A stretch of DNA of 64,000 nucleotides, from positions 6,995,001 to 7,059,000 of the forward strand of contig NC_007645.1 in assembly GCF_000012985.1 (NCBI RefSeq), given 5' to 3'. This DNA comes from Hahella chejuensis KCTC 2396 (lineage in GTDB: Bacteria; Pseudomonadota; Gammaproteobacteria; Pseudomonadales; Oleiphilaceae). Under the pieces are notes generated by a model. The model worked only from the letters and a program-made list of their open reading frames with translations. It made no database searches and was not told the origin of the DNA. Shown here in pieces: positions 1 through 64,000 of this stretch (position 1 is its first letter; the number at the start of each line of letters is the position of its first letter). A program made the translations under genes and the position numbers.

Positions 1-473
1 CCCCGCTGTTTCTCCGCACTAAATCCCAACGCAACAGACCCGCCATTGGTCAGTACGCGATATATCTCGCGAATATTCTCTTCAGGGTCCGGCCACCAAT
101 CCAGTGTATTGGCGCTGCACACTTTCGTGAACGCCGCGTCATCAAAAGGAATACTTTCTACGGACGCGTTCACCAGCGTCACCCGTCCCGAGGAGATAAG
201 CTTACGATTATGACGCGTCACCTGGGACACCCTGGTCGCCGATGTATCAATGCCAGCGACCCCACCGTTGGTGGTGATATGCGCCATTTCGTGAATGAGT
301 TTTCCAGAGCCGAAGCCAATTTCCAGCACACGATCGGAAGGTCCAATGCACATGGCCTGCTTCATGAACTGATTGAGTTCGTGGTTGGCGTTGTTCATGA
401 CGCTGGCGAATATTTCCCCAAGAAATCCCTTCGGATGCCTTAGATGACGGGCGACAAAAGCATCGAAACTCAT
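1..473 (-). CDS. class I SAM-dependent methyltransferase (3' end outside window)
   Basis: I translated this by hand from the minus strand. The start ATG is at 473, behind a strong AAGGAG about 5 bases upstream, and the reading frame stays open to base 1, so the C-terminus lies outside the window. The product begins MSFDAFVARHLRHPKG. It carries the SAM-binding glycine motif VLEIGFGSGKL at about residues 52-62, an acidic residue ending the second strand (GIDTS), and SIPFDDAAFTKV followed by REIYRVLTNGG, the usual order of motifs II-III in class I methyltransferases of the Methyltransf_11 type. The substrate cannot be told. The next gene runs divergently on the plus strand. The family call is secure; a specific role such as a UbiE or small-molecule methylase is not. 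Confidence 0.85.
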   Translation of the reverse strand, partial: MSFDAFVARHLRHPKGFLGEIFASVMNNANHELNQFMKQAMCIGPSDRVLEIGFGSGKLIHEMAHITTNGGVAGIDTSATRVSQVTRHNRKLISSGRVTLVNASVESIPFDDAAFTKVCSANTLDWWPDPEENIREIYRVLTNGGSVALGFSAEKQR

Positions 474-608
474 TGCTTCTCCTTGCGAACGTCCAGCGCT
501 GAATTCGTCTCAGTCCCAGCGGCTATTCCAGGTTGCCTTAGCGGCGGATTGTTTGGCATTCTGACCCACATGCACAATGCAGTTTCCCTATACTGAAGTA
601 CGTTTTAT

Positions 609-1292
609 ATGAAGCATATCGTGGTAATTACAGGCGCCGGAATCAGCGCCGAAAGCGGCATTCAAACTTATCGCGGCGAGAACGGTCTGTGGCGCGAGAC
701 TGACTATAACGAAGTCGCCTCGCTGATAGGTTGGCGCAAAGATCGCGAGAAAGTGCTGACCTACTGGAACGCGCAACGCCGCATCATGGCCGCTGCTCAG
801 CCCAACGCGGCGCACTACGCTCTGAGCCGACTGGAGGAATGCTATCTGGTGTCCATCATCACCCAAAATGTGGATGACCTGCACGAGCGCGCCGGTTCCA
901 ATCAGGTACTGCATATCCATGGCGAATTGATGAAAAGCCGCAGCTCGGTAAACCCCAAGCTTGTCTATCAGCATGGCGACCGGGACATCAACCTCGGGGA
1001 CAAGTGTGAAAGAGGCAGCCAGTTACGACCGGACGTAGTCTGGTTTGGCGAACCTGTGCCTCTGTTCTCGCAAGCGCAGAAAATCGTACATAGCGCAGAT
1101 ATCATGCTGGTCGTCGGTACATCCCTGGAGGTGTATCCCGCTGCCTATCTGGTGGAAAAGCGCGTACGCGGCGTCCCTATGTATATTGTCGATCCTAACG
1201 CTGATTCAGAGGCGCACGACGCAGAGGTGATAAATGAACCCGCCACCCAGGGCGTAGTCACCTTGGTCGAACAACTACTTGAACAGGCCTGA
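609..1292 (+). CDS. short SIR2-family NAD-dependent protein deacylase (zinc-less sirtuin)
   Basis: The 227-residue protein has the sirtuin NAD-binding signature GAGISAESGI at the N-terminus, the catalytic-core motif TQNVDDLHERAG, a HGE motif carrying the catalytic histidine, and the later VVGTSLEVYPA and IVDPN blocks. Sirtuins remove acetyl or other acyl groups from lysine using NAD+. Classical members carry a CxxC...CxxC zinc ribbon after HGE; here the region contains a single cysteine (GDKCERG), so the zinc site is absent. The Y-x-x-R pair of desuccinylases such as CobB aligns with W and Q (TYWNAQRR). Preference for long acidic acyl groups is therefore doubtful. It is probably monocistronic. 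The ribosome-binding site is weak. Confidence 0.9.
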   Translation: MKHIVVITGAGISAESGIQTYRGENGLWRETDYNEVASLIGWRKDREKVLTYWNAQRRIMAAAQPNAAHYALSRLEECYLVSIITQNVDDLHERAGSNQVLHIHGELMKSRSSVNPKLVYQHGDRDINLGDKCERGSQLRPDVVWFGEPVPLFSQAQKIVHSADIMLVVGTSLEVYPAAYLVEKRVRGVPMYIVDPNADSEAHDAEVINEPATQGVVTLVEQLLEQA

Positions 1293-1458
1293 GCCCCCTA
1301 TTTTCCTTGATATCCTTATGGTTCAGGTCCTCCTCATCTCTCCATTTTGACCTATATCAGAGCCGCGTCGGACTTGCCACGTACAATACGCCGCTTTCTT
1401 GTCAGGCTGTCTTATTTTTGACCGAAGGCGGTCGGCGCCGAATGGCTATGGAGGGAAT

Positions 1459-2226
1459 ATGAGCCAAAAAGCAATGAAGTTGTATGATAAAAACGGGCAT
1501 ATCTGCCTTTTCTTGACCGGTCTGGTCGAAGGGGAAGCAATTCCCAGCAATCAATTGGTCATCGTGGACCATGGCGAAGCCGCGCTCTTTGATCCCGGCG
1601 GCGAACTGACCTACACGCCGCTTTCCATTGAACTGTCCAAACACATTTCCATCAAGTCGTCCCTGCGTTATGTCTTCGCCTCGCATCAGGACCCGGACAT
1701 CATCACTTCGTTGCCGCGCTGGCTGATGCATACTGACTGTCAGGTAGTAACCTCACGTCTGTGGGCGCGCTTCCTGCCGCATTTGGTGTCGGAGTTCGTC
1801 TCCGGAAAAATGAATAAATCTCTCAGCCACCGTATGGTGGAATTGCCGGACGACGGAGCGCAGATTCCCTTGGGTAAATCCCAGATTCGCGCCGTACCTG
1901 CGCACTTTTTACACTCAGTGGGTAACTTTCACTTCTACGATCCGGTCAGCAAAATTTTGTTCTCCGGCGACGTCGGCGCCGCCATGACCCCAGGCTGGGA
2001 TCATGAACCCGTGCAGGATATGGCCAAGCATATCCCGTTGATGGAAGGCTTCCATAAGCGCTACATGGCTTCCAACAAAGCCTGTCAGGCGTGGGTGAAT
2101 CAGGTGCGCAAGCTGGATGTGGAAATGATGCTGCCGCAGCACGGCAAACCGTTCTTCGGCAAGGACAAAATCGGCCAGTTCCTGTCCTGGTTCGAAGACC
2201 TGAAGTGTGGGGTCGACCTGATGTAG
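1459..2226 (+). CDS. stand-alone ODP-type MBL-fold metallo-hydrolase (di-iron oxygen-binding family)
   Basis: The chosen start at 1459 has GGAGGGA five bases upstream; the open frame extends 20 codons further but without such a site. The 255-residue product resembles the beta-lactamase-like domain of flavodiiron proteins and of the ODP chemotaxis oxygen sensors. Metal-ligand candidates are present in order: HxDxD in SHQDPDI, H in PAHFLHS, D in FSGDVGAAM and H in LPQHGKPF. There is no flavodoxin domain and no rubredoxin, so electron transfer to O2 or NO by the classical route is unlikely. Oxygen or redox sensing is the natural inference. No chemotaxis gene lies beside it in this window. Confidence 0.8.
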   Translation: MSQKAMKLYDKNGHICLFLTGLVEGEAIPSNQLVIVDHGEAALFDPGGELTYTPLSIELSKHISIKSSLRYVFASHQDPDIITSLPRWLMHTDCQVVTSRLWARFLPHLVSEFVSGKMNKSLSHRMVELPDDGAQIPLGKSQIRAVPAHFLHSVGNFHFYDPVSKILFSGDVGAAMTPGWDHEPVQDMAKHIPLMEGFHKRYMASNKACQAWVNQVRKLDVEMMLPQHGKPFFGKDKIGQFLSWFEDLKCGVDLM

Positions 2227-2245
2227 GCGACCCCGCGTCGGCCTG

Positions 2246-2938
2246 CTATTTCAGCCAGGAAAAAGACCGCGCCAGAAACTCGGAGCCATGGCCGATAACA
2301 CATTCGCCATGGGCGATGATGATGTTGTCCGGTCGCCACGCCTGCATTTTGCGCAGCGCGGCCCTGGCTTTGGACCTGCCGAATATAAAAGTGAGACGCC
2401 AGTCTATCGGCGTCTTGCCGTGAGGCGCGACAATTCCGGTCAGCAAGGCGACCCAGCGTCGCCAACCATGAAAGTGGTCCATCCGAAAGTTTTCGATCAA
2501 ATCTCCGAGAATCAGTGTGCGGCTGCTGCGGTGAAAGAAAACCGCTTCTTTCATGGCGAAACTGCCGCGAAACAAAGTCTGATCCACGTCCTTTTCCCAC
2601 CCCGGCTCCGGGTTCTCACCCAGTAAGCCGTCAAAGGAAATATCCTTACGTTTTTCCTGCAAGCCAGGAGTGCCGTAACAGGCCGCGTCAGGAAAGCGCT
2701 CCATCCACTGGGGCAAAAACAAATGATGAAGTTTATTCGGCGTCACCAGATATTTGACTGGCCCCAACTCCGCCACTTCCCGCGCCAGTGCGTCATCATA
2801 ACGAGTGGGTGAGTGAACGAGGATATCGCCGTTGGACAAGCGCACCACTGTCATACGGGTGGTATACGCCAATCCAAAGTAGGGAACCGCTTCGCCGTTG
2901 TAGATCCAGAGATTTTCCGCTATTGCAATGAGACTCAT
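2246..2938 (-). CDS. DUF4336 domain-containing protein
   Basis: The 230-residue protein starts at 2938, with AAGGAGGAAGGC directly upstream, which overrules the longer frame. The sequence begins MSLIAIAENLWIYNG and continues with DILVHSPTRYD, VKYLVTPNKLHHLFLPQW, RTLILGDLIENF and IIIAHGECV. This is the DUF4336 pattern, a degenerate metallo-beta-lactamase-like fold in which several metal ligands survive (NKLHH, GDLIEN, AHGE). Its biochemical function is unknown. It converges on the ODP-type gene with a 19-base gap, so the two MBL-fold genes are tail to tail and not co-transcribed. Confidence is high for the family and low for any activity. Confidence 0.75.
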   Translation of the reverse strand: MSLIAIAENLWIYNGEAVPYFGLAYTTRMTVVRLSNGDILVHSPTRYDDALAREVAELGPVKYLVTPNKLHHLFLPQWMERFPDAACYGTPGLQEKRKDISFDGLLGENPEPGWEKDVDQTLFRGSFAMKEAVFFHRSSRTLILGDLIENFRMDHFHGWRRWVALLTGIVAPHGKTPIDWRLTFIFGRSKARAALRKMQAWRPDNIIIAHGECVIGHGSEFLARSFSWLK

Positions 2939-3028
2939 GCCTTCCTCCTTGTATGAGCGTTCACATACTGACGTCAGCATATCCTATGCCACTTCCTGGC
3001 CAAGACGTCAAAATATTCTAAAAGCATA

Positions 3029-3063
3029 GCCCGCCCAACTACTTCATTTGAAGAGCGAGCCAT
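3029..3063 (-). terminator. weak stem-loop after the first PEP-CTERM gene
   Basis: In the transcript direction GCTCGC pairs with GCGGGC (one G-U pair) around an inner CTTCA/TGAAG helix, about 25 bases past the stop codon at 3086. No T-run follows, so termination is only suggested. Confidence 0.3.
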
Positions 3064-3085
3064 ACTTAAAGCTGCTTGAGCCTAG

Positions 3086-4708
3086 TTACGCCGCTTTACG
3101 GAAACGTCTCGCGCCAGCGAATCCAGCCAGGCTGATGGTCATTAGAACCAGGGTGTAGGGTTCGGGCGCTCTAATGACTTTTATACTAAAAGTTTCCATC
3201 CCTTCAACCACCCGGCTTTTCGAGATCCACTCCAGATAGGGACCGATATCCGGCAGCTCAAAATGGCTGAACATACCGCTGATGTTACTCGCGCTAAATA
3301 GTGAAAACTCGTCATTCACTTCAGGTTTGAAAGTTTCCCAGAGGTCGATTTTAAGAATACCATCCAGTCTCGCTTCATCTTCAACATTGACCATAAAGTC
3401 GCCAATTGAGCCCCAATCCCCCAACGTCAACTGCAAGGTGGCGCTCTCCTCCTGCCAATACTCCCCTTTGATGGTCAGAGTCCCGCCGTTTTCTCCTGTA
3501 GCGACAACGCCGCCGTCATTGTTCCATACAATAGTAGAGTATTCTCCAGGAACGTCTCCCGCTCTGATCACTCCAGAGCCTTGGACCTTGCCGCCTTCCG
3601 TTTGCATAATATTCACGTCGACATCGCTGTCTTCCATCACCAGTACGCCACCAGATCTGACAATTAACTCTCTGCTTGAGAGACTTGCTCCGTTTTTAAC
3701 CGTTGTCGTTCCATCAATGAAGAAATAACTTCCTTCATCAAACTTAGAACCTGCTTCGATGGTTAAACTCTTACCAATTTTGATATAGCTACCCGTCATG
3801 GTTGCGCCATTTTGAATTATCAGGTCTTCACCAAAATAAGCTGTATCCCACATGTCCATTGAAGAGTTCTTTCCATCTATCACTACCTTTCCATAGTAGC
3901 TACCGAATTCCGCAGAGACCCTGGCGCCGTTAGTTATACTAATAGTCCCTTCTTCCGTCAGATTCATATAATGTGCGCTCAGGCTTGAGTTATCCCCATC
4001 CATAAGCACTTTTCCATTAAGTTCCGCTTCCTCTGCAGTCAACCAAGAACCACTATTAATTTCGAGCACCCCGTTTCTTAACTGCACATCTTCGTTTAGG
4101 GACATGGTGGACTGATCGTTGAACGCTAACCTGCCGTCCACATGAGTAGAGTATCCGGTAATATGCGTCTTATTTTTCAGCTCTAGCGACCCTTCGCCTC
4201 CTCCGCTATCCGTGTCTGAAAAGCCAACATAATATTTCATCCCTAAAAAGGCGCTTCTTCCTGTTTCCATGCCATCAAGAACAAGGCTGCCTTTAGTACC
4301 GCTCTCACTTCCTATCAGTATTTTTATTTCTTCGTCCGTGTCGTCTCTATACCGATTGAGTTCACCATTCCTCAGTGTTAAATGTCCGCCTGAATGGCTG
4401 TTTACAGAAATACCATCTTGCATTTCCAGGTTATGACCATCGAGGTCAATAACAACCTCGTCGCTCTTCACTGAAACGCCCTGAACATTTACGTCCTCAG
4501 ACAGTGACGCGGTATAAGCGCTGTCTGCACCCGTATTGAACGAAGCTGAGTCCGATGCGCCGGGAGCCGTCCCTCCCACCCAATTTGCGTCATTATTAAA
4601 ATCACCGCCGCTTGTATTGTTCCAGTCAATGACTGTTGCCTGTGCAACAGACGCGCAGCTTACAAACACGAATGAAGTTAAAATTCCCAGACCTTGAGTC
4701 GTCTTCAC
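3086..4708 (-). CDS. PEP-CTERM sorting domain protein, array copy 1 (most divergent centre)
   Basis: This 540-residue exported protein starts at a GTG (4708) behind AAGGGGTGT, the same context as the other copies. A Sec signal peptide (MKTTQGLG... to AQA) is followed by the WNNxxGGDFNNxANW motif that opens many beta-strand-repeat surface proteins. The middle is a long run of short repeats rich in Gly, Ser, Asn and hydrophobic strands (patterns such as VLDG, LELKN, LxIxxGS) expected to form a right-handed beta helix. The C-terminus is a tripartite sorting tag: PEPYTL, a hydrophobic helix, then ARRFRKAA. PEP-CTERM tags are processed by exosortase; no exosortase lies in this window. Function is unknown; an extracellular matrix or surface role is inferred from the family. 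Confidence 0.88.
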   Translation of the reverse strand: MKTTQGLGILTSFVFVSCASVAQATVIDWNNTSGGDFNNDANWVGGTAPGASDSASFNTGADSAYTASLSEDVNVQGVSVKSDEVVIDLDGHNLEMQDGISVNSHSGGHLTLRNGELNRYRDDTDEEIKILIGSESGTKGSLVLDGMETGRSAFLGMKYYVGFSDTDSGGGEGSLELKNKTHITGYSTHVDGRLAFNDQSTMSLNEDVQLRNGVLEINSGSWLTAEEAELNGKVLMDGDNSSLSAHYMNLTEEGTISITNGARVSAEFGSYYGKVVIDGKNSSMDMWDTAYFGEDLIIQNGATMTGSYIKIGKSLTIEAGSKFDEGSYFFIDGTTTVKNGASLSSRELIVRSGGVLVMEDSDVDVNIMQTEGGKVQGSGVIRAGDVPGEYSTIVWNNDGGVVATGENGGTLTIKGEYWQEESATLQLTLGDWGSIGDFMVNVEDEARLDGILKIDLWETFKPEVNDEFSLFSASNISGMFSHFELPDIGPYLEWISKSRVVEGMETFSIKVIRAPEPYTLVLMTISLAGFAGARRFRKAA

Positions 4709-4754
4709 TGTTACACCCCTTGTGTATTAGTTCATTTATATGGCGCAGACTCGT

Positions 4755-4771
4755 TAGCAAGGTGCGGACCA
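4755..4771 (-). promoter_or_regulatory. sigma-54 promoter of PEP-CTERM copy 1
   Basis: On the minus strand the site reads TGGTCCGCACCTTGCTA: the invariant GG and GC are separated by exactly 10 bases as in the RpoN -24/-12 consensus. It lies 47 bases upstream of the GTG start. Confidence 0.75.
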
Positions 4772-4854
4772 GAATATTTTTATATTTAAAATCAACAATA
4801 TATAACTTATAAAATATTCAACAAGACAAATATGTAAAATATTTTGACTATATA

Positions 4855-4867
4855 AATCAACATCTTA
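4855..4867 (+). promoter_or_regulatory. IHF-consensus site upstream of copy 1
   Basis: AATCAACATCTTA matches WATCAANNNNTTR at every position. It sits inside an AT-rich block (4832-4871) conserved upstream of copies 1-4 and about 85 bases above the sigma-54 promoter, a layout that suits DNA bending between an enhancer-bound activator and RpoN polymerase. Confidence 0.6.
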
Positions 4868-5046
4868 CAAGCATACTTAACTATTAAGAATACTTGTACT
4901 ATCAATATATATGTGACAGCAAATCTCATTTTTATAAAGAAGACTTACCATATACAAGAAAAGACAACTAGGTGAGAATTTGTTTTATAAATAAACAAAT
5001 AAAGTTCAGATACGTATAGATTAAGGCAGATTAAAAGAAGGGAACG

Positions 5047-5083
5047 TAAAAGCCCGCACTTTGCAATTTAACAAAGTACGGGC
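5047..5083 (-). terminator. rho-independent terminator of PEP-CTERM copy 2
   Basis: In transcript sense a 12-base-pair stem (GCCCGTACTTTG with CAAAGTGCGGGC, one mismatch) is followed by TTTTA. It lies about 28 bases past the stop codon, separating this transcript from copy 1. Confidence 0.75.
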
Positions 5084-5110
5084 GGAATATCTCAATAAAC
5101 AGGACTGGGC

Positions 5111-6598
5111 TTACGCCGCTTTACGGAAACGTCTCGCGCCAGCGAATCCCGCCAAACCGATAGTCATCAGCACGATGGTATAAGGCTCTGGCACGCCTTT
5201 GACGACCTTCAGGCTAAACGTTTCCAAGCCCGCCACCATGTCGCTTCCCCAGTCCCAGCCCAAGCCAGGAGACAGTTTCGGCAACACAAAGTCGCTGAAC
5301 ATACCATTGATGTTGTCTGCTTTGATCAGGGTGAACACGTCATTCAGCTGGGGTTTAAACGTATCCCAAAGATCAATCTTCAGAATGCCGTCCAGATCAG
5401 CGTCACCGTTGATATTCAGCTTGTAGTCGCCAATCGCATCCCAGTCGCCCAAGGTAAGCTCCAGCGTGCTGCCATGCTCCTGCGTATAGTTTCCATCAAT
5501 ATTCAAAGAAGAACCGTTTGCTCCCGTCGCGATAGTCCCTTCATATGTATTTTGGACATCACCGGTTATGTCGCCATTCCCTTGTATTTTACCGCCTTCC
5601 GTCATCACTCTTTGCGCGGCGACCTTACCTTCATCCAACAGCAATACGCCTCCTGGTATTGCTGAGATAGCATCTGCGGATTTAAGAAGGCCTCCATTGG
5701 TGACAGTCGCGTTTCCGCTTATGGACATCAAATATGTGGTGTTTTCATACTCAGAACCCACTCCATCAATAATCAACTTACCGACGACACTGGTGTTACT
5801 GCCATCTCCTGTAGCTCCATCTTGATAGGTCAAAGCGCCACTTATATGACCGATTTCAGAAAAGAATAAACTAGAACCTTCGCCACTCACCAGAGCGTCA
5901 CCACTGATATCGCCAAAGGAAACACCAACGCTCCCCCCCTCAGAAATGTCAAGTGAAGCGCTATTCTCTAGTGTGAAGTCATTCATCGCAGAAAAACTCG
6001 ATCCTCCAGTGACCGACATTTCACTGCCCGCTCCAATAAAGGCATCCTGGCCCGAAACTCTCGAATCATTCCTGATCTGCAAAGCGCCCTTCCCAACGGT
6101 ACCCATAAAGTGGCCGATCTGATATTGCACTCTATGGGTACCGTTGCGGCCGAAGTTAACATTGTCGAATACAAGCGTTCCGTAAGTATCAGCCTGGCTA
6201 CCAACTGAGATAGAGACACGCTCACCTTCATAACCTTGCTCTTTATTAAAAGCGCCATCCCGCATTACGAGCTTCCCGGCTTTAGCTCCGCCTACCGTTA
6301 TACCTCTAGCTGTATCCAGGTTATGTCCACTCAAATTGATCACGACGTCGTCATTTATTACTGACACATCATTGACACTGGCGTCCTGCGATAAGGATGC
6401 GCTATACGAACCGGCAACATCCGTATTGAATGATGCTGTATCTGCAGCGCCTGGCGCCGAGCCTCCCGCCCAGTTTGCTCCATTGTTAAAGTCACCGCCG
6501 CTTACATTGCTCCAGTCAATCACCGCCGCCTGGGAGACGGAAGCACAGCTTACAAATACTAATGAAGTTAAAATTCCTAGACCTTGAGTAGTCTTCAT
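5111..6598 (-). CDS. PEP-CTERM sorting domain protein, array copy 2
   Basis: This 495-residue protein starts at ATG 6598 behind AAGGGGTGTAACA; the frame is open 17 codons further up, but that stretch holds the sigma-54 promoter. The signal peptide ends VSQA and the mature protein begins AVIDWSNVSGGDF. The centre consists of beta-helix-like repeats unlike those of its neighbours. The last roughly 140 residues, from the SLNIDGNYTQ block to the end, are almost identical to copy 3. The C-terminal tag is VPEPYTIVLMTIGLAGF then ARRFRKAA. No catalytic motif is visible. Presumably it is an exosortase-processed surface or matrix protein. Its own promoter and terminator make it a separate transcription unit. 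Confidence 0.9.
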   Translation of the reverse strand: MKTTQGLGILTSLVFVSCASVSQAAVIDWSNVSGGDFNNGANWAGGSAPGAADTASFNTDVAGSYSASLSQDASVNDVSVINDDVVINLSGHNLDTARGITVGGAKAGKLVMRDGAFNKEQGYEGERVSISVGSQADTYGTLVFDNVNFGRNGTHRVQYQIGHFMGTVGKGALQIRNDSRVSGQDAFIGAGSEMSVTGGSSFSAMNDFTLENSASLDISEGGSVGVSFGDISGDALVSGEGSSLFFSEIGHISGALTYQDGATGDGSNTSVVGKLIIDGVGSEYENTTYLMSISGNATVTNGGLLKSADAISAIPGGVLLLDEGKVAAQRVMTEGGKIQGNGDITGDVQNTYEGTIATGANGSSLNIDGNYTQEHGSTLELTLGDWDAIGDYKLNINGDADLDGILKIDLWDTFKPQLNDVFTLIKADNINGMFSDFVLPKLSPGLGWDWGSDMVAGLETFSLKVVKGVPEPYTIVLMTIGLAGFAGARRFRKAA

Positions 6599-6643
6599 TG
6601 TTACACCCCTTGTGTAATAGTTCGTTTTTAGGCGGAGCCGTTT

Positions 6644-6660
6644 CAGCAAAGTACGAGCCA
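6644..6660 (-). promoter_or_regulatory. sigma-54 promoter of PEP-CTERM copy 2
   Basis: Minus-strand TGGCTCGTACTTTGCTG has GG and GC 10 bases apart and the TTGC of the -12 element. The predicted transcript start is about 36 bases upstream of the ATG at 6598. Confidence 0.8.
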
Positions 6661-6745
6661 GAATTATTTTTTATATTAAATTCATGCACTTAAAATGGTT
6701 TCCGTAAAATTCGTCACGTTTCATGTAAAATATTTTGACTATATA

Positions 6746-6758
6746 AATCAATAACTTA
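6746..6758 (+). promoter_or_regulatory. IHF-consensus site upstream of copy 2
   Basis: AATCAATAACTTA fits WATCAANNNNTTR exactly. The surrounding block, about 6723-6797, is almost identical to that upstream of copy 3, including a CTTGTTCAGAAAACTTGTA stretch that may contain the activator site. Confidence 0.6.
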
Positions 6759-6938
6759 CAAGAATTCTTCCTTGTTCAGAAAACTTGTATTTTGCATCCA
6801 TGTACAGCGCTCACACTGAGACCATGAAACGTTGAGGTTATGAATTGTAGGGTCAGAAACGACGATTAATATCGACAGGAGTTAACGGGCGAGGTGTGCA
6901 GTAAATGGTCACAGACTGTCAGGAGTAGGAAGGTAAGT

Positions 6939-6968
6939 CCCGTACTTTGCGATATCACAAAGTACGGG
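6939..6968 (-). terminator. stem-loop after PEP-CTERM copy 3
   Basis: CCCGTACTTTG and CAAAGTACGGG form a perfect 11-base-pair stem with an 8-base loop, 28 bases past the stop codon. The following transcript sequence (ACTTACC) is not a T-run, so it may stabilise the 3' end as much as terminate. Confidence 0.65.
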
Positions 6969-6996
6969 CGGAATATCTCAATAAACAGGACTGGGA

Positions 6997-8475
6997 TTAC
7001 GCCGCTTTACGAAAACGTCTCGCGCCAGCGAATCCAGCCAGGCCAATAGTCATCAGCACGATGGTGTAAGGCTCTGGCACGCCTTTGACGACCTTCAGGC
7101 TAAACGTTTCCAAGCCCGCCACCATGTCGCTTCCCCAATCCCAACCTAAGCCAGGAGACAGTTTCGGCAACACAAAGTCGCTGAACATACCATTGATGTT
7201 GTCTGCTTTGATCAGCGTGAACACGTCATTCAGCTGGGGTTTAAACGTATCCCAAAGATCAATCTTCAGAATGCCGTCCAGATCAGCGTCACCGTTGATA
7301 TTTAGCTTGTAGTCGCCAATCGCATCCCAGTCGCCCAAGGTCAGCTCCAAAGTGCCGCTATGCCCCTGCGTATAGTTTCCATCAATATTCAAAGAAGAAC
7401 CGTTTGCTCCCGTCGCGACGGTTCCTTTATCCGTGTTCTTAACATTACCGGTAATATCTCCAGCGCCCTGAATACGGCCAGCGAATTCAGTCATTAAAGA
7501 CGAGGCTTCAATTTGAGCGTTGTCTAAATTCATAACGCCAGTAACCGTAATCAGATCACTGGCCACAAGGCTCCCGCCATTACTGACGACAACATTACCG
7601 CCCAAATCCATAGAACCTATAGCCCTAATTTCAGTTCCAGCGCCATCTACAGTAAAACGCCCTCCCGTAGAGATACGGCCGCCCGAACCCGTGGCGCCAT
7701 TTTGAAAGGTGGTCTCTCCACTAAAATCTCCGAACTCGCCTACACTGAGATCTGAGCCTCTTCCATCCACCAGCGTTTTTCCGGATATATAGGCGCCGGA
7801 AGATCCTAGCCCAGCGCCGCCTGTAATCTCCAGAACGCCATCAAGGTCCAACTCGCCAGCCAGGCCCATACTAGAGCCTTCCGAAAGGATCAATTTGCCC
7901 CCGATATAAGCAGACTGCCCGGTGACGCCTGACTTATTCTTCAGCTCTAAAACCCCTTCTCTGGTCCCACCCGATGCAGGGGGATAACCCACGTAAAGCT
8001 GCATCCTTGAGCCCATTCCTCTCCCGCCGAAATCAACGCCATCCAAAACAAGTCGGCTTTCGGAGGCTGAGGCGCTATCCACCAAGATTTCCACCAGGTC
8101 TCCGTATTCATCACCGTTCTGATTAAAGGAGCCATTCCTCAGCGTTAACGTAGCGCCTTTGTCGCCGCTGACAGATATTCCTGTCAGCGTTTCCAAATTC
8201 TGGCCATTCAAATCGATCACGACGTGGTCATTTTTTACTGACACATTATCGACATCAGTGTCCTGCGATAGGGATGCAGTATACGAACCGGCAACATCCG
8301 TATTGAATGATGCTGTATCTGCAGCGCCCGGCGCCGAGCCTCCCGCCCAGTTTGCTCCATTGTTAAAATCACCGCCGCTTACATTGTTCCAGTCAATCAC
8401 CGCTGCCTGGGAGACAGAAGCACAGCTTACAAATACTAATGAAGTTAAAATTCCTAGACCTTGAGTAGTCTTCAT
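6997..8475 (-). CDS. PEP-CTERM sorting domain protein, array copy 3
   Basis: This 492-residue exported protein starts at ATG 8475. It shares its signal peptide and the first 60 or so residues with copy 2 (mature start AVIDWNNVSGGDF), then runs through a distinct Gly/Ser-rich repeat centre with strand-like units such as VLELKNKSGVTG and TLVDGRGSDLSVG. From the NIDGNYTQ block to the stop it is almost identical to copy 2, ending in the same PEP-CTERM tag. The conserved ends flanking a variable middle suggest recombination between copies. Its own sigma-54 promoter lies just upstream. The function is unassigned; the context implies a family of cell-surface or biofilm proteins expressed under one activator. 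Confidence 0.9.
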   Translation of the reverse strand: MKTTQGLGILTSLVFVSCASVSQAAVIDWNNVSGGDFNNGANWAGGSAPGAADTASFNTDVAGSYTASLSQDTDVDNVSVKNDHVVIDLNGQNLETLTGISVSGDKGATLTLRNGSFNQNGDEYGDLVEILVDSASASESRLVLDGVDFGGRGMGSRMQLYVGYPPASGGTREGVLELKNKSGVTGQSAYIGGKLILSEGSSMGLAGELDLDGVLEITGGAGLGSSGAYISGKTLVDGRGSDLSVGEFGDFSGETTFQNGATGSGGRISTGGRFTVDGAGTEIRAIGSMDLGGNVVVSNGGSLVASDLITVTGVMNLDNAQIEASSLMTEFAGRIQGAGDITGNVKNTDKGTVATGANGSSLNIDGNYTQGHSGTLELTLGDWDAIGDYKLNINGDADLDGILKIDLWDTFKPQLNDVFTLIKADNINGMFSDFVLPKLSPGLGWDWGSDMVAGLETFSLKVVKGVPEPYTIVLMTIGLAGFAGARRFRKAA

Positions 8476-8520
8476 TGTTACACCCCTTGTGTAATAGTTC
8501 GTTTTTAGGCGCAACCTTTT

Positions 8521-8537
8521 TAGCAAGGTATGAGCCA
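8521..8537 (-). promoter_or_regulatory. sigma-54 promoter of PEP-CTERM copy 3
   Basis: Minus-strand TGGCTCATACCTTGCTA has the -24 GG and -12 GC at the canonical 10-base gap, 46 bases upstream of the ATG. Confidence 0.8.
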
Positions 8538-8623
8538 TAATTGTTTTTTTATTTAAAATTCATATAGTTAAAATAATTTCCATAAAGTTCGTCACGTTTC
8601 GTGTAAAATATTTTGACTATATA

Positions 8624-8636
8624 AATCAATAACTTA
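8624..8636 (+). promoter_or_regulatory. IHF-consensus site upstream of copy 3
   Basis: AATCAATAACTTA is identical to the site upstream of copy 2 and fits the IHF consensus fully. Sequence similarity to the copy 2 upstream region continues with gaps toward the next terminator, showing that the intergenic region was duplicated with the gene. Confidence 0.6.
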
Positions 8637-8859
8637 CAAGAATTCTTTCTTGTTCAGAAAACTTGTATTTTGCTCATATGCACAGCGCCCCACACTGTCT
8701 GAGTCTTGCTTGTCGCATTAGAAACAATCCGAGGCGCTTCACGCTGAGCCATGAAACATTAAAGTTTTGAATTGTAGGGTCAGAAACGACGGTAAATATC
8801 GATTGAAGTTAGCGGGCGGGAGGTGCAAAGAATGGTCACAGACAAGTAGGGAGGTAAAT

Positions 8860-8889
8860 CCCGTACTTTACGTTCCAGCAAAGTACGGG
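8860..8889 (-). terminator. stem-loop after PEP-CTERM copy 4
   Basis: CCCGTACTTT pairs with AAAGTACGGG (10 base pairs), 28 bases past the stop codon. It is nearly the same hairpin as after copies 2 and 3; the transcript continues ATTTACC. Confidence 0.65.
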
Positions 8890-8917
8890 CAAAACATATC
8901 AATAAACAGAACTGGGC

Positions 8918-10411
8918 TTACGCCGCTTTACGAAAACGTCTCGCGCCAGCGAATCCAGCCAGGCCAATAGTCATCAATACAATGGTGTAGGGCTCAGGCA
9001 CGTTTTTCACAACTTTCAGACTGAAAGTCTCCAAGCCTGCAACCATCACGCTACCCCAGTCCCAGGCTAAACCAGAAGCCAAACTCGGTAATACGAAGTC
9101 ACTGAACATACCATTGATGTTTTCCGCTTTGATCAGCGTGAATACGTCATTCAGCTCAGGCTTGAAGGTGTCCCAAAGATCGATCTTTAGAATGCCGTCC
9201 AGATTAGCGTCGCCAGAAATATTCAGCTCATAGTCGCCAATCGCATCCCAACCACCCAGAGTCAACGCCAGGGTGCTTGAGCTGTCTTGCGAATAGTCGC
9301 CAGTAATAGTTAACGCATCGCCATTCTCTCCCGTCGCCACCGTGCCACGGTTAGTATTGCTGACGTTGCCCTTTACTTCACCGGAGCCTTCAATCTTACC
9401 GCCTTCTGTTAACACAGCTCCTGCGCTTACTTTTCCGTCATGCAAGGACAACACACCGCCCGGAAGCGCAGAAATTGCGTAATCTGAGCTCAAACTCGCG
9501 CCGTGGCTGACAGTAAGCCTGCCACTGACATCTACATTCCCCATGGCTGAGAAGTCAGAACCTGCGCCGTCGATGGTCATGCGGTTACCTACAGCTATAT
9601 TTCCTCCACTGCCGGTTGCTCCGTTCTGATAAGTTATGTCCCCATCCATGTAGCCATATTCGCCGACATTAAGACTGGAGTGTTCTCCGTCTACCAGAAC
9701 TTTTCCGGCAAGACTTGCGCCAGATGAGCTAACACCGGTGCCTTCAGATATTTTCAGATATCCACCGCTCTCCATAATCAACTCATTCGCCAGGTTTAAC
9801 CCGGAGCCGCCGGAGATTAATACTTTACCTTTATCTCCGATAAAGGCAGTTTGGCCCCGAGCCTGGGAGCCATTCTTAAGCTCCAGCGTCCCCTCTCCGC
9901 CACCAAAACCAGAGTGGGACTGGCCTATGTAATATTGCATCCTGCCGTAAATTTCAGGACTACCAAATTCAACGCCATCAAGCACCAGGTCGCCTTTGGA
10001 GCCTGCTTCGCTGCCGACAAGCACTTTGATCAAATCGCCACTATAATCAGCTTTCTGATTATACTTGCCTCCCCGCAGGGTCAGACGACCGCCCTCTGTC
10101 CCGCCAACAGAGATTCCAGAGGCGGTTTCCAGATTGTGGCCATTAAGCTCCATAGTGACGTCATCGTCATTAACAGAGACGTTTTGGGCGTCGGCGTCTT
10201 CTGAAAATGTGGTGGTATAGGAGCTTGCAGCGCCTGAATCAAACAACGCTTCGTCAGTTTTTCCTGGCGCGGCCCCACCAGACCAATTAGCGTCATCGCT
10301 ATAGTTTCCGCCGCCAATATTGTTCCAATTAATTACCGCCGCCTGGGATAGAGAAGCGCAGGTAACAAATACTAATGAAGAAAAAATACGCAGACCTTGA
10401 GTAGTCTTCAC
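8918..10411 (-). CDS. PEP-CTERM sorting domain protein, array copy 4
   Basis: This 497-residue protein starts at GTG 10411, aligned with the ATG or GTG of the other copies and preceded by the same AAGGGGTGT. The signal peptide MKTTQGLRIFSSL... ends LSQA; the mature form begins AVINWNNIGGGNY. The centre has beta-strand repeats of its own. The C-terminal 140 residues resemble copies 2 and 3 but with scattered substitutions, marking it as an older duplicate. It ends NVPEPYTIVLMTIGLAGF and ARRFRKAA. Regulation is likely by RpoN and an enhancer-binding protein, since both promoter and IHF-like site are preserved. Confidence 0.9.
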   Translation of the reverse strand: MKTTQGLRIFSSLVFVTCASLSQAAVINWNNIGGGNYSDDANWSGGAAPGKTDEALFDSGAASSYTTTFSEDADAQNVSVNDDDVTMELNGHNLETASGISVGGTEGGRLTLRGGKYNQKADYSGDLIKVLVGSEAGSKGDLVLDGVEFGSPEIYGRMQYYIGQSHSGFGGGEGTLELKNGSQARGQTAFIGDKGKVLISGGSGLNLANELIMESGGYLKISEGTGVSSSGASLAGKVLVDGEHSSLNVGEYGYMDGDITYQNGATGSGGNIAVGNRMTIDGAGSDFSAMGNVDVSGRLTVSHGASLSSDYAISALPGGVLSLHDGKVSAGAVLTEGGKIEGSGEVKGNVSNTNRGTVATGENGDALTITGDYSQDSSSTLALTLGGWDAIGDYELNISGDANLDGILKIDLWDTFKPELNDVFTLIKAENINGMFSDFVLPSLASGLAWDWGSVMVAGLETFSLKVVKNVPEPYTIVLMTIGLAGFAGARRFRKAA

Positions 10412-10457
10412 TATTACACCCCTTGTGCCACAGTTTATTTATATAACGGGTGTCTAT

Positions 10458-10474
10458 GGGCAAGGAGAGGACCA
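10458..10474 (-). promoter_or_regulatory. sigma-54 promoter of PEP-CTERM copy 4
   Basis: Minus-strand TGGTCCTCTCCTTGCCC keeps GG and GC at the 10-base spacing, 47 bases upstream of the GTG. Confidence 0.7.
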
Positions 10475-10562
10475 AGTATTTAATTAACTTTTAAAATCAT
10501 TAGGTTATATTATTAACATTAGTTAACTCATTGATTTTATGTAAAAATATCTGACTCAATAA

Positions 10563-10575
10563 AATCAATAAGTTA
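10563..10575 (+). promoter_or_regulatory. IHF-consensus site upstream of copy 4
   Basis: AATCAATAAGTTA fits WATCAANNNNTTR. It lies in a block (10539-10581) recognisably related to the conserved upstream block of copies 1-3 although diverged around it. The remainder of the gap up to copy 5 (10582-10847) holds no gene I can support. Confidence 0.55.
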
Positions 10576-10847
10576 CAAGAAAACTACTCAAAAAAAACAT
10601 GCCGCAGAAACATCTTATCCCCAAAGAATTAGGTCTCATTGTTAGCAAAGCAGTGAGCCGCTCAACTGACCGTTATGACTTGGATATAGCAATTCAATCG
10701 CCCGTTGGAATTGACTATTCGCGGGTAGTGAATAAACGCAAGGATCACTCAGAGGTATTCAAATAATGAACTATTCGAAGGGGACAACGCCCCCTGCCAT
10801 GGCCGGCCAGGGGACAATTTTCAGTTCAGGAAGGAGCCGCTTAAGAG

Positions 10848-12305
10848 CTATTTGCGAAGAAGTCTGACGCCAGCCATTCCAGCCAGGCTTAACGCCATCA
10901 ATACGAATACGTATGGTTCGGGAACAGGCTTACTGGATGCGCTGGATACGATTCTTAAGCCAAATGAGTTCACGCCAGCGTAGGAGCGGCGATATCCCCA
11001 ATCCCAATGCATGCCAAACCCCAAGTCGGGAAGCACAAAATCGCTAAACATCCCGTTTATTTTGTCAGCGTTGATCAGAGTGAAGAAGTCATGCAGTCTG
11101 GGTTTAAATTCATCCCACAGATTGATTTGGAGTACCCCGTCCAGGTTCGCCACGCCATCTATATTCAGCTCGTAACCGCCAAGCGTACTCCAATCTCCCA
11201 AAGTAATTTCCAGCTTGCTTGACTCATCTTGAGTATAATCGCCTTCCACTCGAATAGAGCCGCCAAACTCGCCCGTCGAAACGACCCCGCCGCGGGTGTT
11301 ATTCAGGTTACCCTTAATTTCACCAGAACCGCTTAGCGCGCCTCCGTTCATGTCGAGAGAGGAAGTGGAGATTTTACCTTCACCTAATGAGATCTGGCTT
11401 TCACGGGATAAGCTCAGGTTGTCAGCGATTAATTCTCCGTGATTTCTGATCTCCAGTTTGCGGACTTCGCTCTCCCCTTCTGAGGTGAATGAACTCCCAG
11501 CGCCATCAATAGTCACGTCACCCAGACTGACGCCCCATCCCTGGCCCTTGCCGCCGTTTTGGAATTTTGCAGTACCAAGTGCGCCATTGGGACCCATTTC
11601 AAACAATGAACCTTCGCCATCTACAAGCACGTTCGTATTCGCAACCGAAGCGCCCGTAGCAGTCACTCTGGAGCCTTCTTTTATGGCGATGCGGCCCCCG
11701 TAACCATAAAGCTCATTCGTCAACGACAATGTAGACCCCCCTGAAAGAGAAAGCTCGCCACTCTTGCCAATCGTTGCTGACTGCCCCCATGCGGATGAAC
11801 CATTTTCAAACCTGAGCGCACCGGCCCCGTCCTTTCCAATCTCATACTGTAAGGAGCCTTGGTTCACAAAGTTATCGCCAAAGCTGACGTTATCAAAAAC
11901 TAACGAGCTGTTTGTTACGTCATCATTACCTACCGCGATTATTTTGGGCGGTCCGCTATCTCCTACAGTCTCATTGAACTTGCCATTCTTGATCGTGAGC
12001 TGGCTTTTTACAGTGACGCCCCGCTCCGCATCCAGATTATTTTCGTTCAGGTCCACAGTGACAGCGCCCTCAGCCGCCGATAACTCACCGATACTCGCAT
12101 TATCAGAGAGCACAGCATGACTGCCGTCTGTTGAGAATTTCGCCGTATCTGTGACGCTGGGCGTCGCGCCGCCAGACCAATTCGCGCCATTGTTAAAGTC
12201 GCTCCCCTCAGACCCATTCCACTCAATTAAGGCCGCTTGCGATGTTGAAGCACACGCCACAAATACAATGGAAGAAAATAGTAAGGAATTATTTGAAGTC
12301 TTCAC
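10848..12305 (-). CDS. PEP-CTERM sorting domain protein, array copy 5 (divergent)
   Basis: This 485-residue product starts at GTG 12305, matching the GTG/ATG of the other copies; a longer open frame upstream is rejected because the signal peptide (MKTSNNSLLFSSIVFVACAS...SQA) begins here. The mature N-terminus ALIEWNGSEGSDFNNGANW keeps the family opening, and the middle is Gly/Ser-rich strand repeats. The tail carries an extra SSASSK stretch before VPEPYVFVLMALSLAGM and VRLLRK, so the basic end is shorter than in copies 1-4. It lacks the clean sigma-54 promoter of its neighbours: a TTTGCTAA element is present but no GG sits 12 bases above it. It is the oldest or most independent member of the array. 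Confidence 0.88.
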   Translation of the reverse strand: MKTSNNSLLFSSIVFVACASTSQAALIEWNGSEGSDFNNGANWSGGATPSVTDTAKFSTDGSHAVLSDNASIGELSAAEGAVTVDLNENNLDAERGVTVKSQLTIKNGKFNETVGDSGPPKIIAVGNDDVTNSSLVFDNVSFGDNFVNQGSLQYEIGKDGAGALRFENGSSAWGQSATIGKSGELSLSGGSTLSLTNELYGYGGRIAIKEGSRVTATGASVANTNVLVDGEGSLFEMGPNGALGTAKFQNGGKGQGWGVSLGDVTIDGAGSSFTSEGESEVRKLEIRNHGELIADNLSLSRESQISLGEGKISTSSLDMNGGALSGSGEIKGNLNNTRGGVVSTGEFGGSIRVEGDYTQDESSKLEITLGDWSTLGGYELNIDGVANLDGVLQINLWDEFKPRLHDFFTLINADKINGMFSDFVLPDLGFGMHWDWGYRRSYAGVNSFGLRIVSSASSKPVPEPYVFVLMALSLAGMAGVRLLRK

Positions 12306-12643
12306 TTTTACACCCCCTGTGTGAAAGTTCTTAAAAAAATAAGCTCTCAAAAATGAGCCGTTAGCAAACTTGTGTTTGCCTTTATAAATCACAGAATTAA
12401 TAAAAATCAACATCCATAATCAAAAAAACCATGTAAAATCAAAAGGCTTATAACTTATGCATGAATACTTGCCAGCTTTGTAAACTCTACAAATTGTCTC
12501 TCTTTTCAAATACAACATTAAAACCCATAGAAATGATTTCATGGCGCATAAACTATTAAACACAGAACCCCCGACCCTTTTCAAAATAACCATAGCATCA
12601 CACTATGATGCCTCAGGTTATATCGACTAAATAGAGGTTTACC
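12306..12643. other. AT-rich intergenic region upstream of copy 5
   Basis: No gene is supported here. The minus strand has a degenerate -12-like TTTGCTAA near 12360 and a partial version of the conserved upstream block near 12430 (ATGTAAAATC...). The plus strand must carry the promoter of the DUF1653 gene, but I see no clear boxes. Confidence 0.4.
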
Positions 12644-12886
12644 ATGCACTTACCCAAAGGCATCTACCAGCATTACAAAGGACCGCGTTATCAGTTATTG
12701 GAGGTGGCGCGGCATTCGGAGACGGAGGAGTGGTTTGTGGTGTATCGCGCGTTGTACGGCGATTATGGCGTGTGGGTGCGGCCGTTGTCGATGTTTGATG
12801 AAACCATCGAGAAAGACGGGGTCAAAGTAAAACGTTTCGCCTATATTGGTCCGGCGGAAGCGGACTCAGAACGCCCGCAGCAGTAG
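12644..12886 (+). CDS. DUF1653 domain-containing protein
   Basis: This 80-residue protein fills the DUF1653 family length. Diagnostic stretches are GIYQHYKGPRYQLLEVARHSE, TEEWFVVYRALYGDYGVWVRP and the SMFDETI motif near the C-terminus. The family is a small beta-rich fold of unknown function, found as single-gene units across Proteobacteria. The start follows TAGAGGTTTACC, giving an acceptable ribosome-binding site (GAGG). Its 3' end overlaps the convergent TauE/SafE gene by 21 bases, so the two transcripts oppose each other. Confidence 0.85.
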   Translation: MHLPKGIYQHYKGPRYQLLEVARHSETEEWFVVYRALYGDYGVWVRPLSMFDETIEKDGVKVKRFAYIGPAEADSERPQQ

Positions 12887-13609
12887 CCATAATCCCGCTA
12901 CGCCAGTCATGATCAGGGCGATGCGGTTGAACCACTGCTGTGGTATCCAGACCAGAAAGCGGCGTCCTGCGTAGGCGCCGAGCAACACCAGGGGAACTGT
13001 CGCCAGATAGCTCAGCAGGTAATAATCCTTGAGCACGCCCAGATAGGCGTAGACCGGAACCTTAGTCAGGTTGACGATTAGAAAGAATACCGCCGCCGTA
13101 CCGATAAAACCGTGCTTATCGATCTTCAGCAGCAAAAAATACAGGGTGAGAATAGGGCCGGCGGCGTTGCCGATGGTGGTGGCGATACCCGCCATGATCC
13201 CCGAGGAATAGCGCACCGCGTTCAGCCGCCGCATCGCCCAGGCGGTGATATAAGGCCGCAACGGCTCCATCGCCACCAGGAACAGAATCAAGGCGCCAAT
13301 GACAGGCCCCAGACTCTCGTTGTCCAGAAACTGCAACGCCAGAGCGCCAAGCCCGATGCCGATAAAAATGGACGGCAGCATCTTGCCCAGCTCACTCCAA
13401 TGCGCCTGCCGCCAATACAGGCTGACAGCCACCACATCCCCCGCCAGCAGATACAGCAAGGTAATTCCCAAGGCGTCTTTGGGAGGAAACACCAACGCCA
13501 TCGCGGCGGAAATCAAACCGCCCAACGCCGGTACGCCCGCTTTGACGAAACCAGTGAATATCGCCACAGCGGCGAGAAAAGCCAATATGCCAGGATCGAG
13601 AAGCGTCAT
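12866..13609 (-). CDS. TSUP family sulfite/sulfonate exporter (TauE/SafE)
   Basis: This 247-residue polytopic inner-membrane protein has about eight hydrophobic segments in two halves, the TSUP architecture. Marker regions are GFVKAGVPALGG in the first half and GIATTIGNAAGPILTLYFL in the second. Family members move sulfite, sulfoacetate or other small organosulfur anions; the substrate cannot be read from sequence. No sulfur-metabolism gene is adjacent. It stands alone on the minus strand and overlaps the DUF1653 gene tail to tail. Confidence 0.88.
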   Translation of the reverse strand: MTLLDPGILAFLAAVAIFTGFVKAGVPALGGLISAAMALVFPPKDALGITLLYLLAGDVVAVSLYWRQAHWSELGKMLPSIFIGIGLGALALQFLDNESLGPVIGALILFLVAMEPLRPYITAWAMRRLNAVRYSSGIMAGIATTIGNAAGPILTLYFLLLKIDKHGFIGTAAVFFLIVNLTKVPVYAYLGVLKDYYLLSYLATVPLVLLGAYAGRRFLVWIPQQWFNRIALIMTGVAGLWLLLRAF

Positions 13610-13731
13610 TGAAAAAGGCGAGTCCGGAAGGCGTAAAAAAGAATCGAATTATTCGCTGAAGTCTAATGGTTTTCCATAGCACTTTCCGCCATGCTGACAG
13701 GAGTATCGATCAGTAAGCAGATGTTACGTAT

Positions 13732-14337
13732 ATGCGTTGTATTTTCCTTTTCAAAGCACGTTTTTCCGCGATCACCGTCATCGCGTTATTTTCCACATTG
13801 GCGATGGCCGATGGTGAATTTTCGCAACGTTTGTCCGTCGCCGCCCTGGAGCGAACGAACCACCAGGTGGTTTATGACGGCAGTTATCGCACCATTCCCT
13901 ACCCCAACGGAGACGTGCCGGCGAACACCGGCGTCTGCACCGATGTGGTGATACGCGCCTATCGCCAGTTAGGCGTGGATCTGCAAAAGGAAGTACACGA
14001 GGACATGCGTCAGCATTTTTCGCTGTATCCGAAAAACTGGGGGCTGAAAAAGCCGGACGCCAATATTGACCACCGCCGCGTTCCCAATCTGCAGACCTAC
14101 TTTTCCCGTCACGGCCAGTCGCTTCCCGTCACCGACAAGGCGGAGGATTATCAGCCTGGCGATCTGGTGACCTGGATGCTGCCGGGAAATCTGCCTCATA
14201 TCGGCATCGTTGTGGATAAAAAGCACTGGCTCAGCGGTCGCCCGATGATCGTTCACAACATAGGACGCGGTCCCAAATTGGAAGACATGCTGTTCGACTA
14301 TCCCATCACCGGGCATTATCGTTACGAAACACCTTGA
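13732..14337 (+). CDS. exported DUF1287 domain protein
   Basis: This 201-residue protein has an N-terminal signal peptide (MRCIFLFKARF... to MADG), so it is expected in the periplasm. The DUF1287 core follows, with NTGVCTDVVIRAYRQLGVDLQ carrying a conserved Cys-Thr-Asp, then KPDANIDHRRVPNLQTYF and DLVTWMLPGNLPHIGIVV with a conserved His. The Cys/His arrangement resembles NlpC/P60-like or transglutaminase-like amidases, so a role in peptidoglycan or peptide cleavage is possible but unproven. The last 16 bases overlap the 3' end of the convergent GH9 gene. Confidence 0.82.
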   Translation: MRCIFLFKARFSAITVIALFSTLAMADGEFSQRLSVAALERTNHQVVYDGSYRTIPYPNGDVPANTGVCTDVVIRAYRQLGVDLQKEVHEDMRQHFSLYPKNWGLKKPDANIDHRRVPNLQTYFSRHGQSLPVTDKAEDYQPGDLVTWMLPGNLPHIGIVVDKKHWLSGRPMIVHNIGRGPKLEDMLFDYPITGHYRYETP

Positions 14338-16016
14338 TCCTCCAGGGAAAAAGCGAGCAACCACCAGGCGGCGTGGGGCAGCCATTGCTCGCTCCAGCGC
14401 CAACTGTGCAACGGGTCGTCCGTCTCCATCATGGCGATGTCCATTTCATCATGCAGGCTGGAGGTAACGCCGTTGCAAATCCCGCCTTTGGATGCGGGAT
14501 AGAGTTCGCTGTATTGCGGATTATTGTGGCCGACGCCTTCCAGCATGCAGCAATTGAACGGATTGACTCCCAATAACCAGTTCTGCAAATTCTGTTCGAA
14601 TCCACGCAGCTCCGCCTGCAGGCGTTCGGGAACCTCGTTCTGCCGTCGATACCAGCGCGACGCCGCCGTCAGTGAGCCCAGCCGCGCATTCTCCCCCTGC
14701 CACCAATAGCCGGATTCATTGTTGTGAGGAAAGAAAAACTGCGCTCTCGGGCGTTGTTTGAGCGGTTTCACCAACTGCCGGGGATAGCCAAAGGGATTGT
14801 CCACGTCACGGCTGATAGCGAGATAAAACTCCAGCGCGCGACGCACGAAAAACTGTAGAGGAATGTCGCCCTCCATCACTTCCTGCGCCCTCAACAAAGC
14901 AATGATAGGCAATCCCTCATCGGAGGCATGGAAGAAGGGTCTGTCATTGTCTTCCTCCACCCGCCACCAGCCTTCGTAGCCATGACCGCAACTCTGCTTA
15001 TTGACCAGATTGCGGATGCGCGCCGTGGCGTACTGGCTGTAACGCTCCAACCCGGTTAGCTGATACAGCTCCACCGCCGCCAGCAAGGCGCAATAGTCAT
15101 CGATGATGTTTTCCTTGCCGTTATCCAGATAGGCGAGATTGTTTTCCTGCAGATGCGCGAAGGCGCGCTCAGCGATGCGCCGATAGGGCTTGTCATATAC
15201 GCCAAGCGCCACGCTATACTGCGCCGCAGCGGCCAATGCGGCGATGGCCATGCCGCCGCCCTGACGCAGGCTGGCCTCCCAGCGCTCGCTCTTGTAGCCT
15301 TTCTGCGTGGCGTAGTTGCAGATATTGCGCTGCTCGGGGTCCTTGCTCCAGCGGTCAAATACGATCTGATAAAAATATCCCTCGTCCTCGTCGAACATCC
15401 GGCATAGAAAGTCCGCGCCATATAACGCTTCTTCCCCCGCCTGAGCCTGAACAGCCTTGGGCAGACGCGCCGCCGCCGACAGCAGACTCCACACCACCAG
15501 CGGCGTCTGTTGCGGAGCCATGTAGTTGGCGTAAGAAAGATGACTCAAATATTTGCTGACATCTCCGGATGCGTCGTACCAACCGCCGCTGACATCGACG
15601 CGGCCGGATTTACGCTGACCGAAGAAGGGCAGGTTACGGTCATAGTCGTCATAGCGTCCCTGACACCGCACCAGCCGGAAGTACTCCGTTATCATCGGCG
15701 TCAGACGCCGCCCGATAGTGGGGGCGATATCGAACCAGTGGGAACGCGTGCGGTCGCCGTTCAGTTCACAACCGTCCATTTCAAAATAGTAGCGGCCCGT
15801 TTCCGACACCTGACTGAAATCCACTACATAACAATCGCCCGTATGCCAGCTGGCGACGCGCATGGGTTCGCCCAGGGCGAACCTGGCCATGATCTCGCCG
15901 TCCTCACTAAGCAATTGCGCCGTCGAGCCGGTCAATCTTTCCCGGCTTTGGACGATGCAACGTTTCACGGCGTCACAGGAATAACCAAGATGGTTCACTA
16001 GCAAGCTGGTCGACAT
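14322..16016 (-). CDS. cytoplasmic glycoside hydrolase family 9 (beta-glucosidase or exo-glucosaminidase type)
   Basis: This 564-residue protein starts at ATG 16016 (MSTSLLVNHLGY); the longer frame has no better site. The first 85 or so residues form the Ig-like CelD_N domain seen before GH9 barrels. The catalytic (alpha/alpha)6 domain shows GGWYDASGDVSKYLSHL with the paired aspartates of the base, and the C-terminal WRWSEQWLPHAAWW region with the candidate acid Glu. There is no signal peptide, so it acts on imported oligosaccharides. It is the last gene of an SBP-permease-permease-ATPase-ATPase-GH9 run, the order seen in the Vibrio chitobiose locus, whose GH9 relatives include exo-beta-D-glucosaminidase and 1,4-beta-glucosidase. 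The adjacent GH1 enzyme favours cello-oligosaccharides. Confidence 0.85.
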   Translation of the reverse strand: MSTSLLVNHLGYSCDAVKRCIVQSRERLTGSTAQLLSEDGEIMARFALGEPMRVASWHTGDCYVVDFSQVSETGRYYFEMDGCELNGDRTRSHWFDIAPTIGRRLTPMITEYFRLVRCQGRYDDYDRNLPFFGQRKSGRVDVSGGWYDASGDVSKYLSHLSYANYMAPQQTPLVVWSLLSAAARLPKAVQAQAGEEALYGADFLCRMFDEDEGYFYQIVFDRWSKDPEQRNICNYATQKGYKSERWEASLRQGGGMAIAALAAAAQYSVALGVYDKPYRRIAERAFAHLQENNLAYLDNGKENIIDDYCALLAAVELYQLTGLERYSQYATARIRNLVNKQSCGHGYEGWWRVEEDNDRPFFHASDEGLPIIALLRAQEVMEGDIPLQFFVRRALEFYLAISRDVDNPFGYPRQLVKPLKQRPRAQFFFPHNNESGYWWQGENARLGSLTAASRWYRRQNEVPERLQAELRGFEQNLQNWLLGVNPFNCCMLEGVGHNNPQYSELYPASKGGICNGVTSSLHDEMDIAMMETDDPLHSWRWSEQWLPHAAWWLLAFSLEDQGVS

Positions 16017-16036
16017 AAAAGGATTCCGAAAGTGGT

Positions 16037-17002
16037 TCAGTAAAGATGGCAACGAATGGAGTGGGAGTCCGACAACCGACGCAACGCCGGCGCACTCTCC
16101 CGGCATTCGGGAATGGCCTGCGGACAACGATGCGCGAAGGGACATCCCTTGGCGTCCGGACGGCGCAACGAGGCGTCCGTTTCCGGTGGCGCAGACACAG
16201 CGCCGGAGCCCGCGCCGGGAATGGAGTTCAGCAGCAACCGCGTATAAGGGTGCTGCGGATTCTGCGTGATGACGTCGCTATCACCCTGCTCCACCAGAGA
16301 GCCGCCGTAGAGAACCGCGATGTCGTCGGCGAAATAGCGGGCGGAAGCCAGATCATGAGTGATGAACAGAAACGAAATACCCTGTTCCTGCTTCAAGTCC
16401 AACAGCAAATTCAAAATGCCGATGCGCACGGAGACATCCAGCATGGACGTGGGTTCGTCCGCCAGGATCACTTCCGGCTGCACCGCCAGCGCCCTGGCGA
16501 TAGCGACCCGTTGACGCTGACCGCCGCTTAACTCATGGGGACGCTTGGCGGCGGTTTCTTCGGCGGGATGCAAGCCGACGCGCTCCAACAAGATGCGGGC
16601 TTGCCCGGCGGCTTCGGCGGCGCTGTCGACAATGCCGTTGGCCAGCAGAGGGCGTTCGATCTGATAACCGACGGACAACGCCGGATTAAGAGAACTGAAC
16701 GGGTCTTGAAAGATCATTTGCACGCAACGGCGATACGCGGAGATCTCCTTGGATTTACGCGTCGCCAGGCCCACGCCTCGCCAAAAGATATCCCCTTCTG
16801 TCGGCTGATGCAGCCCGCTCAACAATCGCGCGCAGGTGCTTTTGCCGCTGCCGGATTCACCCACCAACGCCAGCGCTTTGCCTGGCTGCAGAGACAGGCT
16901 GACGTCACGCAAGGCGCGCAACGTCGATCGGCGTCCCCATGCGCCGCTTTTAAAATCCAGCGACACGTTATCCATTCGCAACAAGGCGGATTCCGCCATC
17001 AT
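16037..17002 (-). CDS. dipeptide/oligosaccharide-type ABC transporter ATP-binding protein (DppF-like)
   Basis: This 321-residue ATPase starts at ATG 17002, which overlaps the TGA of the upstream ATPase gene (ATGA). It has Walker A GESGSGKST, the Q-loop, signature LSGGQRQRVAIARAL and Walker B VILADEPTSMLD, and the Opp/Dpp-specific C-terminal extension with cysteines (GCPFAHRCPQAIPEC). It pairs with the next ATPase as the energising heterodimer of the importer encoded between 16037 and 21682. The GH9 gene follows after 20 bases. Neighbouring glycosidases argue for an oligosaccharide substrate rather than peptides. Confidence 0.9.
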   Translation of the reverse strand: MMAESALLRMDNVSLDFKSGAWGRRSTLRALRDVSLSLQPGKALALVGESGSGKSTCARLLSGLHQPTEGDIFWRGVGLATRKSKEISAYRRCVQMIFQDPFSSLNPALSVGYQIERPLLANGIVDSAAEAAGQARILLERVGLHPAEETAAKRPHELSGGQRQRVAIARALAVQPEVILADEPTSMLDVSVRIGILNLLLDLKQEQGISFLFITHDLASARYFADDIAVLYGGSLVEQGDSDVITQNPQHPYTRLLLNSIPGAGSGAVSAPPETDASLRRPDAKGCPFAHRCPQAIPECRESAPALRRLSDSHSIRCHLY

Positions 17003-17997
17003 GAGGCCTCCAGTGTCTGAGCCGCCGCAATGACCGGACGGGAAACCCTGGCGCAGGCGACGAGGCGTCCTTCCGATACCGGCGCCAGACTTTGCGCCTG
17101 AGTGAAGCACGCCGACTCGGACGACTCGCAACGGGGCGCAAAGCCGCAGCCTGCGATGGTTTCCGTCAAACGCGGCGGCGCGCCGGGGATGCCCTGCAAG
17201 CGCCTGCGGGGGCCGTTCAAAGAGGGAAAGGAGCGTAACAGCGCCTGCGTATAAGGGTGCGCCGGTTGCTCTCCCACCTGCCGCGCCGTTCCGGCTTCCA
17301 CCAGTTTGCCGGCGTACATGACCCCGATGCGGTCGCAGAACTCCAGCATCAATCCCAGATCGTGGGAAATAAACAGCACAGAGAAGCCAAACTCCCGCTG
17401 CAATGCGGAAATCTTGCCGATGATGTCGCGCTGCACCACCACATCCAACGCCGTGGTCGGCTCATCCATGATGATCAGCCGCGGTCGCAACGCCAGCGCC
17501 ATGGCGATGCAGATGCGCTGGCGCATGCCGCCGCTGAATTGATGGGGGTAATCATCCAGCCTGGCCGGATCAATACCGACCAGGGCAAACAGCTCACGGG
17601 TTCGCGCGCGCGCCTGATCCTGACTAAAGCGCTGATGGGCGCGAATGGCGTCGCAGACCTGCTCCGACACCCGGATCACCGGGTTCAGCGCGTTCATAGC
17701 GCTTTGTAAGACAACACTGGTCTGCGCCCAGCGAAACGCCCGCAGCCGTCTTGCGTCCATGCGCAGCACGTCCTGTCCGTCAAACAGCACTTCGCCATCG
17801 GAAACAAAACCCGGCATGCGGATCAATCGGGCGATAGCGAAAGCAGTCGTGCTCTTGCCGCAGCCGGACTCCCCCGCCAGACCGAATACCTCGCCTGCGC
17901 GAATATCGAAACTGATATCGTCTACGGCGCGGGCGACGCCGGCGTCCGTCAGGTAATCCACACAGAGGTTGCGAATGCTCAATAAGGCGTCAGTCAT
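16999..17997 (-). CDS. dipeptide/oligosaccharide-type ABC transporter ATP-binding protein (DppD-like)
   Basis: This 332-residue ATPase starts at ATG 17997, eight bases inside the end of the upstream permease gene; translation is probably coupled. Walker A GESGCGKST, signature FSGGMRQRICIAMAL, Walker B LIIMDEPTTALD and the H-loop (FISHDLGL) are intact. The C-terminal oligopeptide-transporter extension has the spaced cysteines GCGFAPRCESSESAC. It is a partner of the DppF-like subunit in the same operon. Confidence 0.9.
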   Translation of the reverse strand: MTDALLSIRNLCVDYLTDAGVARAVDDISFDIRAGEVFGLAGESGCGKSTTAFAIARLIRMPGFVSDGEVLFDGQDVLRMDARRLRAFRWAQTSVVLQSAMNALNPVIRVSEQVCDAIRAHQRFSQDQARARTRELFALVGIDPARLDDYPHQFSGGMRQRICIAMALALRPRLIIMDEPTTALDVVVQRDIIGKISALQREFGFSVLFISHDLGLMLEFCDRIGVMYAGKLVEAGTARQVGEQPAHPYTQALLRSFPSLNGPRRRLQGIPGAPPRLTETIAGCGFAPRCESSESACFTQAQSLAPVSEGRLVACARVSRPVIAAAQTLEAS

Positions 17998-18955
17998 TGA
18001 CAGGCAATCCCTTCTTGCGCAGGTAGGCGATGACCGCTTTTTCTCCGCGCCGCTTGCGCAGCAACGGATTGGCGATTTCATCCACGGTGAAGTTAATCAG
18101 CACCAGCGCCGCGCCGGTAAGCATGATGGCGAAGCAGGCGGGCAGAATTTCCCACCAGGCGCCGACCTGCAGCGCCGAGTTCTGCTGGCCCCAGAATAAA
18201 ATGGTTCCCCAGGTCACGGCGCTGGGATCGCCCAGGCCGATAAACTCCAGGCCCGCCTCCGCCAGAATGGCGTAGATAGTGGTCAGCACGAAGCCGCTCA
18301 CCACTAGAGACAGCATGTTGGGCAGGATATGCGCCGCCAGAATGCGCCACCAGGGCTCGTTCAACAGTTGCGCCGCCAGAATGAAGTCTTTATGGCGGAT
18401 TTGCAGGGTCTGCGCGCGGATAATACGGGCGGTCCAGCCCCAGCCGGTGGCCGCCAGCACCAGTCCGATCACCATGGGGCTGGCGCTGTCGACAAAGCTG
18501 GCGATCACGATAATCAGCGGCAGCGCGGGAACCACCAGCGCCACGTTGACGATGAAACTGATGACGTCATCCAGGCGACCGCCGAAATAGCCGGCGCACA
18601 TGCCCACGAACACGCCGATCACGGTCGCCAACAGTCCAGCCAGCAACCCTACCGTCAAACTGGCGCGGGCGCCGTACAGCAATTGCGCGAATACGTCCTT
18701 GCCCATGCGCGTGGTTCCCAGCCAATGCTCGCCGTCCGGCGGCAGATGCGGCATGGCGCTCATGCGATCCGGGGGAAACTCCGTCAACCAGGGCGCGCCC
18801 AGAGCAGCCGCCGCCAGCAACAGTAAAATCACCAGACCCGCGACGCCGCGCTTATCCGCCAGAAATATGCGCAACGGCGCCGGCGCCCGGCTCAGCAGCC
18901 CTCCCGTCTTTACCTTGTCCAGGCCCAGTTCGACCTGTAGATCATGCAGTTTCAT
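17990..18955 (-). CDS. ABC transporter permease (DppC-like)
   Basis: This 321-residue inner-membrane permease has the N-terminal cytoplasmic segment typical of OppC/DppC, then about six membrane helices. The EAA-type coupling motif region reads AAQLLNEPWWRILAAHILPN, followed by LAEAGLEFIGLGDPSAVTWG, a hallmark of the DppC branch. The start ATG overlaps the upstream permease stop (ATGA). It forms the channel with the DppB-like subunit. Confidence 0.9.
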   Translation of the reverse strand: MKLHDLQVELGLDKVKTGGLLSRAPAPLRIFLADKRGVAGLVILLLLAAAALGAPWLTEFPPDRMSAMPHLPPDGEHWLGTTRMGKDVFAQLLYGARASLTVGLLAGLLATVIGVFVGMCAGYFGGRLDDVISFIVNVALVVPALPLIIVIASFVDSASPMVIGLVLAATGWGWTARIIRAQTLQIRHKDFILAAQLLNEPWWRILAAHILPNMLSLVVSGFVLTTIYAILAEAGLEFIGLGDPSAVTWGTILFWGQQNSALQVGAWWEILPACFAIMLTGAALVLINFTVDEIANPLLRKRRGEKAVIAYLRKKGLPVND

Positions 18956-19938
18956 GCTAATTCACTCCTGTCGCGCAAGCGGGGGTCCAACAGCAGATTC
19001 AGCAGGTCCGCAATCAGGTTCGCCAACAGCACCGTGACAGTGAGAAACAGCAGTTGTCCCTGAATGAAGGCGTAATCTCTTTTTTCGATCGCCGCGAGGG
19101 TGAACTTGCCCAAACCGGGATAGTTGAACACCACCTCTGTGATTAACGCGCCTCCCAGTACAAATCCGAAGGTCAGCGCCAGTGACGTGATCTGCGGCAG
19201 CATGGCGTTGCGGGCGGCGTAGCGGAACAGAATGCGGCGGCCGCTAAGCCCCTTAGCCCGCGCCAGGGTGATGTAATCTTCGTTGAGCAGGTTGATCATG
19301 GTGTTGCGCATGCTCAGATGCCAGCCGCCGATGGCGATGATCACCAGGGACGCCAGCGGCAGCACGCTGTGATACAAGACGCTGCCCATGAAGACCATAT
19401 TCAGTCCCGGCTCCAGGTCGATGTCGTAAGCGCGTCCCAAAGGAAACCATTGCAGTTGCAGGGCGAAACCGTACAGCAGCAGTAAAGCCACTACAGCCGG
19501 GGTGAAGGCGTTGAGCATGACATTTACTGGCGTAAACAGCGTGTCGAAGAAGGAGCCGCGCCGCCAGGCCGCGAACATTCCGAATAAAATGCCCACGGCA
19601 AAACTCAACAAGGTCGCAACGCCCACCAGAAACAGAGTCCAGCCTGCGGCGTATAACAGCATTTCTGAGGCCGGCTGAGGAAAATTAACCGTGGAGACGC
19701 CCAGATCGCCATGCAACAGCCTGATCACATAGGCGACGAACTGATCCCACAGACTGCCGTCAAACCCATAGGCGGCGCGCATGGCGTCCAGACTTTGTTG
19801 CGACATGCGCCCACGCAGACTGACGAACAATGTCGACGCCGGGTCGCCCGGCATCAGACGGGGAATAAAAAAGTTGAGGGTCAACGCCACCGCAAAGGCG
19901 GCGCAATAAAACCCCAGACGGCGCAGAATAAAGCGCAT
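18952..19938 (-). CDS. ABC transporter permease (DppB-like)
   Basis: This 328-residue permease uses ATG 19938, with AGGGAG eight bases upstream; a GTG two codons earlier sits too close to that site. The N-terminus MRFILRRLGFYCAAFAVALTLNFFIPRLMPGDP is the OppB/DppB signature, and the coupling-helix region reads LARAKGLSGRRILFRYAARNAMLPQ. About six transmembrane helices are visible. The stop overlaps the next permease start. Confidence 0.9.
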   Translation of the reverse strand: MRFILRRLGFYCAAFAVALTLNFFIPRLMPGDPASTLFVSLRGRMSQQSLDAMRAAYGFDGSLWDQFVAYVIRLLHGDLGVSTVNFPQPASEMLLYAAGWTLFLVGVATLLSFAVGILFGMFAAWRRGSFFDTLFTPVNVMLNAFTPAVVALLLLYGFALQLQWFPLGRAYDIDLEPGLNMVFMGSVLYHSVLPLASLVIIAIGGWHLSMRNTMINLLNEDYITLARAKGLSGRRILFRYAARNAMLPQITSLALTFGFVLGGALITEVVFNYPGLGKFTLAAIEKRDYAFIQGQLLFLTVTVLLANLIADLLNLLLDPRLRDRSELA

Positions 19939-19960
19939 TAGCACATCTCCCTGGCGGACG

Positions 19961-21682
19961 CTATTGTCGCGCCACTTGCGCCGCCGCTTCTTTACGCAGA
20001 GACAGATTCAACACATGCACGCCCCGCTCCGGCACCCCCAGGTGCAACATCGGCCGCACATAAGGATTGTCCTGAGTCACCCAGCCCTGAAAACGGGAGT
20101 CGTTGTACTGATACCAGTCCGGATTGGCGAACAGAGTGATGACCGGCAGTTTCTCCGCCACCTGTTTGTGCACCTGCGTCAGCCATTTTTTCTGTTCCAC
20201 CCTGTCCTGGGTCTGCGCGAAGCGATCCAGCGCCTGATTGATTTCTGGAATGACCATGCCGTGCATGTTCTGCTCCAACCGCCGCCCTTCCGCCAACCCA
20301 TCTGTAATGAACATCAGGCTATAGGTTCCATGAGGCGTCGCGGAAGGCTTGGTCCACATGATGTAAACGTCAAAGTCGCCCTGGGTGGTCCCCGCAAACC
20401 AGGTGCTTTCGTCCTGGGTGCTGAGATGGGCGTTGACCCCGATATCGCGCAGATTCTCGGACACCGTCATCATGGTGTTAACCCAGTCCGACCAGCCGGA
20501 AGGCACCGCCAGCTTGAACTCAATGGGGGAACCGTCCGGGTTGTCGCGCCAGCCGTCGCCGTCGCGATCAACGAAGCCGTTCTCATCCAACAGGGCCTTG
20601 GCGCGCTTGGGGTTGTATTCCATCAGATAACGGTATGGCTGCAAGGCCTGCGCGTCATACCATTCCCTGTACAGCTCGCCGGTGCCGATGGGAAATTGGG
20701 TTTCCGTGGTCAGGCCGAAGGTGGCTACATCCAGAATAAAGCGGCGGTTGAGCGCCATGCTGAACGCCTGCCGGAACGGCAAACTGTTGAACGGCGCTTT
20801 ACGGGTGTTCAAATGCAAATTGGCGTTAGCCCCGGCGGGAAACCAGTATTTGTTGTGCTTGTCGCCGTTGACGTAGGTTTTTTCCGGGTCCGACATGCCG
20901 TCTCCCAGCCAGTCGATTTTGCCGGCCCGCGCCGCCAGCATGGTCTGATCATTGCCGGAATACTGAGGGAACTTCAGACAGTCGATGTAGGGCTTGCCGG
21001 CGTCCCAGTATTTCTCGTTTCTGCACACCTTGAACTGGGACATGCTGAAAGAACGCACCTCGGTAAAGGGCCCGGTGGCCACCGGTTCCGGATTGGCGAA
21101 AGTGGTCGGGTCCTGCACGTCTTTCCAGATGTGACCCGGCAAGGGATACATCACGCCGATATGTTCGTGGGCCAACGCGCTGGGTTTGCTTAGACGCGCC
21201 ACCACAGTGAGATCGTCGATCTTTTCCATGTTGACGATCAGGCCATTGGGATTGCTGTCGGACTGGATGTCCAGTCCGACTGGAAAAGCCGGGTGGGATT
21301 TCGCCAGTTCGAACGTAAAGACCACATCGTCAGCGCTAAAGGGCTGGCCATCTGACCACTTTACGCCCGGGCGCAGATGATAGGTGACGGAGCGCAAATC
21401 GTCCGCAGTTTCATAGGAGAGGGCGAGACGGGGAAAGTCCTGGCCGGGATGGGCGATGTTGTAAATCCACAGGGGCTCGTAAATGAAATCCTGGGCGTAG
21501 AACGCGCCGACAGAGAAGTTGTAAGGGTTGAAGTTACGCACATGGGCGTTGGTCTGAGTCGGAGCCAGCACCAGTTCGCCGCCATGAATCCTGTTCGGGT
21601 CCGCCTCCGCCGCCTGCACCGAAGCCGTCAGCACCAGGCAAACCGCTAAAGACCGCGTTTTTATTTTTGTCGTCGCTTTCAT
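19961..21682 (-). CDS. ABC transporter substrate-binding protein, family 5 (oligosaccharide/peptide)
   Basis: This 573-residue periplasmic protein has a signal peptide (MKATTKIKTRSLAVCLVLTASVQA) and AGGAAGG upstream of its ATG. The family-5 lobe motifs are present: DLRSVTYHLRPGVKWSDGQPFSADDV, FRQAFSMALNRRFI, NPKRAKALLDENGF and a calcium-loop-like DRDGDGWRDNPDGS. Vibrio chitin-oligosaccharide-binding protein and several cellodextrin-binding proteins belong to this family. With DppBCDF-like subunits and the GH9 gene behind it, the most likely cargo is a beta-linked disaccharide such as cellobiose or chitobiose. It sits 41 bases after the LacI gene, probably in the same transcript. Confidence 0.88.
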   Translation of the reverse strand: MKATTKIKTRSLAVCLVLTASVQAAEADPNRIHGGELVLAPTQTNAHVRNFNPYNFSVGAFYAQDFIYEPLWIYNIAHPGQDFPRLALSYETADDLRSVTYHLRPGVKWSDGQPFSADDVVFTFELAKSHPAFPVGLDIQSDSNPNGLIVNMEKIDDLTVVARLSKPSALAHEHIGVMYPLPGHIWKDVQDPTTFANPEPVATGPFTEVRSFSMSQFKVCRNEKYWDAGKPYIDCLKFPQYSGNDQTMLAARAGKIDWLGDGMSDPEKTYVNGDKHNKYWFPAGANANLHLNTRKAPFNSLPFRQAFSMALNRRFILDVATFGLTTETQFPIGTGELYREWYDAQALQPYRYLMEYNPKRAKALLDENGFVDRDGDGWRDNPDGSPIEFKLAVPSGWSDWVNTMMTVSENLRDIGVNAHLSTQDESTWFAGTTQGDFDVYIMWTKPSATPHGTYSLMFITDGLAEGRRLEQNMHGMVIPEINQALDRFAQTQDRVEQKKWLTQVHKQVAEKLPVITLFANPDWYQYNDSRFQGWVTQDNPYVRPMLHLGVPERGVHVLNLSLRKEAAAQVARQ

Positions 21683-21723
21683 TCGCCTTCCTATTTCCTG
21701 TTGTAAGTTGACCCCCTCGCGAC

Positions 21724-22728
21724 TCAGTTCAGATCTCTCACTGAATCCCGTTCAATCAGCTTGGGCTCCAACACGACGTGCTTCTCCGCCATGGTCGGAT
21801 TCTCCAAGCGCTCGATGAGCAGTTTTACCGCCGCTTCACCCATCTCCATCACGTCCTGCCTGACAGTAGTCAATGCGGGACACATTAATTTGGCGTGGAA
21901 GTTGTCGTCATACCCCACCACCGAGATTTGCTCCGGCACGCTGACGCCACGCTCGCGCAGGGCTTGATAGACCCCTGCCGCCATATCGTCATCGCCGGCG
22001 CAAATAGCAGTGAACCGGGCGCCGCCGTCCAGCAGCCGCAGGGTCGCCTGATAACCAAATGTCTCTTCGTAGGGGCCGGACAGAATCAGGTAATCGCGCT
22101 CGCTCAGGCCCTGTTCCGCCATAGCGCGCAGGAAGCCGTCTCGGCGCAGGCGGGCGTCCAGATAGCTCTCCGGCCCCATCAGATGCGCGATGCGCCGGTG
22201 CCCTTTCTCCAATAAATAACGCGCCGCCAGATAGCCGCCATGCAGGTTGTCCACCCGCGCCGACCATTTGGAAATACCGGGCAACATGCGTCCCATGGTC
22301 ACAATGGGATAATTGCCGGGATGCACGCCGGCCAGACGCTCCAACGGCACCTCGTTTTCCACGTACAGCAACAGCCCATCACAGCGGCGATCCAGCAGCG
22401 AATTAATAACGGCGACTTCCCGATCCAGATCGCCATAGCCGCTGGTGACCACCAGATGCTTGTCGGAACCGGAGATGTAATCCTGTACGCCGCTCAGCAT
22501 CTGCGCATAGAAGGGGCTGGCGAGGTTCACCACCACCACGCCGATAATGTCGGACTTATTGCTTTTCAAGCCCCGCGCAAAGTGATTGGGGCGGTAGCCC
22601 AGCTTGCGAATGGCGTCCTCCACCCGCTTACGCGCAGCGGGAGAGACAGACCCTTTGTTGGACACCACCCGGCTGACCGTGGATTTCGACACGTGGGCCA
22701 GTTCCGATACATCGATAATTGTTGGCAT
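21724..22728 (-). CDS. LacI family transcriptional regulator 1
   Basis: This 334-residue repressor-type regulator opens with the LacI HTH (TIIDVSELAHVSKSTVSRVVS, then GYRPNHFARGLKSNKSDIIG as the hinge helix) and continues with a periplasmic-binding-like effector domain (GVVVVNLASPFYAQMLSG, RRCDGLLLYVE, GYDDNFHAKLMCPALTTVRQ). It is the first gene of the family-5 importer/GH9 transcript. A near-palindrome resembling CelR operators lies 16 bases upstream of its start, so autoregulation and control of the downstream operon by a beta-glucoside are likely. Confidence 0.9.
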   Translation of the reverse strand: MPTIIDVSELAHVSKSTVSRVVSNKGSVSPAARKRVEDAIRKLGYRPNHFARGLKSNKSDIIGVVVVNLASPFYAQMLSGVQDYISGSDKHLVVTSGYGDLDREVAVINSLLDRRCDGLLLYVENEVPLERLAGVHPGNYPIVTMGRMLPGISKWSARVDNLHGGYLAARYLLEKGHRRIAHLMGPESYLDARLRRDGFLRAMAEQGLSERDYLILSGPYEETFGYQATLRLLDGGARFTAICAGDDDMAAGVYQALRERGVSVPEQISVVGYDDNFHAKLMCPALTTVRQDVMEMGEAAVKLLIERLENPTMAEKHVVLEPKLIERDSVRDLN

Positions 22729-22743
22729 GACAGGCTTCTACCG

Positions 22744-22759
22744 TTGGGAACGTCCCCAA
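22744..22759 (-). promoter_or_regulatory. candidate LacI/CelR-type operator
   Basis: TTGGGAACGTCCCCAA is a 16-base palindrome with a single mismatched pair and a central CG. It matches 11 of 14 positions of the Thermobifida CelR operator TGGGAGCGCTCCCA as I remember it. It lies immediately upstream of the LacI 1 gene. Confidence 0.55.
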
Positions 22760-23091
22760 AATCATGTTGCAGGGGGGTTATTAGGGTCAAGGCTGCGGCG
22801 GCTTAGTTATGGCGTTATAACGCGACAACCTGTCACCCCAAGATAAAACCCTGCTTACGCCAGAAGCCCGCCACAACAATTCATCTCATTGAAATTACTA
22901 ATATTTTTTGATGAGAAAGAGCACTTTTACCGAGATTGAAAGCAAGAAAGGCGACGATTCCCAATTTGTTCCCAAATTGACAACCGCCGCCAAGACGGGC
23001 ATTTCAAGCCGCGTCGATACGCAAATCGCCCCCAAAGCTCTCTGCGTACTTCGGGCTGTTCCCTGGCCCCGCAATCGCGTTGGAAACAGAT
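22760..23091. other. intergenic region between the two sugar transcripts
   Basis: No gene is supported. A 7-4-7 inverted repeat, CAATTTG-TTCC-CAAATTG, lies at 22962-22979. On the minus strand it reads CAATTTGGGAACAAATTG and shares TTGGGAAC with the operator at 22744, so it may be a second operator or a stem-loop after the ATPase gene. It has no T-run. Confidence 0.4.
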
Positions 23092-24186
23092 TCAGCCCAA
23101 AGACAGGTTAACCCCTTGTTGATTGAACAGATGGCAGCACTCCAGCTCCGCCGCGACGCCCACCTGTCCGCCTTCATAAAAGCCCGTGGCGGAGGAAGGC
23201 GTCTTCACCACCAGATGTTTTTCCAGGCCCGGCACATGCAGATAAGCCACGGCGACGTCGCCCATTTCCTCGATGATGTCCACCCGCGCCGGAATGCCTT
23301 GCTCCGGCGCCGTCAGACGCACATGCTCAGGTCGCACGCCCAGACACACCGGCTCACCGGCGATGCGGCCTGACGGGGCGGGAATCTGTAACGGACGCGG
23401 CGACGAACCGATCTGCACCGTCGCGCCCAATTCACTGCTGGCCTGCACGCGACAGGGTATGAAGTTCATCTTCGGCGAGCCGATAAAGCCCGCCACAAAT
23501 TGATTGCCGGGCCGCTCATATAACTCCATGGGGCGGCCGGTCTGTTCGATATGGCCGCCATTGAGCACGACGATGCGGTCTCCCAGGGTCATGGCTTCGG
23601 TCTGATCATGAGTCACATAGACCATGGTGGTTCCCAGTTGCTTGTGGAGCTTGGCCAGCTCCAGCCGCATCTGGGCGCGCAGCGCAGCGTCCAGGTTTGA
23701 AAGGGGTTCATCAAACAGGAAGATGCTGGGCTCGCGCACAATCGCCCGCCCGATGGCCACGCGCTGGCGTTGACCGCCAGACAGCGCCTTGGGTTTGCGC
23801 TGCAACAGGTGAGTGATTTGCAGCACTTCCGCCGCCCGCTCCACCGCCTGCGCCACCTGGGGTTTCGGCAGACCCGCCATCTTGAGAGAGAAGCCCATGT
23901 TTTCCGCCACAGTCATATGGGGATACAGGGCGTAACTCTGAAACACCATGGCCACGCCGCGTTCTGACGGCGGCAGCCCCTCCGCGCGCTTGTCGCCGAT
24001 CAGTATATGACCGGCGCTGACCTCCTCCAGGCCCGCGATCATGCGCAGCAGGGTGGATTTCCCACAGCCGGAGGGGCCCACCAACACCACAAACTCGCCG
24101 TCCTCTACAAACAGATCCAGCTTTTTGATGATGTCCGCGCCGCCTTTATAGCTCTTTTCAACGCCAAGCAATTGTAAGGACGCCAT
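23092..24186 (-). CDS. sugar ABC transporter ATP-binding protein (UgpC/MsmK/MalK type)
   Basis: This 364-residue ATPase has Walker A GPSGCGKST, signature LSGGQRQRVAIGRAIVRE, Walker B FLFDEPLSNLDA, H-loop YVTHDQTEAMTL and a C-terminal TOBE/OB regulatory domain (LGVRPEHVRL). It energises carbohydrate importers of the CUT1 class. It is last in the operon headed by the family-1 binding protein, 54 bases after the GH1 gene, and completes that transporter. ATPases of this type are often shared among several CUT1 systems. Confidence 0.92.
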   Translation of the reverse strand: MASLQLLGVEKSYKGGADIIKKLDLFVEDGEFVVLVGPSGCGKSTLLRMIAGLEEVSAGHILIGDKRAEGLPPSERGVAMVFQSYALYPHMTVAENMGFSLKMAGLPKPQVAQAVERAAEVLQITHLLQRKPKALSGGQRQRVAIGRAIVREPSIFLFDEPLSNLDAALRAQMRLELAKLHKQLGTTMVYVTHDQTEAMTLGDRIVVLNGGHIEQTGRPMELYERPGNQFVAGFIGSPKMNFIPCRVQASSELGATVQIGSSPRPLQIPAPSGRIAGEPVCLGVRPEHVRLTAPEQGIPARVDIIEEMGDVAVAYLHVPGLEKHLVVKTPSSATGFYEGGQVGVAAELECCHLFNQQGVNLSLG

Positions 24187-24239
24187 GCTGTTCTCCCCTC
24201 GTCCCGCGTTAGTGTTTCACCCGGTTTCTCCCGCCGCCG

Positions 24240-25556
24240 CTAGGCGCGCTGGCGGGCAATAAAATCCCGATACCAGTGGCCGCTGGCTTTCAGCGTGCGT
24301 TGCTGGGTGGCGTAATCCACGTAGGTCAGCCCGAAGCGCTTGCTGTAACCCCAGTTCCACTCGTAGTTGTCCGCCAGACTCCAATAGAAATAGCCGCGAA
24401 TGTCCGCGCCCAACTCCATGGCCTGACGCAGCGCCTGCAGGTGTGTCTCCAGATAGTGAATACGCGCCGGGTCCTGCACTTCCCCTTTCTCCATACGGTC
24501 AGGAAAGGCGGCGCCGTTCTCGGTGATGTAAATCGGCGGCGGCAGGTAGTCGCGGGTGATTCTCACCAGATGCTGCGCCAGACCTTGCGGATAGACTTCC
24601 CAGCCCATGTCCGTCAGCCCCATGGCCGCCGGCGCCGGGATTTGCGGATTGGCCTGGCTGAAGTAGCCGCGGGTGTAGTAGTTCACTCCCAGGAAATCCA
24701 GCGGCTGCCTAATGATCGCCATATCGCCGTCAGCGACCTTGGGCGCTTTATCGCCCAGATACGCCAGTACATCCTGGGGATAGGCGCCGCGGAAAATCGG
24801 GTCCATGTACCAGCGGATGTTTGTTCCGTCGTCCAGACGCGCCAGTTGGCGATCCGCTTCCGATTCTGGATTGGCCGGATAAGTGGGCGTATGGTTGAGC
24901 ACGATGCCCACCGGCGTCTCGCTGTTCAGCGCACGCATGCTCTGCAGCGCCAAACCGTGCGACAACAGCAGGTGATGGGACACCTGATAGGCCATCGCCT
25001 CGTCCTGATAACCCGGTGCGAACTGGCCGGTGGCGTGTCCCAGGGTGGCGGTGCACCAGGGCTCGTTATGGGTGGAAATCGTTTTCACACTATCGCCGTA
25101 GCGACGCATGAACTCCGCCGCGTAGTCGGCGAATCGATGGCAGGTGTCGCGATTACGCCAGCCGCCTTCATCCTCCAACGCCTGCGGCAGGTCCCAGTGA
25201 TACAGGGTGACGTAGGGTTGCAACCCCTTGACCAGCAGCGCGTCGATCAGGCGGCTGTAAAAGTCGAAGCCGGCTTCATTCCAGGCGCCTTTGCCCTCCG
25301 GCTGCACCCGCGGCCAGGCGATGGAGAAACGGTAAGCGTCCACACCTAATCCAGCAATAAGATCCACATCTTCCTGGTAGCGATGATAGTGATCGCAGGC
25401 GACGTCGCCGGTCTCGCCATTCACCGTCTTACCCGGCGTATGGGAGAAGGTGTCCCAGATGGAAGGCCCCCTGCCGCCTTCATTGGCGGCGCCTTCAATC
25501 TGGTACGCGCTGGTGGCCACGCCCCAGGTAAAATCCTTTGCAAATTTCTGATTCAT
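24240..25556 (-). CDS. family 1 beta-glucosidase
   Basis: This 438-residue enzyme starts at ATG 25556 (MNQKFAKDFTWGVATSAYQIEGA); a TTG three codons upstream lies too close to the GAGG site. It hydrolyses terminal beta-glucosides such as cellobiose. GH1 landmarks are the N-terminal signature just quoted, the acid/base Glu in STHNEPWC (the usual L of TLNEP is H) and the nucleophile Glu in ITENGAAF. There is no signal peptide, so it acts in the cytosol on substrate imported by the CUT1 system encoded around it. Length is normal for bacterial BglA/BglB proteins. Confidence 0.93.
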   Translation of the reverse strand: MNQKFAKDFTWGVATSAYQIEGAANEGGRGPSIWDTFSHTPGKTVNGETGDVACDHYHRYQEDVDLIAGLGVDAYRFSIAWPRVQPEGKGAWNEAGFDFYSRLIDALLVKGLQPYVTLYHWDLPQALEDEGGWRNRDTCHRFADYAAEFMRRYGDSVKTISTHNEPWCTATLGHATGQFAPGYQDEAMAYQVSHHLLLSHGLALQSMRALNSETPVGIVLNHTPTYPANPESEADRQLARLDDGTNIRWYMDPIFRGAYPQDVLAYLGDKAPKVADGDMAIIRQPLDFLGVNYYTRGYFSQANPQIPAPAAMGLTDMGWEVYPQGLAQHLVRITRDYLPPPIYITENGAAFPDRMEKGEVQDPARIHYLETHLQALRQAMELGADIRGYFYWSLADNYEWNWGYSKRFGLTYVDYATQQRTLKASGHWYRDFIARQRA

Positions 25557-25594
25557 ACAATACAAGCCTCTTATTGCTTTCTAGATCGCCGCGT

Positions 25595-26434
25595 CTATCC
25601 CTTCAGCGCGCCGGCTGTCATCCCTTCGATCAGCCTCCGCGACGCCAGTATGAATATGACGAGAAGCGGCGCCACGGCGATGGAGGAGCCCGCGCAAATG
25701 GCGCCCCAGGGCACTTGCCCGGAGCCCTGCAACGCGCGCAGCGCCAACGGAACCGTGTACATTTCCATGTCCCGCATGACCACCAGAGGGGTCATGAAGT
25801 TGTTCCAGGATGTGATAAAAGTGATCAGCCCCAGGGTACCCATGGCAGGCCCTGTCAGCGGCAGCACGATGTGACGGAAGGTGGCGAATTCGCCGCAGCC
25901 GTCCATGCGCGCCGCCTCCAGCAATTCCCGTGGAATCGCCGAGCTGATGTACTGACGCATCAAAAACACGCCCAGGGCGCTGCAAGCCATGGGCAGATAC
26001 AGCGCCCGCGGCTCATTCATCCACCCGAACAGCGTCATGATCAGGGTGGTGGGTATCATGCCGAGAAACGGCGGGATAAGTAGCGTGCTCATGACAATCA
26101 TGAACAGCAGGTTCTTGAAGCGGAATTCATAAGTGGCGAAGGCGTAGCCCGCCAAGGAGCAGAAGAACAGGTTCAACGCCGTGGTGATGATCGCCACGTA
26201 AAAACTCACTCCCAGGTTATTCCAGAAGTAGGGCAGCCTCTCCAGCAGCACCTGCACGTTCGTCATGAACTGACCGCCGAACCACACCGGCGGCGGCACG
26301 GAAAGAATATCCGTGTTGCTGTGAGTGGCGAATACAAACATGAAGTAAAAGGGCCCCAGCATGATCATGGCGCCAAGGGCCACCACCATGAATGCGATCC
26401 ACTGACCGGGGTCCAGGATGTTGCGTTTTTCCAT
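25595..26434 (-). CDS. carbohydrate ABC transporter permease (MalG type)
   Basis: This 279-residue inner-membrane protein has about six helices. The EAA coupling motif reads ELLEAARMDGCGEFATFRHIVLPLTGPAM, diagnostic for the MalG branch of CUT1 permeases. It follows the MalF-type gene by 13 bases and precedes GH1 by 38 bases in one operon. Substrate specificity comes from the binding protein; the GH1 neighbour points to beta-glucosides. Confidence 0.92.
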   Translation of the reverse strand: MEKRNILDPGQWIAFMVVALGAMIMLGPFYFMFVFATHSNTDILSVPPPVWFGGQFMTNVQVLLERLPYFWNNLGVSFYVAIITTALNLFFCSLAGYAFATYEFRFKNLLFMIVMSTLLIPPFLGMIPTTLIMTLFGWMNEPRALYLPMACSALGVFLMRQYISSAIPRELLEAARMDGCGEFATFRHIVLPLTGPAMGTLGLITFITSWNNFMTPLVVMRDMEMYTVPLALRALQGSGQVPWGAICAGSSIAVAPLLVIFILASRRLIEGMTAGALKG

Positions 26435-26447
26435 TGCCTGCTCCCGC

Positions 26448-27449
26448 CTAGGACTTTTCTTTGAAGGCTTTGTTGTTGGCCCAGGTCATCATCGCAATGA
26501 TCAGGAACAACAGCCAGGCGACTGCGGACGCCGTGCCGAAATCGCTTTCGATATAGGCGGTGGCGTACATGTGCATCGCCGCCGTCTTACCCGCCTGATC
26601 GGGCCCGCCGATACTGGTTCCGCCCGGTCCCAGACCGCCGGTGAGAATAAAGGGCTCTTCAAACAACTGCAGGTTGCCGATGATGCTGAGGGTAATCGCC
26701 AGAAACATCATGGGCCGCAGCAACGGCACGGTGATATGCCAGAACTGCTGGCGGCGACTGGCGCCGTCGATGCTCGCGGCTTCATACAGATCTTTGGGAA
26801 TGGTCTGCAGTGCGGACAGATACAACACCGTGTTCCAGCCCACGTAACGCCACCAGACCACGAATGAGATCACCCACTTGGTGTAACCGGGGTCGTTCCA
26901 GTCGATGTTCTCCGTTGGAAACACCCAGCTCAGAGGCCTGAGGCCGGCGACTTCCCACTGCCCCATTTGAGTCAGCAGCACATTGATCAGCCCATAGTCG
27001 CGAGAGAATAGCGACGTAAACACCAGGGAAATGGCCACCGTGGAGGTGATAAACGGCAGGAAGTACAACCCGACTACCGCATTGCGCCAGCGCGACAACC
27101 GGGTGTGCAGGAAAAACGCCAGCGGTATCGCCGCGAGGTGTTGGGGAACCCCACTCACCAGCGCGATCCAGAAGGTGTTGTAGAGCGACTTGTGAAACCA
27201 GTCGTCCGTGAGCACGAACGTGAAGTTCTCGAAGCCGACCCATTTCATGCCGCCCAAACCCGTGGACGGGTCCCAGTAATGAAAAGACAGATAGATCGTA
27301 AACAGCAACGGAAACAATCCGAACACTGCGAACAGAATGAAAAACGGACTGATAAACACATAAGGCGCCGTTTTACGGGTCAACCAACTGCGTCTGGCTT
27401 TGACTGGCGCCGCCGCTGGCGTCTCCCGCCGCTCCATAACCGCCGACAT
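26448..27449 (-). CDS. carbohydrate ABC transporter permease (MalF type)
   Basis: This 333-residue permease has a cytoplasmic N-terminus, then six or more helices beginning APYVFISPFFILFAVFGLFPLLF. The EAA motif is DLYEAASIDGASRRQQFWHITVPLLRP. GGAGG eight bases upstream of the ATG supports the start. It forms the heterodimeric channel with the MalG-type protein downstream. A hairpin separates it from the binding-protein gene. Confidence 0.92.
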   Translation of the reverse strand: MSAVMERRETPAAAPVKARRSWLTRKTAPYVFISPFFILFAVFGLFPLLFTIYLSFHYWDPSTGLGGMKWVGFENFTFVLTDDWFHKSLYNTFWIALVSGVPQHLAAIPLAFFLHTRLSRWRNAVVGLYFLPFITSTVAISLVFTSLFSRDYGLINVLLTQMGQWEVAGLRPLSWVFPTENIDWNDPGYTKWVISFVVWWRYVGWNTVLYLSALQTIPKDLYEAASIDGASRRQQFWHITVPLLRPMMFLAITLSIIGNLQLFEEPFILTGGLGPGGTSIGGPDQAGKTAAMHMYATAYIESDFGTASAVAWLLFLIIAMMTWANNKAFKEKS

Positions 27450-27500
27450 TACCGGGCCTCCACTAAGTCTGATAGGGACTCTCGTTGTTCGCGTATCTCA

Positions 27501-27520
27501 GGTCCGCTTAATAGCGGACC
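27501..27520 (-). terminator. intra-operon stem-loop at the end of the binding-protein gene
   Basis: GGTCCGCT-TAAT-AGCGGACC is a perfect 8-base-pair hairpin that includes the binding-protein stop codon. There is no T-run. It probably protects the upstream mRNA or attenuates read-through, giving more binding protein than permease. Confidence 0.55.
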
Positions 27521-28746
27521 CGGCGTTTGATGAGCTTATGCGCATCCGCCAGCGCTTCCTTGATATCCTTGTCGTGCAGCAGCACCTTATCCAACTCGGC
27601 GTTGACGATCTCATCGGCGATCGTGTCGTACTTGTTCACCGTAATGGCGGGAATGCGATCCGCCGCTTCTTTCCACTGAACGCGGGCCTTTTGTCCGCCC
27701 AGAAACTCAATGGGCTGCTGCAGAAACTGATCATTCTGCGCCGTGACCAGGGCGGGAAACGCGTCCAGCTTGTGGAACGCCTCCAACTGCATGCTTTTGT
27801 TCAAAGCCAGGAAGCGGATAAATTCCCACGCCTCTTCTTTGTGCTGCGCTTTGGCGGGGATGGCGTAAAAGGAGCCGCCCCAACTGGCGTAGACATTGTC
27901 GGGCAGTTGCTTGCTGCGCCACAGCCCGGCGGATTCCGGCGCAATCCAGTTGGCGAGATGCCCCGCCACCCAGGACCCCATCATCTGCGTGGCGATCCGG
28001 CCCCGTCGCAGCCCTTCGGTCCACTCACTGGTCCAGGCTTTGACCTTGGCGTCGATGCCGGCGTCACGCGCCGCTTTCGCCACCTTGAACGCTTTCTCGA
28101 AGCGCGGACTGGTCACCAGTGAGTGGTTGTCCTTGTCAAAAAAAACGCCTTCGCCGTCCTCAAGGTCCGAACGGATGATGATGTCTTTCAGGTCGCCGGC
28201 GTGCGCCACCATGTACGCGCCGGTTTTTTCCTTCACTTTTTTACCGGCGTCGATAAAGGCCTCCCAATTTTTTGAGAAAGCGCTTTCATCCACTTCCGCC
28301 TTTTGTAGCAGGTCCTGACGATAAAACAAAGCGCCCGGTCCGATATCCACGGGAATCGCCGCCAGATTGCCGCCTCCGCCGGTGGCCTGCGGAAGGGTGA
28401 ACTTGGCGAACTGATCCTGATATTGCATGGCGTTGTAGGGGGGCTTGGACAAATCCTCAATGCCGCCGGAAGCAGCGAATTTGCCGATGAATCCGACTTC
28501 CACCGCCATAACGTCAGGCAGGTTGGAGCCGGTGGCGAGAGAGGTGGTCATCGCACTGTGGTGATCGCCGAACGCCAGACTGACCAGCTTGATCTCCACG
28601 TCGGGATGCGCTTCCTGGAATAAGGGGATGGCGGCTTTAACGCCTCTGTCCAGATCTGGAAATGAAGCCACTTCCAGAGTCACGGTTTGCGCGGCGACGC
28701 TTCCCGACATGGCCGCGCTCAACAGAAGAGCATGCATGATCTTCAT
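27508..28746 (-). CDS. extracellular sugar-binding protein, family 1 (CUT1 importer)
   Basis: This 412-residue periplasmic protein starts at ATG 28746 behind AGGAG; the frame is open 22 codons further but lacks a signal-like start. The signal peptide MKIMHALLLSAAMSGSVAA precedes a family-1 solute-binding fold (FPDLDRGVKAAIPLFQEAHPDVEIKLV, LPDVMAVEVGFIGKFA, SWGGSFYAIPAKAQHKEEAWEFIRFL). It delivers its sugar to the MalF/MalG/UgpC-type importer encoded behind it. With the GH1 gene in the same operon, a cello-oligosaccharide or other beta-glucoside is likely. Transcription starts at a sigma-70 promoter carrying a LacI-type operator. Confidence 0.92.
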   Translation of the reverse strand: MKIMHALLLSAAMSGSVAAQTVTLEVASFPDLDRGVKAAIPLFQEAHPDVEIKLVSLAFGDHHSAMTTSLATGSNLPDVMAVEVGFIGKFAASGGIEDLSKPPYNAMQYQDQFAKFTLPQATGGGGNLAAIPVDIGPGALFYRQDLLQKAEVDESAFSKNWEAFIDAGKKVKEKTGAYMVAHAGDLKDIIIRSDLEDGEGVFFDKDNHSLVTSPRFEKAFKVAKAARDAGIDAKVKAWTSEWTEGLRRGRIATQMMGSWVAGHLANWIAPESAGLWRSKQLPDNVYASWGGSFYAIPAKAQHKEEAWEFIRFLALNKSMQLEAFHKLDAFPALVTAQNDQFLQQPIEFLGGQKARVQWKEAADRIPAITVNKYDTIADEIVNAELDKVLLHDKDIKEALADAHKLIKRRVRY

Positions 28747-28841
28747 CTTATTATTCTCCTGGGCCGGAGCCCTTACATCGAGGTTGGTTTTTGTGCTTAT
28801 TCTATTCATCAATGCGCTGTGTTATTTTGACAAAAACGTAA

Positions 28842-28855
28842 TGAAAACGTTTTCA
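28842..28855 (-). promoter_or_regulatory. LacI-family operator of the beta-glucoside operon
   Basis: TGAAAACGTTTTCA is a perfect 14-base palindrome with the central CG of LacI-family sites. It lies at about +6 to +19 of the predicted transcript, where bound repressor would block the polymerase. Confidence 0.75.
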
Positions 28856-28866
28856 AACACAGCAAT

Positions 28867-28896
28867 TTTATAACGTCGCGCAAATACGCTTGTCAA
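28867..28896 (-). promoter_or_regulatory. sigma-70 promoter of the beta-glucoside operon
   Basis: On the minus strand TTGACA (28896-28891), an 18-base spacer and TATAAA (28872-28867) precede the binding-protein gene, with start expected near 28860. Confidence 0.7.
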
Positions 28897-29066
28897 TAAA
28901 AAAATGAAAATATCCGGAAATTTCATTTATTATCAGAACCGTACGAGCACACGCCGGGAACGAATCCGTTCTTATACGATTCAGCGGCCGCATGCGAAGT
29001 GAAGAGTGGCGTATGCGCATATCTTCCAGGGGATGACAGGATTTCGACGGGCTATGGGAGTTTAGC

Positions 29067-30119
29067 TTGGAACAGACAATCAGAAAAAACGCAGTAAAGA
29101 AGAAGCGACTCGGCGCACAGCCGGCGGCCTCCACCGTCACCGAAGTGGCGAAACGGGCGGGGGTATCCGTCAGCACCGTTTCCCGTATTCTCAATGGCAC
29201 GGCCCGGGTGTCCGACGACAAACGCAGATCCGTGGAGCGGGCGATTGAAGACCTGAACTTCAAGCCTAACGTCCTGGCGCAGAGCCTCAAGAGCGGCCAG
29301 TCGATGACCATTGGCGTCATTACCCAGGCGGTGGAAAGCCCGTTCTTCAACGAGTTGCTCAAAGGCATCGAAGAAGGCCTGCAAGGCTCCGGCTACGCGT
29401 CTCTGATGGCCAGCGGCCACTGGAACAGCCAGAGCGAGATCGAGCGCATCCGTCTGCTGATTGCGCGCCGGGTGGACGGCATCATTCTGCTGACCGGCAA
29501 TCTCAATAACGAACAGATACTGGACCTCGCCACACAAACCCCTATTGTCGCCGTCGGCCATAACGCGCATTCGGAAAACGCCGCCTCCATCTTTATCGAC
29601 AGTCGCATGGGCGGTTATCTGGCGACCAAACATCTTATTTCGCTCGGCCATCGCAGAATCGCTCATATCCAGGGTCCGCAGGAACAAAACGACGCCAGCA
29701 ACCGACTGCATGGCTATAAGATGGCGCTGGAAGAAGCCGGCATCGCCTTTGATGAGGATTTGCTGGCGCAAGGCGACTTTATCGAGCCCGGCGGCCTGAT
29801 GGCGATGAACCGGCTGCTCGACAAAGGGGTTTCTTTCAGCGCCGTCTTCTGCGCCAATGACCAGACCGCCTACGGCGCCCGACTGGCGCTGTATCGCCGC
29901 GGCCTTCGCGTGCCTGAAGATATGTCTCTGATCGGTTTCGACGATCTGCCCATGTCGTCTTACACCACCCCTCCCCTCACCACGATCCGGCAACCGGTCT
30001 ACGAAGTCGGGCAAACAGCGGCGAAGCGCCTGCTGCGCCTGATTCGCGGCGAAGGAGCGGAGTCCGTCAATCTGAATGTGGAGCTGGTGATAAGAGAGTC
30101 CACGCGTCGCCTGGGCTAA
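29067..30119 (+). CDS. LacI family transcriptional regulator 2
   Basis: This 350-residue regulator uses TTG 29067, preceded by GGGAG six bases away; the ATG at 29054 meets a stop at once. The HTH STVTEVAKRAGVSVSTVSRILNG and hinge NVLAQSLKSGQSMTIG are clear, followed by the effector domain (ARRVDGIILLTG, GGYLATKHLISLGHRRIAHI, GFDDLPMSSYTTPPLTTIRQ). It diverges from the beta-glucoside operon across a 320-base gap that contains the TGAAAACGTTTTCA operator, so it is the best candidate to bind that site. Confidence 0.9.
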   Translation: MEQTIRKNAVKKKRLGAQPAASTVTEVAKRAGVSVSTVSRILNGTARVSDDKRRSVERAIEDLNFKPNVLAQSLKSGQSMTIGVITQAVESPFFNELLKGIEEGLQGSGYASLMASGHWNSQSEIERIRLLIARRVDGIILLTGNLNNEQILDLATQTPIVAVGHNAHSENAASIFIDSRMGGYLATKHLISLGHRRIAHIQGPQEQNDASNRLHGYKMALEEAGIAFDEDLLAQGDFIEPGGLMAMNRLLDKGVSFSAVFCANDQTAYGARLALYRRGLRVPEDMSLIGFDDLPMSSYTTPPLTTIRQPVYEVGQTAAKRLLRLIRGEGAESVNLNVELVIRESTRRLG

Positions 30120-30142
30120 AACCAAAGCGACGCGTGATGGCG

Positions 30143-31159
30143 TTACAGCTCGAACTCATTAAGATAATTGTCCCGCCACAGCGCCGACATCATCCCTTGA
30201 TCGACATTGCCGCCGGTCAGGATCACCAACAGGCGCTTCTTGCCGCTGCGGCCTTTCAGCCACTGGCGCACCGCGTCCATGGTCATGGCGCTGGTGGGTT
30301 CGATATGCAGCTTGAGCAAATGGGTCAACCATTGTGTCCAGAACGCAATGCGTTGCTCTTCTACTTCATACAGGGCGTCCAGGCGCCGAATATATTCAAA
30401 GGTGATGTCCCCCACCGCCAGGGTTCTGGCGCCGTCGGCCAGAGTATCCGGAGTGGCGCTCAGGCAGTGAATCCTGTTTTCCCGCAGAGAAATCGCCGCA
30501 TCATTGGCCTGTAGCGGCTCCGCCGCGATCATCTCCGCCTTGGGCGCCAGCGCGCGCGTCGCAATCAATGTGCCGGAAACCAGTCCGCCGCCGCCGCAGG
30601 GCGCAAACACCGCGTCCACTTCCCCCAGTTCATGTAACGCCTCATAGGCCGCTGTGCCCTGGCCGCAAATGACCTGCTCATGGTTGTAGGGGGGAATCCA
30701 GTACACGCCGGGGTCCTTGGCCGCTTCCAGCACTCGCTCATCCACTTCCGCACGGGTCGCGCACAAGACGACTTCCGCGCCGTAGGACTCGGTGGCGCGA
30801 GCCTTAACGCGGGACACGTTCTCCGGCATAAAAATGGTTGAGGGGATATCAAACAAGCTCGACGCCCAGGCCACCGCCTGAGCATGGTTGCCGGAGCTGT
30901 TGGCGATGATGCGCTCCGGTCTGCGACCGTTCTCCAGCAGCCAGCGCACCGTGTTGCAGCCGCCGCGGGCTTTGAATGCGCCCACTTTCTGCAGGCATTC
31001 AGCTTTGAAATAAACCTCATGTCCCAGCCACTGGTTCAGCAAAGACGAGCTGACTAACGGCGTTTCCAGGGTATACCCGTGTATTCTGCGTTTGGCCTGC
31101 GCAATGTCTGCGATACCCAAAGTTCGATCATGCTCTAACGTCGTCACTATCCAGTCCAC
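30143..31159 (-). CDS. PLP-dependent threonine/serine dehydratase or serine racemase-like enzyme
   Basis: This 338-residue fold-type II PLP enzyme has the Schiff-base lysine in VGAFKARGGCNT, the cofactor loop NSSGNHAQAVAWA and the phosphate-binding tetraglycine CGGGGLVSG. It begins DIAQAKRRIHGYTLETPLVSS like the IlvA/TdcB and serine racemase group but lacks the C-terminal ACT regulatory domain of biosynthetic IlvA. Likely reactions are deamination of L-threonine or L-serine to 2-oxo acids or serine racemisation. It is convergent with LacI 2 and not part of the sugar operon. Confidence 0.85.
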   Translation of the reverse strand: MDWIVTTLEHDRTLGIADIAQAKRRIHGYTLETPLVSSSLLNQWLGHEVYFKAECLQKVGAFKARGGCNTVRWLLENGRRPERIIANSSGNHAQAVAWASSLFDIPSTIFMPENVSRVKARATESYGAEVVLCATRAEVDERVLEAAKDPGVYWIPPYNHEQVICGQGTAAYEALHELGEVDAVFAPCGGGGLVSGTLIATRALAPKAEMIAAEPLQANDAAISLRENRIHCLSATPDTLADGARTLAVGDITFEYIRRLDALYEVEEQRIAFWTQWLTHLLKLHIEPTSAMTMDAVRQWLKGRSGKKRLLVILTGGNVDQGMMSALWRDNYLNEFEL

Positions 31160-31454
31160 CCTAAATCAGCATTACTGTTTATTCCTATTAATCAGGCAGA
31201 CAAATAGCTTCCTTCTATTTGTCTGCAACGACAGGGCCGGCACAGGTCAGGCCCTGTTTCCCGCGGCTGGCCGCCGCGCAGGCGCATCCATGCGCCTGGT
31301 TCCGGTTTGTACGTTCTGATACAAAACCGAGACAGAGCTCTACATGGCCAGCCACTTAAATAGCCCCGCCGGCGGGCGCCAGCATCCGCTGTCGCCCCAT
31401 CAAATTAGCTTACGCCGGGAAAAGCGTAAATCTGTTTTTATAGTGGAGTTTGCT
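31160..31454. other. intergenic region upstream of the GlyGly-CTERM protease
   Basis: No gene is supported. AGGCGCATCCATGCGCCT (31280-31297) is a compact stem-loop, and CGGTTTGTA ... TACAAAACCG (31303-31329) is an imperfect inverted repeat about 125 bases before the protease start; either may be regulatory. Confidence 0.35.
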
Positions 31455-33038
31455 ATGAGTCCTCAAAGAGTTCTAACTCTGAGCGCAACGCTTGGGCTAA
31501 TCGCCCTGTCCCATAACGCAATCGCAATCGATCCTGTCACGTCCCGAATTATCGGCGGAGATCAGTCCCCAAACGGCTACCCTTGGATGCTATCCATGCA
31601 ATCCCAAGATGAAGGCGACCATTTCTGCGGCGCCAGTCTGATAGCAGAGCGCTGGGCCCTGTCCGCGGCGCATTGTATTGAAGACGAGCCCGCCGATTCC
31701 GTTTTCGTCGTCGCCGGCGATTTCGACCTTAATAAGCAAGACGCAGGACAGCAACGGGTGGGCGTAAAGCGCTTTGTTCACGCTGTGGGCGAACCTTATG
31801 GCGATTTGATGCTGCTGGAACTGAAAGAGTCGATCAAGCATCCAACTCTTCCTCTGGCGGATGAAGACGCCATGGCCACACTGGCTCCCAATACTCCTTT
31901 TAAAGTCATGGGCTGGGGCAATATGTCCGCCGATGGTTTTGACTACCCTGAAAGATTGCAGCAGACAGAAGTGCCTTTTTATGATCAAGCCGATTGCGCC
32001 AGCGCCTATAACGCCATCGGTATAGACATCGACAACACCATGATGTGCGCCGGTTACCCGCTGGGGGGAAAAGACACCTGCGACGGCGACAGCGGCGGTC
32101 CAATGCTCTGGAACAACAATGGCGTACTGACCCAGGTTGGCGTGGTCAGTTTTGGCGAAGGCTGCGCACAGCCTGGCTTCCCAGGCGTTTATGCCCGCGT
32201 CGCCACCTTTAACGAATGGATTAAAGAACAAATGGCGCAGGCGGAAGGACTTTCCATCAGCCAGACAGACTTCAAATTGATCAGCGCCGACTACAAGATG
32301 CAGCGTCCGCTCACGCTGACCAATAACAGTAAGCAAGACATGGTAGTGCAAGGCTTGGCGCTGACTGGCGACAGCGGCTACCAGATCGACGCTGCCTCCT
32401 GTGACAACGCTCTGTTGAAACCCGGCGCCTCCTGTACTTTGAACCTGACGGCGCAGTTCGCGGAAACAGGACGAAAAACAGCAACCCTGACAGCCAGCAG
32501 CACGGATAGCAGCCACCCGAACTGGATCTACGTGTTTTCAGTCCAAGCCATCAATAAAGCTGACTTCACATTAGGCCAGAACACTGAGTTCGCCTGGGGT
32601 CAGGCTGCAGATGGCGAGTGGACGCAACGCGTCGACGGCGGCAAAAAGAGCCTGAGCGCAGAATTAGGCGTTGATAAAGATAACGCCGTTCTACTGACGC
32701 AGTTCAGCGGAAAAGGCGTTTTCAGCTTCGAATGGAAGATTGATAATGGCGAAGCGGACGACCTCTATCTCTACATTGATGGTAAACGCATCTTTGACGC
32801 CAAAGCCGGCGGCGAATTCAAGAAGTTCAAATATAAACTGGGAGAAGGTCAACATAGTGTTTACTGGGTGCTTCAGGACAACTCCGATGGCGTCGACGGC
32901 AAGTTTAAGCGCGCTCACGTTCGCTCTGTCGCCCTGAACGCCAAAGCTGAGAAAAAGGACAACGGCGGAGGCGGCGCATTCGGCTTCCTGTTACCAGTTC
33001 TGGGCCTACTGTGGTTGGCGCGTCGTCGCCTGGGCTGA
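31455..33038 (+). CDS. secreted trypsin-like serine protease with GlyGly-CTERM tail
   Basis: This 527-residue exported protease starts at ATG 31455 with TGGAG upstream; the longer frame lacks a signal peptide. After the signal (MSPQRVLTLSATLGLIALS...) an RIIGGDQSPNGYPW activation site opens a chymotrypsin-fold domain with His in SAAHC, Asp in GDLMLLEL and Ser in GDSGGP. The Asp six residues before the Ser (KDTCDGDS) predicts trypsin specificity for Lys/Arg. Two beta domains follow (from about residues 265 and 370). The C-terminus is a GlyGly-CTERM signal: NGGGGAFGFLLPVLGLLWLA then RRRLG, the substrate tag of rhombosortase, often linked to type II secretion. No rhombosortase is in the window. 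Confidence 0.92.
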   Translation: MSPQRVLTLSATLGLIALSHNAIAIDPVTSRIIGGDQSPNGYPWMLSMQSQDEGDHFCGASLIAERWALSAAHCIEDEPADSVFVVAGDFDLNKQDAGQQRVGVKRFVHAVGEPYGDLMLLELKESIKHPTLPLADEDAMATLAPNTPFKVMGWGNMSADGFDYPERLQQTEVPFYDQADCASAYNAIGIDIDNTMMCAGYPLGGKDTCDGDSGGPMLWNNNGVLTQVGVVSFGEGCAQPGFPGVYARVATFNEWIKEQMAQAEGLSISQTDFKLISADYKMQRPLTLTNNSKQDMVVQGLALTGDSGYQIDAASCDNALLKPGASCTLNLTAQFAETGRKTATLTASSTDSSHPNWIYVFSVQAINKADFTLGQNTEFAWGQAADGEWTQRVDGGKKSLSAELGVDKDNAVLLTQFSGKGVFSFEWKIDNGEADDLYLYIDGKRIFDAKAGGEFKKFKYKLGEGQHSVYWVLQDNSDGVDGKFKRAHVRSVALNAKAEKKDNGGGGAFGFLLPVLGLLWLARRRLG

Positions 33039-33076
33039 AATCAAAAATATCCCGGTTAATGCAGGAGGTCGCCGCA

Positions 33077-33469
33077 ATGAGCGATTACACTAATCACCTT
33101 AGATCCAATGCGCGCAACAGTGGGCTCGCCCTGGGACTGGCGCTGTGCCTGACATCCACACAGGGACATGCTGAGAACGCGGAGACGCCGCAAGTGAGCG
33201 TCCCTCTCAGTCGCCCCGCTGTGCTGCAATCCGTGTCAATTCAGCAGGACCAGCTGACTTTCTCAGTCAAGAGCACCGGCTGTACCCGACGCGACGATTT
33301 CAGGCTGCTGTGGGACGGTCCCGACCTCACGGTAATACGCCTGAAACCGGACTTGTGCCGTAAAAAAGCCCATTGGGCGACCTTTTCCCTCCCTTTGACT
33401 GACCCGAGGCTGCGGGAATGGGAAACCCTGTATATCAATAACCCACTGGTGGTTAAGTCCGGGAACTGA
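33077..33469 (+). CDS. small exported protein of unknown function
   Basis: This 130-residue protein starts at ATG 33077 behind AGGAGGT, an excellent site; a longer frame overlapping the protease is rejected. It has a signal peptide (GLALGLALCLTSTQGHA). The mature part holds two cysteines (STGCTRRDDF and PDLCRKKA) that may form a disulfide, and strand-like stretches LTFSVKSTGC, DLTVIRLKP and ATFSLPL, suggesting a small beta sandwich. I do not recognise a family. It follows the protease by 38 bases and precedes the two-component genes by 83, so a shared transcript is possible. Confidence 0.7.
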   Translation: MSDYTNHLRSNARNSGLALGLALCLTSTQGHAENAETPQVSVPLSRPAVLQSVSIQQDQLTFSVKSTGCTRRDDFRLLWDGPDLTVIRLKPDLCRKKAHWATFSLPLTDPRLREWETLYINNPLVVKSGN

Positions 33470-33552
33470 CCCGGCTGGAGCGCGCCACAGTCCGAGGCGC
33501 TCCGGACCTTCCCCCCAAGTCGCTGATGTAAATGGAAAATACGAGGCTGAAG

Positions 33553-34281
33553 ATGACTGAACGGCTATTGCTGGTGGATGACGACAAAGGCTTAACCCGG
33601 CTAATCAAGCAATTTCTGGAGCAGAATGGCTATCCCGTGAAAGTCATTCACGATGGAGAATCCGCCGTCTCCTGGCTGGAGCGAAACCAACCGCAGTTAA
33701 TTATTTTGGATGTAATGCTTCCAGGTATGGATGGCCTGTCTGTCTGTCGTGAAGTCAGAAAACACTATAAAGGCCCGATCATCATGCTCACGTCGTTGGA
33801 CGATGACATCGACGAAGTCGCCGGACTGGAAGTCGGCGCTGACGATTATCTGGCCAAGCCGGTCAAATCCAGAGTACTGCTGGCGCATATCCGTGCGCAG
33901 CTACGCCGGGTGGAAACCTACTCCGCCAATGACAGCGACGCCCCCGCTACTCAGGAAAACGGGGTTATTCGTATCGGAGAACTGGTTATCAACTCCAACG
34001 CCCGTACGGTCGTCAAAGCCGGAGTCGCGATTGACTTCACCACGGCGGAATTCAATCTTCTGTATTACCTCGCTCGTCAGGCAGGTTCAGTCATTTCCCG
34101 GGACCTGGTGTATCGGGAGATTTTCAATCTGGAATATGACGGTCTCGACCGCTCCATCGATCTGCGCGTTTCGCGCATTCGCAAACGCCTGGGCGACGAC
34201 CCCAAGCAGCCGCGCCTTATCAAAACTATCCGGGGTGAAGGCTATTTGTTTGTAGACAATGCTGACAACGGGGAGACTTGA
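33553..34281 (+). CDS. OmpR/PhoB-family response regulator
   Basis: This 242-residue regulator starts at ATG 33553 with GAGG six bases upstream. The receiver domain has the acidic pair LLVDDDKG, phosphoacceptor Asp in LIILDVMLPGMDG and Lys in DYLAKPVKS. The C-terminal winged helix (about residues 140-237) ends with RLIKTIRGEGYLF. It is coupled to the histidine kinase gene that starts three bases after its stop. Targets are unknown; adjacent exported enzymes suggest an envelope or nutrient stimulus. Confidence 0.93.
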   Translation: MTERLLLVDDDKGLTRLIKQFLEQNGYPVKVIHDGESAVSWLERNQPQLIILDVMLPGMDGLSVCREVRKHYKGPIIMLTSLDDDIDEVAGLEVGADDYLAKPVKSRVLLAHIRAQLRRVETYSANDSDAPATQENGVIRIGELVINSNARTVVKAGVAIDFTTAEFNLLYYLARQAGSVISRDLVYREIFNLEYDGLDRSIDLRVSRIRKRLGDDPKQPRLIKTIRGEGYLFVDNADNGET

Positions 34282-34283
34282 GC

Positions 34284-35681
34284 ATGTTTTTACGCTTTTA
34301 CGCCTCCCTGGCGTTGTTGTTTTGCGTTTGTTTCATCGCCTATGACTGGGCCTACCCCCTGCTATGGTGGGAAAACGCGCTTTCTGCGGAAGAGTCACGC
34401 CGCCATTCCGGGGAAGGGATGCGGGAAATCGCCGTGGAGCTGTCAGAAATGAAGGCGACGAACGCAGGAGACCGTTTGCTGGCCGCCGCTTCGGACCTGC
34501 TGGAAAGTGCCGACATAGCGCTGCAGCCCTCTTATGAGCTGATCGAATACTCGATTCTGGAGAATAAAGATATGAGCCTGTCCCTTGATCAGCGCCGTCG
34601 TCTGACGGCGGGCGAGTATCTGTTGACGGAGCGCAGTTCCCCGGACTCCTGGAGCGTGCAAGCCGCTATCCCCAATAAGGACATGACGCTGGAAGCAGTG
34701 TTCAAGGAACAGGGAGATGGAGGATCTTTTTATACCTGGCTGGCGGGATACGTCATTCTTTATCTGAGTTTGCTGGCGGTGGTTCTGCATTTACTGCTCG
34801 CCAACGTAAAGCGGCCGTTGCGGGAGTCCATATCGCAAGTCAGCGCCGCATTGCGTCGCATCAATAGTCTGTTCGATGGCCCCACCGGCCCCGTTCAGTC
34901 CGCCGTGGCTCCCGCGGAATTGCTCCAGCAGGCGTCAACCGTAGAACGCCATATCGCACGTGAAAAAGAAAGCCGCGCCCGCCACTATGACGACCTACGG
35001 GACCTGTTGCATGGCGTCGCTCATGAGTTCCGCAGTCCTATGGCGCGCATCAGCTTTGCGCTGGACCTGGCGGATGACGAAACCGACAAGCCCGCCCCGG
35101 ACCCAGGAAACATTCGCGCACTGCATCAGGAAATCAGCGGCGCCTTGGACGAGCTGAGCGGTCTGGTGAAAGAAGTACTCAGCTACTCCCGCCTGGAGCA
35201 TGGTCGCGACGAACTGCAATGGGAGCCGGTCGCGGTCATGGATGTGGTGGAAGAGATCCTGGCGAAACAACGCAAACTGCATCCGCAGGTGGAGTTTGTT
35301 ACCCCTGCGGAGCCGGCCATACAGGAAATCCAGGTATGGGTGGACCGGCGTTTATTCTCCCGCGCATTGGTGAATCTGATCAGGAACGCCGCCCGTTTCG
35401 CCGATCACAGCGTCAGAATCAGTTGGCTGCTGACCGACGCCCATTTCGAACTCCAGGTGGATGATGATGGTCCCGGCGTGCCTCCTGGCAAACGTCAACG
35501 CGTCTTCGAGCCATTCACCCGTCTTGACCCCAGCCGCTCCCGGGATTCCGGCGGCGCCGGTCTGGGCCTGGCGATTGTAAAAAGTATTTCCACATTGCAT
35601 GGCGGAACCGTAAGCGTCACCGACAGCCGTCAGGGCGGCGCCTGCTTCACCCTGTGCTGGCCCAAGGAGCCGACTCAATGA
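34284..35681 (+). CDS. sensor histidine kinase (HisKA type)
   Basis: This 465-residue inner-membrane kinase starts at ATG 34284 with GGGGAG upstream. An N-terminal helix (MFLRFYASLALLFCVCFIAY), a periplasmic sensor region of about 130 residues, a second helix (YTWLAGYVILYLSLLAVV) and a HAMP-like linker lead to the HisKA box with phospho-His in GVAHEFRSPMARISFAL. The ATPase domain has LVNLIRNAARF (N box), VDDDGPGVPPG (G1) and SGGAGLGLAIV (G2). The layout resembles RstB/CpxA kinases. It forms a pair with the regulator just upstream, and its stop overlaps the amidohydrolase start. Confidence 0.93.
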   Translation: MFLRFYASLALLFCVCFIAYDWAYPLLWWENALSAEESRRHSGEGMREIAVELSEMKATNAGDRLLAAASDLLESADIALQPSYELIEYSILENKDMSLSLDQRRRLTAGEYLLTERSSPDSWSVQAAIPNKDMTLEAVFKEQGDGGSFYTWLAGYVILYLSLLAVVLHLLLANVKRPLRESISQVSAALRRINSLFDGPTGPVQSAVAPAELLQQASTVERHIAREKESRARHYDDLRDLLHGVAHEFRSPMARISFALDLADDETDKPAPDPGNIRALHQEISGALDELSGLVKEVLSYSRLEHGRDELQWEPVAVMDVVEEILAKQRKLHPQVEFVTPAEPAIQEIQVWVDRRLFSRALVNLIRNAARFADHSVRISWLLTDAHFELQVDDDGPGVPPGKRQRVFEPFTRLDPSRSRDSGGAGLGLAIVKSISTLHGGTVSVTDSRQGGACFTLCWPKEPTQ

Positions 35682-37375
35682 ACCATACTAATGTATGCGC
35701 TGCGATTCTGCTGACCCTTCCCTTGAGCGCGCCAAATATTGAAGCGGCGGCTCCCAATGATAACAGCGCCGATCTGGCCTTTATCAACGCCGTGGTTTAC
35801 ACCGCCGATGCGCAAAATCCGACGGCGCAGGCTGTGGCGGCGCGCGACGGCGTCATTATCGCAGTGGGAGACATTGCGGATATTGAGTTGTTAATGGATG
35901 AAAACACTCAGGTTATTGATGTAAAAGGCGGGTTATTGTTACCAGGCTTTATCGACAACCATAATCATGTCTTTGAGGCCGCTTCCTCCGCTGGCGGCGA
36001 TTGCGAACTCGCCCCGGACCTGACTCCCAGCGAACAGCTGCCTTACTTACACCAGTGTCGTGAAGCCTCGCAACCGGACCAGTGGGTGATCGGCTGGGGC
36101 CACACTATCGACGCCACCTTGAGCGGAGCAGGCCCCACGCCCCTGCAAGTTATCGACAGCGTGTTCCCGGATCGCCCGGTGGTGATCATGGAGCAGACTT
36201 CGCACTCCATGTGGGTTAATTCCGTCGCCCTGCGACTCGCCGGAATCAATTCAGATACGCCGGACCCGCAGGGAGGCAAAATCATGAGAGATCCCAAAAC
36301 CGGCGCGCTCAACGGCGTCCTTGTGGATAACGCCGGCGATATCATCATGGAGCAGGCCTGGAATAGTCTGCGTAATAAGTTCGAGGTCAGCTACGACGGC
36401 CTGTTGAACGGGCTGGCGGAAGCTGCGCGCAACGGCGTCACCACCATTGGCGACGGGCGTCTGTACTGGAAACGCGGATGGTATGACGTGTGGCGCGCTG
36501 TGGCGGCGGATGGCGAGCTGACCGCCCGCGTCTCCCTGCGACCCTGGATTTATCCTCATGTACCGCAGCAAGAGCAGTTGGACTTTCTGAATGCGATTTA
36601 CAATCCAGACCCAAACGGGCTGTTGATCGTCAATCAGGTGAAGATGTACAGCGACGGCATTCTCATCAATGGCACGGCGAAAGTCCTGCAGCCTTATGAT
36701 TTCACCTATTTTCCGCAATCGCCCTATGGCCTTAACTACCTGCCCCAGGCGGTCATGCAGGATTGGCTGATTAAGCTGGACCGCCTCGGTTATGGCGCGC
36801 ATATCCACGCCATTGGCGACGGCGGAGTGCGCGAAAGTCTCAACGCGATCGCCGCCGCCCGCCAGGGCGGCTCACAGCGCCGCTACAACATGACGCATCT
36901 GGAGCTGGTGGATGCGGGTGACCTGGGCCGATTCAAAACACTGCAAGTGGATGCGGATTTTCAGGTGGGTTCCGACTATATCGGCGCGGCGGACCATAGC
37001 TGGGCCGAGCCGCTGATTGGCGAAGAGCGGGCGCATCGGCTTATCCCTCTGGCGGAGGTATACGCCAGCGGCGCCAATGTCACCCTCAGCAGCGATTGGA
37101 ACGTGAACCCCATCAGTCCAATGGCCGCCATCGCCAACGCCGTGCAACTCAAAGAGCGCGGCCTGCCCAACGTACGCGCCGCGCTCAACGCCTACACCAT
37201 CAACGCGGCGACAGCCCTGGGACTGGAGGCGATCACCGGCTCGATCCGCGTCGGTAAGTCTGCGGATATTGTGGTGCTGGACAGAAATATCCTCGACGCC
37301 GCCCCCCAACACATTCGTCAGGCCAGGGTCTTAATGACCTGGCTGCGGGGAAAAGAAGTTTACGCCGCGGAATAA
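35678..37375 (+). CDS. exported amidohydrolase (YtcJ-like)
   Basis: This 565-residue protein starts at ATG 35678, overlapping the kinase stop (ATGA). The N-terminus MNHTNVCAAILLTLPLSAPNIEAAAP is a plausible signal peptide. The metal-dependent hydrolase core shows GFIDNHNHVFEA (HxH metal ligands), GAHIHAIGDGGVRES (His), MTHLEL (His) and TLSSDWNVNP (Asp), and ends IRVGKSADIVVLDRN. This is the YtcJ branch of the amidohydrolase superfamily, whose substrates are mostly unknown (N-acyl or imide-type). Translational coupling to a sensor kinase is unusual and suggests its substrate relates to the signal. Confidence 0.88.
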   Translation: MNHTNVCAAILLTLPLSAPNIEAAAPNDNSADLAFINAVVYTADAQNPTAQAVAARDGVIIAVGDIADIELLMDENTQVIDVKGGLLLPGFIDNHNHVFEAASSAGGDCELAPDLTPSEQLPYLHQCREASQPDQWVIGWGHTIDATLSGAGPTPLQVIDSVFPDRPVVIMEQTSHSMWVNSVALRLAGINSDTPDPQGGKIMRDPKTGALNGVLVDNAGDIIMEQAWNSLRNKFEVSYDGLLNGLAEAARNGVTTIGDGRLYWKRGWYDVWRAVAADGELTARVSLRPWIYPHVPQQEQLDFLNAIYNPDPNGLLIVNQVKMYSDGILINGTAKVLQPYDFTYFPQSPYGLNYLPQAVMQDWLIKLDRLGYGAHIHAIGDGGVRESLNAIAAARQGGSQRRYNMTHLELVDAGDLGRFKTLQVDADFQVGSDYIGAADHSWAEPLIGEERAHRLIPLAEVYASGANVTLSSDWNVNPISPMAAIANAVQLKERGLPNVRAALNAYTINAATALGLEAITGSIRVGKSADIVVLDRNILDAAPQHIRQARVLMTWLRGKEVYAAE

Positions 37376-37486
37376 CGCGGCGACATTCTTAATTTGTTTA
37401 CAATTTGACCACTCACAAGCCACCGGGTACGTGATAAACTGCGCCGCCTACCCTTTTTTTGATTGATGTACTCACAAGGAAGACGA

Positions 37487-39526
37487 ATGAATCGCTTCTC
37501 CGGCAGACTTTATGGTCTTATCGCCACGTTGAGCGTTATGCTCGCCTGCCAGGCCAACGGCCAAACGTTTAAATCCAATGGTTACGCCTACGACATCTCC
37601 GCCGCCCCGAAATGGGTGGAGTCCGTACAGGCGCCCGCCGCCCCCGGGCACGACAACGGAGCGGTCGAGTATTTGCTGGTGGACCGCCAGACCAGCGCCG
37701 CCACGCGCTCGCCGCAATACTTCTATCATTTTGTCGAACGCGCCAACAATCTGGACGGCCTGGAGGAAATTTCCCACCTCAAAGTCACCTTTAATCCAGA
37801 CTTCCAGCAATTGATCTGGCATAAGCTGAACGTTATCCGCGACGGCAAGGTCATTGATCGTCTGGACCCGCAAAGCATCACTCTGATCAGAGAAGAAACC
37901 GAGCTGAACCAGGAAATGTTCAGCGGCTATGTGACCAGCGTGGTGTTCGTCAAAGGCACCCGAGTGGGCGACGTCGTGGACTTCAGCTACTCCATCGTTG
38001 GCCGTAACCCGGTGTTCGGCGACCATTACTTCCAGGGCCTCTCCATGTCCTGGCAGGCGCCAGTGCATCGTCTATATACCCGCGTTATTGCGCCGCCCAA
38101 CCGCGAGTTGCGCATCTCCGCCGTGAAATACGACGCCCAACCCACCATCAGCGCTTACGGTAAATCCAAGGTCTACGTGTGGGATGACGCCAATGTGGCC
38201 GCCTACTACAACGAGGGCAATTATCCCCTGGATTATGAACCTGGCAGTTTTATCAGCCTGACGGACTTCCCGGACTGGGATGGCGTGATTCGCTGGGCGG
38301 AGCCTCTGTACGCGGTGCGCCCCATCAAATCCAAAGAACTGCGCGACCTGCGGGATGAGCTGAAAAGCATGCCCAAGGAGCAGGCGGTAATCACCGCGCT
38401 GCAGTTCGCACAGGAACAAATCCGTTATCTGGGCATCGAACTGGGTCAGAACTCTCACCTGCCCCGGGCGCCGGATATGGTCATCGAAAACCGCTACGGC
38501 GACTGCAAAGACAAAACCCTGCTGCTGGTGTCCCTGCTCAGAAGCATTGGCATAGACGCCTACCCTGCCCTGGTGTCCTGGGAGATCGCCTCCGGCGTCG
38601 ATAAGATCGCGCCCTCGCCCGGCGGTTTCGACCATGTCATCACCCTGGTGGAGCTGGATGGCCAGCGTTACTGGCTGGACCCCACCCGTCGCTACCAGAA
38701 AGGCTCTTTGAACACCTTGGGATACTACGATTACGGCAAAGCGCTGATTATCGGCCATCCCAGTGAGCGGGAACTGGTCAAAGTCGGTCTGCCGGAGGTG
38801 GCGGGCGTCCCCAGTATGATTACGCGCGAACGCTTCAAAGTGATTGATTACAGCGCGCCTGTGGAGCACTTCATCACCACGGAATACACCGGTATTGAAG
38901 CGGACCGCATGCGTCAGCGCCTGGCCAATAAATCCATACGCGAATTCAGCCAGGATATGTTGAATTACATGCAGAAACTGTATCCGGGCGCAGAGCAACT
39001 GGAGCCGGTCCAGATCACCGACGACGGCGCTAACAATCGCTTTATTATCGACGAGCATTACCGCATCAATGATTTTTATGCGCCCGTGGACAACGTGCAG
39101 GCTACCCGCTTCTACGCCTATTCGCTGTTTGAGTATGTAAAAAGTCCGGCGGTGACGCGGCGCTCAGGGCCTCTGACGCTGCCAGGGCCAATCAGGGTGG
39201 TGCACGATATTTCCCTGGAATATCCCTCCAGTCTCAAATTTACCGATCAGGCCGCCAAAGTCAGCCAGAGTAACGACTATTTCAATTATTTCTATCAGGA
39301 AGACTATCTGGGCCGCACGCTGAACCTGCACCATGAGCTAGAGTTCAAACGCGCAGCGATGCCTGCGGAGGCGACTCAGTCATTTTTGGATCTGAAGAAA
39401 CAGATCAATAATTCCGGTGAGCACTACTATCAGGTGACGCGCAACGAGGAAACGGATAAGTCCCGCTTCGGAGATTTCATCTCGTCAATTCAGTCAGTGG
39501 TGTATGGTTTGGAGGCGCCGCAATGA
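37487..39526 (+). CDS. exported DUF3857 / transglutaminase-like protein
   Basis: This 679-residue protein starts at ATG 37487 behind AAGGAAGA. A signal peptide (GLIATLSVMLACQANG) is followed by a DUF3857 beta domain (about residues 50-220) and a transglutaminase-like domain with Cys in NRYGDCKDKT, His in GGFDHVITLVEL and Asp in YWLDPTRR, a complete Cys-His-Asp set. The remainder is a C-terminal beta-rich region. Members occur widely in Proteobacteria and Bacteroidetes; function is unknown but a periplasmic or outer-membrane peptidase or cross-linking role is often guessed. Its stop overlaps the lipoprotein gene start, implying joint action. Confidence 0.87.
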   Translation: MNRFSGRLYGLIATLSVMLACQANGQTFKSNGYAYDISAAPKWVESVQAPAAPGHDNGAVEYLLVDRQTSAATRSPQYFYHFVERANNLDGLEEISHLKVTFNPDFQQLIWHKLNVIRDGKVIDRLDPQSITLIREETELNQEMFSGYVTSVVFVKGTRVGDVVDFSYSIVGRNPVFGDHYFQGLSMSWQAPVHRLYTRVIAPPNRELRISAVKYDAQPTISAYGKSKVYVWDDANVAAYYNEGNYPLDYEPGSFISLTDFPDWDGVIRWAEPLYAVRPIKSKELRDLRDELKSMPKEQAVITALQFAQEQIRYLGIELGQNSHLPRAPDMVIENRYGDCKDKTLLLVSLLRSIGIDAYPALVSWEIASGVDKIAPSPGGFDHVITLVELDGQRYWLDPTRRYQKGSLNTLGYYDYGKALIIGHPSERELVKVGLPEVAGVPSMITRERFKVIDYSAPVEHFITTEYTGIEADRMRQRLANKSIREFSQDMLNYMQKLYPGAEQLEPVQITDDGANNRFIIDEHYRINDFYAPVDNVQATRFYAYSLFEYVKSPAVTRRSGPLTLPGPIRVVHDISLEYPSSLKFTDQAAKVSQSNDYFNYFYQEDYLGRTLNLHHELEFKRAAMPAEATQSFLDLKKQINNSGEHYYQVTRNEETDKSRFGDFISSIQSVVYGLEAPQ

Positions 39527-40719
39527 TCCTATCCGCTAAATGGCTAATCAAACACTGCTCGACACTTGGCGTCTTGACGCTTTCACTCTTCGTCGTCGGC
39601 TGCGCCACGCAATCCGCGTCCACGAATAGCGCCACCGCCGAGACAGACATCGCAGGAGAGTACCCTTCCCGGCCCATCAATGAGTTCGCTAAGCAATTGC
39701 GGGATCTTCTTAACCTGCGCAACACCGACAAGATCGTCGACATGGTGGACATGAAGGAGCTGCTGGACAAAGCCGTGGATCGCTCCGATCTGCCCGTCGC
39801 GTTTCGCCCCAGCGCCAAGAGCCGCCTCATTGAGACACAATTACCCAACTATCGCGCCATCGTCGCCGGCAGTCTCCTCAATATGCAGACGGAAGCGGGT
39901 TATTACGAGATCGCCAGCATCGCCCCTGAGCAGTCTCAAATTACCTATCGATTGGATGACGAAGCCTTAGGGTATCTGACGGTTTACTATCGCAGAGACG
40001 CGTCCGGGGAATACCGGATTACCGATTTGCACAACTGGCTGTCGGTCTATGACCTGAGCTACCGCATCGCGCAAGGACTTTCCTTGAGCTATCGCATCAA
40101 CCTACAAGGAAATCGGGCCAAACAAGCGCTACTCCTGCAGCTTGGCAAAGTCTCCAAGTCTGACGATGTCGCAGAGATTCATCGCGTCTTCGAAGGCCTC
40201 GCGGACGAGCGCCGCAACGATGACTACCTACAGTTGCTCTATGCAGAATCGCTTCTCAATGCAGGCGATTTGGCGGGATTCGTAGAGCAAACCGCCGTAC
40301 TGAATGAGCGCCTGGGAACCTCTCCCAACTATCAGTGGCTGCTTTATTACCGCAACCTGAACCTGGAAAACTACCAGGCGGCGGCTGAGCACTTGCAAGC
40401 GCAGATCGAACAGACCGGACTGAAGGATGCAGGCGTTCTGGATGAGCTGGCGCGCATCAAGCTGCTCAGTGAACAGTACGACGAGGCGATCCGTCTCTCC
40501 TACGAGGCGATTCTCAGCGATTCTTACTATGAGCCCAGCTATTCCACGTTGACCTTCGCCCTCATCAAAACCGACCGGCTCGATACCGCCTGGGAAACCT
40601 TGAAAGTCTTGAAGGAACGCTTCAGCTATGAATTTGATGAGGCCGCCCTGCGTGAAAACGGCCGCTTTGGCCCCCTACTGGAGCGGGAAGATTTCCGTAA
40701 CTGGCTGAAGCAAAGCTAA
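39523..40719 (+). CDS. lipoprotein with TPR-like helical repeats
   Basis: This 398-residue protein has a lipobox (LSLFVVGC) at about residue 27, so it should be lipidated; Ala-Thr after the Cys does not carry the Lol-avoidance Asp, favouring the outer membrane. Residues 200-390 are alpha-helical with TPR-like spacing (LLYAESLLNAGDLAGFVEQ, LLYYRNLNLENYQAAAEHL, LARIKLLSEQYDEAIRLSYEAI). The start overlaps the DUF3857 stop by four bases. I recognise no enzyme motif; a scaffold partner of the upstream protein is the best inference. Confidence 0.8.
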   Translation: MILSAKWLIKHCSTLGVLTLSLFVVGCATQSASTNSATAETDIAGEYPSRPINEFAKQLRDLLNLRNTDKIVDMVDMKELLDKAVDRSDLPVAFRPSAKSRLIETQLPNYRAIVAGSLLNMQTEAGYYEIASIAPEQSQITYRLDDEALGYLTVYYRRDASGEYRITDLHNWLSVYDLSYRIAQGLSLSYRINLQGNRAKQALLLQLGKVSKSDDVAEIHRVFEGLADERRNDDYLQLLYAESLLNAGDLAGFVEQTAVLNERLGTSPNYQWLLYYRNLNLENYQAAAEHLQAQIEQTGLKDAGVLDELARIKLLSEQYDEAIRLSYEAILSDSYYEPSYSTLTFALIKTDRLDTAWETLKVLKERFSYEFDEAALRENGRFGPLLEREDFRNWLKQS

Positions 40720-40774
40720 GGGCCTCACGCGCTCGTCTTGCCCCATGACGAAGGTGCGTTTCGCGCCTTAGCTT

Positions 40775-40811
40775 AAAACGCCGGCCGCTTGCATGAGCGG
40801 CCGGCGTTTTT
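40775..40811 (+). terminator. rho-independent terminator
   Basis: AACGCCGGCCGCT and AGCGGCCGGCGTT form a long GC stem with a short loop, followed by TTTTTG. It lies 56 bases past the lipoprotein stop and ends the 37487-40719 transcript. The rest of the gap to 41116 is AT-rich with no gene I can support. Confidence 0.85.
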
Positions 40812-41116
40812 GTATTCAGCGTTAGTATCAGCAGCCCGGCGGAAGCCTGAAACCGGCCCCCATTCCATGTCGCCTTCGACAGATAGTTGAGGCTGCGGCT
40901 CATTCCTTTCGAGAATAAATCTCTCGCCCTTTAGACTAAATTGTAGAAATTTTCACTTCTTTTCTAACTGCTCGAATAAGTTGGCTATCCTGTACCATTA
41001 GAATACCAATAACTATAAATATTCCGTTTGAGTATATCCATTCATGTAAGAGGTAGGGTTAACACCGCCGCTAAGGCTAGGAAAATGGAATTAACTATCT
41101 AATGTGAGAGGACCTT

Positions 41117-42904
41117 ATGAAAACAAAAATAGCTTGGGTCGCCGGGCTTGCTTTGTCCTTAACACTATCCGCCAACTTGCAGGCCGCGTCAGACGACGCC
41201 GTCGCAGTCCCCCAACCACCCATCACCATCGCTTCGGAAACTCAATTCAAAGGGTTACTGACGGATGAACGCCAACTAAGGAGTGAAAGCACAAGCGCCT
41301 ATCAGGCGATCAGCGATCGTCGCATAACAATCCATAGAGAGAATGCCAGTTTCATCAAAGTACACTTTTCCAGGTTCGAAATACCTGAAGGCGGCTACGT
41401 CGTGGTCCGTAACGCTCAGGGAGATATCGCGCATCGCTACGGCGGCGCCAACCCATCACTGCATACCTTGCGCGAGGGCGATGATGGAACAACGTCTTTC
41501 GCCGCGCTTTCCGTCATTGGGTCAACCGCTATCGTGGAGTATTTTCCCGGCGCCAGCGGCCAAGCGTCGTACAAGATTGAAGTCGATTCCGTCATGGAGG
41601 GCTTTCCCCAGGAAGAGATCGACGAGCTGATGAGTCAGCAGGCGAGCGGCTTCTCCACCTGCGGCGTCAATGAAAGACGCGACGTGCAGTGCTGGGCGGA
41701 CAGCCACCCGGAAGAATATGAACGCTCCCGCCCAGTGGCGCGCATACTCGTCAATGGCTCCAGCCTCTGCACCGCCTGGCGCGTCGGCCCTGACAACCGG
41801 GTTTTCACCAACAACCATTGCGTCTCGTCCCAGTCCGGCGTAGCCAATACGGAAGTCTGGTTCAACTATCAGCGCACCAGCTGCGGCAGCGGTTCACTGG
41901 CGGGAACGAAAGTAGTCACCGGCGCCGCCATGCTGGCCACCAATTATGAGCTGGACTACACCCTGTTCACCGTCAACAACTTCTCCTCCATACAGTCATT
42001 CGGCTACTTTGGCCTGGATGTGCGCCCCGCCACCAATCAGGAGCGCATCTACATCCCCCAGCACGGCAGCGGCAATCCTAAGGAGCTTTCCATTGAAAGC
42101 GACCAGAACAGCGGCGGCTTATGTCGGGTGGACAGACCTTCCGCCAATGGACGAGGAACCGGCACCGATATGGGCTATAACTGCGACACTATCGGCGGCA
42201 GCTCCGGATCGCCCGTTCTCGCCGCGCAAACGAATCGCGTCATCGCACTGCATCACTTCGGCGGCTGCCCCAACCAAGGCGTGCTGATTCATAAAATCTG
42301 GCCGCAGGTCGCCGGCTATTTCAATAACCAGATTCCCCCTGGCGATAACGAAACTCCCAATGGCGATCCTGTCGCGGACTTCGCCTTCGCAGTCGACAGA
42401 CTGGAGGTTCGCTTCAGCGACGAAAGCTCCGACAGCGACGGCGAAATCGTCAGCTGGCAATGGGATTTCGGCGACGGCAACTCGTCCATCTCACGCAACC
42501 CGACCCACACTTACGCCAGCACAGGCGGGTATAGCGTCAGCCTCAAGGTCACCGATAACGACGGCAACAGCGCCAGTAAAACGCAAACCGTCAGCGTAGG
42601 CGACGCGCCGCGTATCGAAGAGAACAACCTCTCCGACAACACCGGCGACTGGAAGCACTACAAGATGACCGTTTCCTCCGGAATGAGCAAACTCACCGCC
42701 ACCATCTCCGGCGGTTCCGGCGACGCTGACCTGTACGTGCGCCAAGGCGCCCAACCTACCACCTCCCAATACAACTGCCGACCCTACACCAACGGCAACA
42801 ACGAAGTCTGCACCCTCAACAACCCCGCCGCCGGCGACTGGTACATCAGCATCCGCGCCTACCGCGATTACTCAGGGGTGGATCTGGTGGGCGAACTGGA
42901 GTGA
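41117..42904 (+). CDS. secreted serine endopeptidase with PKD and PPC domains
   Basis: This 595-residue protein has a signal peptide (MKTKIAWVAGLALSLTLSANLQA), an N-terminal propeptide of about 170 residues and a chymotrypsin-fold catalytic domain with His in FTNNHCVS, Asp in YELDYTLF and Ser in IGGSSGSPV, resembling lysyl-endopeptidase-type proteases. A PKD domain follows (about residues 415-495, with WDFGDGNSS and HTYASTGGYSVSLKV), then a pre-peptidase C-terminal (PPC) domain ending DLYVRQG...GDWYISIRAY. PPC domains are often removed after secretion. Even cysteines in the catalytic region suggest disulfides. It is a single-gene unit with its own terminator. Confidence 0.92.
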   Translation: MKTKIAWVAGLALSLTLSANLQAASDDAVAVPQPPITIASETQFKGLLTDERQLRSESTSAYQAISDRRITIHRENASFIKVHFSRFEIPEGGYVVVRNAQGDIAHRYGGANPSLHTLREGDDGTTSFAALSVIGSTAIVEYFPGASGQASYKIEVDSVMEGFPQEEIDELMSQQASGFSTCGVNERRDVQCWADSHPEEYERSRPVARILVNGSSLCTAWRVGPDNRVFTNNHCVSSQSGVANTEVWFNYQRTSCGSGSLAGTKVVTGAAMLATNYELDYTLFTVNNFSSIQSFGYFGLDVRPATNQERIYIPQHGSGNPKELSIESDQNSGGLCRVDRPSANGRGTGTDMGYNCDTIGGSSGSPVLAAQTNRVIALHHFGGCPNQGVLIHKIWPQVAGYFNNQIPPGDNETPNGDPVADFAFAVDRLEVRFSDESSDSDGEIVSWQWDFGDGNSSISRNPTHTYASTGGYSVSLKVTDNDGNSASKTQTVSVGDAPRIEENNLSDNTGDWKHYKMTVSSGMSKLTATISGGSGDADLYVRQGAQPTTSQYNCRPYTNGNNEVCTLNNPAAGDWYISIRAYRDYSGVDLVGELE

Positions 42905-42958
42905 ACCACCAGCCCTCATCTACTACTCAGTAACCTGACACAACAGGCCTGAAGTACT

Positions 42959-42992
42959 AAAAAGCCGATCGTCGTTGCGCGGTCGGCTTTTT
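42959..42992 (+). terminator. bidirectional rho-independent terminator
   Basis: AAAAAGCCGA and TCGGCTTTTT flank a GC-containing loop; T-runs on both strands allow it to serve the protease gene and the convergent AraC gene. Confidence 0.85.
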
Positions 42993-43013
42993 CGTGACAG
43001 CCAAATTCGCCAG

Positions 43014-43928
43014 CTAAGGCAGCCAGTATTCGGAGGAGCCGGCGTTCTTGATTCGCGCCAGGTCTTTGGAGGGTGGGAGGCCAAACAACCGGGCGTATTC
43101 ACGGCTGAATTGCGAGGGGCTGTCGTAACCGACGCCATAGCCGATGTTGCAGATGTCCTGCTCGCCTAAAAACAGGCGTCGGCGCGCTTCCAGCAGCCGC
43201 AATTGCTTCTGATACTGTAGCGGCGTCATGTGGGTGGCGGTTCTGAAGTGATGGAAAAACGAGGAGGCGCTCATGCAGGTGAGTTTCAGTAGTTCATCCA
43301 TATCAAAAGGCTGATCGAAGGTGGTTTTGATATGTTGAATAGCTTTGCTTATTTGCCGTATGCGGCTGTCGCCGTTTGTGATTTCACGCAGTATGCCGCC
43401 CTGATCGCCATTCGCCAGCCAGTATAGAATCTCTTTTTCCGCCAGCGGCGCCAAAACGGCGATATCCTTGGGGTTGTCATTCAGTAAAGCGACCAACCTG
43501 ATCACGGCCTCCAAGAGACGGGGCGTCACGAGACTGACGCCAACGCTTTGATGCGGCGCGCTGTTATCGACGCTTCCTTCGTCCAAAATCAGCTCACTGA
43601 GAATAGTAAGGTCCAAATCCAGCCGCACGCACAAATAAGGCTGTTCAGGCGACGCCTGCATCACTTGTCCGGCGATGGGAAGATCCACCGACACCACCAG
43701 ATAATGGGCGGCGTCGTATTTGAATAACTGTTCCCCTGATATCACTTTCTTCGCGCCTTGCGCCACAATGCATACGGCGGGCTGATGAACCGCGAGCACC
43801 GGTTCCGTGGGTGATGAGGAGCGGATAAACGAGAGCCTGGGAATGTCGCTTTCACGCACGCCGTCCGTGGGGCAATGCCGTTGAATCAGGCGCGCCAATT
43901 CCTTAATCCGATCAAAGATTTCCGACAT
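43014..43928 (-). CDS. AraC family transcriptional regulator (AraC_N cupin type)
   Basis: This 304-residue regulator starts at ATG 43928 (an ATG three codons earlier is equally possible). The N-terminal AraC_N effector domain shows VHQPAVCIVAQGAKKVISGEQLFKYDAAHYLV, and the C-terminal double HTH shows MDELLKLTCMSASSFFHHFRTATHMTPLQYQKQLRL and YGVGYDSPSQFSREYARLFG. It lies 38 bases downstream of a short-chain dehydrogenase gene on the same strand; this pair is common and the regulator probably controls that gene. The inducer is unknown. Confidence 0.9.
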   Translation of the reverse strand: MSEIFDRIKELARLIQRHCPTDGVRESDIPRLSFIRSSSPTEPVLAVHQPAVCIVAQGAKKVISGEQLFKYDAAHYLVVSVDLPIAGQVMQASPEQPYLCVRLDLDLTILSELILDEGSVDNSAPHQSVGVSLVTPRLLEAVIRLVALLNDNPKDIAVLAPLAEKEILYWLANGDQGGILREITNGDSRIRQISKAIQHIKTTFDQPFDMDELLKLTCMSASSFFHHFRTATHMTPLQYQKQLRLLEARRRLFLGEQDICNIGYGVGYDSPSQFSREYARLFGLPPSKDLARIKNAGSSEYWLP

Positions 43929-43966
43929 ACCCAGCATCCCGTTTTATCTGCGCGCTTACGCGTCAG

Positions 43967-44812
43967 TTATTCCTGTATATCTGTCGTTACCGATAACGAC
44001 GCCCACTTATCCACTTCTTCCTGCCGTGCGCTGTATGCAGCGCCGAGGTACTGAACTGCGTCAGAGCCCGCAGCGAACCTTAATGGACAGTTTTCCTCTC
44101 GAGACAGCTTCACCAGCGCCTCGCCCAGCTTGGCCGGATCGCCCGCCTGCTGATGGTTACGGCTCCGGTAGCCTCCCAAAACAGCGGAGGAATACTGTTC
44201 GTAGTCGCTCACTCTCAGGTCACCATAACTGATCGAGCTGTCGTCCAGGAAATCCGTACGGAAAAAGCCGGGTTGAACAATGGTGACGCCAATGCCGAAC
44301 TGTTTCACCTCCGCAGCCAGACATTCAGAAAATCCTTCCACCGCGAACTTGGTGGCGCAATACGCTGAGGCGCCCTCAAAGCCTATCGCTCCTCCGATTG
44401 AGGAAATGTTGAATATACGTCCCTGACGCTGTTCCCGCATGTAGGGCAATATTGCACGGGTAACGCCCATCAATCCAAATACATTGGTCTCAAACTGAGC
44501 GGAAATTTTGTCAGCCGCCACCTCCTCAAAGACGCCCAACTGACCATATCCAGCGTTATTCACCAGGATATCGACGCCGCCAAAATGCGCCGCCGCCTGT
44601 TTCGCACAATCCTCCGCCTGGGAATGACTGCATACATCCAGCGCCAGCAGCAATAAACGCTCATCAGGCTTATATACCTTACGCAGCGCATCCAGGTTAC
44701 GCCCGGTCGCCACCACATTTTCCCCCGCCGCCAACGCCGCGACAGCAATCTCATATCCCAACCCGCGAGAAGTCCCGGTAATAAACCAGGTTTTGTTTTT
44801 TCTATCAGACAT
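43967..44812 (-). CDS. short-chain dehydrogenase/reductase
   Basis: This 281-residue classical SDR starts at ATG 44812 behind GGAGG. The cofactor loop TGTSRGLGYEIA, NNAGYG motif and catalytic Ser/Tyr/Lys (ISSIGGAIGFEG then AYCATKFAV) are present. Arg/Asn after the second strand (ATGRNLDALR) favours NADP. It resembles many uncharacterised oxidoreductases encoded next to AraC regulators. The substrate is unknown. Confidence 0.9.
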   Translation of the reverse strand: MSDRKNKTWFITGTSRGLGYEIAVAALAAGENVVATGRNLDALRKVYKPDERLLLLALDVCSHSQAEDCAKQAAAHFGGVDILVNNAGYGQLGVFEEVAADKISAQFETNVFGLMGVTRAILPYMREQRQGRIFNISSIGGAIGFEGASAYCATKFAVEGFSECLAAEVKQFGIGVTIVQPGFFRTDFLDDSSISYGDLRVSDYEQYSSAVLGGYRSRNHQQAGDPAKLGEALVKLSREENCPLRFAAGSDAVQYLGAAYSARQEEVDKWASLSVTTDIQE

Positions 44813-45288
44813 GCTCAACCTCCAAGATGTAATTGACTGTAGAAAGCGAGTACCAGAATGCAGGCTGCAGTGACCAGAGGGTTAGCAAGATTCTCTTAAC
44901 TCTTTGCACAATACTCCATACTTGTTAAAAAGCGGAAAACAGCATGACGCAGCACATAAAAGTACGATTCAAGAAGTTGGCATAAAAAGCGCTCCTCGAC
45001 ACTACGCGAATAAAGCGCGGAGTTCCTTTCAAAATCACAGCCTTTTAGGCCTCTTGAAACCATACCGTTTGAGCCAAGAAAATTTGGATGAACTGGATTC
45101 AATAAGCCTGGTGGATACATTCGCAATACTCAATGAACATAGCGATTTCTGGAGCCCCATACTGAGCCCTGTTAGGGACAAAGGCCGATAGCCGATAAGC
45201 AAGCTGATGATATAATGGTTGCCATAGCGCCCCTGAGATGAAGATCAATGTCTTATATAAGAGTTTTAAAGAGATAATGTAAAACTGT
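44813..45288. other. AT-richer gap at the left edge of the toxin-antitoxin patch
   Basis: Short open frames exist on both strands here but none has a convincing start, ribosome-binding site or recognisable family. Base composition drops relative to the flanking SDR and nrdB genes, suggesting acquired or decaying DNA. Confidence 0.4.
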
Positions 45289-45612
45289 ATGAGCAAAGAA
45301 ATATTATCAACATTTACCTCTTCGTTAGAGGACTTCAAAGAAAAGTTCGCAACGCTTTTAGAAGAGGCGGATGCGGAACCTGTCGCTGTTGTTGATGACA
45401 ATAATGACGTTCTATTCTATGCCGTTTCACCATACTTATTTGAAGAAATGATGGAGTATATAGAATATAGCCAGAGAGGCAGCACAAAGCTTATATCGCC
45501 AGAAGAGAGCAGCCTCGGTATTACCAAAGAAGATCTGGTAGACATATCAGAAAACGCAATGAAAGATATAGAAGAGCTAAAGAAAAAAGGACGTATAGAT
45601 AAATGGAAATAA
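45289..45612 (+). CDS. Phd/YefM-type antitoxin-like protein (apparently orphan)
   Basis: This 107-residue protein has an N-terminal domain matching the Phd/YefM fold: a short strand and helix (STFTSSLEDFKEKFATLLEEA), then EPVAVVDDNNDVLFYAVSPYLFEEMMEYIE, the strand-turn-strand-helix pattern of StbD/YefM antitoxins. The C-terminal tail is acidic and Lys-rich (AMKDIEELKKKGRIDKWK), as toxin-binding tails often are. No full RelE-type toxin follows; a 17-codon frame (45603-45656) starting inside its last codons is all that remains. It probably represents a broken module or an antitoxin kept for other reasons. Confidence 0.65.
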   Translation: MSKEILSTFTSSLEDFKEKFATLLEEADAEPVAVVDDNNDVLFYAVSPYLFEEMMEYIEYSQRGSTKLISPEESSLGITKEDLVDISENAMKDIEELKKKGRIDKWK

Positions 45613-45656
45613 AGTTCATTGTAAATAAAAGCATTAATCAGGCAGAAAAGATATAA
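45603..45656 (+). pseudogene. possible vestige of a toxin gene overlapping the antitoxin
   Basis: An ATG 10 bases inside the antitoxin end opens a frame of 17 codons (MEIKFIVNKSINQAEKI). The position is typical of a cognate toxin start, but the frame stops at once and no homologous continuation is evident in other frames. This is a tentative call. Confidence 0.25.
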
Positions 45657-45799
45657 AATCTCCTACAATATACGAAGCGCGATTTCCCTGCTGTATAGGC
45701 GCCCCGATTACAGTGTGTATGTCATTTTGGCTATTTTCTGGCCGGTTTAATATTTGTAGAATAACTTTTCTGTGAAGTTTAATAATGGGGAGAGGTCCA

Positions 45800-45967
45800 A
45801 TGAGTAAGAGCAAAAACTCCAGTGTAGATAGGCCACTTACAGCTAACGAGAAAGAAGAGCTGAAGAAAGCCATGAAAAGGGGGAGCGAAGATGCTAAACG
45901 AATTCCGAAAGGGACTTTTGTAGAATATGTCAGTTCAAATTCATCTGTCACGATTTCTAAAAAATGA
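45800..45967 (+). CDS. small hydrophilic protein, putative antitoxin of the YafO-like toxin
   Basis: This 55-residue protein starts at ATG 45800 with GGGGAGAGG upstream. It is highly charged: an N-terminal Lys/Ser stretch, then a helix-forming segment (TANEKEELKKAMKRGSEDAKR) and a C-terminal strand-like tail (GTFVEYVSSNSSVTISKK). It overlaps the YafO-like toxin start by 41 bases in another frame, the antitoxin-before-toxin order. It shows no similarity to YafN that I can see, so if it is the antitoxin it is of another family. A dedicated antitoxin role is inferred from position only. Confidence 0.5.
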   Translation: MSKSKNSSVDRPLTANEKEELKKAMKRGSEDAKRIPKGTFVEYVSSNSSVTISKK

Positions 45968-46331
45968 GCAAAATAACCCAGCATTCAAGCGCGTAGCTGA
46001 TGCATTTATAGAATATAAGACAACAGGAGATCCTGGAAAACTGTTCGGCCGAGATAAAGTCACTGATCGCCCCCGTCTCGCCCTACAAGAGAAAATGAAA
46101 CACCTCCATATCCTAGATGAAAAGACATTTAAGCTAAATAAGCTTTATTTGAAGTCTCAGGATTATCGTCACAGCGATACAATGTTATTCTATTGCAGCG
46201 GAGCTATATTCGATGATCACTACCTGCTCATTGGGATAGTGTGGGAAAATGCGCATGATTTTATGGAAAACGAACACACTATCTTATGGAATTATGCACT
46301 CGAAGCAGAAGAGTTCAGGATGAAATGGTAA
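45927..46331 (+). CDS. YafO-family toxin-like protein (mRNA interferase type)
   Basis: This 134-residue protein follows the YafO pattern along its length: ADAFIEYKTTGDPGKLFGRDKV matches the DFxxYKxxGxxPxxFGRD core, then KHLHIL with the HxH pair, DTMLFYCSGAIFDDHYLLIGIV matching the central strands, and a C-terminal AEEFRMKW close to the E. coli AEAFRMRF ending. YafO cleaves mRNA in association with the ribosome. Length fits the family (about 132). Translation begins inside the preceding small gene, suggesting coupling. Its stop overlaps the next small gene (TAATG). Confidence 0.75.
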   Translation: MSVQIHLSRFLKNEQNNPAFKRVADAFIEYKTTGDPGKLFGRDKVTDRPRLALQEKMKHLHILDEKTFKLNKLYLKSQDYRHSDTMLFYCSGAIFDDHYLLIGIVWENAHDFMENEHTILWNYALEAEEFRMKW

Positions 46332-46564
46332 TGCTAAAAGACATTAAGTGGACCAAGGGGGATACCCCCAAAGAGCAAGGCGTGTACATTATTGCGGTGG
46401 AAACATTCAGTATCGCATCCAGTAGCGCATCTTATTGGAGCCCTGTTGAAGGTTGGACTAATATTGCGCCGGATGACAAGGTGAGAGGCTTTATCCCCCT
46501 GCATGATGTCATTATGCAATTACCCTATTTCTGGGAAGATGATGAGTCGACGGGAACTCCCTGA
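46331..46564 (+). CDS. small hypothetical protein, third gene of the YafO-like cluster
   Basis: This 77-residue protein starts at ATG 46331, sharing an A with the toxin stop (TAATG). It begins MLKDIKWTKGDTPKEQGVYIIAVE and later has YWSPVEGWTNIAP; the W...P...G.Y pattern recalls small phage-associated proteins of the DUF551 type, but the match is from memory and loose. Tight coupling to the toxin gene is the only contextual clue. Confidence 0.5.
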   Translation: MLKDIKWTKGDTPKEQGVYIIAVETFSIASSSASYWSPVEGWTNIAPDDKVRGFIPLHDVIMQLPYFWEDDESTGTP

Positions 46565-46584
46565 CTCTCACTTCTGAAGAAGCT

Positions 46585-46609
46585 TAAAAGCCGCTTGTAG
46601 CGGCTGTTT
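46585..46609. terminator. small terminator-like hairpin
   Basis: AAAAGCCGCT-TGT-AGCGGCTGTTT has a 7-base-pair stem, with A-run before and T-rich sequence after, just past the last gene of the YafO-like cluster. It could act on either strand. Confidence 0.55.
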
Positions 46610-46835
46610 CTGCGCTCGGCCCAATGTCGCTGAGGCAAAGTGTATCCAGTTGAGGAACTTTCCACTTGGATTCTGAAGACTACCTTTCACATCGAGAATC
46701 ATTAAATATCTAAACAGTGAAAAAAATACCAGTAACGAGAGTTTTAGCCTCGCCAAGTTGACGAGGCTGCCCCTTATTCAACAAACGCAACGGGGACTGC
46801 AAGGGTAGCTGTCGTCGTACGCTTGATGCTCACAC

Positions 46836-48053
46836 TCACCACTGCAACGACGCCCCAGTCTGGTACTCCGTTACGCGAGTCTCAAAGAAATTTTTCTCTT
46901 TGCGCATGCTGGCCTGTTCGTCCAGCCAGGGCAGTGCGTTGCCCGCGCCGGGGAATGGCTCGTCCAATTTCAGCTGCTTGGCGCGGCGGTTGGCGATGAA
47001 GCGGAACTGTTCGATGTGGTCTTCTGCGGTATAGCCCAGGATCGGTTCTTTCAGCAGGAAATGGGCGTAGCCAGTCTCCGCTGCTTCGGCTTCTTCCCAC
47101 AGCGTTTTGATCGCTTTGGGATCAAGGGTGACGCCTTCTTCCTTGATGATCTGTTTCACCACGCGGATACCGAAGGCGCAGTGCATGACTTCATCGCGCA
47201 TGATGTATTGCAGCTGTTCGCCAGTGCCTTTCATCAGACCGCGACGCTGCAAGGCGAAGATGGGACTGAAACCGTTATAGAACCAGCAGCCTTCGAAAAT
47301 ACCGGCGAAGAAAATATACGCCATCACGAAGGTTTCCAGGTCGTCCCGGTTACGCAGATTAATATCCGGACGCAGCAACGCGCTGATGCGCTCGTTGCCC
47401 ATCTTGATCTTGCGATAGATCGCTGGCGTGACGCGGTAACGGTTATAGATCTCGCTCTGGTCCAGACCGATAGTTTCGATACAGTGCTGATAAGTCCAGG
47501 TATGCAGAGATTCTTCGTACACCTGCCGCGCCTGATAGATTTGTAATTCCGGCGCGCTCATTTTCTCCATCACCGCCAGACCGATATTGCGCATGGCCAG
47601 AATGTCGGACGTGGTCAGGTACGCCAGCACGTTTTCATACACATGCTTCTCTTCCAAGGTCAGCTTGTGGTGATAGTCGTACACGTCCTGGGACATGTTG
47701 ATATCCAGCGGCGTCCAATGGTTCTTGTTGGCGTTGAGGAAAAATTCCCACGCCCAGGGATACTTGAACGGCGCCAGCTGGTTGATGTCAGTCATGCCGT
47801 TCACCACCCGCTTGTCGTCAGGGTTGACCGGGTCCAGTTTCTGCGGAACTTCCTCTGGAACCGGCTCCGCCACGGGAGCGGGCTTGGCCGCGCTGTCAGG
47901 GGCTCCCCCGGCGGCGGGGGCCGCAGCGGGAGAGGTGGAAACGGGTGACTGCGGAGAAACAGCAGAGGATGTGGACACAGCAGGAATCGCCACCGCCAGA
48001 GGATCGTCCCAGTCCGACAGGGTCGCAGTCTGCTTCATCAGTTCGGTATTCAT
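46836..48053 (-). CDS. nrdB: class Ia ribonucleoside-diphosphate reductase subunit beta
   Basis: This 405-residue R2 subunit supplies the tyrosyl radical for ribonucleotide reduction. The start at 48053 (MNTELMKQ) has AGGAG eight bases upstream; an ATG two codons earlier is too close. Diiron ligands are visible: Asp in TSDIL, Glu/His and radical Tyr in ESLHTWTYQH (E-x2-H-x3-Y), Glu in FEGCWFY, and Glu/His in DEVMHCAFG. The first 70 or so residues are an Ala/Pro/Ser-rich low-complexity extension not needed for the core fold. It lies 28 bases downstream of nrdA under the same cobalamin riboswitch. Confidence 0.95.
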   Translation of the reverse strand: MNTELMKQTATLSDWDDPLAVAIPAVSTSSAVSPQSPVSTSPAAAPAAGGAPDSAAKPAPVAEPVPEEVPQKLDPVNPDDKRVVNGMTDINQLAPFKYPWAWEFFLNANKNHWTPLDINMSQDVYDYHHKLTLEEKHVYENVLAYLTTSDILAMRNIGLAVMEKMSAPELQIYQARQVYEESLHTWTYQHCIETIGLDQSEIYNRYRVTPAIYRKIKMGNERISALLRPDINLRNRDDLETFVMAYIFFAGIFEGCWFYNGFSPIFALQRRGLMKGTGEQLQYIMRDEVMHCAFGIRVVKQIIKEEGVTLDPKAIKTLWEEAEAAETGYAHFLLKEPILGYTAEDHIEQFRFIANRRAKQLKLDEPFPGAGNALPWLDEQASMRKEKNFFETRVTEYQTGASLQW

Positions 48054-48081
48054 GGTCATAGCTCCTGGTTGTTATCGTCGC

Positions 48082-50943
48082 TTACTGACAGGCTTCGCAG
48101 TCCGGGTCGAGAATCGAGCAGAACTTCGGTTGCGGTTCCTGATTCTCAGTGTCGTCAACATCAGGTTTGGCGTTGTCGCTCTGGGACGCGCCGGAAGAAA
48201 TTTTCTCCATTTGCGTGGCGCCGAGAGAGCGCAGGTAATAAGTGGTTTTCAGTCCTCGGGACCAGGCCAGTTTGTACAGGTTGTCCAGCTTTTTACCGGA
48301 AGGCTCCGCCATGTACAGGTTGAGGCTCTGCCCCTGATCAATCCATTTCTGGCGACGGGAGGCCGCTTCCACCAACCAGCGAGGATCGATCTCAAACGCG
48401 GTCAGGAACAGCTGCTTCACGTCTTCTGGAATACGATCGATCTGCGCGACGGAACCATCGAAGTACTTGAGGTCGTTGACCATGACGGAATCCCACAAAT
48501 CCCGCGCTTTCAATTCCTGCACCAACCAGGGGTTGATCACGGTGAACTCGCCGGACAGGTTGGATTTGACGAACAGGTTCTGATAAGTCGGTTCAATGGA
48601 CTGGGATACGCCGACAATGTTGGAAATCGTCGCCGTGGGCGCGATCGCCATCACGTTGGAGTTACGCATGCCCTGCTTTTTCACCAGCTCGCGCACCGGC
48701 GCCCAGTCCAGACTGTGACCGCGATCCAGCGTACAGAATTCCGCGCCGCGTTCCTGCTCCAGACGATCCAGAGAATCGATAGGCAGGACGCCCTGATCCC
48801 ACAAGGAACCTTCGTAGGTTTCATAGCGGCCGCGCTCTTTGGCCAGATTGGAAGAAGCGGTAATCGCAAAATAACTGATCAGCTCCATGGACTGATCAGC
48901 GAAACGCACCGCTTCTACGCTGCTGTAAGGCAGGCCAAGCTTGTACAGCGCATCCTGAAAGCCCATCAGGCCCATGCCCACCGGACGATGACGCAGGTTG
49001 GCGTTGCGCGCCTGGGGCACTGCGTAATAGTTAATGTCGATAACGTTATCCAGCATGCGCACTGCGGTATAAACCGTGTTGCGCAAACGATCGTGATCGA
49101 TTTCGCCATTGCGAATGTGGTTGACCAGGTTGACCGAGCCCAGGTTGCACACCGCGATTTCGTCCTGGCTGGTGTTCAGTGTGATCTCCGTACACAGGTT
49201 CGAGGAGTGCACCACGCCAACGTGTTGCTGCGGCGAACGCAGGTTGCAGGGGTCTTTGAAGGTCACCCAGGGATGACCGGTTTCGAACAACATGGAGAGC
49301 ATCTTGCGCCACAGATTCTGCGCAGGCACTTTCTTGAACAGGGTGATGGCGCCGCTTTCCACAAGGGATTCGTAATGGGTATAGCGCGCTTCAAAAGCAG
49401 AGCCGTACAAATCATGCAGATCCGGCGCATCGCTGGGTGAGAACAGGGTCCACTCTTTGTCCTCGAATACCCGCTTCATGAACAGGTCAGGAATCCAGTT
49501 AGCGGAGTTCATGTCATGGGTGCGGCGGCGCTCGTCGCCGGTGTTCTTACGCAGCTCCAGGAACTCTTCGATATCCAGGTGCCAGGACTCCAGATAAGCG
49601 CACACCGCGCCTTTACGCTTGCCGCCCTGGTTCACCGCCACCGCCGTGTCGTTCACGACTTTCAGAAACGGCACTACGCCCTGAGACTTACCGTTAGTGC
49701 CTTTGATATGGGAGCCCAGAGAGCGCACTGGCGTCCAGTCGTTGCCCAGACCGCCCGCCCATTTGGACAGCAGCGCATTATCCTTGATCGCGCCGTAGAT
49801 GCCTTCCAGATCGTCCGGCACTGTGGTGAGGTAGCAGGACGACAACTGCGGACGATTGGTTCCCGCATTAAACAGGGTCGGCGTAGAGCACATGTAATCA
49901 AAAGAGGACAACAGATCATAGAACTCAATCGCACGGGCATTGGGATCGTCTTCCTGCACCGACAATCCCATGGCGACGCGCATGAAAAACGCCTGCGGCA
50001 GTTCCAGACGGGTTTCGCGCCAGTGAATAAAGTAGCGGTCATAAAGGGTCTGTAATCCCAGGTAGGTGAGCTGACGATCACGTTCCGGCTTAAGCGCGGC
50101 GCCCAGACGCTCCAGATCGAATTTCAGCAGTTCTGGCGACAGCAATTCATGCTCTACGCAGCGCTCAACAATCGCGCGGAATGCGGTGGGATAAAGCTCC
50201 GCCATTTCGCCCTCGGTCGCGGACGCTGCGATGTTCAGATAGCTCAGAGACTCTTCGCGCAGACCATCCAGCAACAAGCGGGCGCACACATAGGAGTAGT
50301 TGGGTTCTTCTTCGATCAGCGGACGCGCCGCCATGACCAAGGCAGCGTTGACGTCTTTATGCTTGACGCCGTTGTACAGGTTTTTCAGTGCGCCCTGCAG
50401 CACTTTTTCCTCACTGACGCCGTCCAGGTCCGCGCAGGCATCGCTGATCACTGTACGTAGACGTCCCATGTTCAAAGGCGCTTCCGAGCCATCAGCGAAT
50501 TTCACATTGATATCGGGATGCGTCTCCCCTGACTGTTCGCTTGGCGCCGGCGCGCGCTGACGGGCATGCTCTTCACGATACAGCACATAGGCGCGGGCCA
50601 CTTTATGAAAGCCCCCGCGCATCAGGCCCAATTCCACCAGATCCTGGATTTCCTCGATGTGCACCGAACCGCCTTCCGGGCTGCGGCGACGCAGACGCGC
50701 CACGATATCTTTAACCAGTTTTTCTACGGAATCCCGCACACGGGGCGAGCCGGACGCGGACTGTCCTTCCACCGCCAAAAACGCCTTGGTCACCGCCATA
50801 GCGATTTTGCGGTCGTCAAACGGCGCAGCCTGACCGGTGCGTTTGATCACCTGCAGCAGGGCGTTATGAGTGTGTGACTCGGATGAAACAGATGGGGAGC
50901 TGGAGGCGCGCGCCTCACTGGGGGACGAAAAACTGCCGGTCAT
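48082..50943 (-). CDS. nrdA: class Ia ribonucleoside-diphosphate reductase subunit alpha
   Basis: This 953-residue catalytic subunit reduces ribonucleoside diphosphates to deoxy forms. The start at 50943 (MTGSFSSPSEAR) has AGAGGA upstream. After a Ser-rich leader come ATP-cone regions (VIKRTGQAAPFDDRKIAMAVTKAF and a second from about residue 150), the all-alpha domain and the ten-stranded barrel with NAGTNRPQLSSCYL and the NLCTEI active-site loop. The C-terminal redox pair is CSILDPDCEACQ. It is about 190 residues longer than E. coli NrdA, like pseudomonad enzymes. It forms an operon with nrdB behind a B12 riboswitch. Confidence 0.95.
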   Translation of the reverse strand: MTGSFSSPSEARASSSPSVSSESHTHNALLQVIKRTGQAAPFDDRKIAMAVTKAFLAVEGQSASGSPRVRDSVEKLVKDIVARLRRRSPEGGSVHIEEIQDLVELGLMRGGFHKVARAYVLYREEHARQRAPAPSEQSGETHPDINVKFADGSEAPLNMGRLRTVISDACADLDGVSEEKVLQGALKNLYNGVKHKDVNAALVMAARPLIEEEPNYSYVCARLLLDGLREESLSYLNIAASATEGEMAELYPTAFRAIVERCVEHELLSPELLKFDLERLGAALKPERDRQLTYLGLQTLYDRYFIHWRETRLELPQAFFMRVAMGLSVQEDDPNARAIEFYDLLSSFDYMCSTPTLFNAGTNRPQLSSCYLTTVPDDLEGIYGAIKDNALLSKWAGGLGNDWTPVRSLGSHIKGTNGKSQGVVPFLKVVNDTAVAVNQGGKRKGAVCAYLESWHLDIEEFLELRKNTGDERRRTHDMNSANWIPDLFMKRVFEDKEWTLFSPSDAPDLHDLYGSAFEARYTHYESLVESGAITLFKKVPAQNLWRKMLSMLFETGHPWVTFKDPCNLRSPQQHVGVVHSSNLCTEITLNTSQDEIAVCNLGSVNLVNHIRNGEIDHDRLRNTVYTAVRMLDNVIDINYYAVPQARNANLRHRPVGMGLMGFQDALYKLGLPYSSVEAVRFADQSMELISYFAITASSNLAKERGRYETYEGSLWDQGVLPIDSLDRLEQERGAEFCTLDRGHSLDWAPVRELVKKQGMRNSNVMAIAPTATISNIVGVSQSIEPTYQNLFVKSNLSGEFTVINPWLVQELKARDLWDSVMVNDLKYFDGSVAQIDRIPEDVKQLFLTAFEIDPRWLVEAASRRQKWIDQGQSLNLYMAEPSGKKLDNLYKLAWSRGLKTTYYLRSLGATQMEKISSGASQSDNAKPDVDDTENQEPQPKFCSILDPDCEACQ

Positions 50944-51079
50944 GGGATTGTCCTCTATCGCGTGTTCTGGCCGAACCTCCGCGAACCGGGACATAAAGCG
51001 ACGCACAGACAGGACGAAAATCGCCTCGCTTAGAGCGGCGCTTTATCATTACCCTGAGTCGCGAAGGCATGAAAACTTC

Positions 51080-51285
51080 AGCATGGCAGGTCTTCGGACT
51101 CGGGGGCGTTTACACGTTTTTTAGAACCTACGGCGACCGCTTCCCATCCACTTTCAGGACAGTGCGTGGGCGTTTTCACCCGCGTCGCTTTCGTTCCCCC
51201 ACACCGCTGCGCGTCAGTACCGGACTCTCACCGGATTCCCTCTTAGCACAACCTGTGAACAGGCGTGAACCATAGCTGGAGCACA
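51080..51285 (-). promoter_or_regulatory. cobalamin riboswitch upstream of nrdAB
   Basis: Read on the minus strand the region contains the conserved core blocks of the AdoCbl riboswitch in order: GGGAATCCGGTGAGAGTCCGG (51240-51220), GACGCGCAGCGGT (about 51215-51203), a GGGGGAACGAAAGCGACG block, a kissing-loop-type CCCACGCACTG block, ATGGGAAG, and the closing CGAAGACCTGCC (51096-51085). The expression platform lies between it and the nrdA start at 50943. When coenzyme B12 is plentiful the switch should lower expression of this B12-independent reductase. Confidence 0.92.
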
Positions 51286-51367
51286 ATATATGGTTTTAGA
51301 TATTAAAAGTAAATACTAGATGTAGCGTAAAGGCGATGCAGCAAAGCCGCAGGCAAACTGGATGAAA

Positions 51368-51667
51368 TCAGGCAAGAATGACGGCGAATAAGAACTTTTT
51401 CAGTAGCGCTTGGACGCCCACGCCGATGATGGTAAGAATAAAAATCTCTGAATAGGCATCCGCTTTGGTGATTAACTTCAACGCCACCAAATAAAACCCC
51501 AGCGCGAGAAGAAAGCCAAGAAGACCATAGACAAAGTGTACAATCAAAGCCGCCGTAAGAACGATCAAGAACGCTTCAATAAACGCCAGCGAGACTTTCA
51601 GCAGTTTGGCCGCGGCGAACAGGCAAGCACTCTCGATCAAGACGCCAATGATTAGATTCAAATCCAT
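51368..51667 (-). CDS. small hydrophobic membrane protein
   Basis: This 99-residue protein starts at ATG 51667 (MDLNLIIGVLIESACLFAA) with GGGAA upstream. It is almost entirely hydrophobic with about three predicted helices (GVLIESACLFAAAKLLKV, AFLIVLTAALIVHFVYGLLGFLLALGF, IFILTIIGVGVQALLKKFLF). I recognise no family. It lies upstream of the nrdA riboswitch on the same strand with no evident operon partners. Confidence 0.6.
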   Translation of the reverse strand: MDLNLIIGVLIESACLFAAAKLLKVSLAFIEAFLIVLTAALIVHFVYGLLGFLLALGFYLVALKLITKADAYSEIFILTIIGVGVQALLKKFLFAVILA

Positions 51668-51911
51668 GAGAATTCCCAAAAGGCGGCCATTCTAAACAGT
51701 AAACCGACGCAGTCAATACAGCGAAACCACACTGATGTCCCTAACGTCAACCTTCACATATCCAAGATTTTCATGGCGACCTAACAGGCGAATTTTGCCC
51801 AACCTCATTGTCATCCCAAAAATAAACGGGTAATTACCTGAATCCAAAGTAATCCAGGATGCAAATCAGCTAAACTGCTAATAATTTTCTTTTTCGCATT
51901 AAGGATTGGCT

Positions 51912-52883
51912 TTGCCTGAACGCCGCCGCTTTTTCAAAGAAAAACTGACGCCCTATTTTGCGCCGCCTATGTGGTTGCACTGTCTTTTGTATGTGTTAAC
52001 GCTGGGCGTGTACGAACTGTTCTGGCATTACATGAATTGGCGCAAGTATCGGCTAATATCTGGAGATCCCATCTGGCCGCCGCTGCGTGGCCTGTTGTTT
52101 TACTTTTTCATTCCTTCTCTGATTGGCAATCTCGCACGCAGTTCCTCCTTGGCGGGCCGTTCTGACCCTCTACTAGGTCCATGGTCCAGCGCGCTTTACA
52201 TTGCAGCCGTGATAGCGGCCTCTACTCTCGCGCAAGCATTGCATCCTTTGTTTATTCTGTCCGCCTTTCCTTTTCTGACCTATTTGAACTGGCGGGCGCG
52301 GTGGATCAATCAGCAGTTCATAGCTGTTCCAGCCCAGTCGAGCGCCGGCGTCTCTGCACTCGAAGTCAGCCCGCCGCCGCAATCTGGAGGCGCGCCCCTC
52401 GCTTTAAAACCCTCTTTTCAGACTGCCGAAAGCTTTCGTTGGCTGGAGATACTCACCTGCATCGCCGTTGTTTGTATCGCTTTGACGTTTGCATTGAACG
52501 CCGGACGTAACGGGATCATCAAATCCCGCCTGACCGAAGCTTTTGGCTTATTGGAGGGGACCAGACTGGACATAGCGGAAGCGTACGCTTACTCCGGCGT
52601 CTGGCCTGACAGAGAAGGGCTGCACGCTTTGAGTAATGTCGAGCCGACTTATTTCCAGCATATTGAACTAGATCCAAACGGCGCCTTGCACTTCACCCTT
52701 TCCCCTCGCGCGGGAGAAGCGCCAAGGACCATCAGCTTTCGACCGGTCGTCAGCAATCCTGATGGCGCATTGCGCACCCTGGGCTGGACATGCGCATCAG
52801 CGCACTCGGGTCCACGCAAAGTCTACGGCGACGACAAAAGCTCGCTGCCTCCGGAGCAACTCCCCTATATCTGTAGAGGTTAA
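51912..52883 (+). CDS. polytopic membrane protein fused to an embedded type IV pilin-like domain
   Basis: This 323-residue product probably starts at TTG 51912, six bases after AAGGA; a TTG at 51906 is too close. Residues 1-145 have several membrane helices (PPMWLHCLLYVLTLGVYELFWHY, GLLFYFFIPSLIGNL and others), recalling DUF4234-like domains. A Pro/Ser linker leads to FRWLEILTCIAVVCIALTF, which aligns with the pilin N-terminal helix [19 protein letters not shown] including Phe1 and Glu5, followed by IKSRLTEAFGLLEGTRLDIAEAYAYSGVWP and a pilin-like beta region with Cys in LGWTCAS and LPYICRG. There is no leader Gly before the Phe. It is first in a cluster with a GspF-like protein and a pilin. 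Confidence 0.7.
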   Translation: MPERRRFFKEKLTPYFAPPMWLHCLLYVLTLGVYELFWHYMNWRKYRLISGDPIWPPLRGLLFYFFIPSLIGNLARSSSLAGRSDPLLGPWSSALYIAAVIAASTLAQALHPLFILSAFPFLTYLNWRARWINQQFIAVPAQSSAGVSALEVSPPPQSGGAPLALKPSFQTAESFRWLEILTCIAVVCIALTFALNAGRNGIIKSRLTEAFGLLEGTRLDIAEAYAYSGVWPDREGLHALSNVEPTYFQHIELDPNGALHFTLSPRAGEAPRTISFRPVVSNPDGALRTLGWTCASAHSGPRKVYGDDKSSLPPEQLPYICRG

Positions 52884-52886
52884 ATC

Positions 52887-53867
52887 GTGATCCTTATTTC
52901 TTCGCCAAACTCGAATCTGAGCCAATTGTTGCGACATTTGAACCATCAGGTTCAACAGGGGCTTTCTCTGGAACAGGCGCTGGCCAGACTGGAGCCTCTC
53001 CTGCCGGCTCACGCACAGCCTCAGGTTGAGCAACTGAAAAAAGTATTACAGGGTGACGTCAGCTTACATGCGACGCCTTATCAGGACAGTCCCTTCTACG
53101 ACTTAAGTCGACTCGCCGCCATTGTGCGCGCCAAAGGCGGCTCGCTATCCGGCTTTCTGGAACGTTATATCTCCCACTCTCACGCCATGGAAGTCTCCTG
53201 GCGGGGCGTCTGGGACGGAGTGCAAAGTCTGCTTGGCTACGTCTTCGCCCTGTTAATGGTCGCCATCATTGTTTTCAGCGTCCTGCTCATCAAGGTGTTA
53301 CCTGGATTTCAGGCGTTCTACAGTGAAATGAACATGGAACTGCCAGCATTTACGCTGACTCTGATATCCGGCATGGAGACTTTTCAGTCGGTTTGGATCT
53401 TCGTCTTGATCGGTTTGATTCCGCTATTTTGGATTGGGTTCAAGACGGTCGATTGTATTCGACGGTTGAGGCCCATGCCGGACTTCATGCAACGCCTCCC
53501 AGGCTTGTCCTCTATCGCCAAAGCCCATCTGCGTTATATCTGGCTCGCCAACGCCTACCTGCTTAACCGCTCCGGTCTGGATGCGGAAACCTCCTTACGT
53601 GAAGCATTGCAGCTCTGTTCCAGCGCCAGCCCGGAAGAGAAGTTCTCGCAGCCGGAATACCTGGATCTGATGATCGCCCTGAAAACTGACGCGCTGGAAC
53701 AGGAGTTGGCGTATCAGTTCGAGCGTCTCAATGTCGCGTACTCTGCGGCGCTGGCTTCCTTCAAAACCAAATTCGTCGCAGGCGTCAGCACCCTGGTCAC
53801 CATAGTGGTGGGAGCGGCCATCATCGCCGTCTACCTCCCGTTATTCGGCTTAGGCTCCGCTTTTTAA
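52887..53867 (+). CDS. type II secretion system F / PilC-family membrane protein
   Basis: This 326-residue protein has a T2SF domain: an N-terminal cytoplasmic helical bundle (QQGLSLEQALARLEPLLP, IVRAKGGSLSGFLERY), a first helix (GYVFALLMVAIIVFSVLLIKV) followed by LPGFQAFYSEMNMELPAFT (typical of GspF/PilC after the first helix), a second helix (VWIFVLIGLIPLFWIGF) and a C-terminal helix. It is about 80 residues shorter than PilC, having one and a half repeats. It acts as the inner-membrane platform of a pilus-like system. It is three bases after the upstream gene; no assembly ATPase is near. Confidence 0.85.
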   Translation: MILISSPNSNLSQLLRHLNHQVQQGLSLEQALARLEPLLPAHAQPQVEQLKKVLQGDVSLHATPYQDSPFYDLSRLAAIVRAKGGSLSGFLERYISHSHAMEVSWRGVWDGVQSLLGYVFALLMVAIIVFSVLLIKVLPGFQAFYSEMNMELPAFTLTLISGMETFQSVWIFVLIGLIPLFWIGFKTVDCIRRLRPMPDFMQRLPGLSSIAKAHLRYIWLANAYLLNRSGLDAETSLREALQLCSSASPEEKFSQPEYLDLMIALKTDALEQELAYQFERLNVAYSAALASFKTKFVAGVSTLVTIVVGAAIIAVYLPLFGLGSAF

Positions 53868-53891
53868 CCGTTATTCATCAAAGGCAGAATT

Positions 53892-54377
53892 ATGACTAAC
53901 ACAGCGCAAAACGGCTTCACCCTCATCGAATTAATGATCGTGGTCGCCATCATTGGCATCCTGGCGTCCATCGCCCTGCCCAGTTATCAGGTCTACGTCA
54001 CTCGGGCGCAAGTCACTGAGGCGGTCACTATCGTGGGCGAACTGCGAGATCAGGTGAAAGAGTATTACAAATACAAAGGCGATTTTCCGACCGATAACGC
54101 CGCCGCAGGTATTCCTGCGCCCAACAAGTTATTAGGCAACTTTGTGCAGAACATTACCTTGGAGAACGGCGCCTTTCATGTTCAGTTGGGCAACAAGGTG
54201 AATGCAAGTCTGCAGGACAAATATCTCACCATCCGTCCCGCCATTGTGACTGGCAGCCCCGCCAGCCCGATGACCTGGCTGTGCGGGCATAGTCCCGCGG
54301 TTGAGGGGATGGAGGCCATCGGCGCCAACAAGACGGATATTGAACCGGCTTACTTGCCGTCCAACTGCCGGTTCTGA
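53892..54377 (+). CDS. type IV pilin (PilA-like)
   Basis: This 161-residue prepilin has a short leader MTNTAQNG, cleavage before [22 protein letters not shown] with Phe1 and Glu5, and the C-terminal globular part with two cysteines (TWLCGHS and PSNCRF) forming the D-loop disulfide. The segment [33 protein letters not shown] matches the major-pilin alpha1-C helix. It should be processed by PilD and polymerised into a pilus. It follows the GspF-like gene by 24 bases, and its pilin domain parallels that in the fusion protein two genes upstream. Confidence 0.92.
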
Positions 54378-54390
54378 ATGCCGAAAACGC

Positions 54391-54774
54391 TCAGGCGGGG
54401 AACAGGGTTTCCCTGCCGTAGCGCAGCTCAAGGGCCAGCCGGTCCGCCTTGGTGAGGCCTTTGACCACCAGCGCGTAGGAGTTATCGATCATCCGTTCGA
54501 TTTCTCCAGGCGGCACCCCGCCATCCAGCGCCAGTGTATTCCAGTGCTTTTTATTCATGTGATAACCCGGCGTTACAGAGGGGAAGATATCCCGCAACGC
54601 CAACGCCTCTACGGGATCGCACTTCAGGTTCATGCGCCCTTCGCCGTCTTCCACGCCAAGGGTCGCGAACATTTTTCCCCTGACCTTGAACACCGCCACC
54701 TCGGGCCCGAACGGAAAATCTTCAATGGCTTCAGGTTTACTTAAAAGCGTCTGTCTGGCCGCCGCGTAGTCCAT
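54391..54774 (-). CDS. MmcQ/YjbR family protein
   Basis: This 127-residue protein has the YjbR pattern: EDFPFGPEVAVFKVRGKMFATLG near the start, NLKCDPVEALALRD in the middle and GYHMNKKHWNTLALDGGVPPGEIERMIDNSYALVVKGL at the end. The fold (CyaY-like/double-wing) suggests DNA binding, but the role is not established. It sits 20 bases after the PaiB-like gene on the same strand, so they are probably co-transcribed. Confidence 0.9.
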   Translation of the reverse strand: MDYAAARQTLLSKPEAIEDFPFGPEVAVFKVRGKMFATLGVEDGEGRMNLKCDPVEALALRDIFPSVTPGYHMNKKHWNTLALDGGVPPGEIERMIDNSYALVVKGLTKADRLALELRYGRETLFPA

Positions 54775-54794
54775 GTTATCGCCTCTGATTGTCG

Positions 54795-55409
54795 TTAGTC
54801 TTTCTGCAGCAACTGCATCCGCTGCGCGATTAACCGGGAGTTCTCGTCCGGCTGCGTCAACAGCCCCGCAATCACGCCAGCCCGGTCCTGCGGATTACGA
54901 TTCTGGCTGAGTTTGAACTTGCCGTTCAAGGTTTCGATATCAATGCTGAAGCCAACAATGGCTTTCATCATCGCCTCCAGTCTGGCGGGAGGAACTTTGC
55001 TCATTTTCCAGGGTTCATCGAAGGCGGCTTCGTGTTTGTCGCTCAACTGCTCCAACAGCCAGGGCAGGCGTTCAGGGGGCAATAATTCTGAGCGTCCCCG
55101 CACTTCCACGCTCATAAAGTTCCAGGTAGGGACCATTCCTGCGCTTTCATACCAGTCCGGCGACACATACGCATGAGGTCCCTGAAACAGCACTCGAGTT
55201 TCATCGGCGCCGTCCAGCTCTTTCCATTGGTCGTTCTGGCGGGCCAGATGCCCGTACAAACGGTTATTCTCTCGATCCAGTATAAAAGGAACTTGATTGA
55301 CCTCCAGCACTCCAGCCTTCAGCGTCATCAAAACGCCAAAACTCCAACGGTCAATAAAATCCAACATGGCGGAGCGGTCCTCCACCTTGAATGAAGCAGG
55401 CATGTACAT
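54795..55409 (-). CDS. FMN-binding negative transcriptional regulator (PaiB-like)
   Basis: This 204-residue protein begins MYMPASFKVEDRSAMLDFID, with VNQVPFILDRENNRLYGHLARQNDQWKEL, VLFQGPHAYVSPDWYES and PTWNFMSVEVRG, the conserved blocks of the PaiB/FMN-binding split-barrel family, and IVGFSIDIETLNGKFKLSQNR near the end. The Bacillus relative PaiB affects sporulation and protease genes; here the role is unknown. It is the first of two minus-strand genes. Confidence 0.9.
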   Translation of the reverse strand: MYMPASFKVEDRSAMLDFIDRWSFGVLMTLKAGVLEVNQVPFILDRENNRLYGHLARQNDQWKELDGADETRVLFQGPHAYVSPDWYESAGMVPTWNFMSVEVRGRSELLPPERLPWLLEQLSDKHEAAFDEPWKMSKVPPARLEAMMKAIVGFSIDIETLNGKFKLSQNRNPQDRAGVIAGLLTQPDENSRLIAQRMQLLQKD

Positions 55410-55596
55410 AGTCGAAATATCCCTGACTGCAAGGACTGTGGGTAAAACGTCGCGCCTGATGGCGTCTAACGCATCGGGTTGAATAATATAGCGTTTTTAC
55501 CCCGCGCTGACAGGGTTTGCCAGCGGGCTTTTCGATAATAAAGTTTTACGCTATAACGGCTGAGCGTTTCACAACTCTCATGGTTAAGGACATCAC

Positions 55597-56112
55597 ATGC
55601 TTAACGCCGTCTTTGAGGATTTCCAGTTACGTCCCGCCCAAGAGGCAGACCTGCAAGCCGTTGTCGATATCTATAATTCCACGGTCGCGTCGAGGCAAGT
55701 CACGGCGGATACGGAAAAAGTGAGCGCAGCGAGTCGCCGGGACTGGTTTTTGCGGCATACCGATGAACGCCCCTTGTTAGTGGCGGAACAAGCGGACCAT
55801 ATCCTGGGCTGGATCAGCTTCGAACCCTATCATTCTCGTCCAGCATATCGGCACACCGCAGAGTTGAGCATCTATCTGGCGCCTGAGCAGCGAGGCAAAG
55901 GGCTGGGCGCCCGCCTGTTAGGTCACGCGATAGCGTTAGCGCCGCGGCTTGGCGTGACGGCGCTTGTCGGGGTGATTTTCTCCCACAATGCGCCCAGTCT
56001 CGCCTTGTTTCGCAAGCACGGCTTCCAATGCTGGGGAGAGCTGCCCAACGTAGCGGAAATGGATAATGCGCTCTACAGCGTGACAATCATGGGCTTGTCG
56101 CTACCGCGCTAA
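55597..56112 (+). CDS. GNAT family N-acetyltransferase (phosphinothricin-acetyltransferase-like)
   Basis: This 171-residue protein shows LRPAQEADLQAVVDIYNSTVAS at the start, ILGWISFEPYHSRPAYRHTAELSIYL in the centre and the acetyl-CoA loop PEQRGKGLGARLLGHAI. It ends with SLALFRKHGFQCWGELPNVAEMD, close to the PAT/Bar branch of GNATs, which acetylate small amines such as phosphinothricin or methionine derivatives. No resistance cluster is nearby. It is transcribed divergently from the PaiB-like gene. Confidence 0.9.
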   Translation: MLNAVFEDFQLRPAQEADLQAVVDIYNSTVASRQVTADTEKVSAASRRDWFLRHTDERPLLVAEQADHILGWISFEPYHSRPAYRHTAELSIYLAPEQRGKGLGARLLGHAIALAPRLGVTALVGVIFSHNAPSLALFRKHGFQCWGELPNVAEMDNALYSVTIMGLSLPR

Positions 56113-56146
56113 TCCCGGCGAAAATATTTTCTTCATCGGGATTTGA

Positions 56147-56163
56147 CTTAAGCCTACCTTAAG
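56147..56163 (+). promoter_or_regulatory. PmrA/QseB-like response-regulator box
   Basis: CTTAAG-CCTAC-CTTAAG is a perfect direct repeat with 5-base spacing, the form of PmrA boxes (CTTAA-N5/6-CTTAA). It lies 60 bases before the decayed PepSY gene, a family commonly controlled by QseBC/PmrAB-like systems. Confidence 0.6.
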
Positions 56164-56222
56164 CTTCGCCCCTTAATCTGCTCCTTGTCGTTAAACAAGA
56201 CATTCACACAAGGAACAGATTC

Positions 56223-56366
56223 ATGAAATCAACCTCAATCGCCTTACTCACGCCACCCTAGCCGCCACACTAGCCGCCGCCCTGAGTCTATCCGCGGCCT
56301 CTGCGTTCGCCGCCCCGACCTGCGCTACGGAACCAAAGTCCGCCTGGCAGGATCAAGGAGTCTCCC
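56223..56366 (+). pseudogene. PepSY-domain protein remnant (frameshifted and truncated)
   Basis: The frame from ATG 56223 reads MKSTSIALLTPP then stops. Shifting frame near 56252 restores a normal signal peptide (ATLAATLAAALSLSAASAFA) followed by APTCATEPKSAWQDQ, the N-terminus of small periplasmic PepSY proteins usually encoded beside cytochrome b561. The sequence then runs straight into the ribosome-binding site of the next gene, so the PepSY domain itself is deleted. AAGGAACAG precedes the ATG. It is a dead gene. Confidence 0.65.
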
Positions 56367-56606
56367 ATGCAAACCATTCGTGTCTGGGACCCTCTGGTCC
56401 GCTTATTTCACTGGACGTTAGCCACAGCGTGCATTCTTAATCTGTGGATACTGGAGGACGGAAGTTCCTGGCGCGAATGGGTCGGTTATTACGCCGGGGG
56501 CGCGATTGCGATCAGAGTCTTATGGGGTTTTTGTAGGGACGCCCTACGCGCGCTTCCGATCTTTTTCCCCACGCCGCCATGGTCACAGGAAGAAACAAAT
56601 CCGTAA
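56367..56606 (+). pseudogene. cytochrome b561 remnant (N-terminal 79 codons)
   Basis: From ATG 56367, behind AAGGAG, the frame reads MQTIRVWDPLVRLFHWTLATA, the typical start of bacterial cytochrome b561 with its first haem His (LFHW), then GYYAGGAIAIRVLWGF. At a T-run near 56527 the reading changes: another frame gives VGTPYARFRS, which fits the family, and the original frame resumes near 56560 with FFPTPPW. It ends at 79 residues, against about 180-200 normally, lacking three membrane helices. Two compensating indels plus truncation mark decay. Confidence 0.7.
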
Positions 56607-56640
56607 GCCGGAATGAACGCCAGGCGACATGATTCCAGGA

Positions 56641-57396
56641 TTATTGGTACTTCTTCAGAAAAGCGGCGTAAGCGCCGTCTTCCAGCATACGCTGTAAAGT
56701 GTCTTCCATTTGCCGCAGTATTTCCGGGTCTTTGGCCAACGGCGACTTTCGGGAAATAATCAGATGGGCGGGGATATCCAGGGATACTTTCGTCGGCAAC
56801 GCCACTATTTTCCCTTCCAGCCCCAGTTCCCGCGCCATGTAATCCACTTCCAACTCATTGCCAATCACGGCGTCAATGCGCTGCGCGGCAAGCAGACGCA
56901 GGTTATGGCTCATGCTCTTCTCGACCACCTCGAAGCGTCCCCGTTTTTGCGCATGATCGAACTCCGAATTGATGGAAAAGCCCAGATTTTTGCCCAGTAC
57001 CTTGCCGTCTAAATCCTCCAGACTGTAAAAAACGATAGGCCGCTCCGGGTTAACAAACACGCAATAGGTGCTCAGATGCACGGGGGGATCGAGAAAAATC
57101 GCATACTCTTCCCGCTCCCGTGTGCGAAAGGCGGAAAAGCCGCCATCAACGGACCCCGCCGCGATCTCATGCAGCACTCTTTTCCAGGGATATAGCTTGA
57201 TTTCGATCTTCCAGCCCAGACGGCGCCCCATTTCCCGGACAATATCCACGTCCAGTCCTTTGACCTGGTCGCCATCACGCCATTCGTACGGCTTGAAATC
57301 CTCCTGTGACGCCAGCACGAGCGAAATCTCCGCCGCTGACGAATACGTCACCAGCAGCGTGAGCAGCCCACTAAGCACCCATACTGACAGTCTCAT
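56641..57396 (-). CDS. periplasmic amino-acid-type solute-binding protein (PBPb)
   Basis: This 251-residue exported protein starts at ATG 57396 with GGAGG nine bases upstream. The signal MRLSVWVLSGLLTLLVTYSSA precedes a type II periplasmic-binding fold: FKPYEWRDGDQVKGLDVDIVREMGRRLG, then LYPWKRVLHEIAAGSVDGGFSAF, LDGKVLGKNLGFSI and RIDAVIGNELEVDYMARELG. Stand-alone members without transporter genes are common in marine Gammaproteobacteria and often act in sensing; the ligand is unknown. No ABC permease is near. Confidence 0.9.
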   Translation of the reverse strand: MRLSVWVLSGLLTLLVTYSSAAEISLVLASQEDFKPYEWRDGDQVKGLDVDIVREMGRRLGWKIEIKLYPWKRVLHEIAAGSVDGGFSAFRTREREEYAIFLDPPVHLSTYCVFVNPERPIVFYSLEDLDGKVLGKNLGFSINSEFDHAQKRGRFEVVEKSMSHNLRLLAAQRIDAVIGNELEVDYMARELGLEGKIVALPTKVSLDIPAHLIISRKSPLAKDPEILRQMEDTLQRMLEDGAYAAFLKKYQ

Positions 57397-57595
57397 TTGG
57401 CCTTTCCTCCGCAATGATAATAGCGTCTTATCATCCTTTCGGCCGACCCCACCAACCCAAAAGCCTATTGTAGCTGATTCTTTTTTAATCTATTTATATA
57501 GCAACTTTACAAATGGTTACATATTTACAACAGACAACCGGAATGTCACGAATGCTCGCATTCGACCACCGGCCCGGCGGCGAGAAGAGAATATT

Positions 57596-58468
57596 ATGCA
57601 CGTAGTAAGCTACACCGAACCCCAACTCCCTGACCTGCTGACGCTTTACGCCAAGACATTGCTAAAGCGGGAGCTGACCTACACTCACCTGCCCGAGTTA
57701 TGCGTTGAGGTTTTCGATATCACTCTTTGTCGCAGCCACCTGGAAAAATATCTGCGTTTCTTTGAGTTTAGTCCGCAATACCGCCAAACTGAACGCGCGC
57801 CCCTGCCGTTTCTGTATGTTTTTACCCAAAAACCCCAGTTGACCCTGCTGACCCGACCGGAGTTTCCGCTCAAACTGTTGGGCTTGGTGCATCTGGGCGT
57901 CAAATTCATTCAACGCTTTCCGATAAACGCCCAGGACCGATTGACTGTACGCGCTTATTTATCCGGGCAGGAAGAATGCGCACATGGGCAAAGCTTCACC
58001 ATCACCACGGAAATCTGGACCCGCGGCCAGGTAGCGGTGGAAATGGTCAACCATTACCTCAGCAAGCGTCCCGGCAATCATCGTCCCACCCGTAACGGAC
58101 CGCGCACGCCGTTTTCCGACGCAGCCCCGGAGACAACTTTCTATTTCGGCAGCGCCGATATTCGTCGTTATGCGCGGTTGTCCGGCGACTTCAATCCGAT
58201 CCACCTGTACCAGTGGAGCGCGCGCCTGTGCGGCATGAAGCGTCCGATTGTGCATGGCATGTATTCGGTTGGAAAAATCATGGGCTATCTGAGCAATCAA
58301 AGTGAGCGGGAAATTCGCCAGGCGTCCTTTAAGTTCACCCGTCCCGTCTACGTGCCCAATGACTTATCATTATGGACCCACGCTTTCGACAATCGCACAA
58401 TGGTGACGCTGGGCAGTCGATCCAACGCCCCCAGCGTCTCCGCCGAGATCGAATACAAACTGGGCTGA
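57596..58468 (+). CDS. MaoC/(R)-hydratase-like dehydratase
   Basis: This 290-residue protein starts at ATG 57596 (MHVVSYTEPQLPDLLTLYAK); the much longer open frame upstream lies over the opposite gene. The C-terminal half is a MaoC-type hot-dog domain with the (R)-hydratase signature YARLSGDFNPIHL (Asp and His) and RPIVHGMYSVGKIMGYL. The N-terminal half is a second, degenerate hot dog. Such proteins hydrate enoyl-CoA or enoyl-ACP in lipid or PHA-precursor metabolism. It stands alone and diverges from the binding-protein gene. Confidence 0.88.
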   Translation: MHVVSYTEPQLPDLLTLYAKTLLKRELTYTHLPELCVEVFDITLCRSHLEKYLRFFEFSPQYRQTERAPLPFLYVFTQKPQLTLLTRPEFPLKLLGLVHLGVKFIQRFPINAQDRLTVRAYLSGQEECAHGQSFTITTEIWTRGQVAVEMVNHYLSKRPGNHRPTRNGPRTPFSDAAPETTFYFGSADIRRYARLSGDFNPIHLYQWSARLCGMKRPIVHGMYSVGKIMGYLSNQSEREIRQASFKFTRPVYVPNDLSLWTHAFDNRTMVTLGSRSNAPSVSAEIEYKLG

Positions 58469-58546
58469 ACCTGCTCCGCCGCGTCCTGCGGCGGAATTAT
58501 CCTGAAAAGTATGCTACTTAATTAATAAGCGTCATTTTGTGGCGCC

Positions 58547-58581
58547 GCATTACGCCGCCATCGGGGTAAGCGGCGTAATGC
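58547..58581. repeat. 12-bp perfect inverted repeat
   Basis: GCATTACGCCGC and GCGGCGTAATGC flank an 11-base spacer, between the MaoC gene and the diguanylate cyclase gene. No T-run follows on either strand; it may be an operator or an mRNA hairpin. Confidence 0.5.
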
Positions 58582-58636
58582 GCGTAATGCCTTATTATTA
58601 CTATTTATTTTTGCACCCGCCGTGGAGCCTTTATTC

Positions 58637-59578
58637 ATGTCCAGCGAAGTCAACGATCTGGAGCATACGCTGTTCGCTTTTATAGAAAGCAGCGATGAAG
58701 CTTACGCCCTCTTCAACGATCAGGACCTTCTAGTTTACTGCAATGCCGCTTTCGCCCGGCTTTTCAATGCTGAGAGCGACTTTCTCGCCGGTTTCAGCTT
58801 TCGCCGTCTGGCCGAGCGTTGCTACAACACCCGGCAAGGCATTCACATTGAGTCCGACGATCTTGAAGGCTGGCTGCGGTACGCTGAGGAATTACGCCGC
58901 ACGCGGCAATTTCGCAGCTATGAGGTGGAGATCAGCGGCGGGCGCTGGTTCTTGTTCTCGGAGCAGATCGACAAACAAGGCCGGATGCTGGTGCGCGCCC
59001 GCGACCTCACTGCACAGAAACAATTGGAAGGCCGCATCAATCACGCCAACCAGAAGTTACGCCATATGGCGATGACGGACGAACTGACCCATGTCGCCAA
59101 CTATCGCGGTTTTTTCGAGGCGGCGGAGGCGGAGGCGAATCGCTGCTGGCGCACCGGCGCGCCCATGACGCTGATGCTGCTCGACATGGACCATTTCAAA
59201 AAGGTCAACGACAGCCATGGCTACCCGGTGGGGGACGAAATATTGCGCCGCATCGCGGAGATGACACGGGACGCGTTGCGTGAATACGATGTGTTCGGAC
59301 GTATCGCCGGCGAAGAGTTCGCGATTTTCCTCAGTCAGGCTAATGATGAAGTCGGCATACAGATCGCCGCACGCCTCATCGAATCAATTGCCGCCATGGT
59401 TTTCACCGGTTCCGCCGATGGCGATCCGGAAGTGCGCGTCACTGCCTCTATCGGTCTCTGTATAGGGGAATGCGACACGCCGTTCGAGCAGCTTTTCAAA
59501 CAAGCGGAAGTGGCCTTGCAGCAGGCCAAAGACCAAGGCAGGAATCGTGTGGAGGTTTTCCACATGAAAAAAGACTGA
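58637..59578 (+). CDS. PAS-GGDEF diguanylate cyclase
   Basis: This 313-residue soluble protein starts at ATG 58637 with GGAG nine bases upstream. An N-terminal PAS domain (LEHTLFAFIESSDEAYALF, VYCNAAFARLFNAESDFLAG, about residues 5-120) is followed by a GGDEF domain: DELTHVANYRGFFEA, LLDMDHFKKVNDSHGYPVGDEIL and the active-site variant GRIAGEEFAIFL. The I-site RxxD (REYD) sits five residues upstream, so product inhibition is possible. An Ala at the first Gly of GGEEF occurs in some active cyclases. It makes cyclic di-GMP in response to an unknown signal. Confidence 0.92.
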   Translation: MSSEVNDLEHTLFAFIESSDEAYALFNDQDLLVYCNAAFARLFNAESDFLAGFSFRRLAERCYNTRQGIHIESDDLEGWLRYAEELRRTRQFRSYEVEISGGRWFLFSEQIDKQGRMLVRARDLTAQKQLEGRINHANQKLRHMAMTDELTHVANYRGFFEAAEAEANRCWRTGAPMTLMLLDMDHFKKVNDSHGYPVGDEILRRIAEMTRDALREYDVFGRIAGEEFAIFLSQANDEVGIQIAARLIESIAAMVFTGSADGDPEVRVTASIGLCIGECDTPFEQLFKQAEVALQQAKDQGRNRVEVFHMKKD

Positions 59579-59713
59579 CGGGATTCTCCCAAAATTAGAA
59601 AAAGGATCTGCGACCATCCGCCGTCAGTGTCGTACGCCTTTGCGCTTGTCATGAGATCGCAAAAAGGACCGCAAAGCGCGCGACGACGTCAGATGGCCGC
59701 AGAAAACAGGGGG

Positions 59714-61156
59714 CTAGCCTCGTGTGAACGCCTCCGGCCCGGTTGCGGCGACGTTGCCCGCCGACGCTTCCCAGCCGCCGCCCAGTGAGCGGTATATTTC
59801 CACAACGCCTTTCATGATATCCGTCTCCGCCTGCATGGCGGCGTCTTCCGCCGCCAGACGGGTGCGCTCTGTATCCAGCAACACCAGCAGATCGATGAAG
59901 CCTTCCTTATACTGCGCCTGCGCGATTTCCTGGGCGCGGGCGCTGCTTTCCACTTGCGCCTGCAAATGCAGATACCGCAGCTGACTCTGGTGATAGTTAA
60001 CAAAACTGAGCTGTGCGTCTTCTAACGCCCGCAAGACGGTCTGTTGATAATCTTCCAGAGCCGCCTCGTTGTGCGCTTCCGCAACACGCACCCGCGCCTT
60101 CAAAGACGCCCAGTCGAACACCGCCCAGTTGAGGGTGGGGGCCACAGACCAGGCGCCGGAAGAAGACTTCAGCAGCTCACTGCCGGAGCCGGAAATAAAG
60201 CCCAGGAAACCCGTCATTTCAACTTTGGGAAACAAATCCGCCGTAGCCACGCCAATCCTGGCGCTTGCCGACGCCAGACGACGCTCCGCGACGCGCACGT
60301 CGGGACGACGACGCAATAACGCAGCGGGGTCGCCAATCGCAAGCGTCGTCGCCACCTGCGGGATAGGCTGATAGCTCAGATCCACCGCCAGCTTGCCCGG
60401 CTCGGCGCCGGTCAGCACAGCCAGCCGATATTCATCGCGGGCGATGCGCGCCTGCAACGGGGCCAGCGTGGCCTGCGCTCCGGCATACTGCGCCTTACTG
60501 CGCACCACATCCAGCTCAGCGCCGACGCCAGACTTATACTTCGCTTCCGTCAGATCCACGACGGATTTCAGATTCTCCAGGTTGCGCTGCGCCACCTGAA
60601 CCTGCGCCTGGGCGCCGCGCAAATCCGCATAGACGCGCACGACTTCGGCAATGATCTCCACCTGTACATTGCGTAACGCCGCGTCGCTGGACAACGCTTC
60701 CGCTTCGGCGGCTTCGATCAGCCGCGTCACGCGACCGAAGAAGTCCAGGTTCCAGCTCAGGTTGCCTCCGGCGGAATACTGCTCCACCTTGGCGGCGTCA
60801 GAGAAAGTCGGCGCCGACTTGGCGCGCGAGGCGCTGTACTCGGCCCCCACGCCGCCTTTCGGAAAGCGGTCGTCGCGACTGTCGTCAAACGCAGCGTAGG
60901 CCGCCTTCACATTGGCCCGCGCCTTGGCGATGTCGTGATTGTCGGCAAGGGCGAGATCCACCAGTTTCTCAATACGGGGATCGTTGAACTGCCCCCACCA
61001 GTTTTCCTCCATTCGCTGGAAGTCGAACTGCTGTTGATTAAACGTCTGCAGCTGCGCCGCAGGTGCTTCCGGAGCCTGATAATCAGGCCCCACTGTCATG
61101 CATCCCGCCATAGCAAGGGTCAACGAGGAGACCAGGAAAAACTTCGTCTTACGCAT
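59714..61156 (-). CDS. RND efflux outer-membrane lipoprotein (NodT/OprM family)
   Basis: This 480-residue outer-membrane factor has a lipobox (LTLAMAGC) and the family opening MTVGPDYQAPEAP. Two OEP repeats follow, with SWNLDFFGRVTRLIEAAEAEAL, LAVLTGAEPGKL and RRRPDVRVAERRLASASARIGVA, the usual OprM/CusC landmarks, and the second-half IAQAQYKEGFIDLLVLLDTER. It forms the trimeric exit duct for the RND pump encoded just upstream; its ATG overlaps that gene's stop by eight bases. Confidence 0.95.
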   Translation of the reverse strand: MRKTKFFLVSSLTLAMAGCMTVGPDYQAPEAPAAQLQTFNQQQFDFQRMEENWWGQFNDPRIEKLVDLALADNHDIAKARANVKAAYAAFDDSRDDRFPKGGVGAEYSASRAKSAPTFSDAAKVEQYSAGGNLSWNLDFFGRVTRLIEAAEAEALSSDAALRNVQVEIIAEVVRVYADLRGAQAQVQVAQRNLENLKSVVDLTEAKYKSGVGAELDVVRSKAQYAGAQATLAPLQARIARDEYRLAVLTGAEPGKLAVDLSYQPIPQVATTLAIGDPAALLRRRPDVRVAERRLASASARIGVATADLFPKVEMTGFLGFISGSGSELLKSSSGAWSVAPTLNWAVFDWASLKARVRVAEAHNEAALEDYQQTVLRALEDAQLSFVNYHQSQLRYLHLQAQVESSARAQEIAQAQYKEGFIDLLVLLDTERTRLAAEDAAMQAETDIMKGVVEIYRSLGGGWEASAGNVAATGPEAFTRG

Positions 61157-64000
61157 GAGCCGCCTCCCCTTGCGCCTCGTCCTGCGGATCGCGCTTTTTC
61201 ACCCAGCGACGAATCAGGTGATAGAACAACGGCGTCAGCAACAGTCCGAATATCGTCACTCCGATCATGCCGGAGAACACCGCAACGCCCATGGCGTGAC
61301 GCATCTCCGCGCCGGCGCCGCTGGAGTACACCAATGGGGCGACGCCCATGATGAACGCCAGAGACGTCATCAGAATCGGACGCAAACGCAGGCGGCAGGC
61401 TTCCAGGATCGCATCCATCAGACTCAGGCCCGCGTCCTGACGCTCCTTGGCGAACTCCACAATCAGAATCGCGTTTTTGGTCGCCAGTCCCACCAGTACG
61501 ATGAGACCAATCTGGGTAAAGATATTGTTGTCGCCGCCGGACAGAATCACTCCGGTCATGGCCGACAACAACGTCATCGGCACGATCAGAATGATCGCCA
61601 ATGGCAACGACCAGCTTTCGTACTGCGCCGCCAGCACCAGGAAGACCAGCAGAACAACCAGCGGGAAGACGAATACCGCTGTGTTGCCCGCCAGAATCTG
61701 CTGATAAGTCAGCTCGGTCCACTCGAAGGTCATGCCGTTGGGCAGTTCGTCGTTGAGCAACTTCTCGATCGCCGCCTGCGCCTGACCGGAGCTGTAGCCT
61801 GGAGCCGGCGCGCCGTTTATTTCCGCAGTGGGGTAACCGTTATAGTGCATGACCCGGTCCGGTCCCGCCGTATGGGTCACGTTCACGAAGGAGCCAATCG
61901 GAATCATGTCGCCCTGGCCGTTGCGCACTTTCAGACGGCTGATCTGGTCCGCCTCCTGACGAAAATCGTCCTCCGCCTGCACGTTCACCTGATAGGTTCG
62001 GCCAAATTGGTTGTAGTCGTTCACATACAGCGAGCCCATGTAGACCTGCATGGTTTCAAATACGTCGTTCAGAGACACGTTGTGAGACTTCGCCTTCTCC
62101 CGGTCCACGTCCACGTCGATCTGCGGCACGTTGACCTGGAAGCTGCTGAACAAACCGGTCAGACCAGGAGTCGCCCAGGCTTTCTGCACGATGTTCTGGG
62201 TTTGCGCATACAGCTCGTTGTAGCCCATGCTGGCGCGATCTTCGACCTGCAGACGGAAACCGCCGATGGTGCCCAGCCCCATGACAGGCGGCGGCGGGAA
62301 AATCGCCACAAAGGCTTCCTTGATAGCGCTGTACTCGCCATTCAACTGTCCTGCGATAGCGCCAGCGGACAGAGAGGGATCTTTACGTTCCTCAAAAGGC
62401 TTCAGGGTCACGAACACGATGCCGCTGTTAGGGGCGTTCACAAAGCCGTTCACGGACAAACCAGGGAAGGCTACAGCGGATTCCACGCCGGGATGCTTCA
62501 GCGCGATGGCGGACATTTCCCGGATCACGTCTTCCGTACGATCCAGCGAGGCCGCGTCCGGCAACTGCGCGAAGGACACCAGATACTGCTTGTCCTGCTG
62601 CGGCACGAAGCCCACCGGGGTGGCCTGGAACTGATGATAGGTCAGGCCGATCAGGCCGCCGTACACCACCAGAATCACCAGACCGCCGCGAATGATGCGT
62701 TTCACGCCCCAGGTATAGGCATTGGATGCCTTCGCAAAGAACTTGTTGAAAGGCGCGAACAACCAGCGACCGAACAGGCCGTCGATAATGCGGCTCAACA
62801 GATCTTTCTTGGCGCTATGCGGTTTCAACAGCACAGCGGACAGAGCCGGACTCAGGGTCAGTGAGTTGATCGTCGAAATGATCGTGGAGATCGCAATGGT
62901 CAACGCAAACTGTTTATAAAACTGGCCGGTCAGACCAGAAATAAACGCAGTCGGAATAAATACCGCACTCAGCACCAGAGAGGTCGCGATAATCGGACCG
63001 GTCACTTCTTTCATGGCCTGCTTGGTGGCTTCCACCGGCGTCATACCCAACTCGATATTACGCTCGACGTTTTCCACCACCACGATGGCGTCGTCAACCA
63101 CGATGCCGATAGCCAACACCAGTCCAAACAGCGACAACGCGTTCAGCGAGAAACCGAACAGATACATCACCGCGAAGGTACCCACCAGGGAGACCGGCAC
63201 CGCCACCAATGGGATAATTGAGGCGCGCCAGGTCTGCAGGAACAACACCACAACGATGACGACCAGCAGAATGGCTTCCAGCAGAGTTTGCACTACCGCT
63301 TTGATGGAGCCTTTTACGAAAACCGTAGGGTCATAAACGATGGAGTAGTCCACGCCTTCCGGGAACGTCTTCTTCAATTCCGCCATAGTGGCGCGCACGT
63401 TGTCGGAAATTTCAATGGCGTTGGAGCCGGGACGCTGGAAGATCGGCAACGCCGCCGCAGGCTTGTTATTCAACAAAGAGCGCAAAGCATAAGTGCTGGA
63501 GCCCAGTTCCACGCGACCGACGTCTTTCAGGCGGGTCATTTCCCCATTCGGACCGACGCGCACAATAATGTTTTCAAACTCTTCCGTGGATTCCAGACGG
63601 CCTTTCACGTTGATCAGCAACTGAAAGTCGCTGGCGCTGGGAGACGGCGGCGCCGCCAGGGTACCCGCCGCCACCGCGCGGTTCTGTTCACGGATGGCAT
63701 GCAGCACGTCGCTGGTGGTCAGATTCAACGCAGCCACTTTTTCCGGGTCCAGCCAGATGCGCAGAGAGTAATCCCCGGCGCCGAACACACGCACGGCGCC
63801 AACGCCTTCAATACGCGACAGCGCGTCTTTCACGTTCAAGGTGGCGTAGTTCGCCAGGTAAAGGGTGTCGTAACGGTTATCCGGCGACACCATGTGCACA
63901 ACCATGGTCAGGTCCGGCGAGGATTTCTCCGTCGTAACGCCTAATCGCTGCACTTCATTGGGCAGGCGCGGCAAAGCGCGGCTGACGCGGTTCTGCACGT
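61149..64000 (-). CDS. HAE1-family RND efflux pump, AcrB-like (5' end outside window)
   Basis: About 950 residues are visible; the frame remains open at base 64000, and the first roughly 100 residues (helix 1 and the start of the porter domain) are missing. The visible protein starts within PN1 and includes TM4 with the proton-relay pair in AIGIVVDDAIVVVENVERN, the long GFVPQQDKQYLV periplasmic loop start and the C-terminal helices ending RWVKKRDPQDEAQG. It is the inner-membrane pump of a tripartite drug or amphiphile exporter; the membrane-fusion gene is presumably upstream, beyond the window. Confidence 0.95.
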   Translation of the reverse strand, partial: VQNRVSRALPRLPNEVQRLGVTTEKSSPDLTMVVHMVSPDNRYDTLYLANYATLNVKDALSRIEGVGAVRVFGAGDYSLRIWLDPEKVAALNLTTSDVLHAIREQNRAVAAGTLAAPPSPSASDFQLLINVKGRLESTEEFENIIVRVGPNGEMTRLKDVGRVELGSSTYALRSLLNNKPAAALPIFQRPGSNAIEISDNVRATMAELKKTFPEGVDYSIVYDPTVFVKGSIKAVVQTLLEAILLVVIVVVLFLQTWRASIIPLVAVPVSLVGTFAVMYLFGFSLNALSLFGLVLAIGIVVDDAIVVVENVERNIELGMTPVEATKQAMKEVTGPIIATSLVLSAVFIPTAFISGLTGQFYKQFALTIAISTIISTINSLTLSPALSAVLLKPHSAKKDLLSRIIDGLFGRWLFAPFNKFFAKASNAYTWGVKRIIRGGLVILVVYGGLIGLTYHQFQATPVGFVPQQDKQYLVSFAQLPDAASLDRTEDVIREMSAIALKHPGVESAVAFPGLSVNGFVNAPNSGIVFVTLKPFEERKDPSLSAGAIAGQLNGEYSAIKEAFVAIFPPPPVMGLGTIGGFRLQVEDRASMGYNELYAQTQNIVQKAWATPGLTGLFSSFQVNVPQIDVDVDREKAKSHNVSLNDVFETMQVYMGSLYVNDYNQFGRTYQVNVQAEDDFRQEADQISRLKVRNGQGDMIPIGSFVNVTHTAGPDRVMHYNGYPTAEINGAPAPGYSSGQAQAAIEKLLNDELPNGMTFEWTELTYQQILAGNTAVFVFPLVVLLVFLVLAAQYESWSLPLAIILIVPMTLLSAMTGVILSGGDNNIFTQIGLIVLVGLATKNAILIVEFAKERQDAGLSLMDAILEACRLRLRPILMTSLAFIMGVAPLVYSSGAGAEMRHAMGVAVFSGMIGVTIFGLLLTPLFYHLIRRWVKKRDPQDEAQGEAAHA

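What the first reader, a model, noticed from the sequence alone, without database searches (positions are those of the whole stretch)
3086..10580. Sigma-54 promoter plus IHF site repeated at four tandem PEP-CTERM genes
Four adjacent paralogues each have TGG-N10-GC promoters (4755, 6644, 8521, 10458) 46-47 bases above the start codon and a full match to WATCAANNNNTTR roughly 85-90 bases further upstream, in a shared AT-rich block. This is the architecture of enhancer-dependent transcription. PrsK/PrsR-type NtrC regulators and RpoN have been tied to PEP-CTERM/exosortase systems in other bacteria, so the array is probably one regulon within that system. The exact activator site is unknown; the shared stretch around 6760-6797 and 8641-8673 is the best candidate.
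Basis: partly seen in the sequence, partly recalled or inferred. Interest (0 to 1): 0.75.

Follow-up and report, generated by a model that had tools for sequence, protein, structure and literature searches.

The report
Tandem PEP-CTERM genes, PrsR/sigma-54 promoters
Four neighbouring genes for surface proteins each carry their own copy of a switch that was described in 2006 and whose two halves, here and in many other bacteria, tend to sit a whole number of DNA helix turns apart.

Summary
Four tandem minus-strand PEP-CTERM genes each have TGG-N10-GC 47-48 bp above the start codon and a full IHF-consensus match 83-88 bp further upstream. The general reading (sigma-54 plus PrsK/PrsR) is right but not new: Haft et al. 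2006 described this two-motif module and list Hahella chejuensis, to which the window's genome corresponds. The activator site was misplaced: it is Haft's motif 1, GTC-N7-TTTACA, 61-65 bp above TGG, not the 6760-6797 stretch. The exact motif pair also precedes 68 of 157 other PEP-CTERM upstream regions. Two refinements. (1) The motif 1 to TGG spacing is helically phased (41-44, 51-53, 61-66, 73-77, 85-87, 95-97; exception 69 in three related genes). A phase noted beforehand held in a later set; the array sits on one tooth. (2) The IHF match above motif 1 is array-specific (0 of 68 other promoters within 35 bp) yet fits 9 of 9 homologous Hahella regions. An imperfect IHF-like site about 19 bp above TGG recurs, firmly in one genus only. 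In two relatives the single homologue lacks both promoter motifs. The array is an ordinary member of a known regulon; the phasing is the new part.

The parts
3086..4708 (-). g1, PEP-CTERM protein (540 aa, GTG start)
   Evidence: TIGR02595 19.9 bits against cut-off 16
5111..6598 (-). g2, PEP-CTERM protein (ATG start, MKTTQG)
   Evidence: TIGR02595 24.1 bits
6997..8475 (-). g3, PEP-CTERM protein; model of many short strands, beta-helix-like
   Evidence: mean pLDDT 80.9; best PDB match a beta-helix domain (E 2e-4, TM 0.34-0.38), then autotransporter passengers at E 0.01 and above
8918..10411 (-). g4, PEP-CTERM protein (GTG start)
   Evidence: TIGR02595 25.1 bits
10848..12308 (-). g5, divergent fifth paralogue; C-terminus below the PEP-CTERM cut-offs; no sigma-54 module found
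   Evidence: 45% identity to g3; 15.5 bits against 16; best motif 2 score -5.9
4757..4771 (-). g1 -24/-12 element TGGTCCGCACCTTGC (Haft motif 2)
6646..6660 (-). g2 -24/-12 element TGGCTCGTACTTTGC
8523..8537 (-). g3 -24/-12 element TGGCTCATACCTTGC
10460..10474 (-). g4 -24/-12 element TGGTCCTCTCCTTGC
4833..4849 (-). g1 predicted PrsR site AGTCAAAATATTTTACA (Haft motif 1), spacer 61
6724..6740 (-). g2 predicted PrsR site AGTCAAAATATTTTACA, spacer 63
8602..8618 (-). g3 predicted PrsR site AGTCAAAATATTTTACA, spacer 64
10540..10556 (-). g4 predicted PrsR site AGTCAGATATTTTTACA, spacer 65
4855..4867 (-). full IHF-consensus match above motif 1 (g1)
6746..6758 (-). full IHF-consensus match above motif 1 (g2)
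8624..8636 (-). full IHF-consensus match above motif 1 (g3)
10563..10575 (-). full IHF-consensus match above motif 1 (g4)
10524..10536 (-). second full IHF-consensus match, inside the g4 spacer, other orientation
4790..4802 (-). imperfect IHF-like site (1 mismatch), ends 18 bp above TGG (g1)
6680..6692 (-). imperfect IHF-like site (2 mismatches), ends 19 bp above TGG (g2)
8558..8570 (-). imperfect IHF-like site (2 mismatches), ends 20 bp above TGG (g3)
10495..10507 (-). imperfect IHF-like site (1 mismatch), ends 20 bp above TGG (g4)
6932..6972 (-). hairpin just after g3, consistent with separate transcription units
   Evidence: -21.8 kcal/mol, z -7.3
8856..8896 (-). hairpin just after g4
   Evidence: -19.4 kcal/mol, z -4.9

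Best explanation
Each of the four tandem genes is a separate unit read by RNA polymerase with RpoN (sigma-54). PrsR, the NtrC-type response regulator paired with the kinase PrsK, binds GTC-N7-TTTACA 61-65 bp above the -24/-12 element and touches the polymerase through a short loop. The distance keeps the two sites on the same face of the helix (about six turns); other genes of the regulon use about four to nine turns. An IHF-like bend, either at the imperfect site about 19 bp above TGG or at the array-specific full-consensus site just beyond motif 1, may stabilise the loop. Shown here from sequence: both motifs, their pairing, the phasing, conservation of the upstream IHF-like match, and the presence of PrsR, PrsK, RpoN and exosortase genes. 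Inferred: that PrsR binds motif 1, that IHF binds at all, and that the genes respond together.
For: The motif pair with at most one mismatch precedes 33 of 50 non-array Hahella PEP-CTERM regions, against a shuffle mean of 0.245. In a later set the exact pair precedes 35 of 78; spacing decoys GG-N7, N8, N9, N11, N12 and N13-GC give 2-8 of 78 each. A matrix built from 68 non-array promoters picks the four array sites as the four best pairs in the 64-kb window, 26.1-29.9 against 15.7 for the next. Phase noted beforehand and then met: V = 0.73, n = 35, 0 of 20,000 jittered sets as high; 0.71 with one per protein cluster, n = 30. The 28 decoy spacers give R = 0.08. PrsR has GAFTGA. Outside support: the Aquincola pepA start was mapped to -24/-12 and its transcription depends on RpoN1 (PMC9850573, passages).
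Against: No transcript, binding or mutant data exist here for these genes. The array motif 2 scores are low: 11.4, 12.2 and 11.1 lie between the minimum (10.2) and lower quartile (15.3) of the 68 others, and g4 (7.3) is below the minimum. Outside genus g128 the IHF-like site about 19 bp above TGG is no better than the best permuted decoy (18 of 53 against a decoy maximum of 18, mean 7.8). No other promoter has the array's upstream IHF position (0 of 68 within 35 bp). The homologues outside own and G025 (single genes in G019 and G031) lack GG-N10-GC at the aligned place and have no TTTACA or TCTACA within 330 bp; the G025 copy of g1 has TTTATA in place of TTTACA.
Confidence: 0.85

Rival explanations
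1. One reading: the activator binds the shared stretch around 6760-6797 / 8641-8673 and IHF, lying between it and the promoter, bends the loop in the classical way.
For: g1 has a strong 33-bp dyad there (13 of 15 pairs); the CTTGTAA half is kept in all four array genes; the IHF consensus lies between it and the promoter.
Against: The dyad has only 10 of 15 pairs in g2 and g3, no more than chance sites in the same regions, and is not found in g4. Motif 1, by contrast, is paired with motif 2 at 68 of 157 non-array regions and alone explains the common regulon.
Confidence: 0.07
2. The array has a second control layer: PrsR at motif 1 plus another protein at the dyad / IHF-like block just above it, a block found so far only at these tandem genes and their direct homologues.
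For: YAANNNNTTGATW fits 9 of 9 homologous upstream regions while its four N positions vary. The block stays in G019 and G031, where the aligned motif 1 and motif 2 do not fit. 0 of 68 other promoters have it within 35 bp above motif 1.
Against: The nine regions represent only about four lineages. TTGATTTATAT could be kept for another reason, such as an AT-rich or sigma-70 element. No binding data.
Confidence: 0.3
3. The repeated promoter is only a by-product of recent tandem duplication and says nothing about function.
For: The g2 and g3 upstream regions are near-identical, and no counterpart of g2 was found in G025, so copies are recent.
Against: g1 and g4 upstream regions differ over much of their length but keep the sites, and dispersed PEP-CTERM genes have the same pair.
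Confidence: 0.05

Closest known systems
PEP-CTERM / PrsK-PrsR cis-regulatory module (Haft et al. 2006, PMC1569441; section 7 in full, otherwise passages, among them the abstract and part of Table 1)
   Same: 17-nt motif 1 ending TTTACA, 17-nt sigma-54 motif 2, spacer 62.8 +/- 10.6 there and 61-65 here, long non-coding upstream regions, mostly single-gene units; Hahella chejuensis with 27 PEP-CTERM genes, PrsR HCH_02748 and PrsK HCH_02749 is in its table.
   Different: Section 7 and the passages that I saw report neither helical phasing of the spacer nor an IHF-like element (the term IHF occurs 0 times in the main text).
Aquincola tertiaricarbonis pepA (PMC9850573; passages)
   Same: RpoN-dependent PEP-CTERM gene with mapped -24/-12 and a predicted enhancer upstream.
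   Different: A flocculation-associated protein in another organism; experimental data exist there, none here.
Vibrio qrr enhancers, LuxO/sigma-54 (PMC4740811; section 10 in full and passages)
   Same: Activator-to-promoter distances fall in clusters displaced by about 11 bp.
   Different: 61 annotated qrr enhancers of one genus with loops of about 80-120 bp; here PEP-CTERM genes over many genera with spacers of 41-97.
IHF-assisted sigma-54 promoters (recalled; PMC3897727 seen in a search listing only)
   Same: IHF-like sites near a -24/-12 promoter and an activator site.
   Different: The full-consensus site of g1-g3 lies beyond the activator site rather than between.

Membership tests
PEP-CTERM / PrsR sigma-54 module (Haft 2006) | Motif 1, 17 nt with 3' end TTTACA | tested here: met
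   4 of 4 array promoters; matrix scores 17.7-18.8, within the range 11.3-23.8 of 68 others, below their lower quartile of 19.2
PEP-CTERM / PrsR sigma-54 module (Haft 2006) | Motif 2, -24(GG)/-12(GC) | tested here: met
   4 of 4; scores 11.4, 12.2, 11.1 and 7.3, the last below the minimum (10.2) of 68 others
PEP-CTERM / PrsR sigma-54 module (Haft 2006) | Spacer of 32-92 nt, mean 62.8 | tested here: met
   61, 63, 64, 65 (counted from TTTACA to TGG, so it may differ slightly from Haft's count)
PEP-CTERM / PrsR sigma-54 module (Haft 2006) | PrsR and PrsK in the genome | tested here: met
   One each over the cut-off, matches about 0.2 kb apart
PEP-CTERM / PrsR sigma-54 module (Haft 2006) | PrsT in the genome | not tested
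   Listed for Hahella in Haft's Table 1
PEP-CTERM proteins (TIGR02595) with exosortase | C-terminal PEP sorting domain; exosortase present | tested here: met
   g1-g4 over the cut-off, g5 not over it; Pfam PF07589 over its cut-off in g2-g4, below it in g1 and g5; two TIGR02602 genes over the cut-off, a third below
PEP-CTERM / PrsR sigma-54 module (Haft 2006) | PrsR binds motif 1 and transcription needs RpoN | not testable with these tools
   Needs experiments
IHF-assisted sigma-54 promoter | IHF site between activator site and promoter | tested here: inconclusive
   Full consensus between motif 1 and TGG only in g4; all four have 1-2-mismatch sites 18-20 bp above TGG
IHF-assisted sigma-54 promoter | IHF binding | not testable with these tools
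   IHF genes were not searched for and binding cannot be tested

The most novel reading that the evidence does not exclude
PrsR-type sigma-54 promoters form a helix-quantised enhancer class. The activator site sits at whole-turn distances (about four to nine turns, period about 10.8 bp) from the -24 element, often with an IHF-like bend fixed about 19 bp above it, so PrsR acts through a rigid, short, face-specific loop. The Hahella array adds an extra upstream IHF-like block of its own.
Probability: 0.5. Interest if true: 0.5.

Novelty: new member of a known kind. Interest (0 to 1): 0.4.

Why it matters
The array itself adds four clean, adjacent examples to a regulon known since 2006. The useful addition is that the spacing between the predicted PrsR site and the sigma-54 promoter comes in whole helix turns across many genera. 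This supports motif 1 as the site of a protein that touches the polymerase, gives a way to tell true sites from false ones, and makes a direct test possible: half-turn against full-turn insertions. It is a further natural case of phased bacterial enhancers beside the Vibrio qrr genes. The homologues without the promoter motifs in two relatives offer a natural comparison.

Tried and rejected
The 6760-6797 / 8641-8673 stretch as activator site: every 33-bp window of 13 upstream regions (nine array and direct homologues, two of g5, two of a dispersed paralogue) was scored as a dyad. g1 has 13 of 15 pairs there, its G025 counterpart 11, g2 and g3 10; unrelated places in these regions reach 10 commonly and 12 once (G031), so only g1 exceeds chance sites.

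IHF upstream of motif 1 as a general feature of the regulon: 0 of 33 Hahella non-array promoters within 90 bp, 3 of 33 in the spacer (shuffle mean 0.38). In the enlarged set 5 of 68 within 90 bp (shuffle mean 0.45; permuted decoys mean 0.41, maximum 3), but 0 of 68 within 35 bp. In the 89 upstream regions without the pair there are 7 matches in 52,231 bases (decoy mean 3.19, maximum 9).

IHF about 19 bp above TGG as a general feature: 13 of 15 in genus g128, 12 of 30 in others, 6 of 23 in Hahella outside the array (at most two mismatches, 18-20 bp). Permuted decoys outside g128 reach the same number (18 of 53) as IHF, so it is claimed as firm for g128 only. The window 7-11 bp above TGG also has an excess (19 of 68 with at most two mismatches, either orientation, against 41 of 68 at 17-21 and 11, 4, 1 and 3 of 68 in four other windows), which I did not follow.

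sigma-54 pattern alone as a genome-wide marker: too weak (276 against 207). Rfam at gathering thresholds in 2900-12900: nothing. Literature: PEP-CTERM with 'helical phasing' 0 papers; PEP-CTERM with 'integration host factor' 3 papers, seen in the listing only; the main text of the 2025 sigma-54 regulon paper PMC12316311 holds none of PEP-CTERM, exosortase, Hahella, IHF or helical.

Rows dropped: L001 and L016 (gene start outside the locus), L028-L030 (below cut-off), and the five window loci; L160 and L216 (no PEP codons located) and L154 (start outside); of the unfetched matches listed, five were not fetched (very short frames or matches at contig ends). About 40 further matches in Hahella relatives were not fetched. 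Doubtful pairs kept in counts: L003, L121, L131 and L136; several class loci have very short frames (L124, L128, L145). L169 had two possible spacers (49 and 73): one search took 49, one search tested with and without it, searches used 73. Held-out caveat: some later loci come from genomes or a genus already sampled (for example L152 and L159 resemble L122). The tooth positions used for '64 of 68 within 2.5 bp' were set after seeing the data.
Full report
WHAT IS THERE. The window is positions 6,995,001-7,059,000 of a single-contig genome of 7,215,267 bases. The size matches my recollection of Hahella chejuensis KCTC 2396, and the only close named relative found is Hahella sp. HN01, 96% identical over g3. 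Four minus-strand genes, 3086-4708, 5111-6598, 6997-8475 and 8918-10411, encode PEP-CTERM proteins of about 490-540 residues, all over the TIGR02595 cut-off; by Pfam g1 is just below its cut-off. A fifth, more distant paralogue lies upstream of g4 at 10848-12308 (45% identity to g3; just below the cut-off). Hairpins follow g3 and g4 (z -7.3 and -4.9); the one after g2 was cut by the stretch that I chose (z -2.1), and none was seen after g1 in 3050-3090. The genes therefore look like separate units, most clearly g3 and g4. The model of g3 consists mainly of short strands (mean pLDDT 80.9); its best solved match is a beta-helix domain (E 2e-4, TM 0.34-0.38), followed by autotransporter passengers at weaker E-values.

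THE OBSERVATION. The sigma-54 pattern alone is common in this genome: 276 sites against 207 for the reversed control. Adding TTTACA 48-78 bp upstream leaves 8 sites against 1; four are the array, and none of the other four has exact GTC in register.

THE KNOWN SYSTEM. Haft et al. 2006 (PMC1569441; section 7 read in full, other parts as passages) found that proteobacterial PEP-CTERM genes are preceded by a 17-nt motif 1 ending TTTACA, a spacer of 62.8 +/- 10.6, and a sigma-54 motif 2. They saw it at 99 of 167 genes and predicted that PrsR binds motif 1. Hahella chejuensis is in their table with PrsR and PrsK. In the window motif 1 reads AGTCAAAATATTTTACA (g1-g3) and AGTCAGATATTTTTACA (g4), with spacers 61, 63, 64 and 65. 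The genome holds one PrsR (696 bits) and one PrsK (728 bits) next to each other, one RpoN, and two exosortase-family genes over the cut-off plus one below it. PrsR carries GAFTGA. In Aquincola a PEP-CTERM gene was shown to depend on RpoN1 from a mapped -24/-12 start (PMC9850573, passages).

INDEPENDENT SUPPORT FOR THE MODULE. I examined 50 PEP-CTERM upstream regions in this genome (20) and five Hahella relatives (30), leaving out the array. 33 of 50 hold GTC-N7-TTTACA (at most one mismatch) followed at 40-95 bp by [TC]GG-N10-GC; shuffles give 0.245 on average and at most 2. In this genome alone it is 10 of 20, one of them doubtful (L003). Class-wide, 14 of 29 loci have such a pair, three of them doubtful. 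In a further 81 loci, 78 usable, 35 have the exact pair. The same search with the GG-GC gap changed to 7, 8, 9, 11, 12 or 13 finds 2-8 of 78. Pooled, 68 of 157 non-array regions have the exact pair. A matrix made from these 68 ranks the four array promoters as the four best pairs in the window (26.1-29.9; the next 15.7). The fifth paralogue has no such site. The array -24/-12 elements themselves score low: 11.4, 12.2, 11.1 and 7.3, where the 68 others have a minimum of 10.2 and a lower quartile of 15.3.

HELICAL PHASING. In the first set (29 clusters, array included) the spacers bunch at about 11-bp intervals (best period 10.8, R = 0.62; 0 of 5,000 jittered sets as high). I noted the phase before seeing the later loci. 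In those, 35 spacers gave V = 0.73 toward that phase (0 of 20,000); 0.71 with one per protein cluster (n = 30); and 0.73 for the 20 loci from L179 on, which are outside the G171 family. The later set alone fits a slightly longer period best (11.2). Over all 68 the values are 41-44, 51-53, 61-66, 69 (three related genes), 73-77, 85-87 and 95-97; 64 of 68 lie within 2.5 bp of a tooth, though the teeth were set after seeing the data. The 28 decoy spacers show no phase (R = 0.08, 12 of 28 on teeth). The array, at 61-65, lies on the six-turn tooth although its spacers differ by insertions and deletions. Clustering of enhancer distances by about 11 bp is known for Vibrio qrr promoters (PMC4740811, section 10), so the principle is not new. 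For this regulon, a search pairing PEP-CTERM with 'helical phasing' found no paper; one pairing it with 'integration host factor' listed three papers that I did not read.

THE IHF QUESTION. The full consensus above motif 1 fits 4 of 4 array promoters (shuffle mean 0.06). It also fits all nine homologous upstream regions aligned (own four, three in G025, single genes in G031 and G019), with the four unspecified positions varying. But 0 of 68 other promoters have it within 35 bp above motif 1. Elsewhere full matches are enriched inside the spacer (8 of 68, shuffle mean 0.62; permuted decoys mean 0.76, maximum 6). Imperfect matches peak with their end 19 bp above TGG (20 at 19 and 8 at 20 with at most two mismatches, against about one per position). 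This peak is clear in genus g128 (13 of 15); in the other 53 promoters the best permuted decoy does as well (18 against 18, decoy mean 7.8), so there it may be only a positioned AT pattern. All four array promoters have a site with one or two mismatches ending 18-20 bp above TGG.

HISTORY. Of 61 genomes examined in the family (drawn evenly from a larger group), four have a match at E <= 1e-10: own, G025, G019 and G031, all one genus; the last two have single genes. In those two the aligned -24 and -12 dinucleotides and TTTACA do not fit, while the upstream IHF-like block is kept; decay is the likelier direction because the rest of the -24 element still resembles g2, but this is inference. Both genomes still have PrsR and other PEP-CTERM genes, so the difference is local. 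No counterpart of g2 was found in G025, and the G025 copy of g1 has TTTATA for TTTACA.

VERDICT. What is added is the helical phasing, with good support, and a cautious revision of the IHF part.

Noticed in passing
window 5111-6598 and 6997-8475: g2 and g3 are mosaic: 93-99% nucleotide identity over about the first 200 and last 400 columns, 43-55% in the middle. Recent exchange of the ends or fast change of the middle would both fit.
   Followed up: partly
G031:C1:5902960-5904390 and G019:C1:358502-359938 (L074, L075): Single homologue with an open frame but without GG-N10-GC at the aligned place and without TTTACA; it may use another promoter or be silent.
   Followed up: partly
window 10848-12308: Fifth paralogue without a sigma-54 module and with a sub-threshold PEP-CTERM end; the matched stretch of its G025 counterpart holds one TAA.
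   Followed up: no
window 4866-4898, minus strand: g1 has a 33-bp dyad with 13 of 15 pairs (TACAAGTATTCTTAATAGTTAAGTATGCTTGTA), starting 190 bp above its start codon and running up to the IHF-like site; only 10 of 15 in g2 and g3.
   Followed up: partly
genus g128 (G171, G259, G260), loci L165, L173, L177: A full IHF-consensus match lies 78-80 bp above the start of motif 1 in three PEP-CTERM promoters of one genus; L173 has another in its spacer.
   Followed up: no
G000:C1:4772479 (L084) and G025 (L083): A dispersed relative of the array proteins (35% identity) has GG-N10-GC 194 bp above its start and TTTACA, without GTC in register, 67 bp further up.
   Followed up: no
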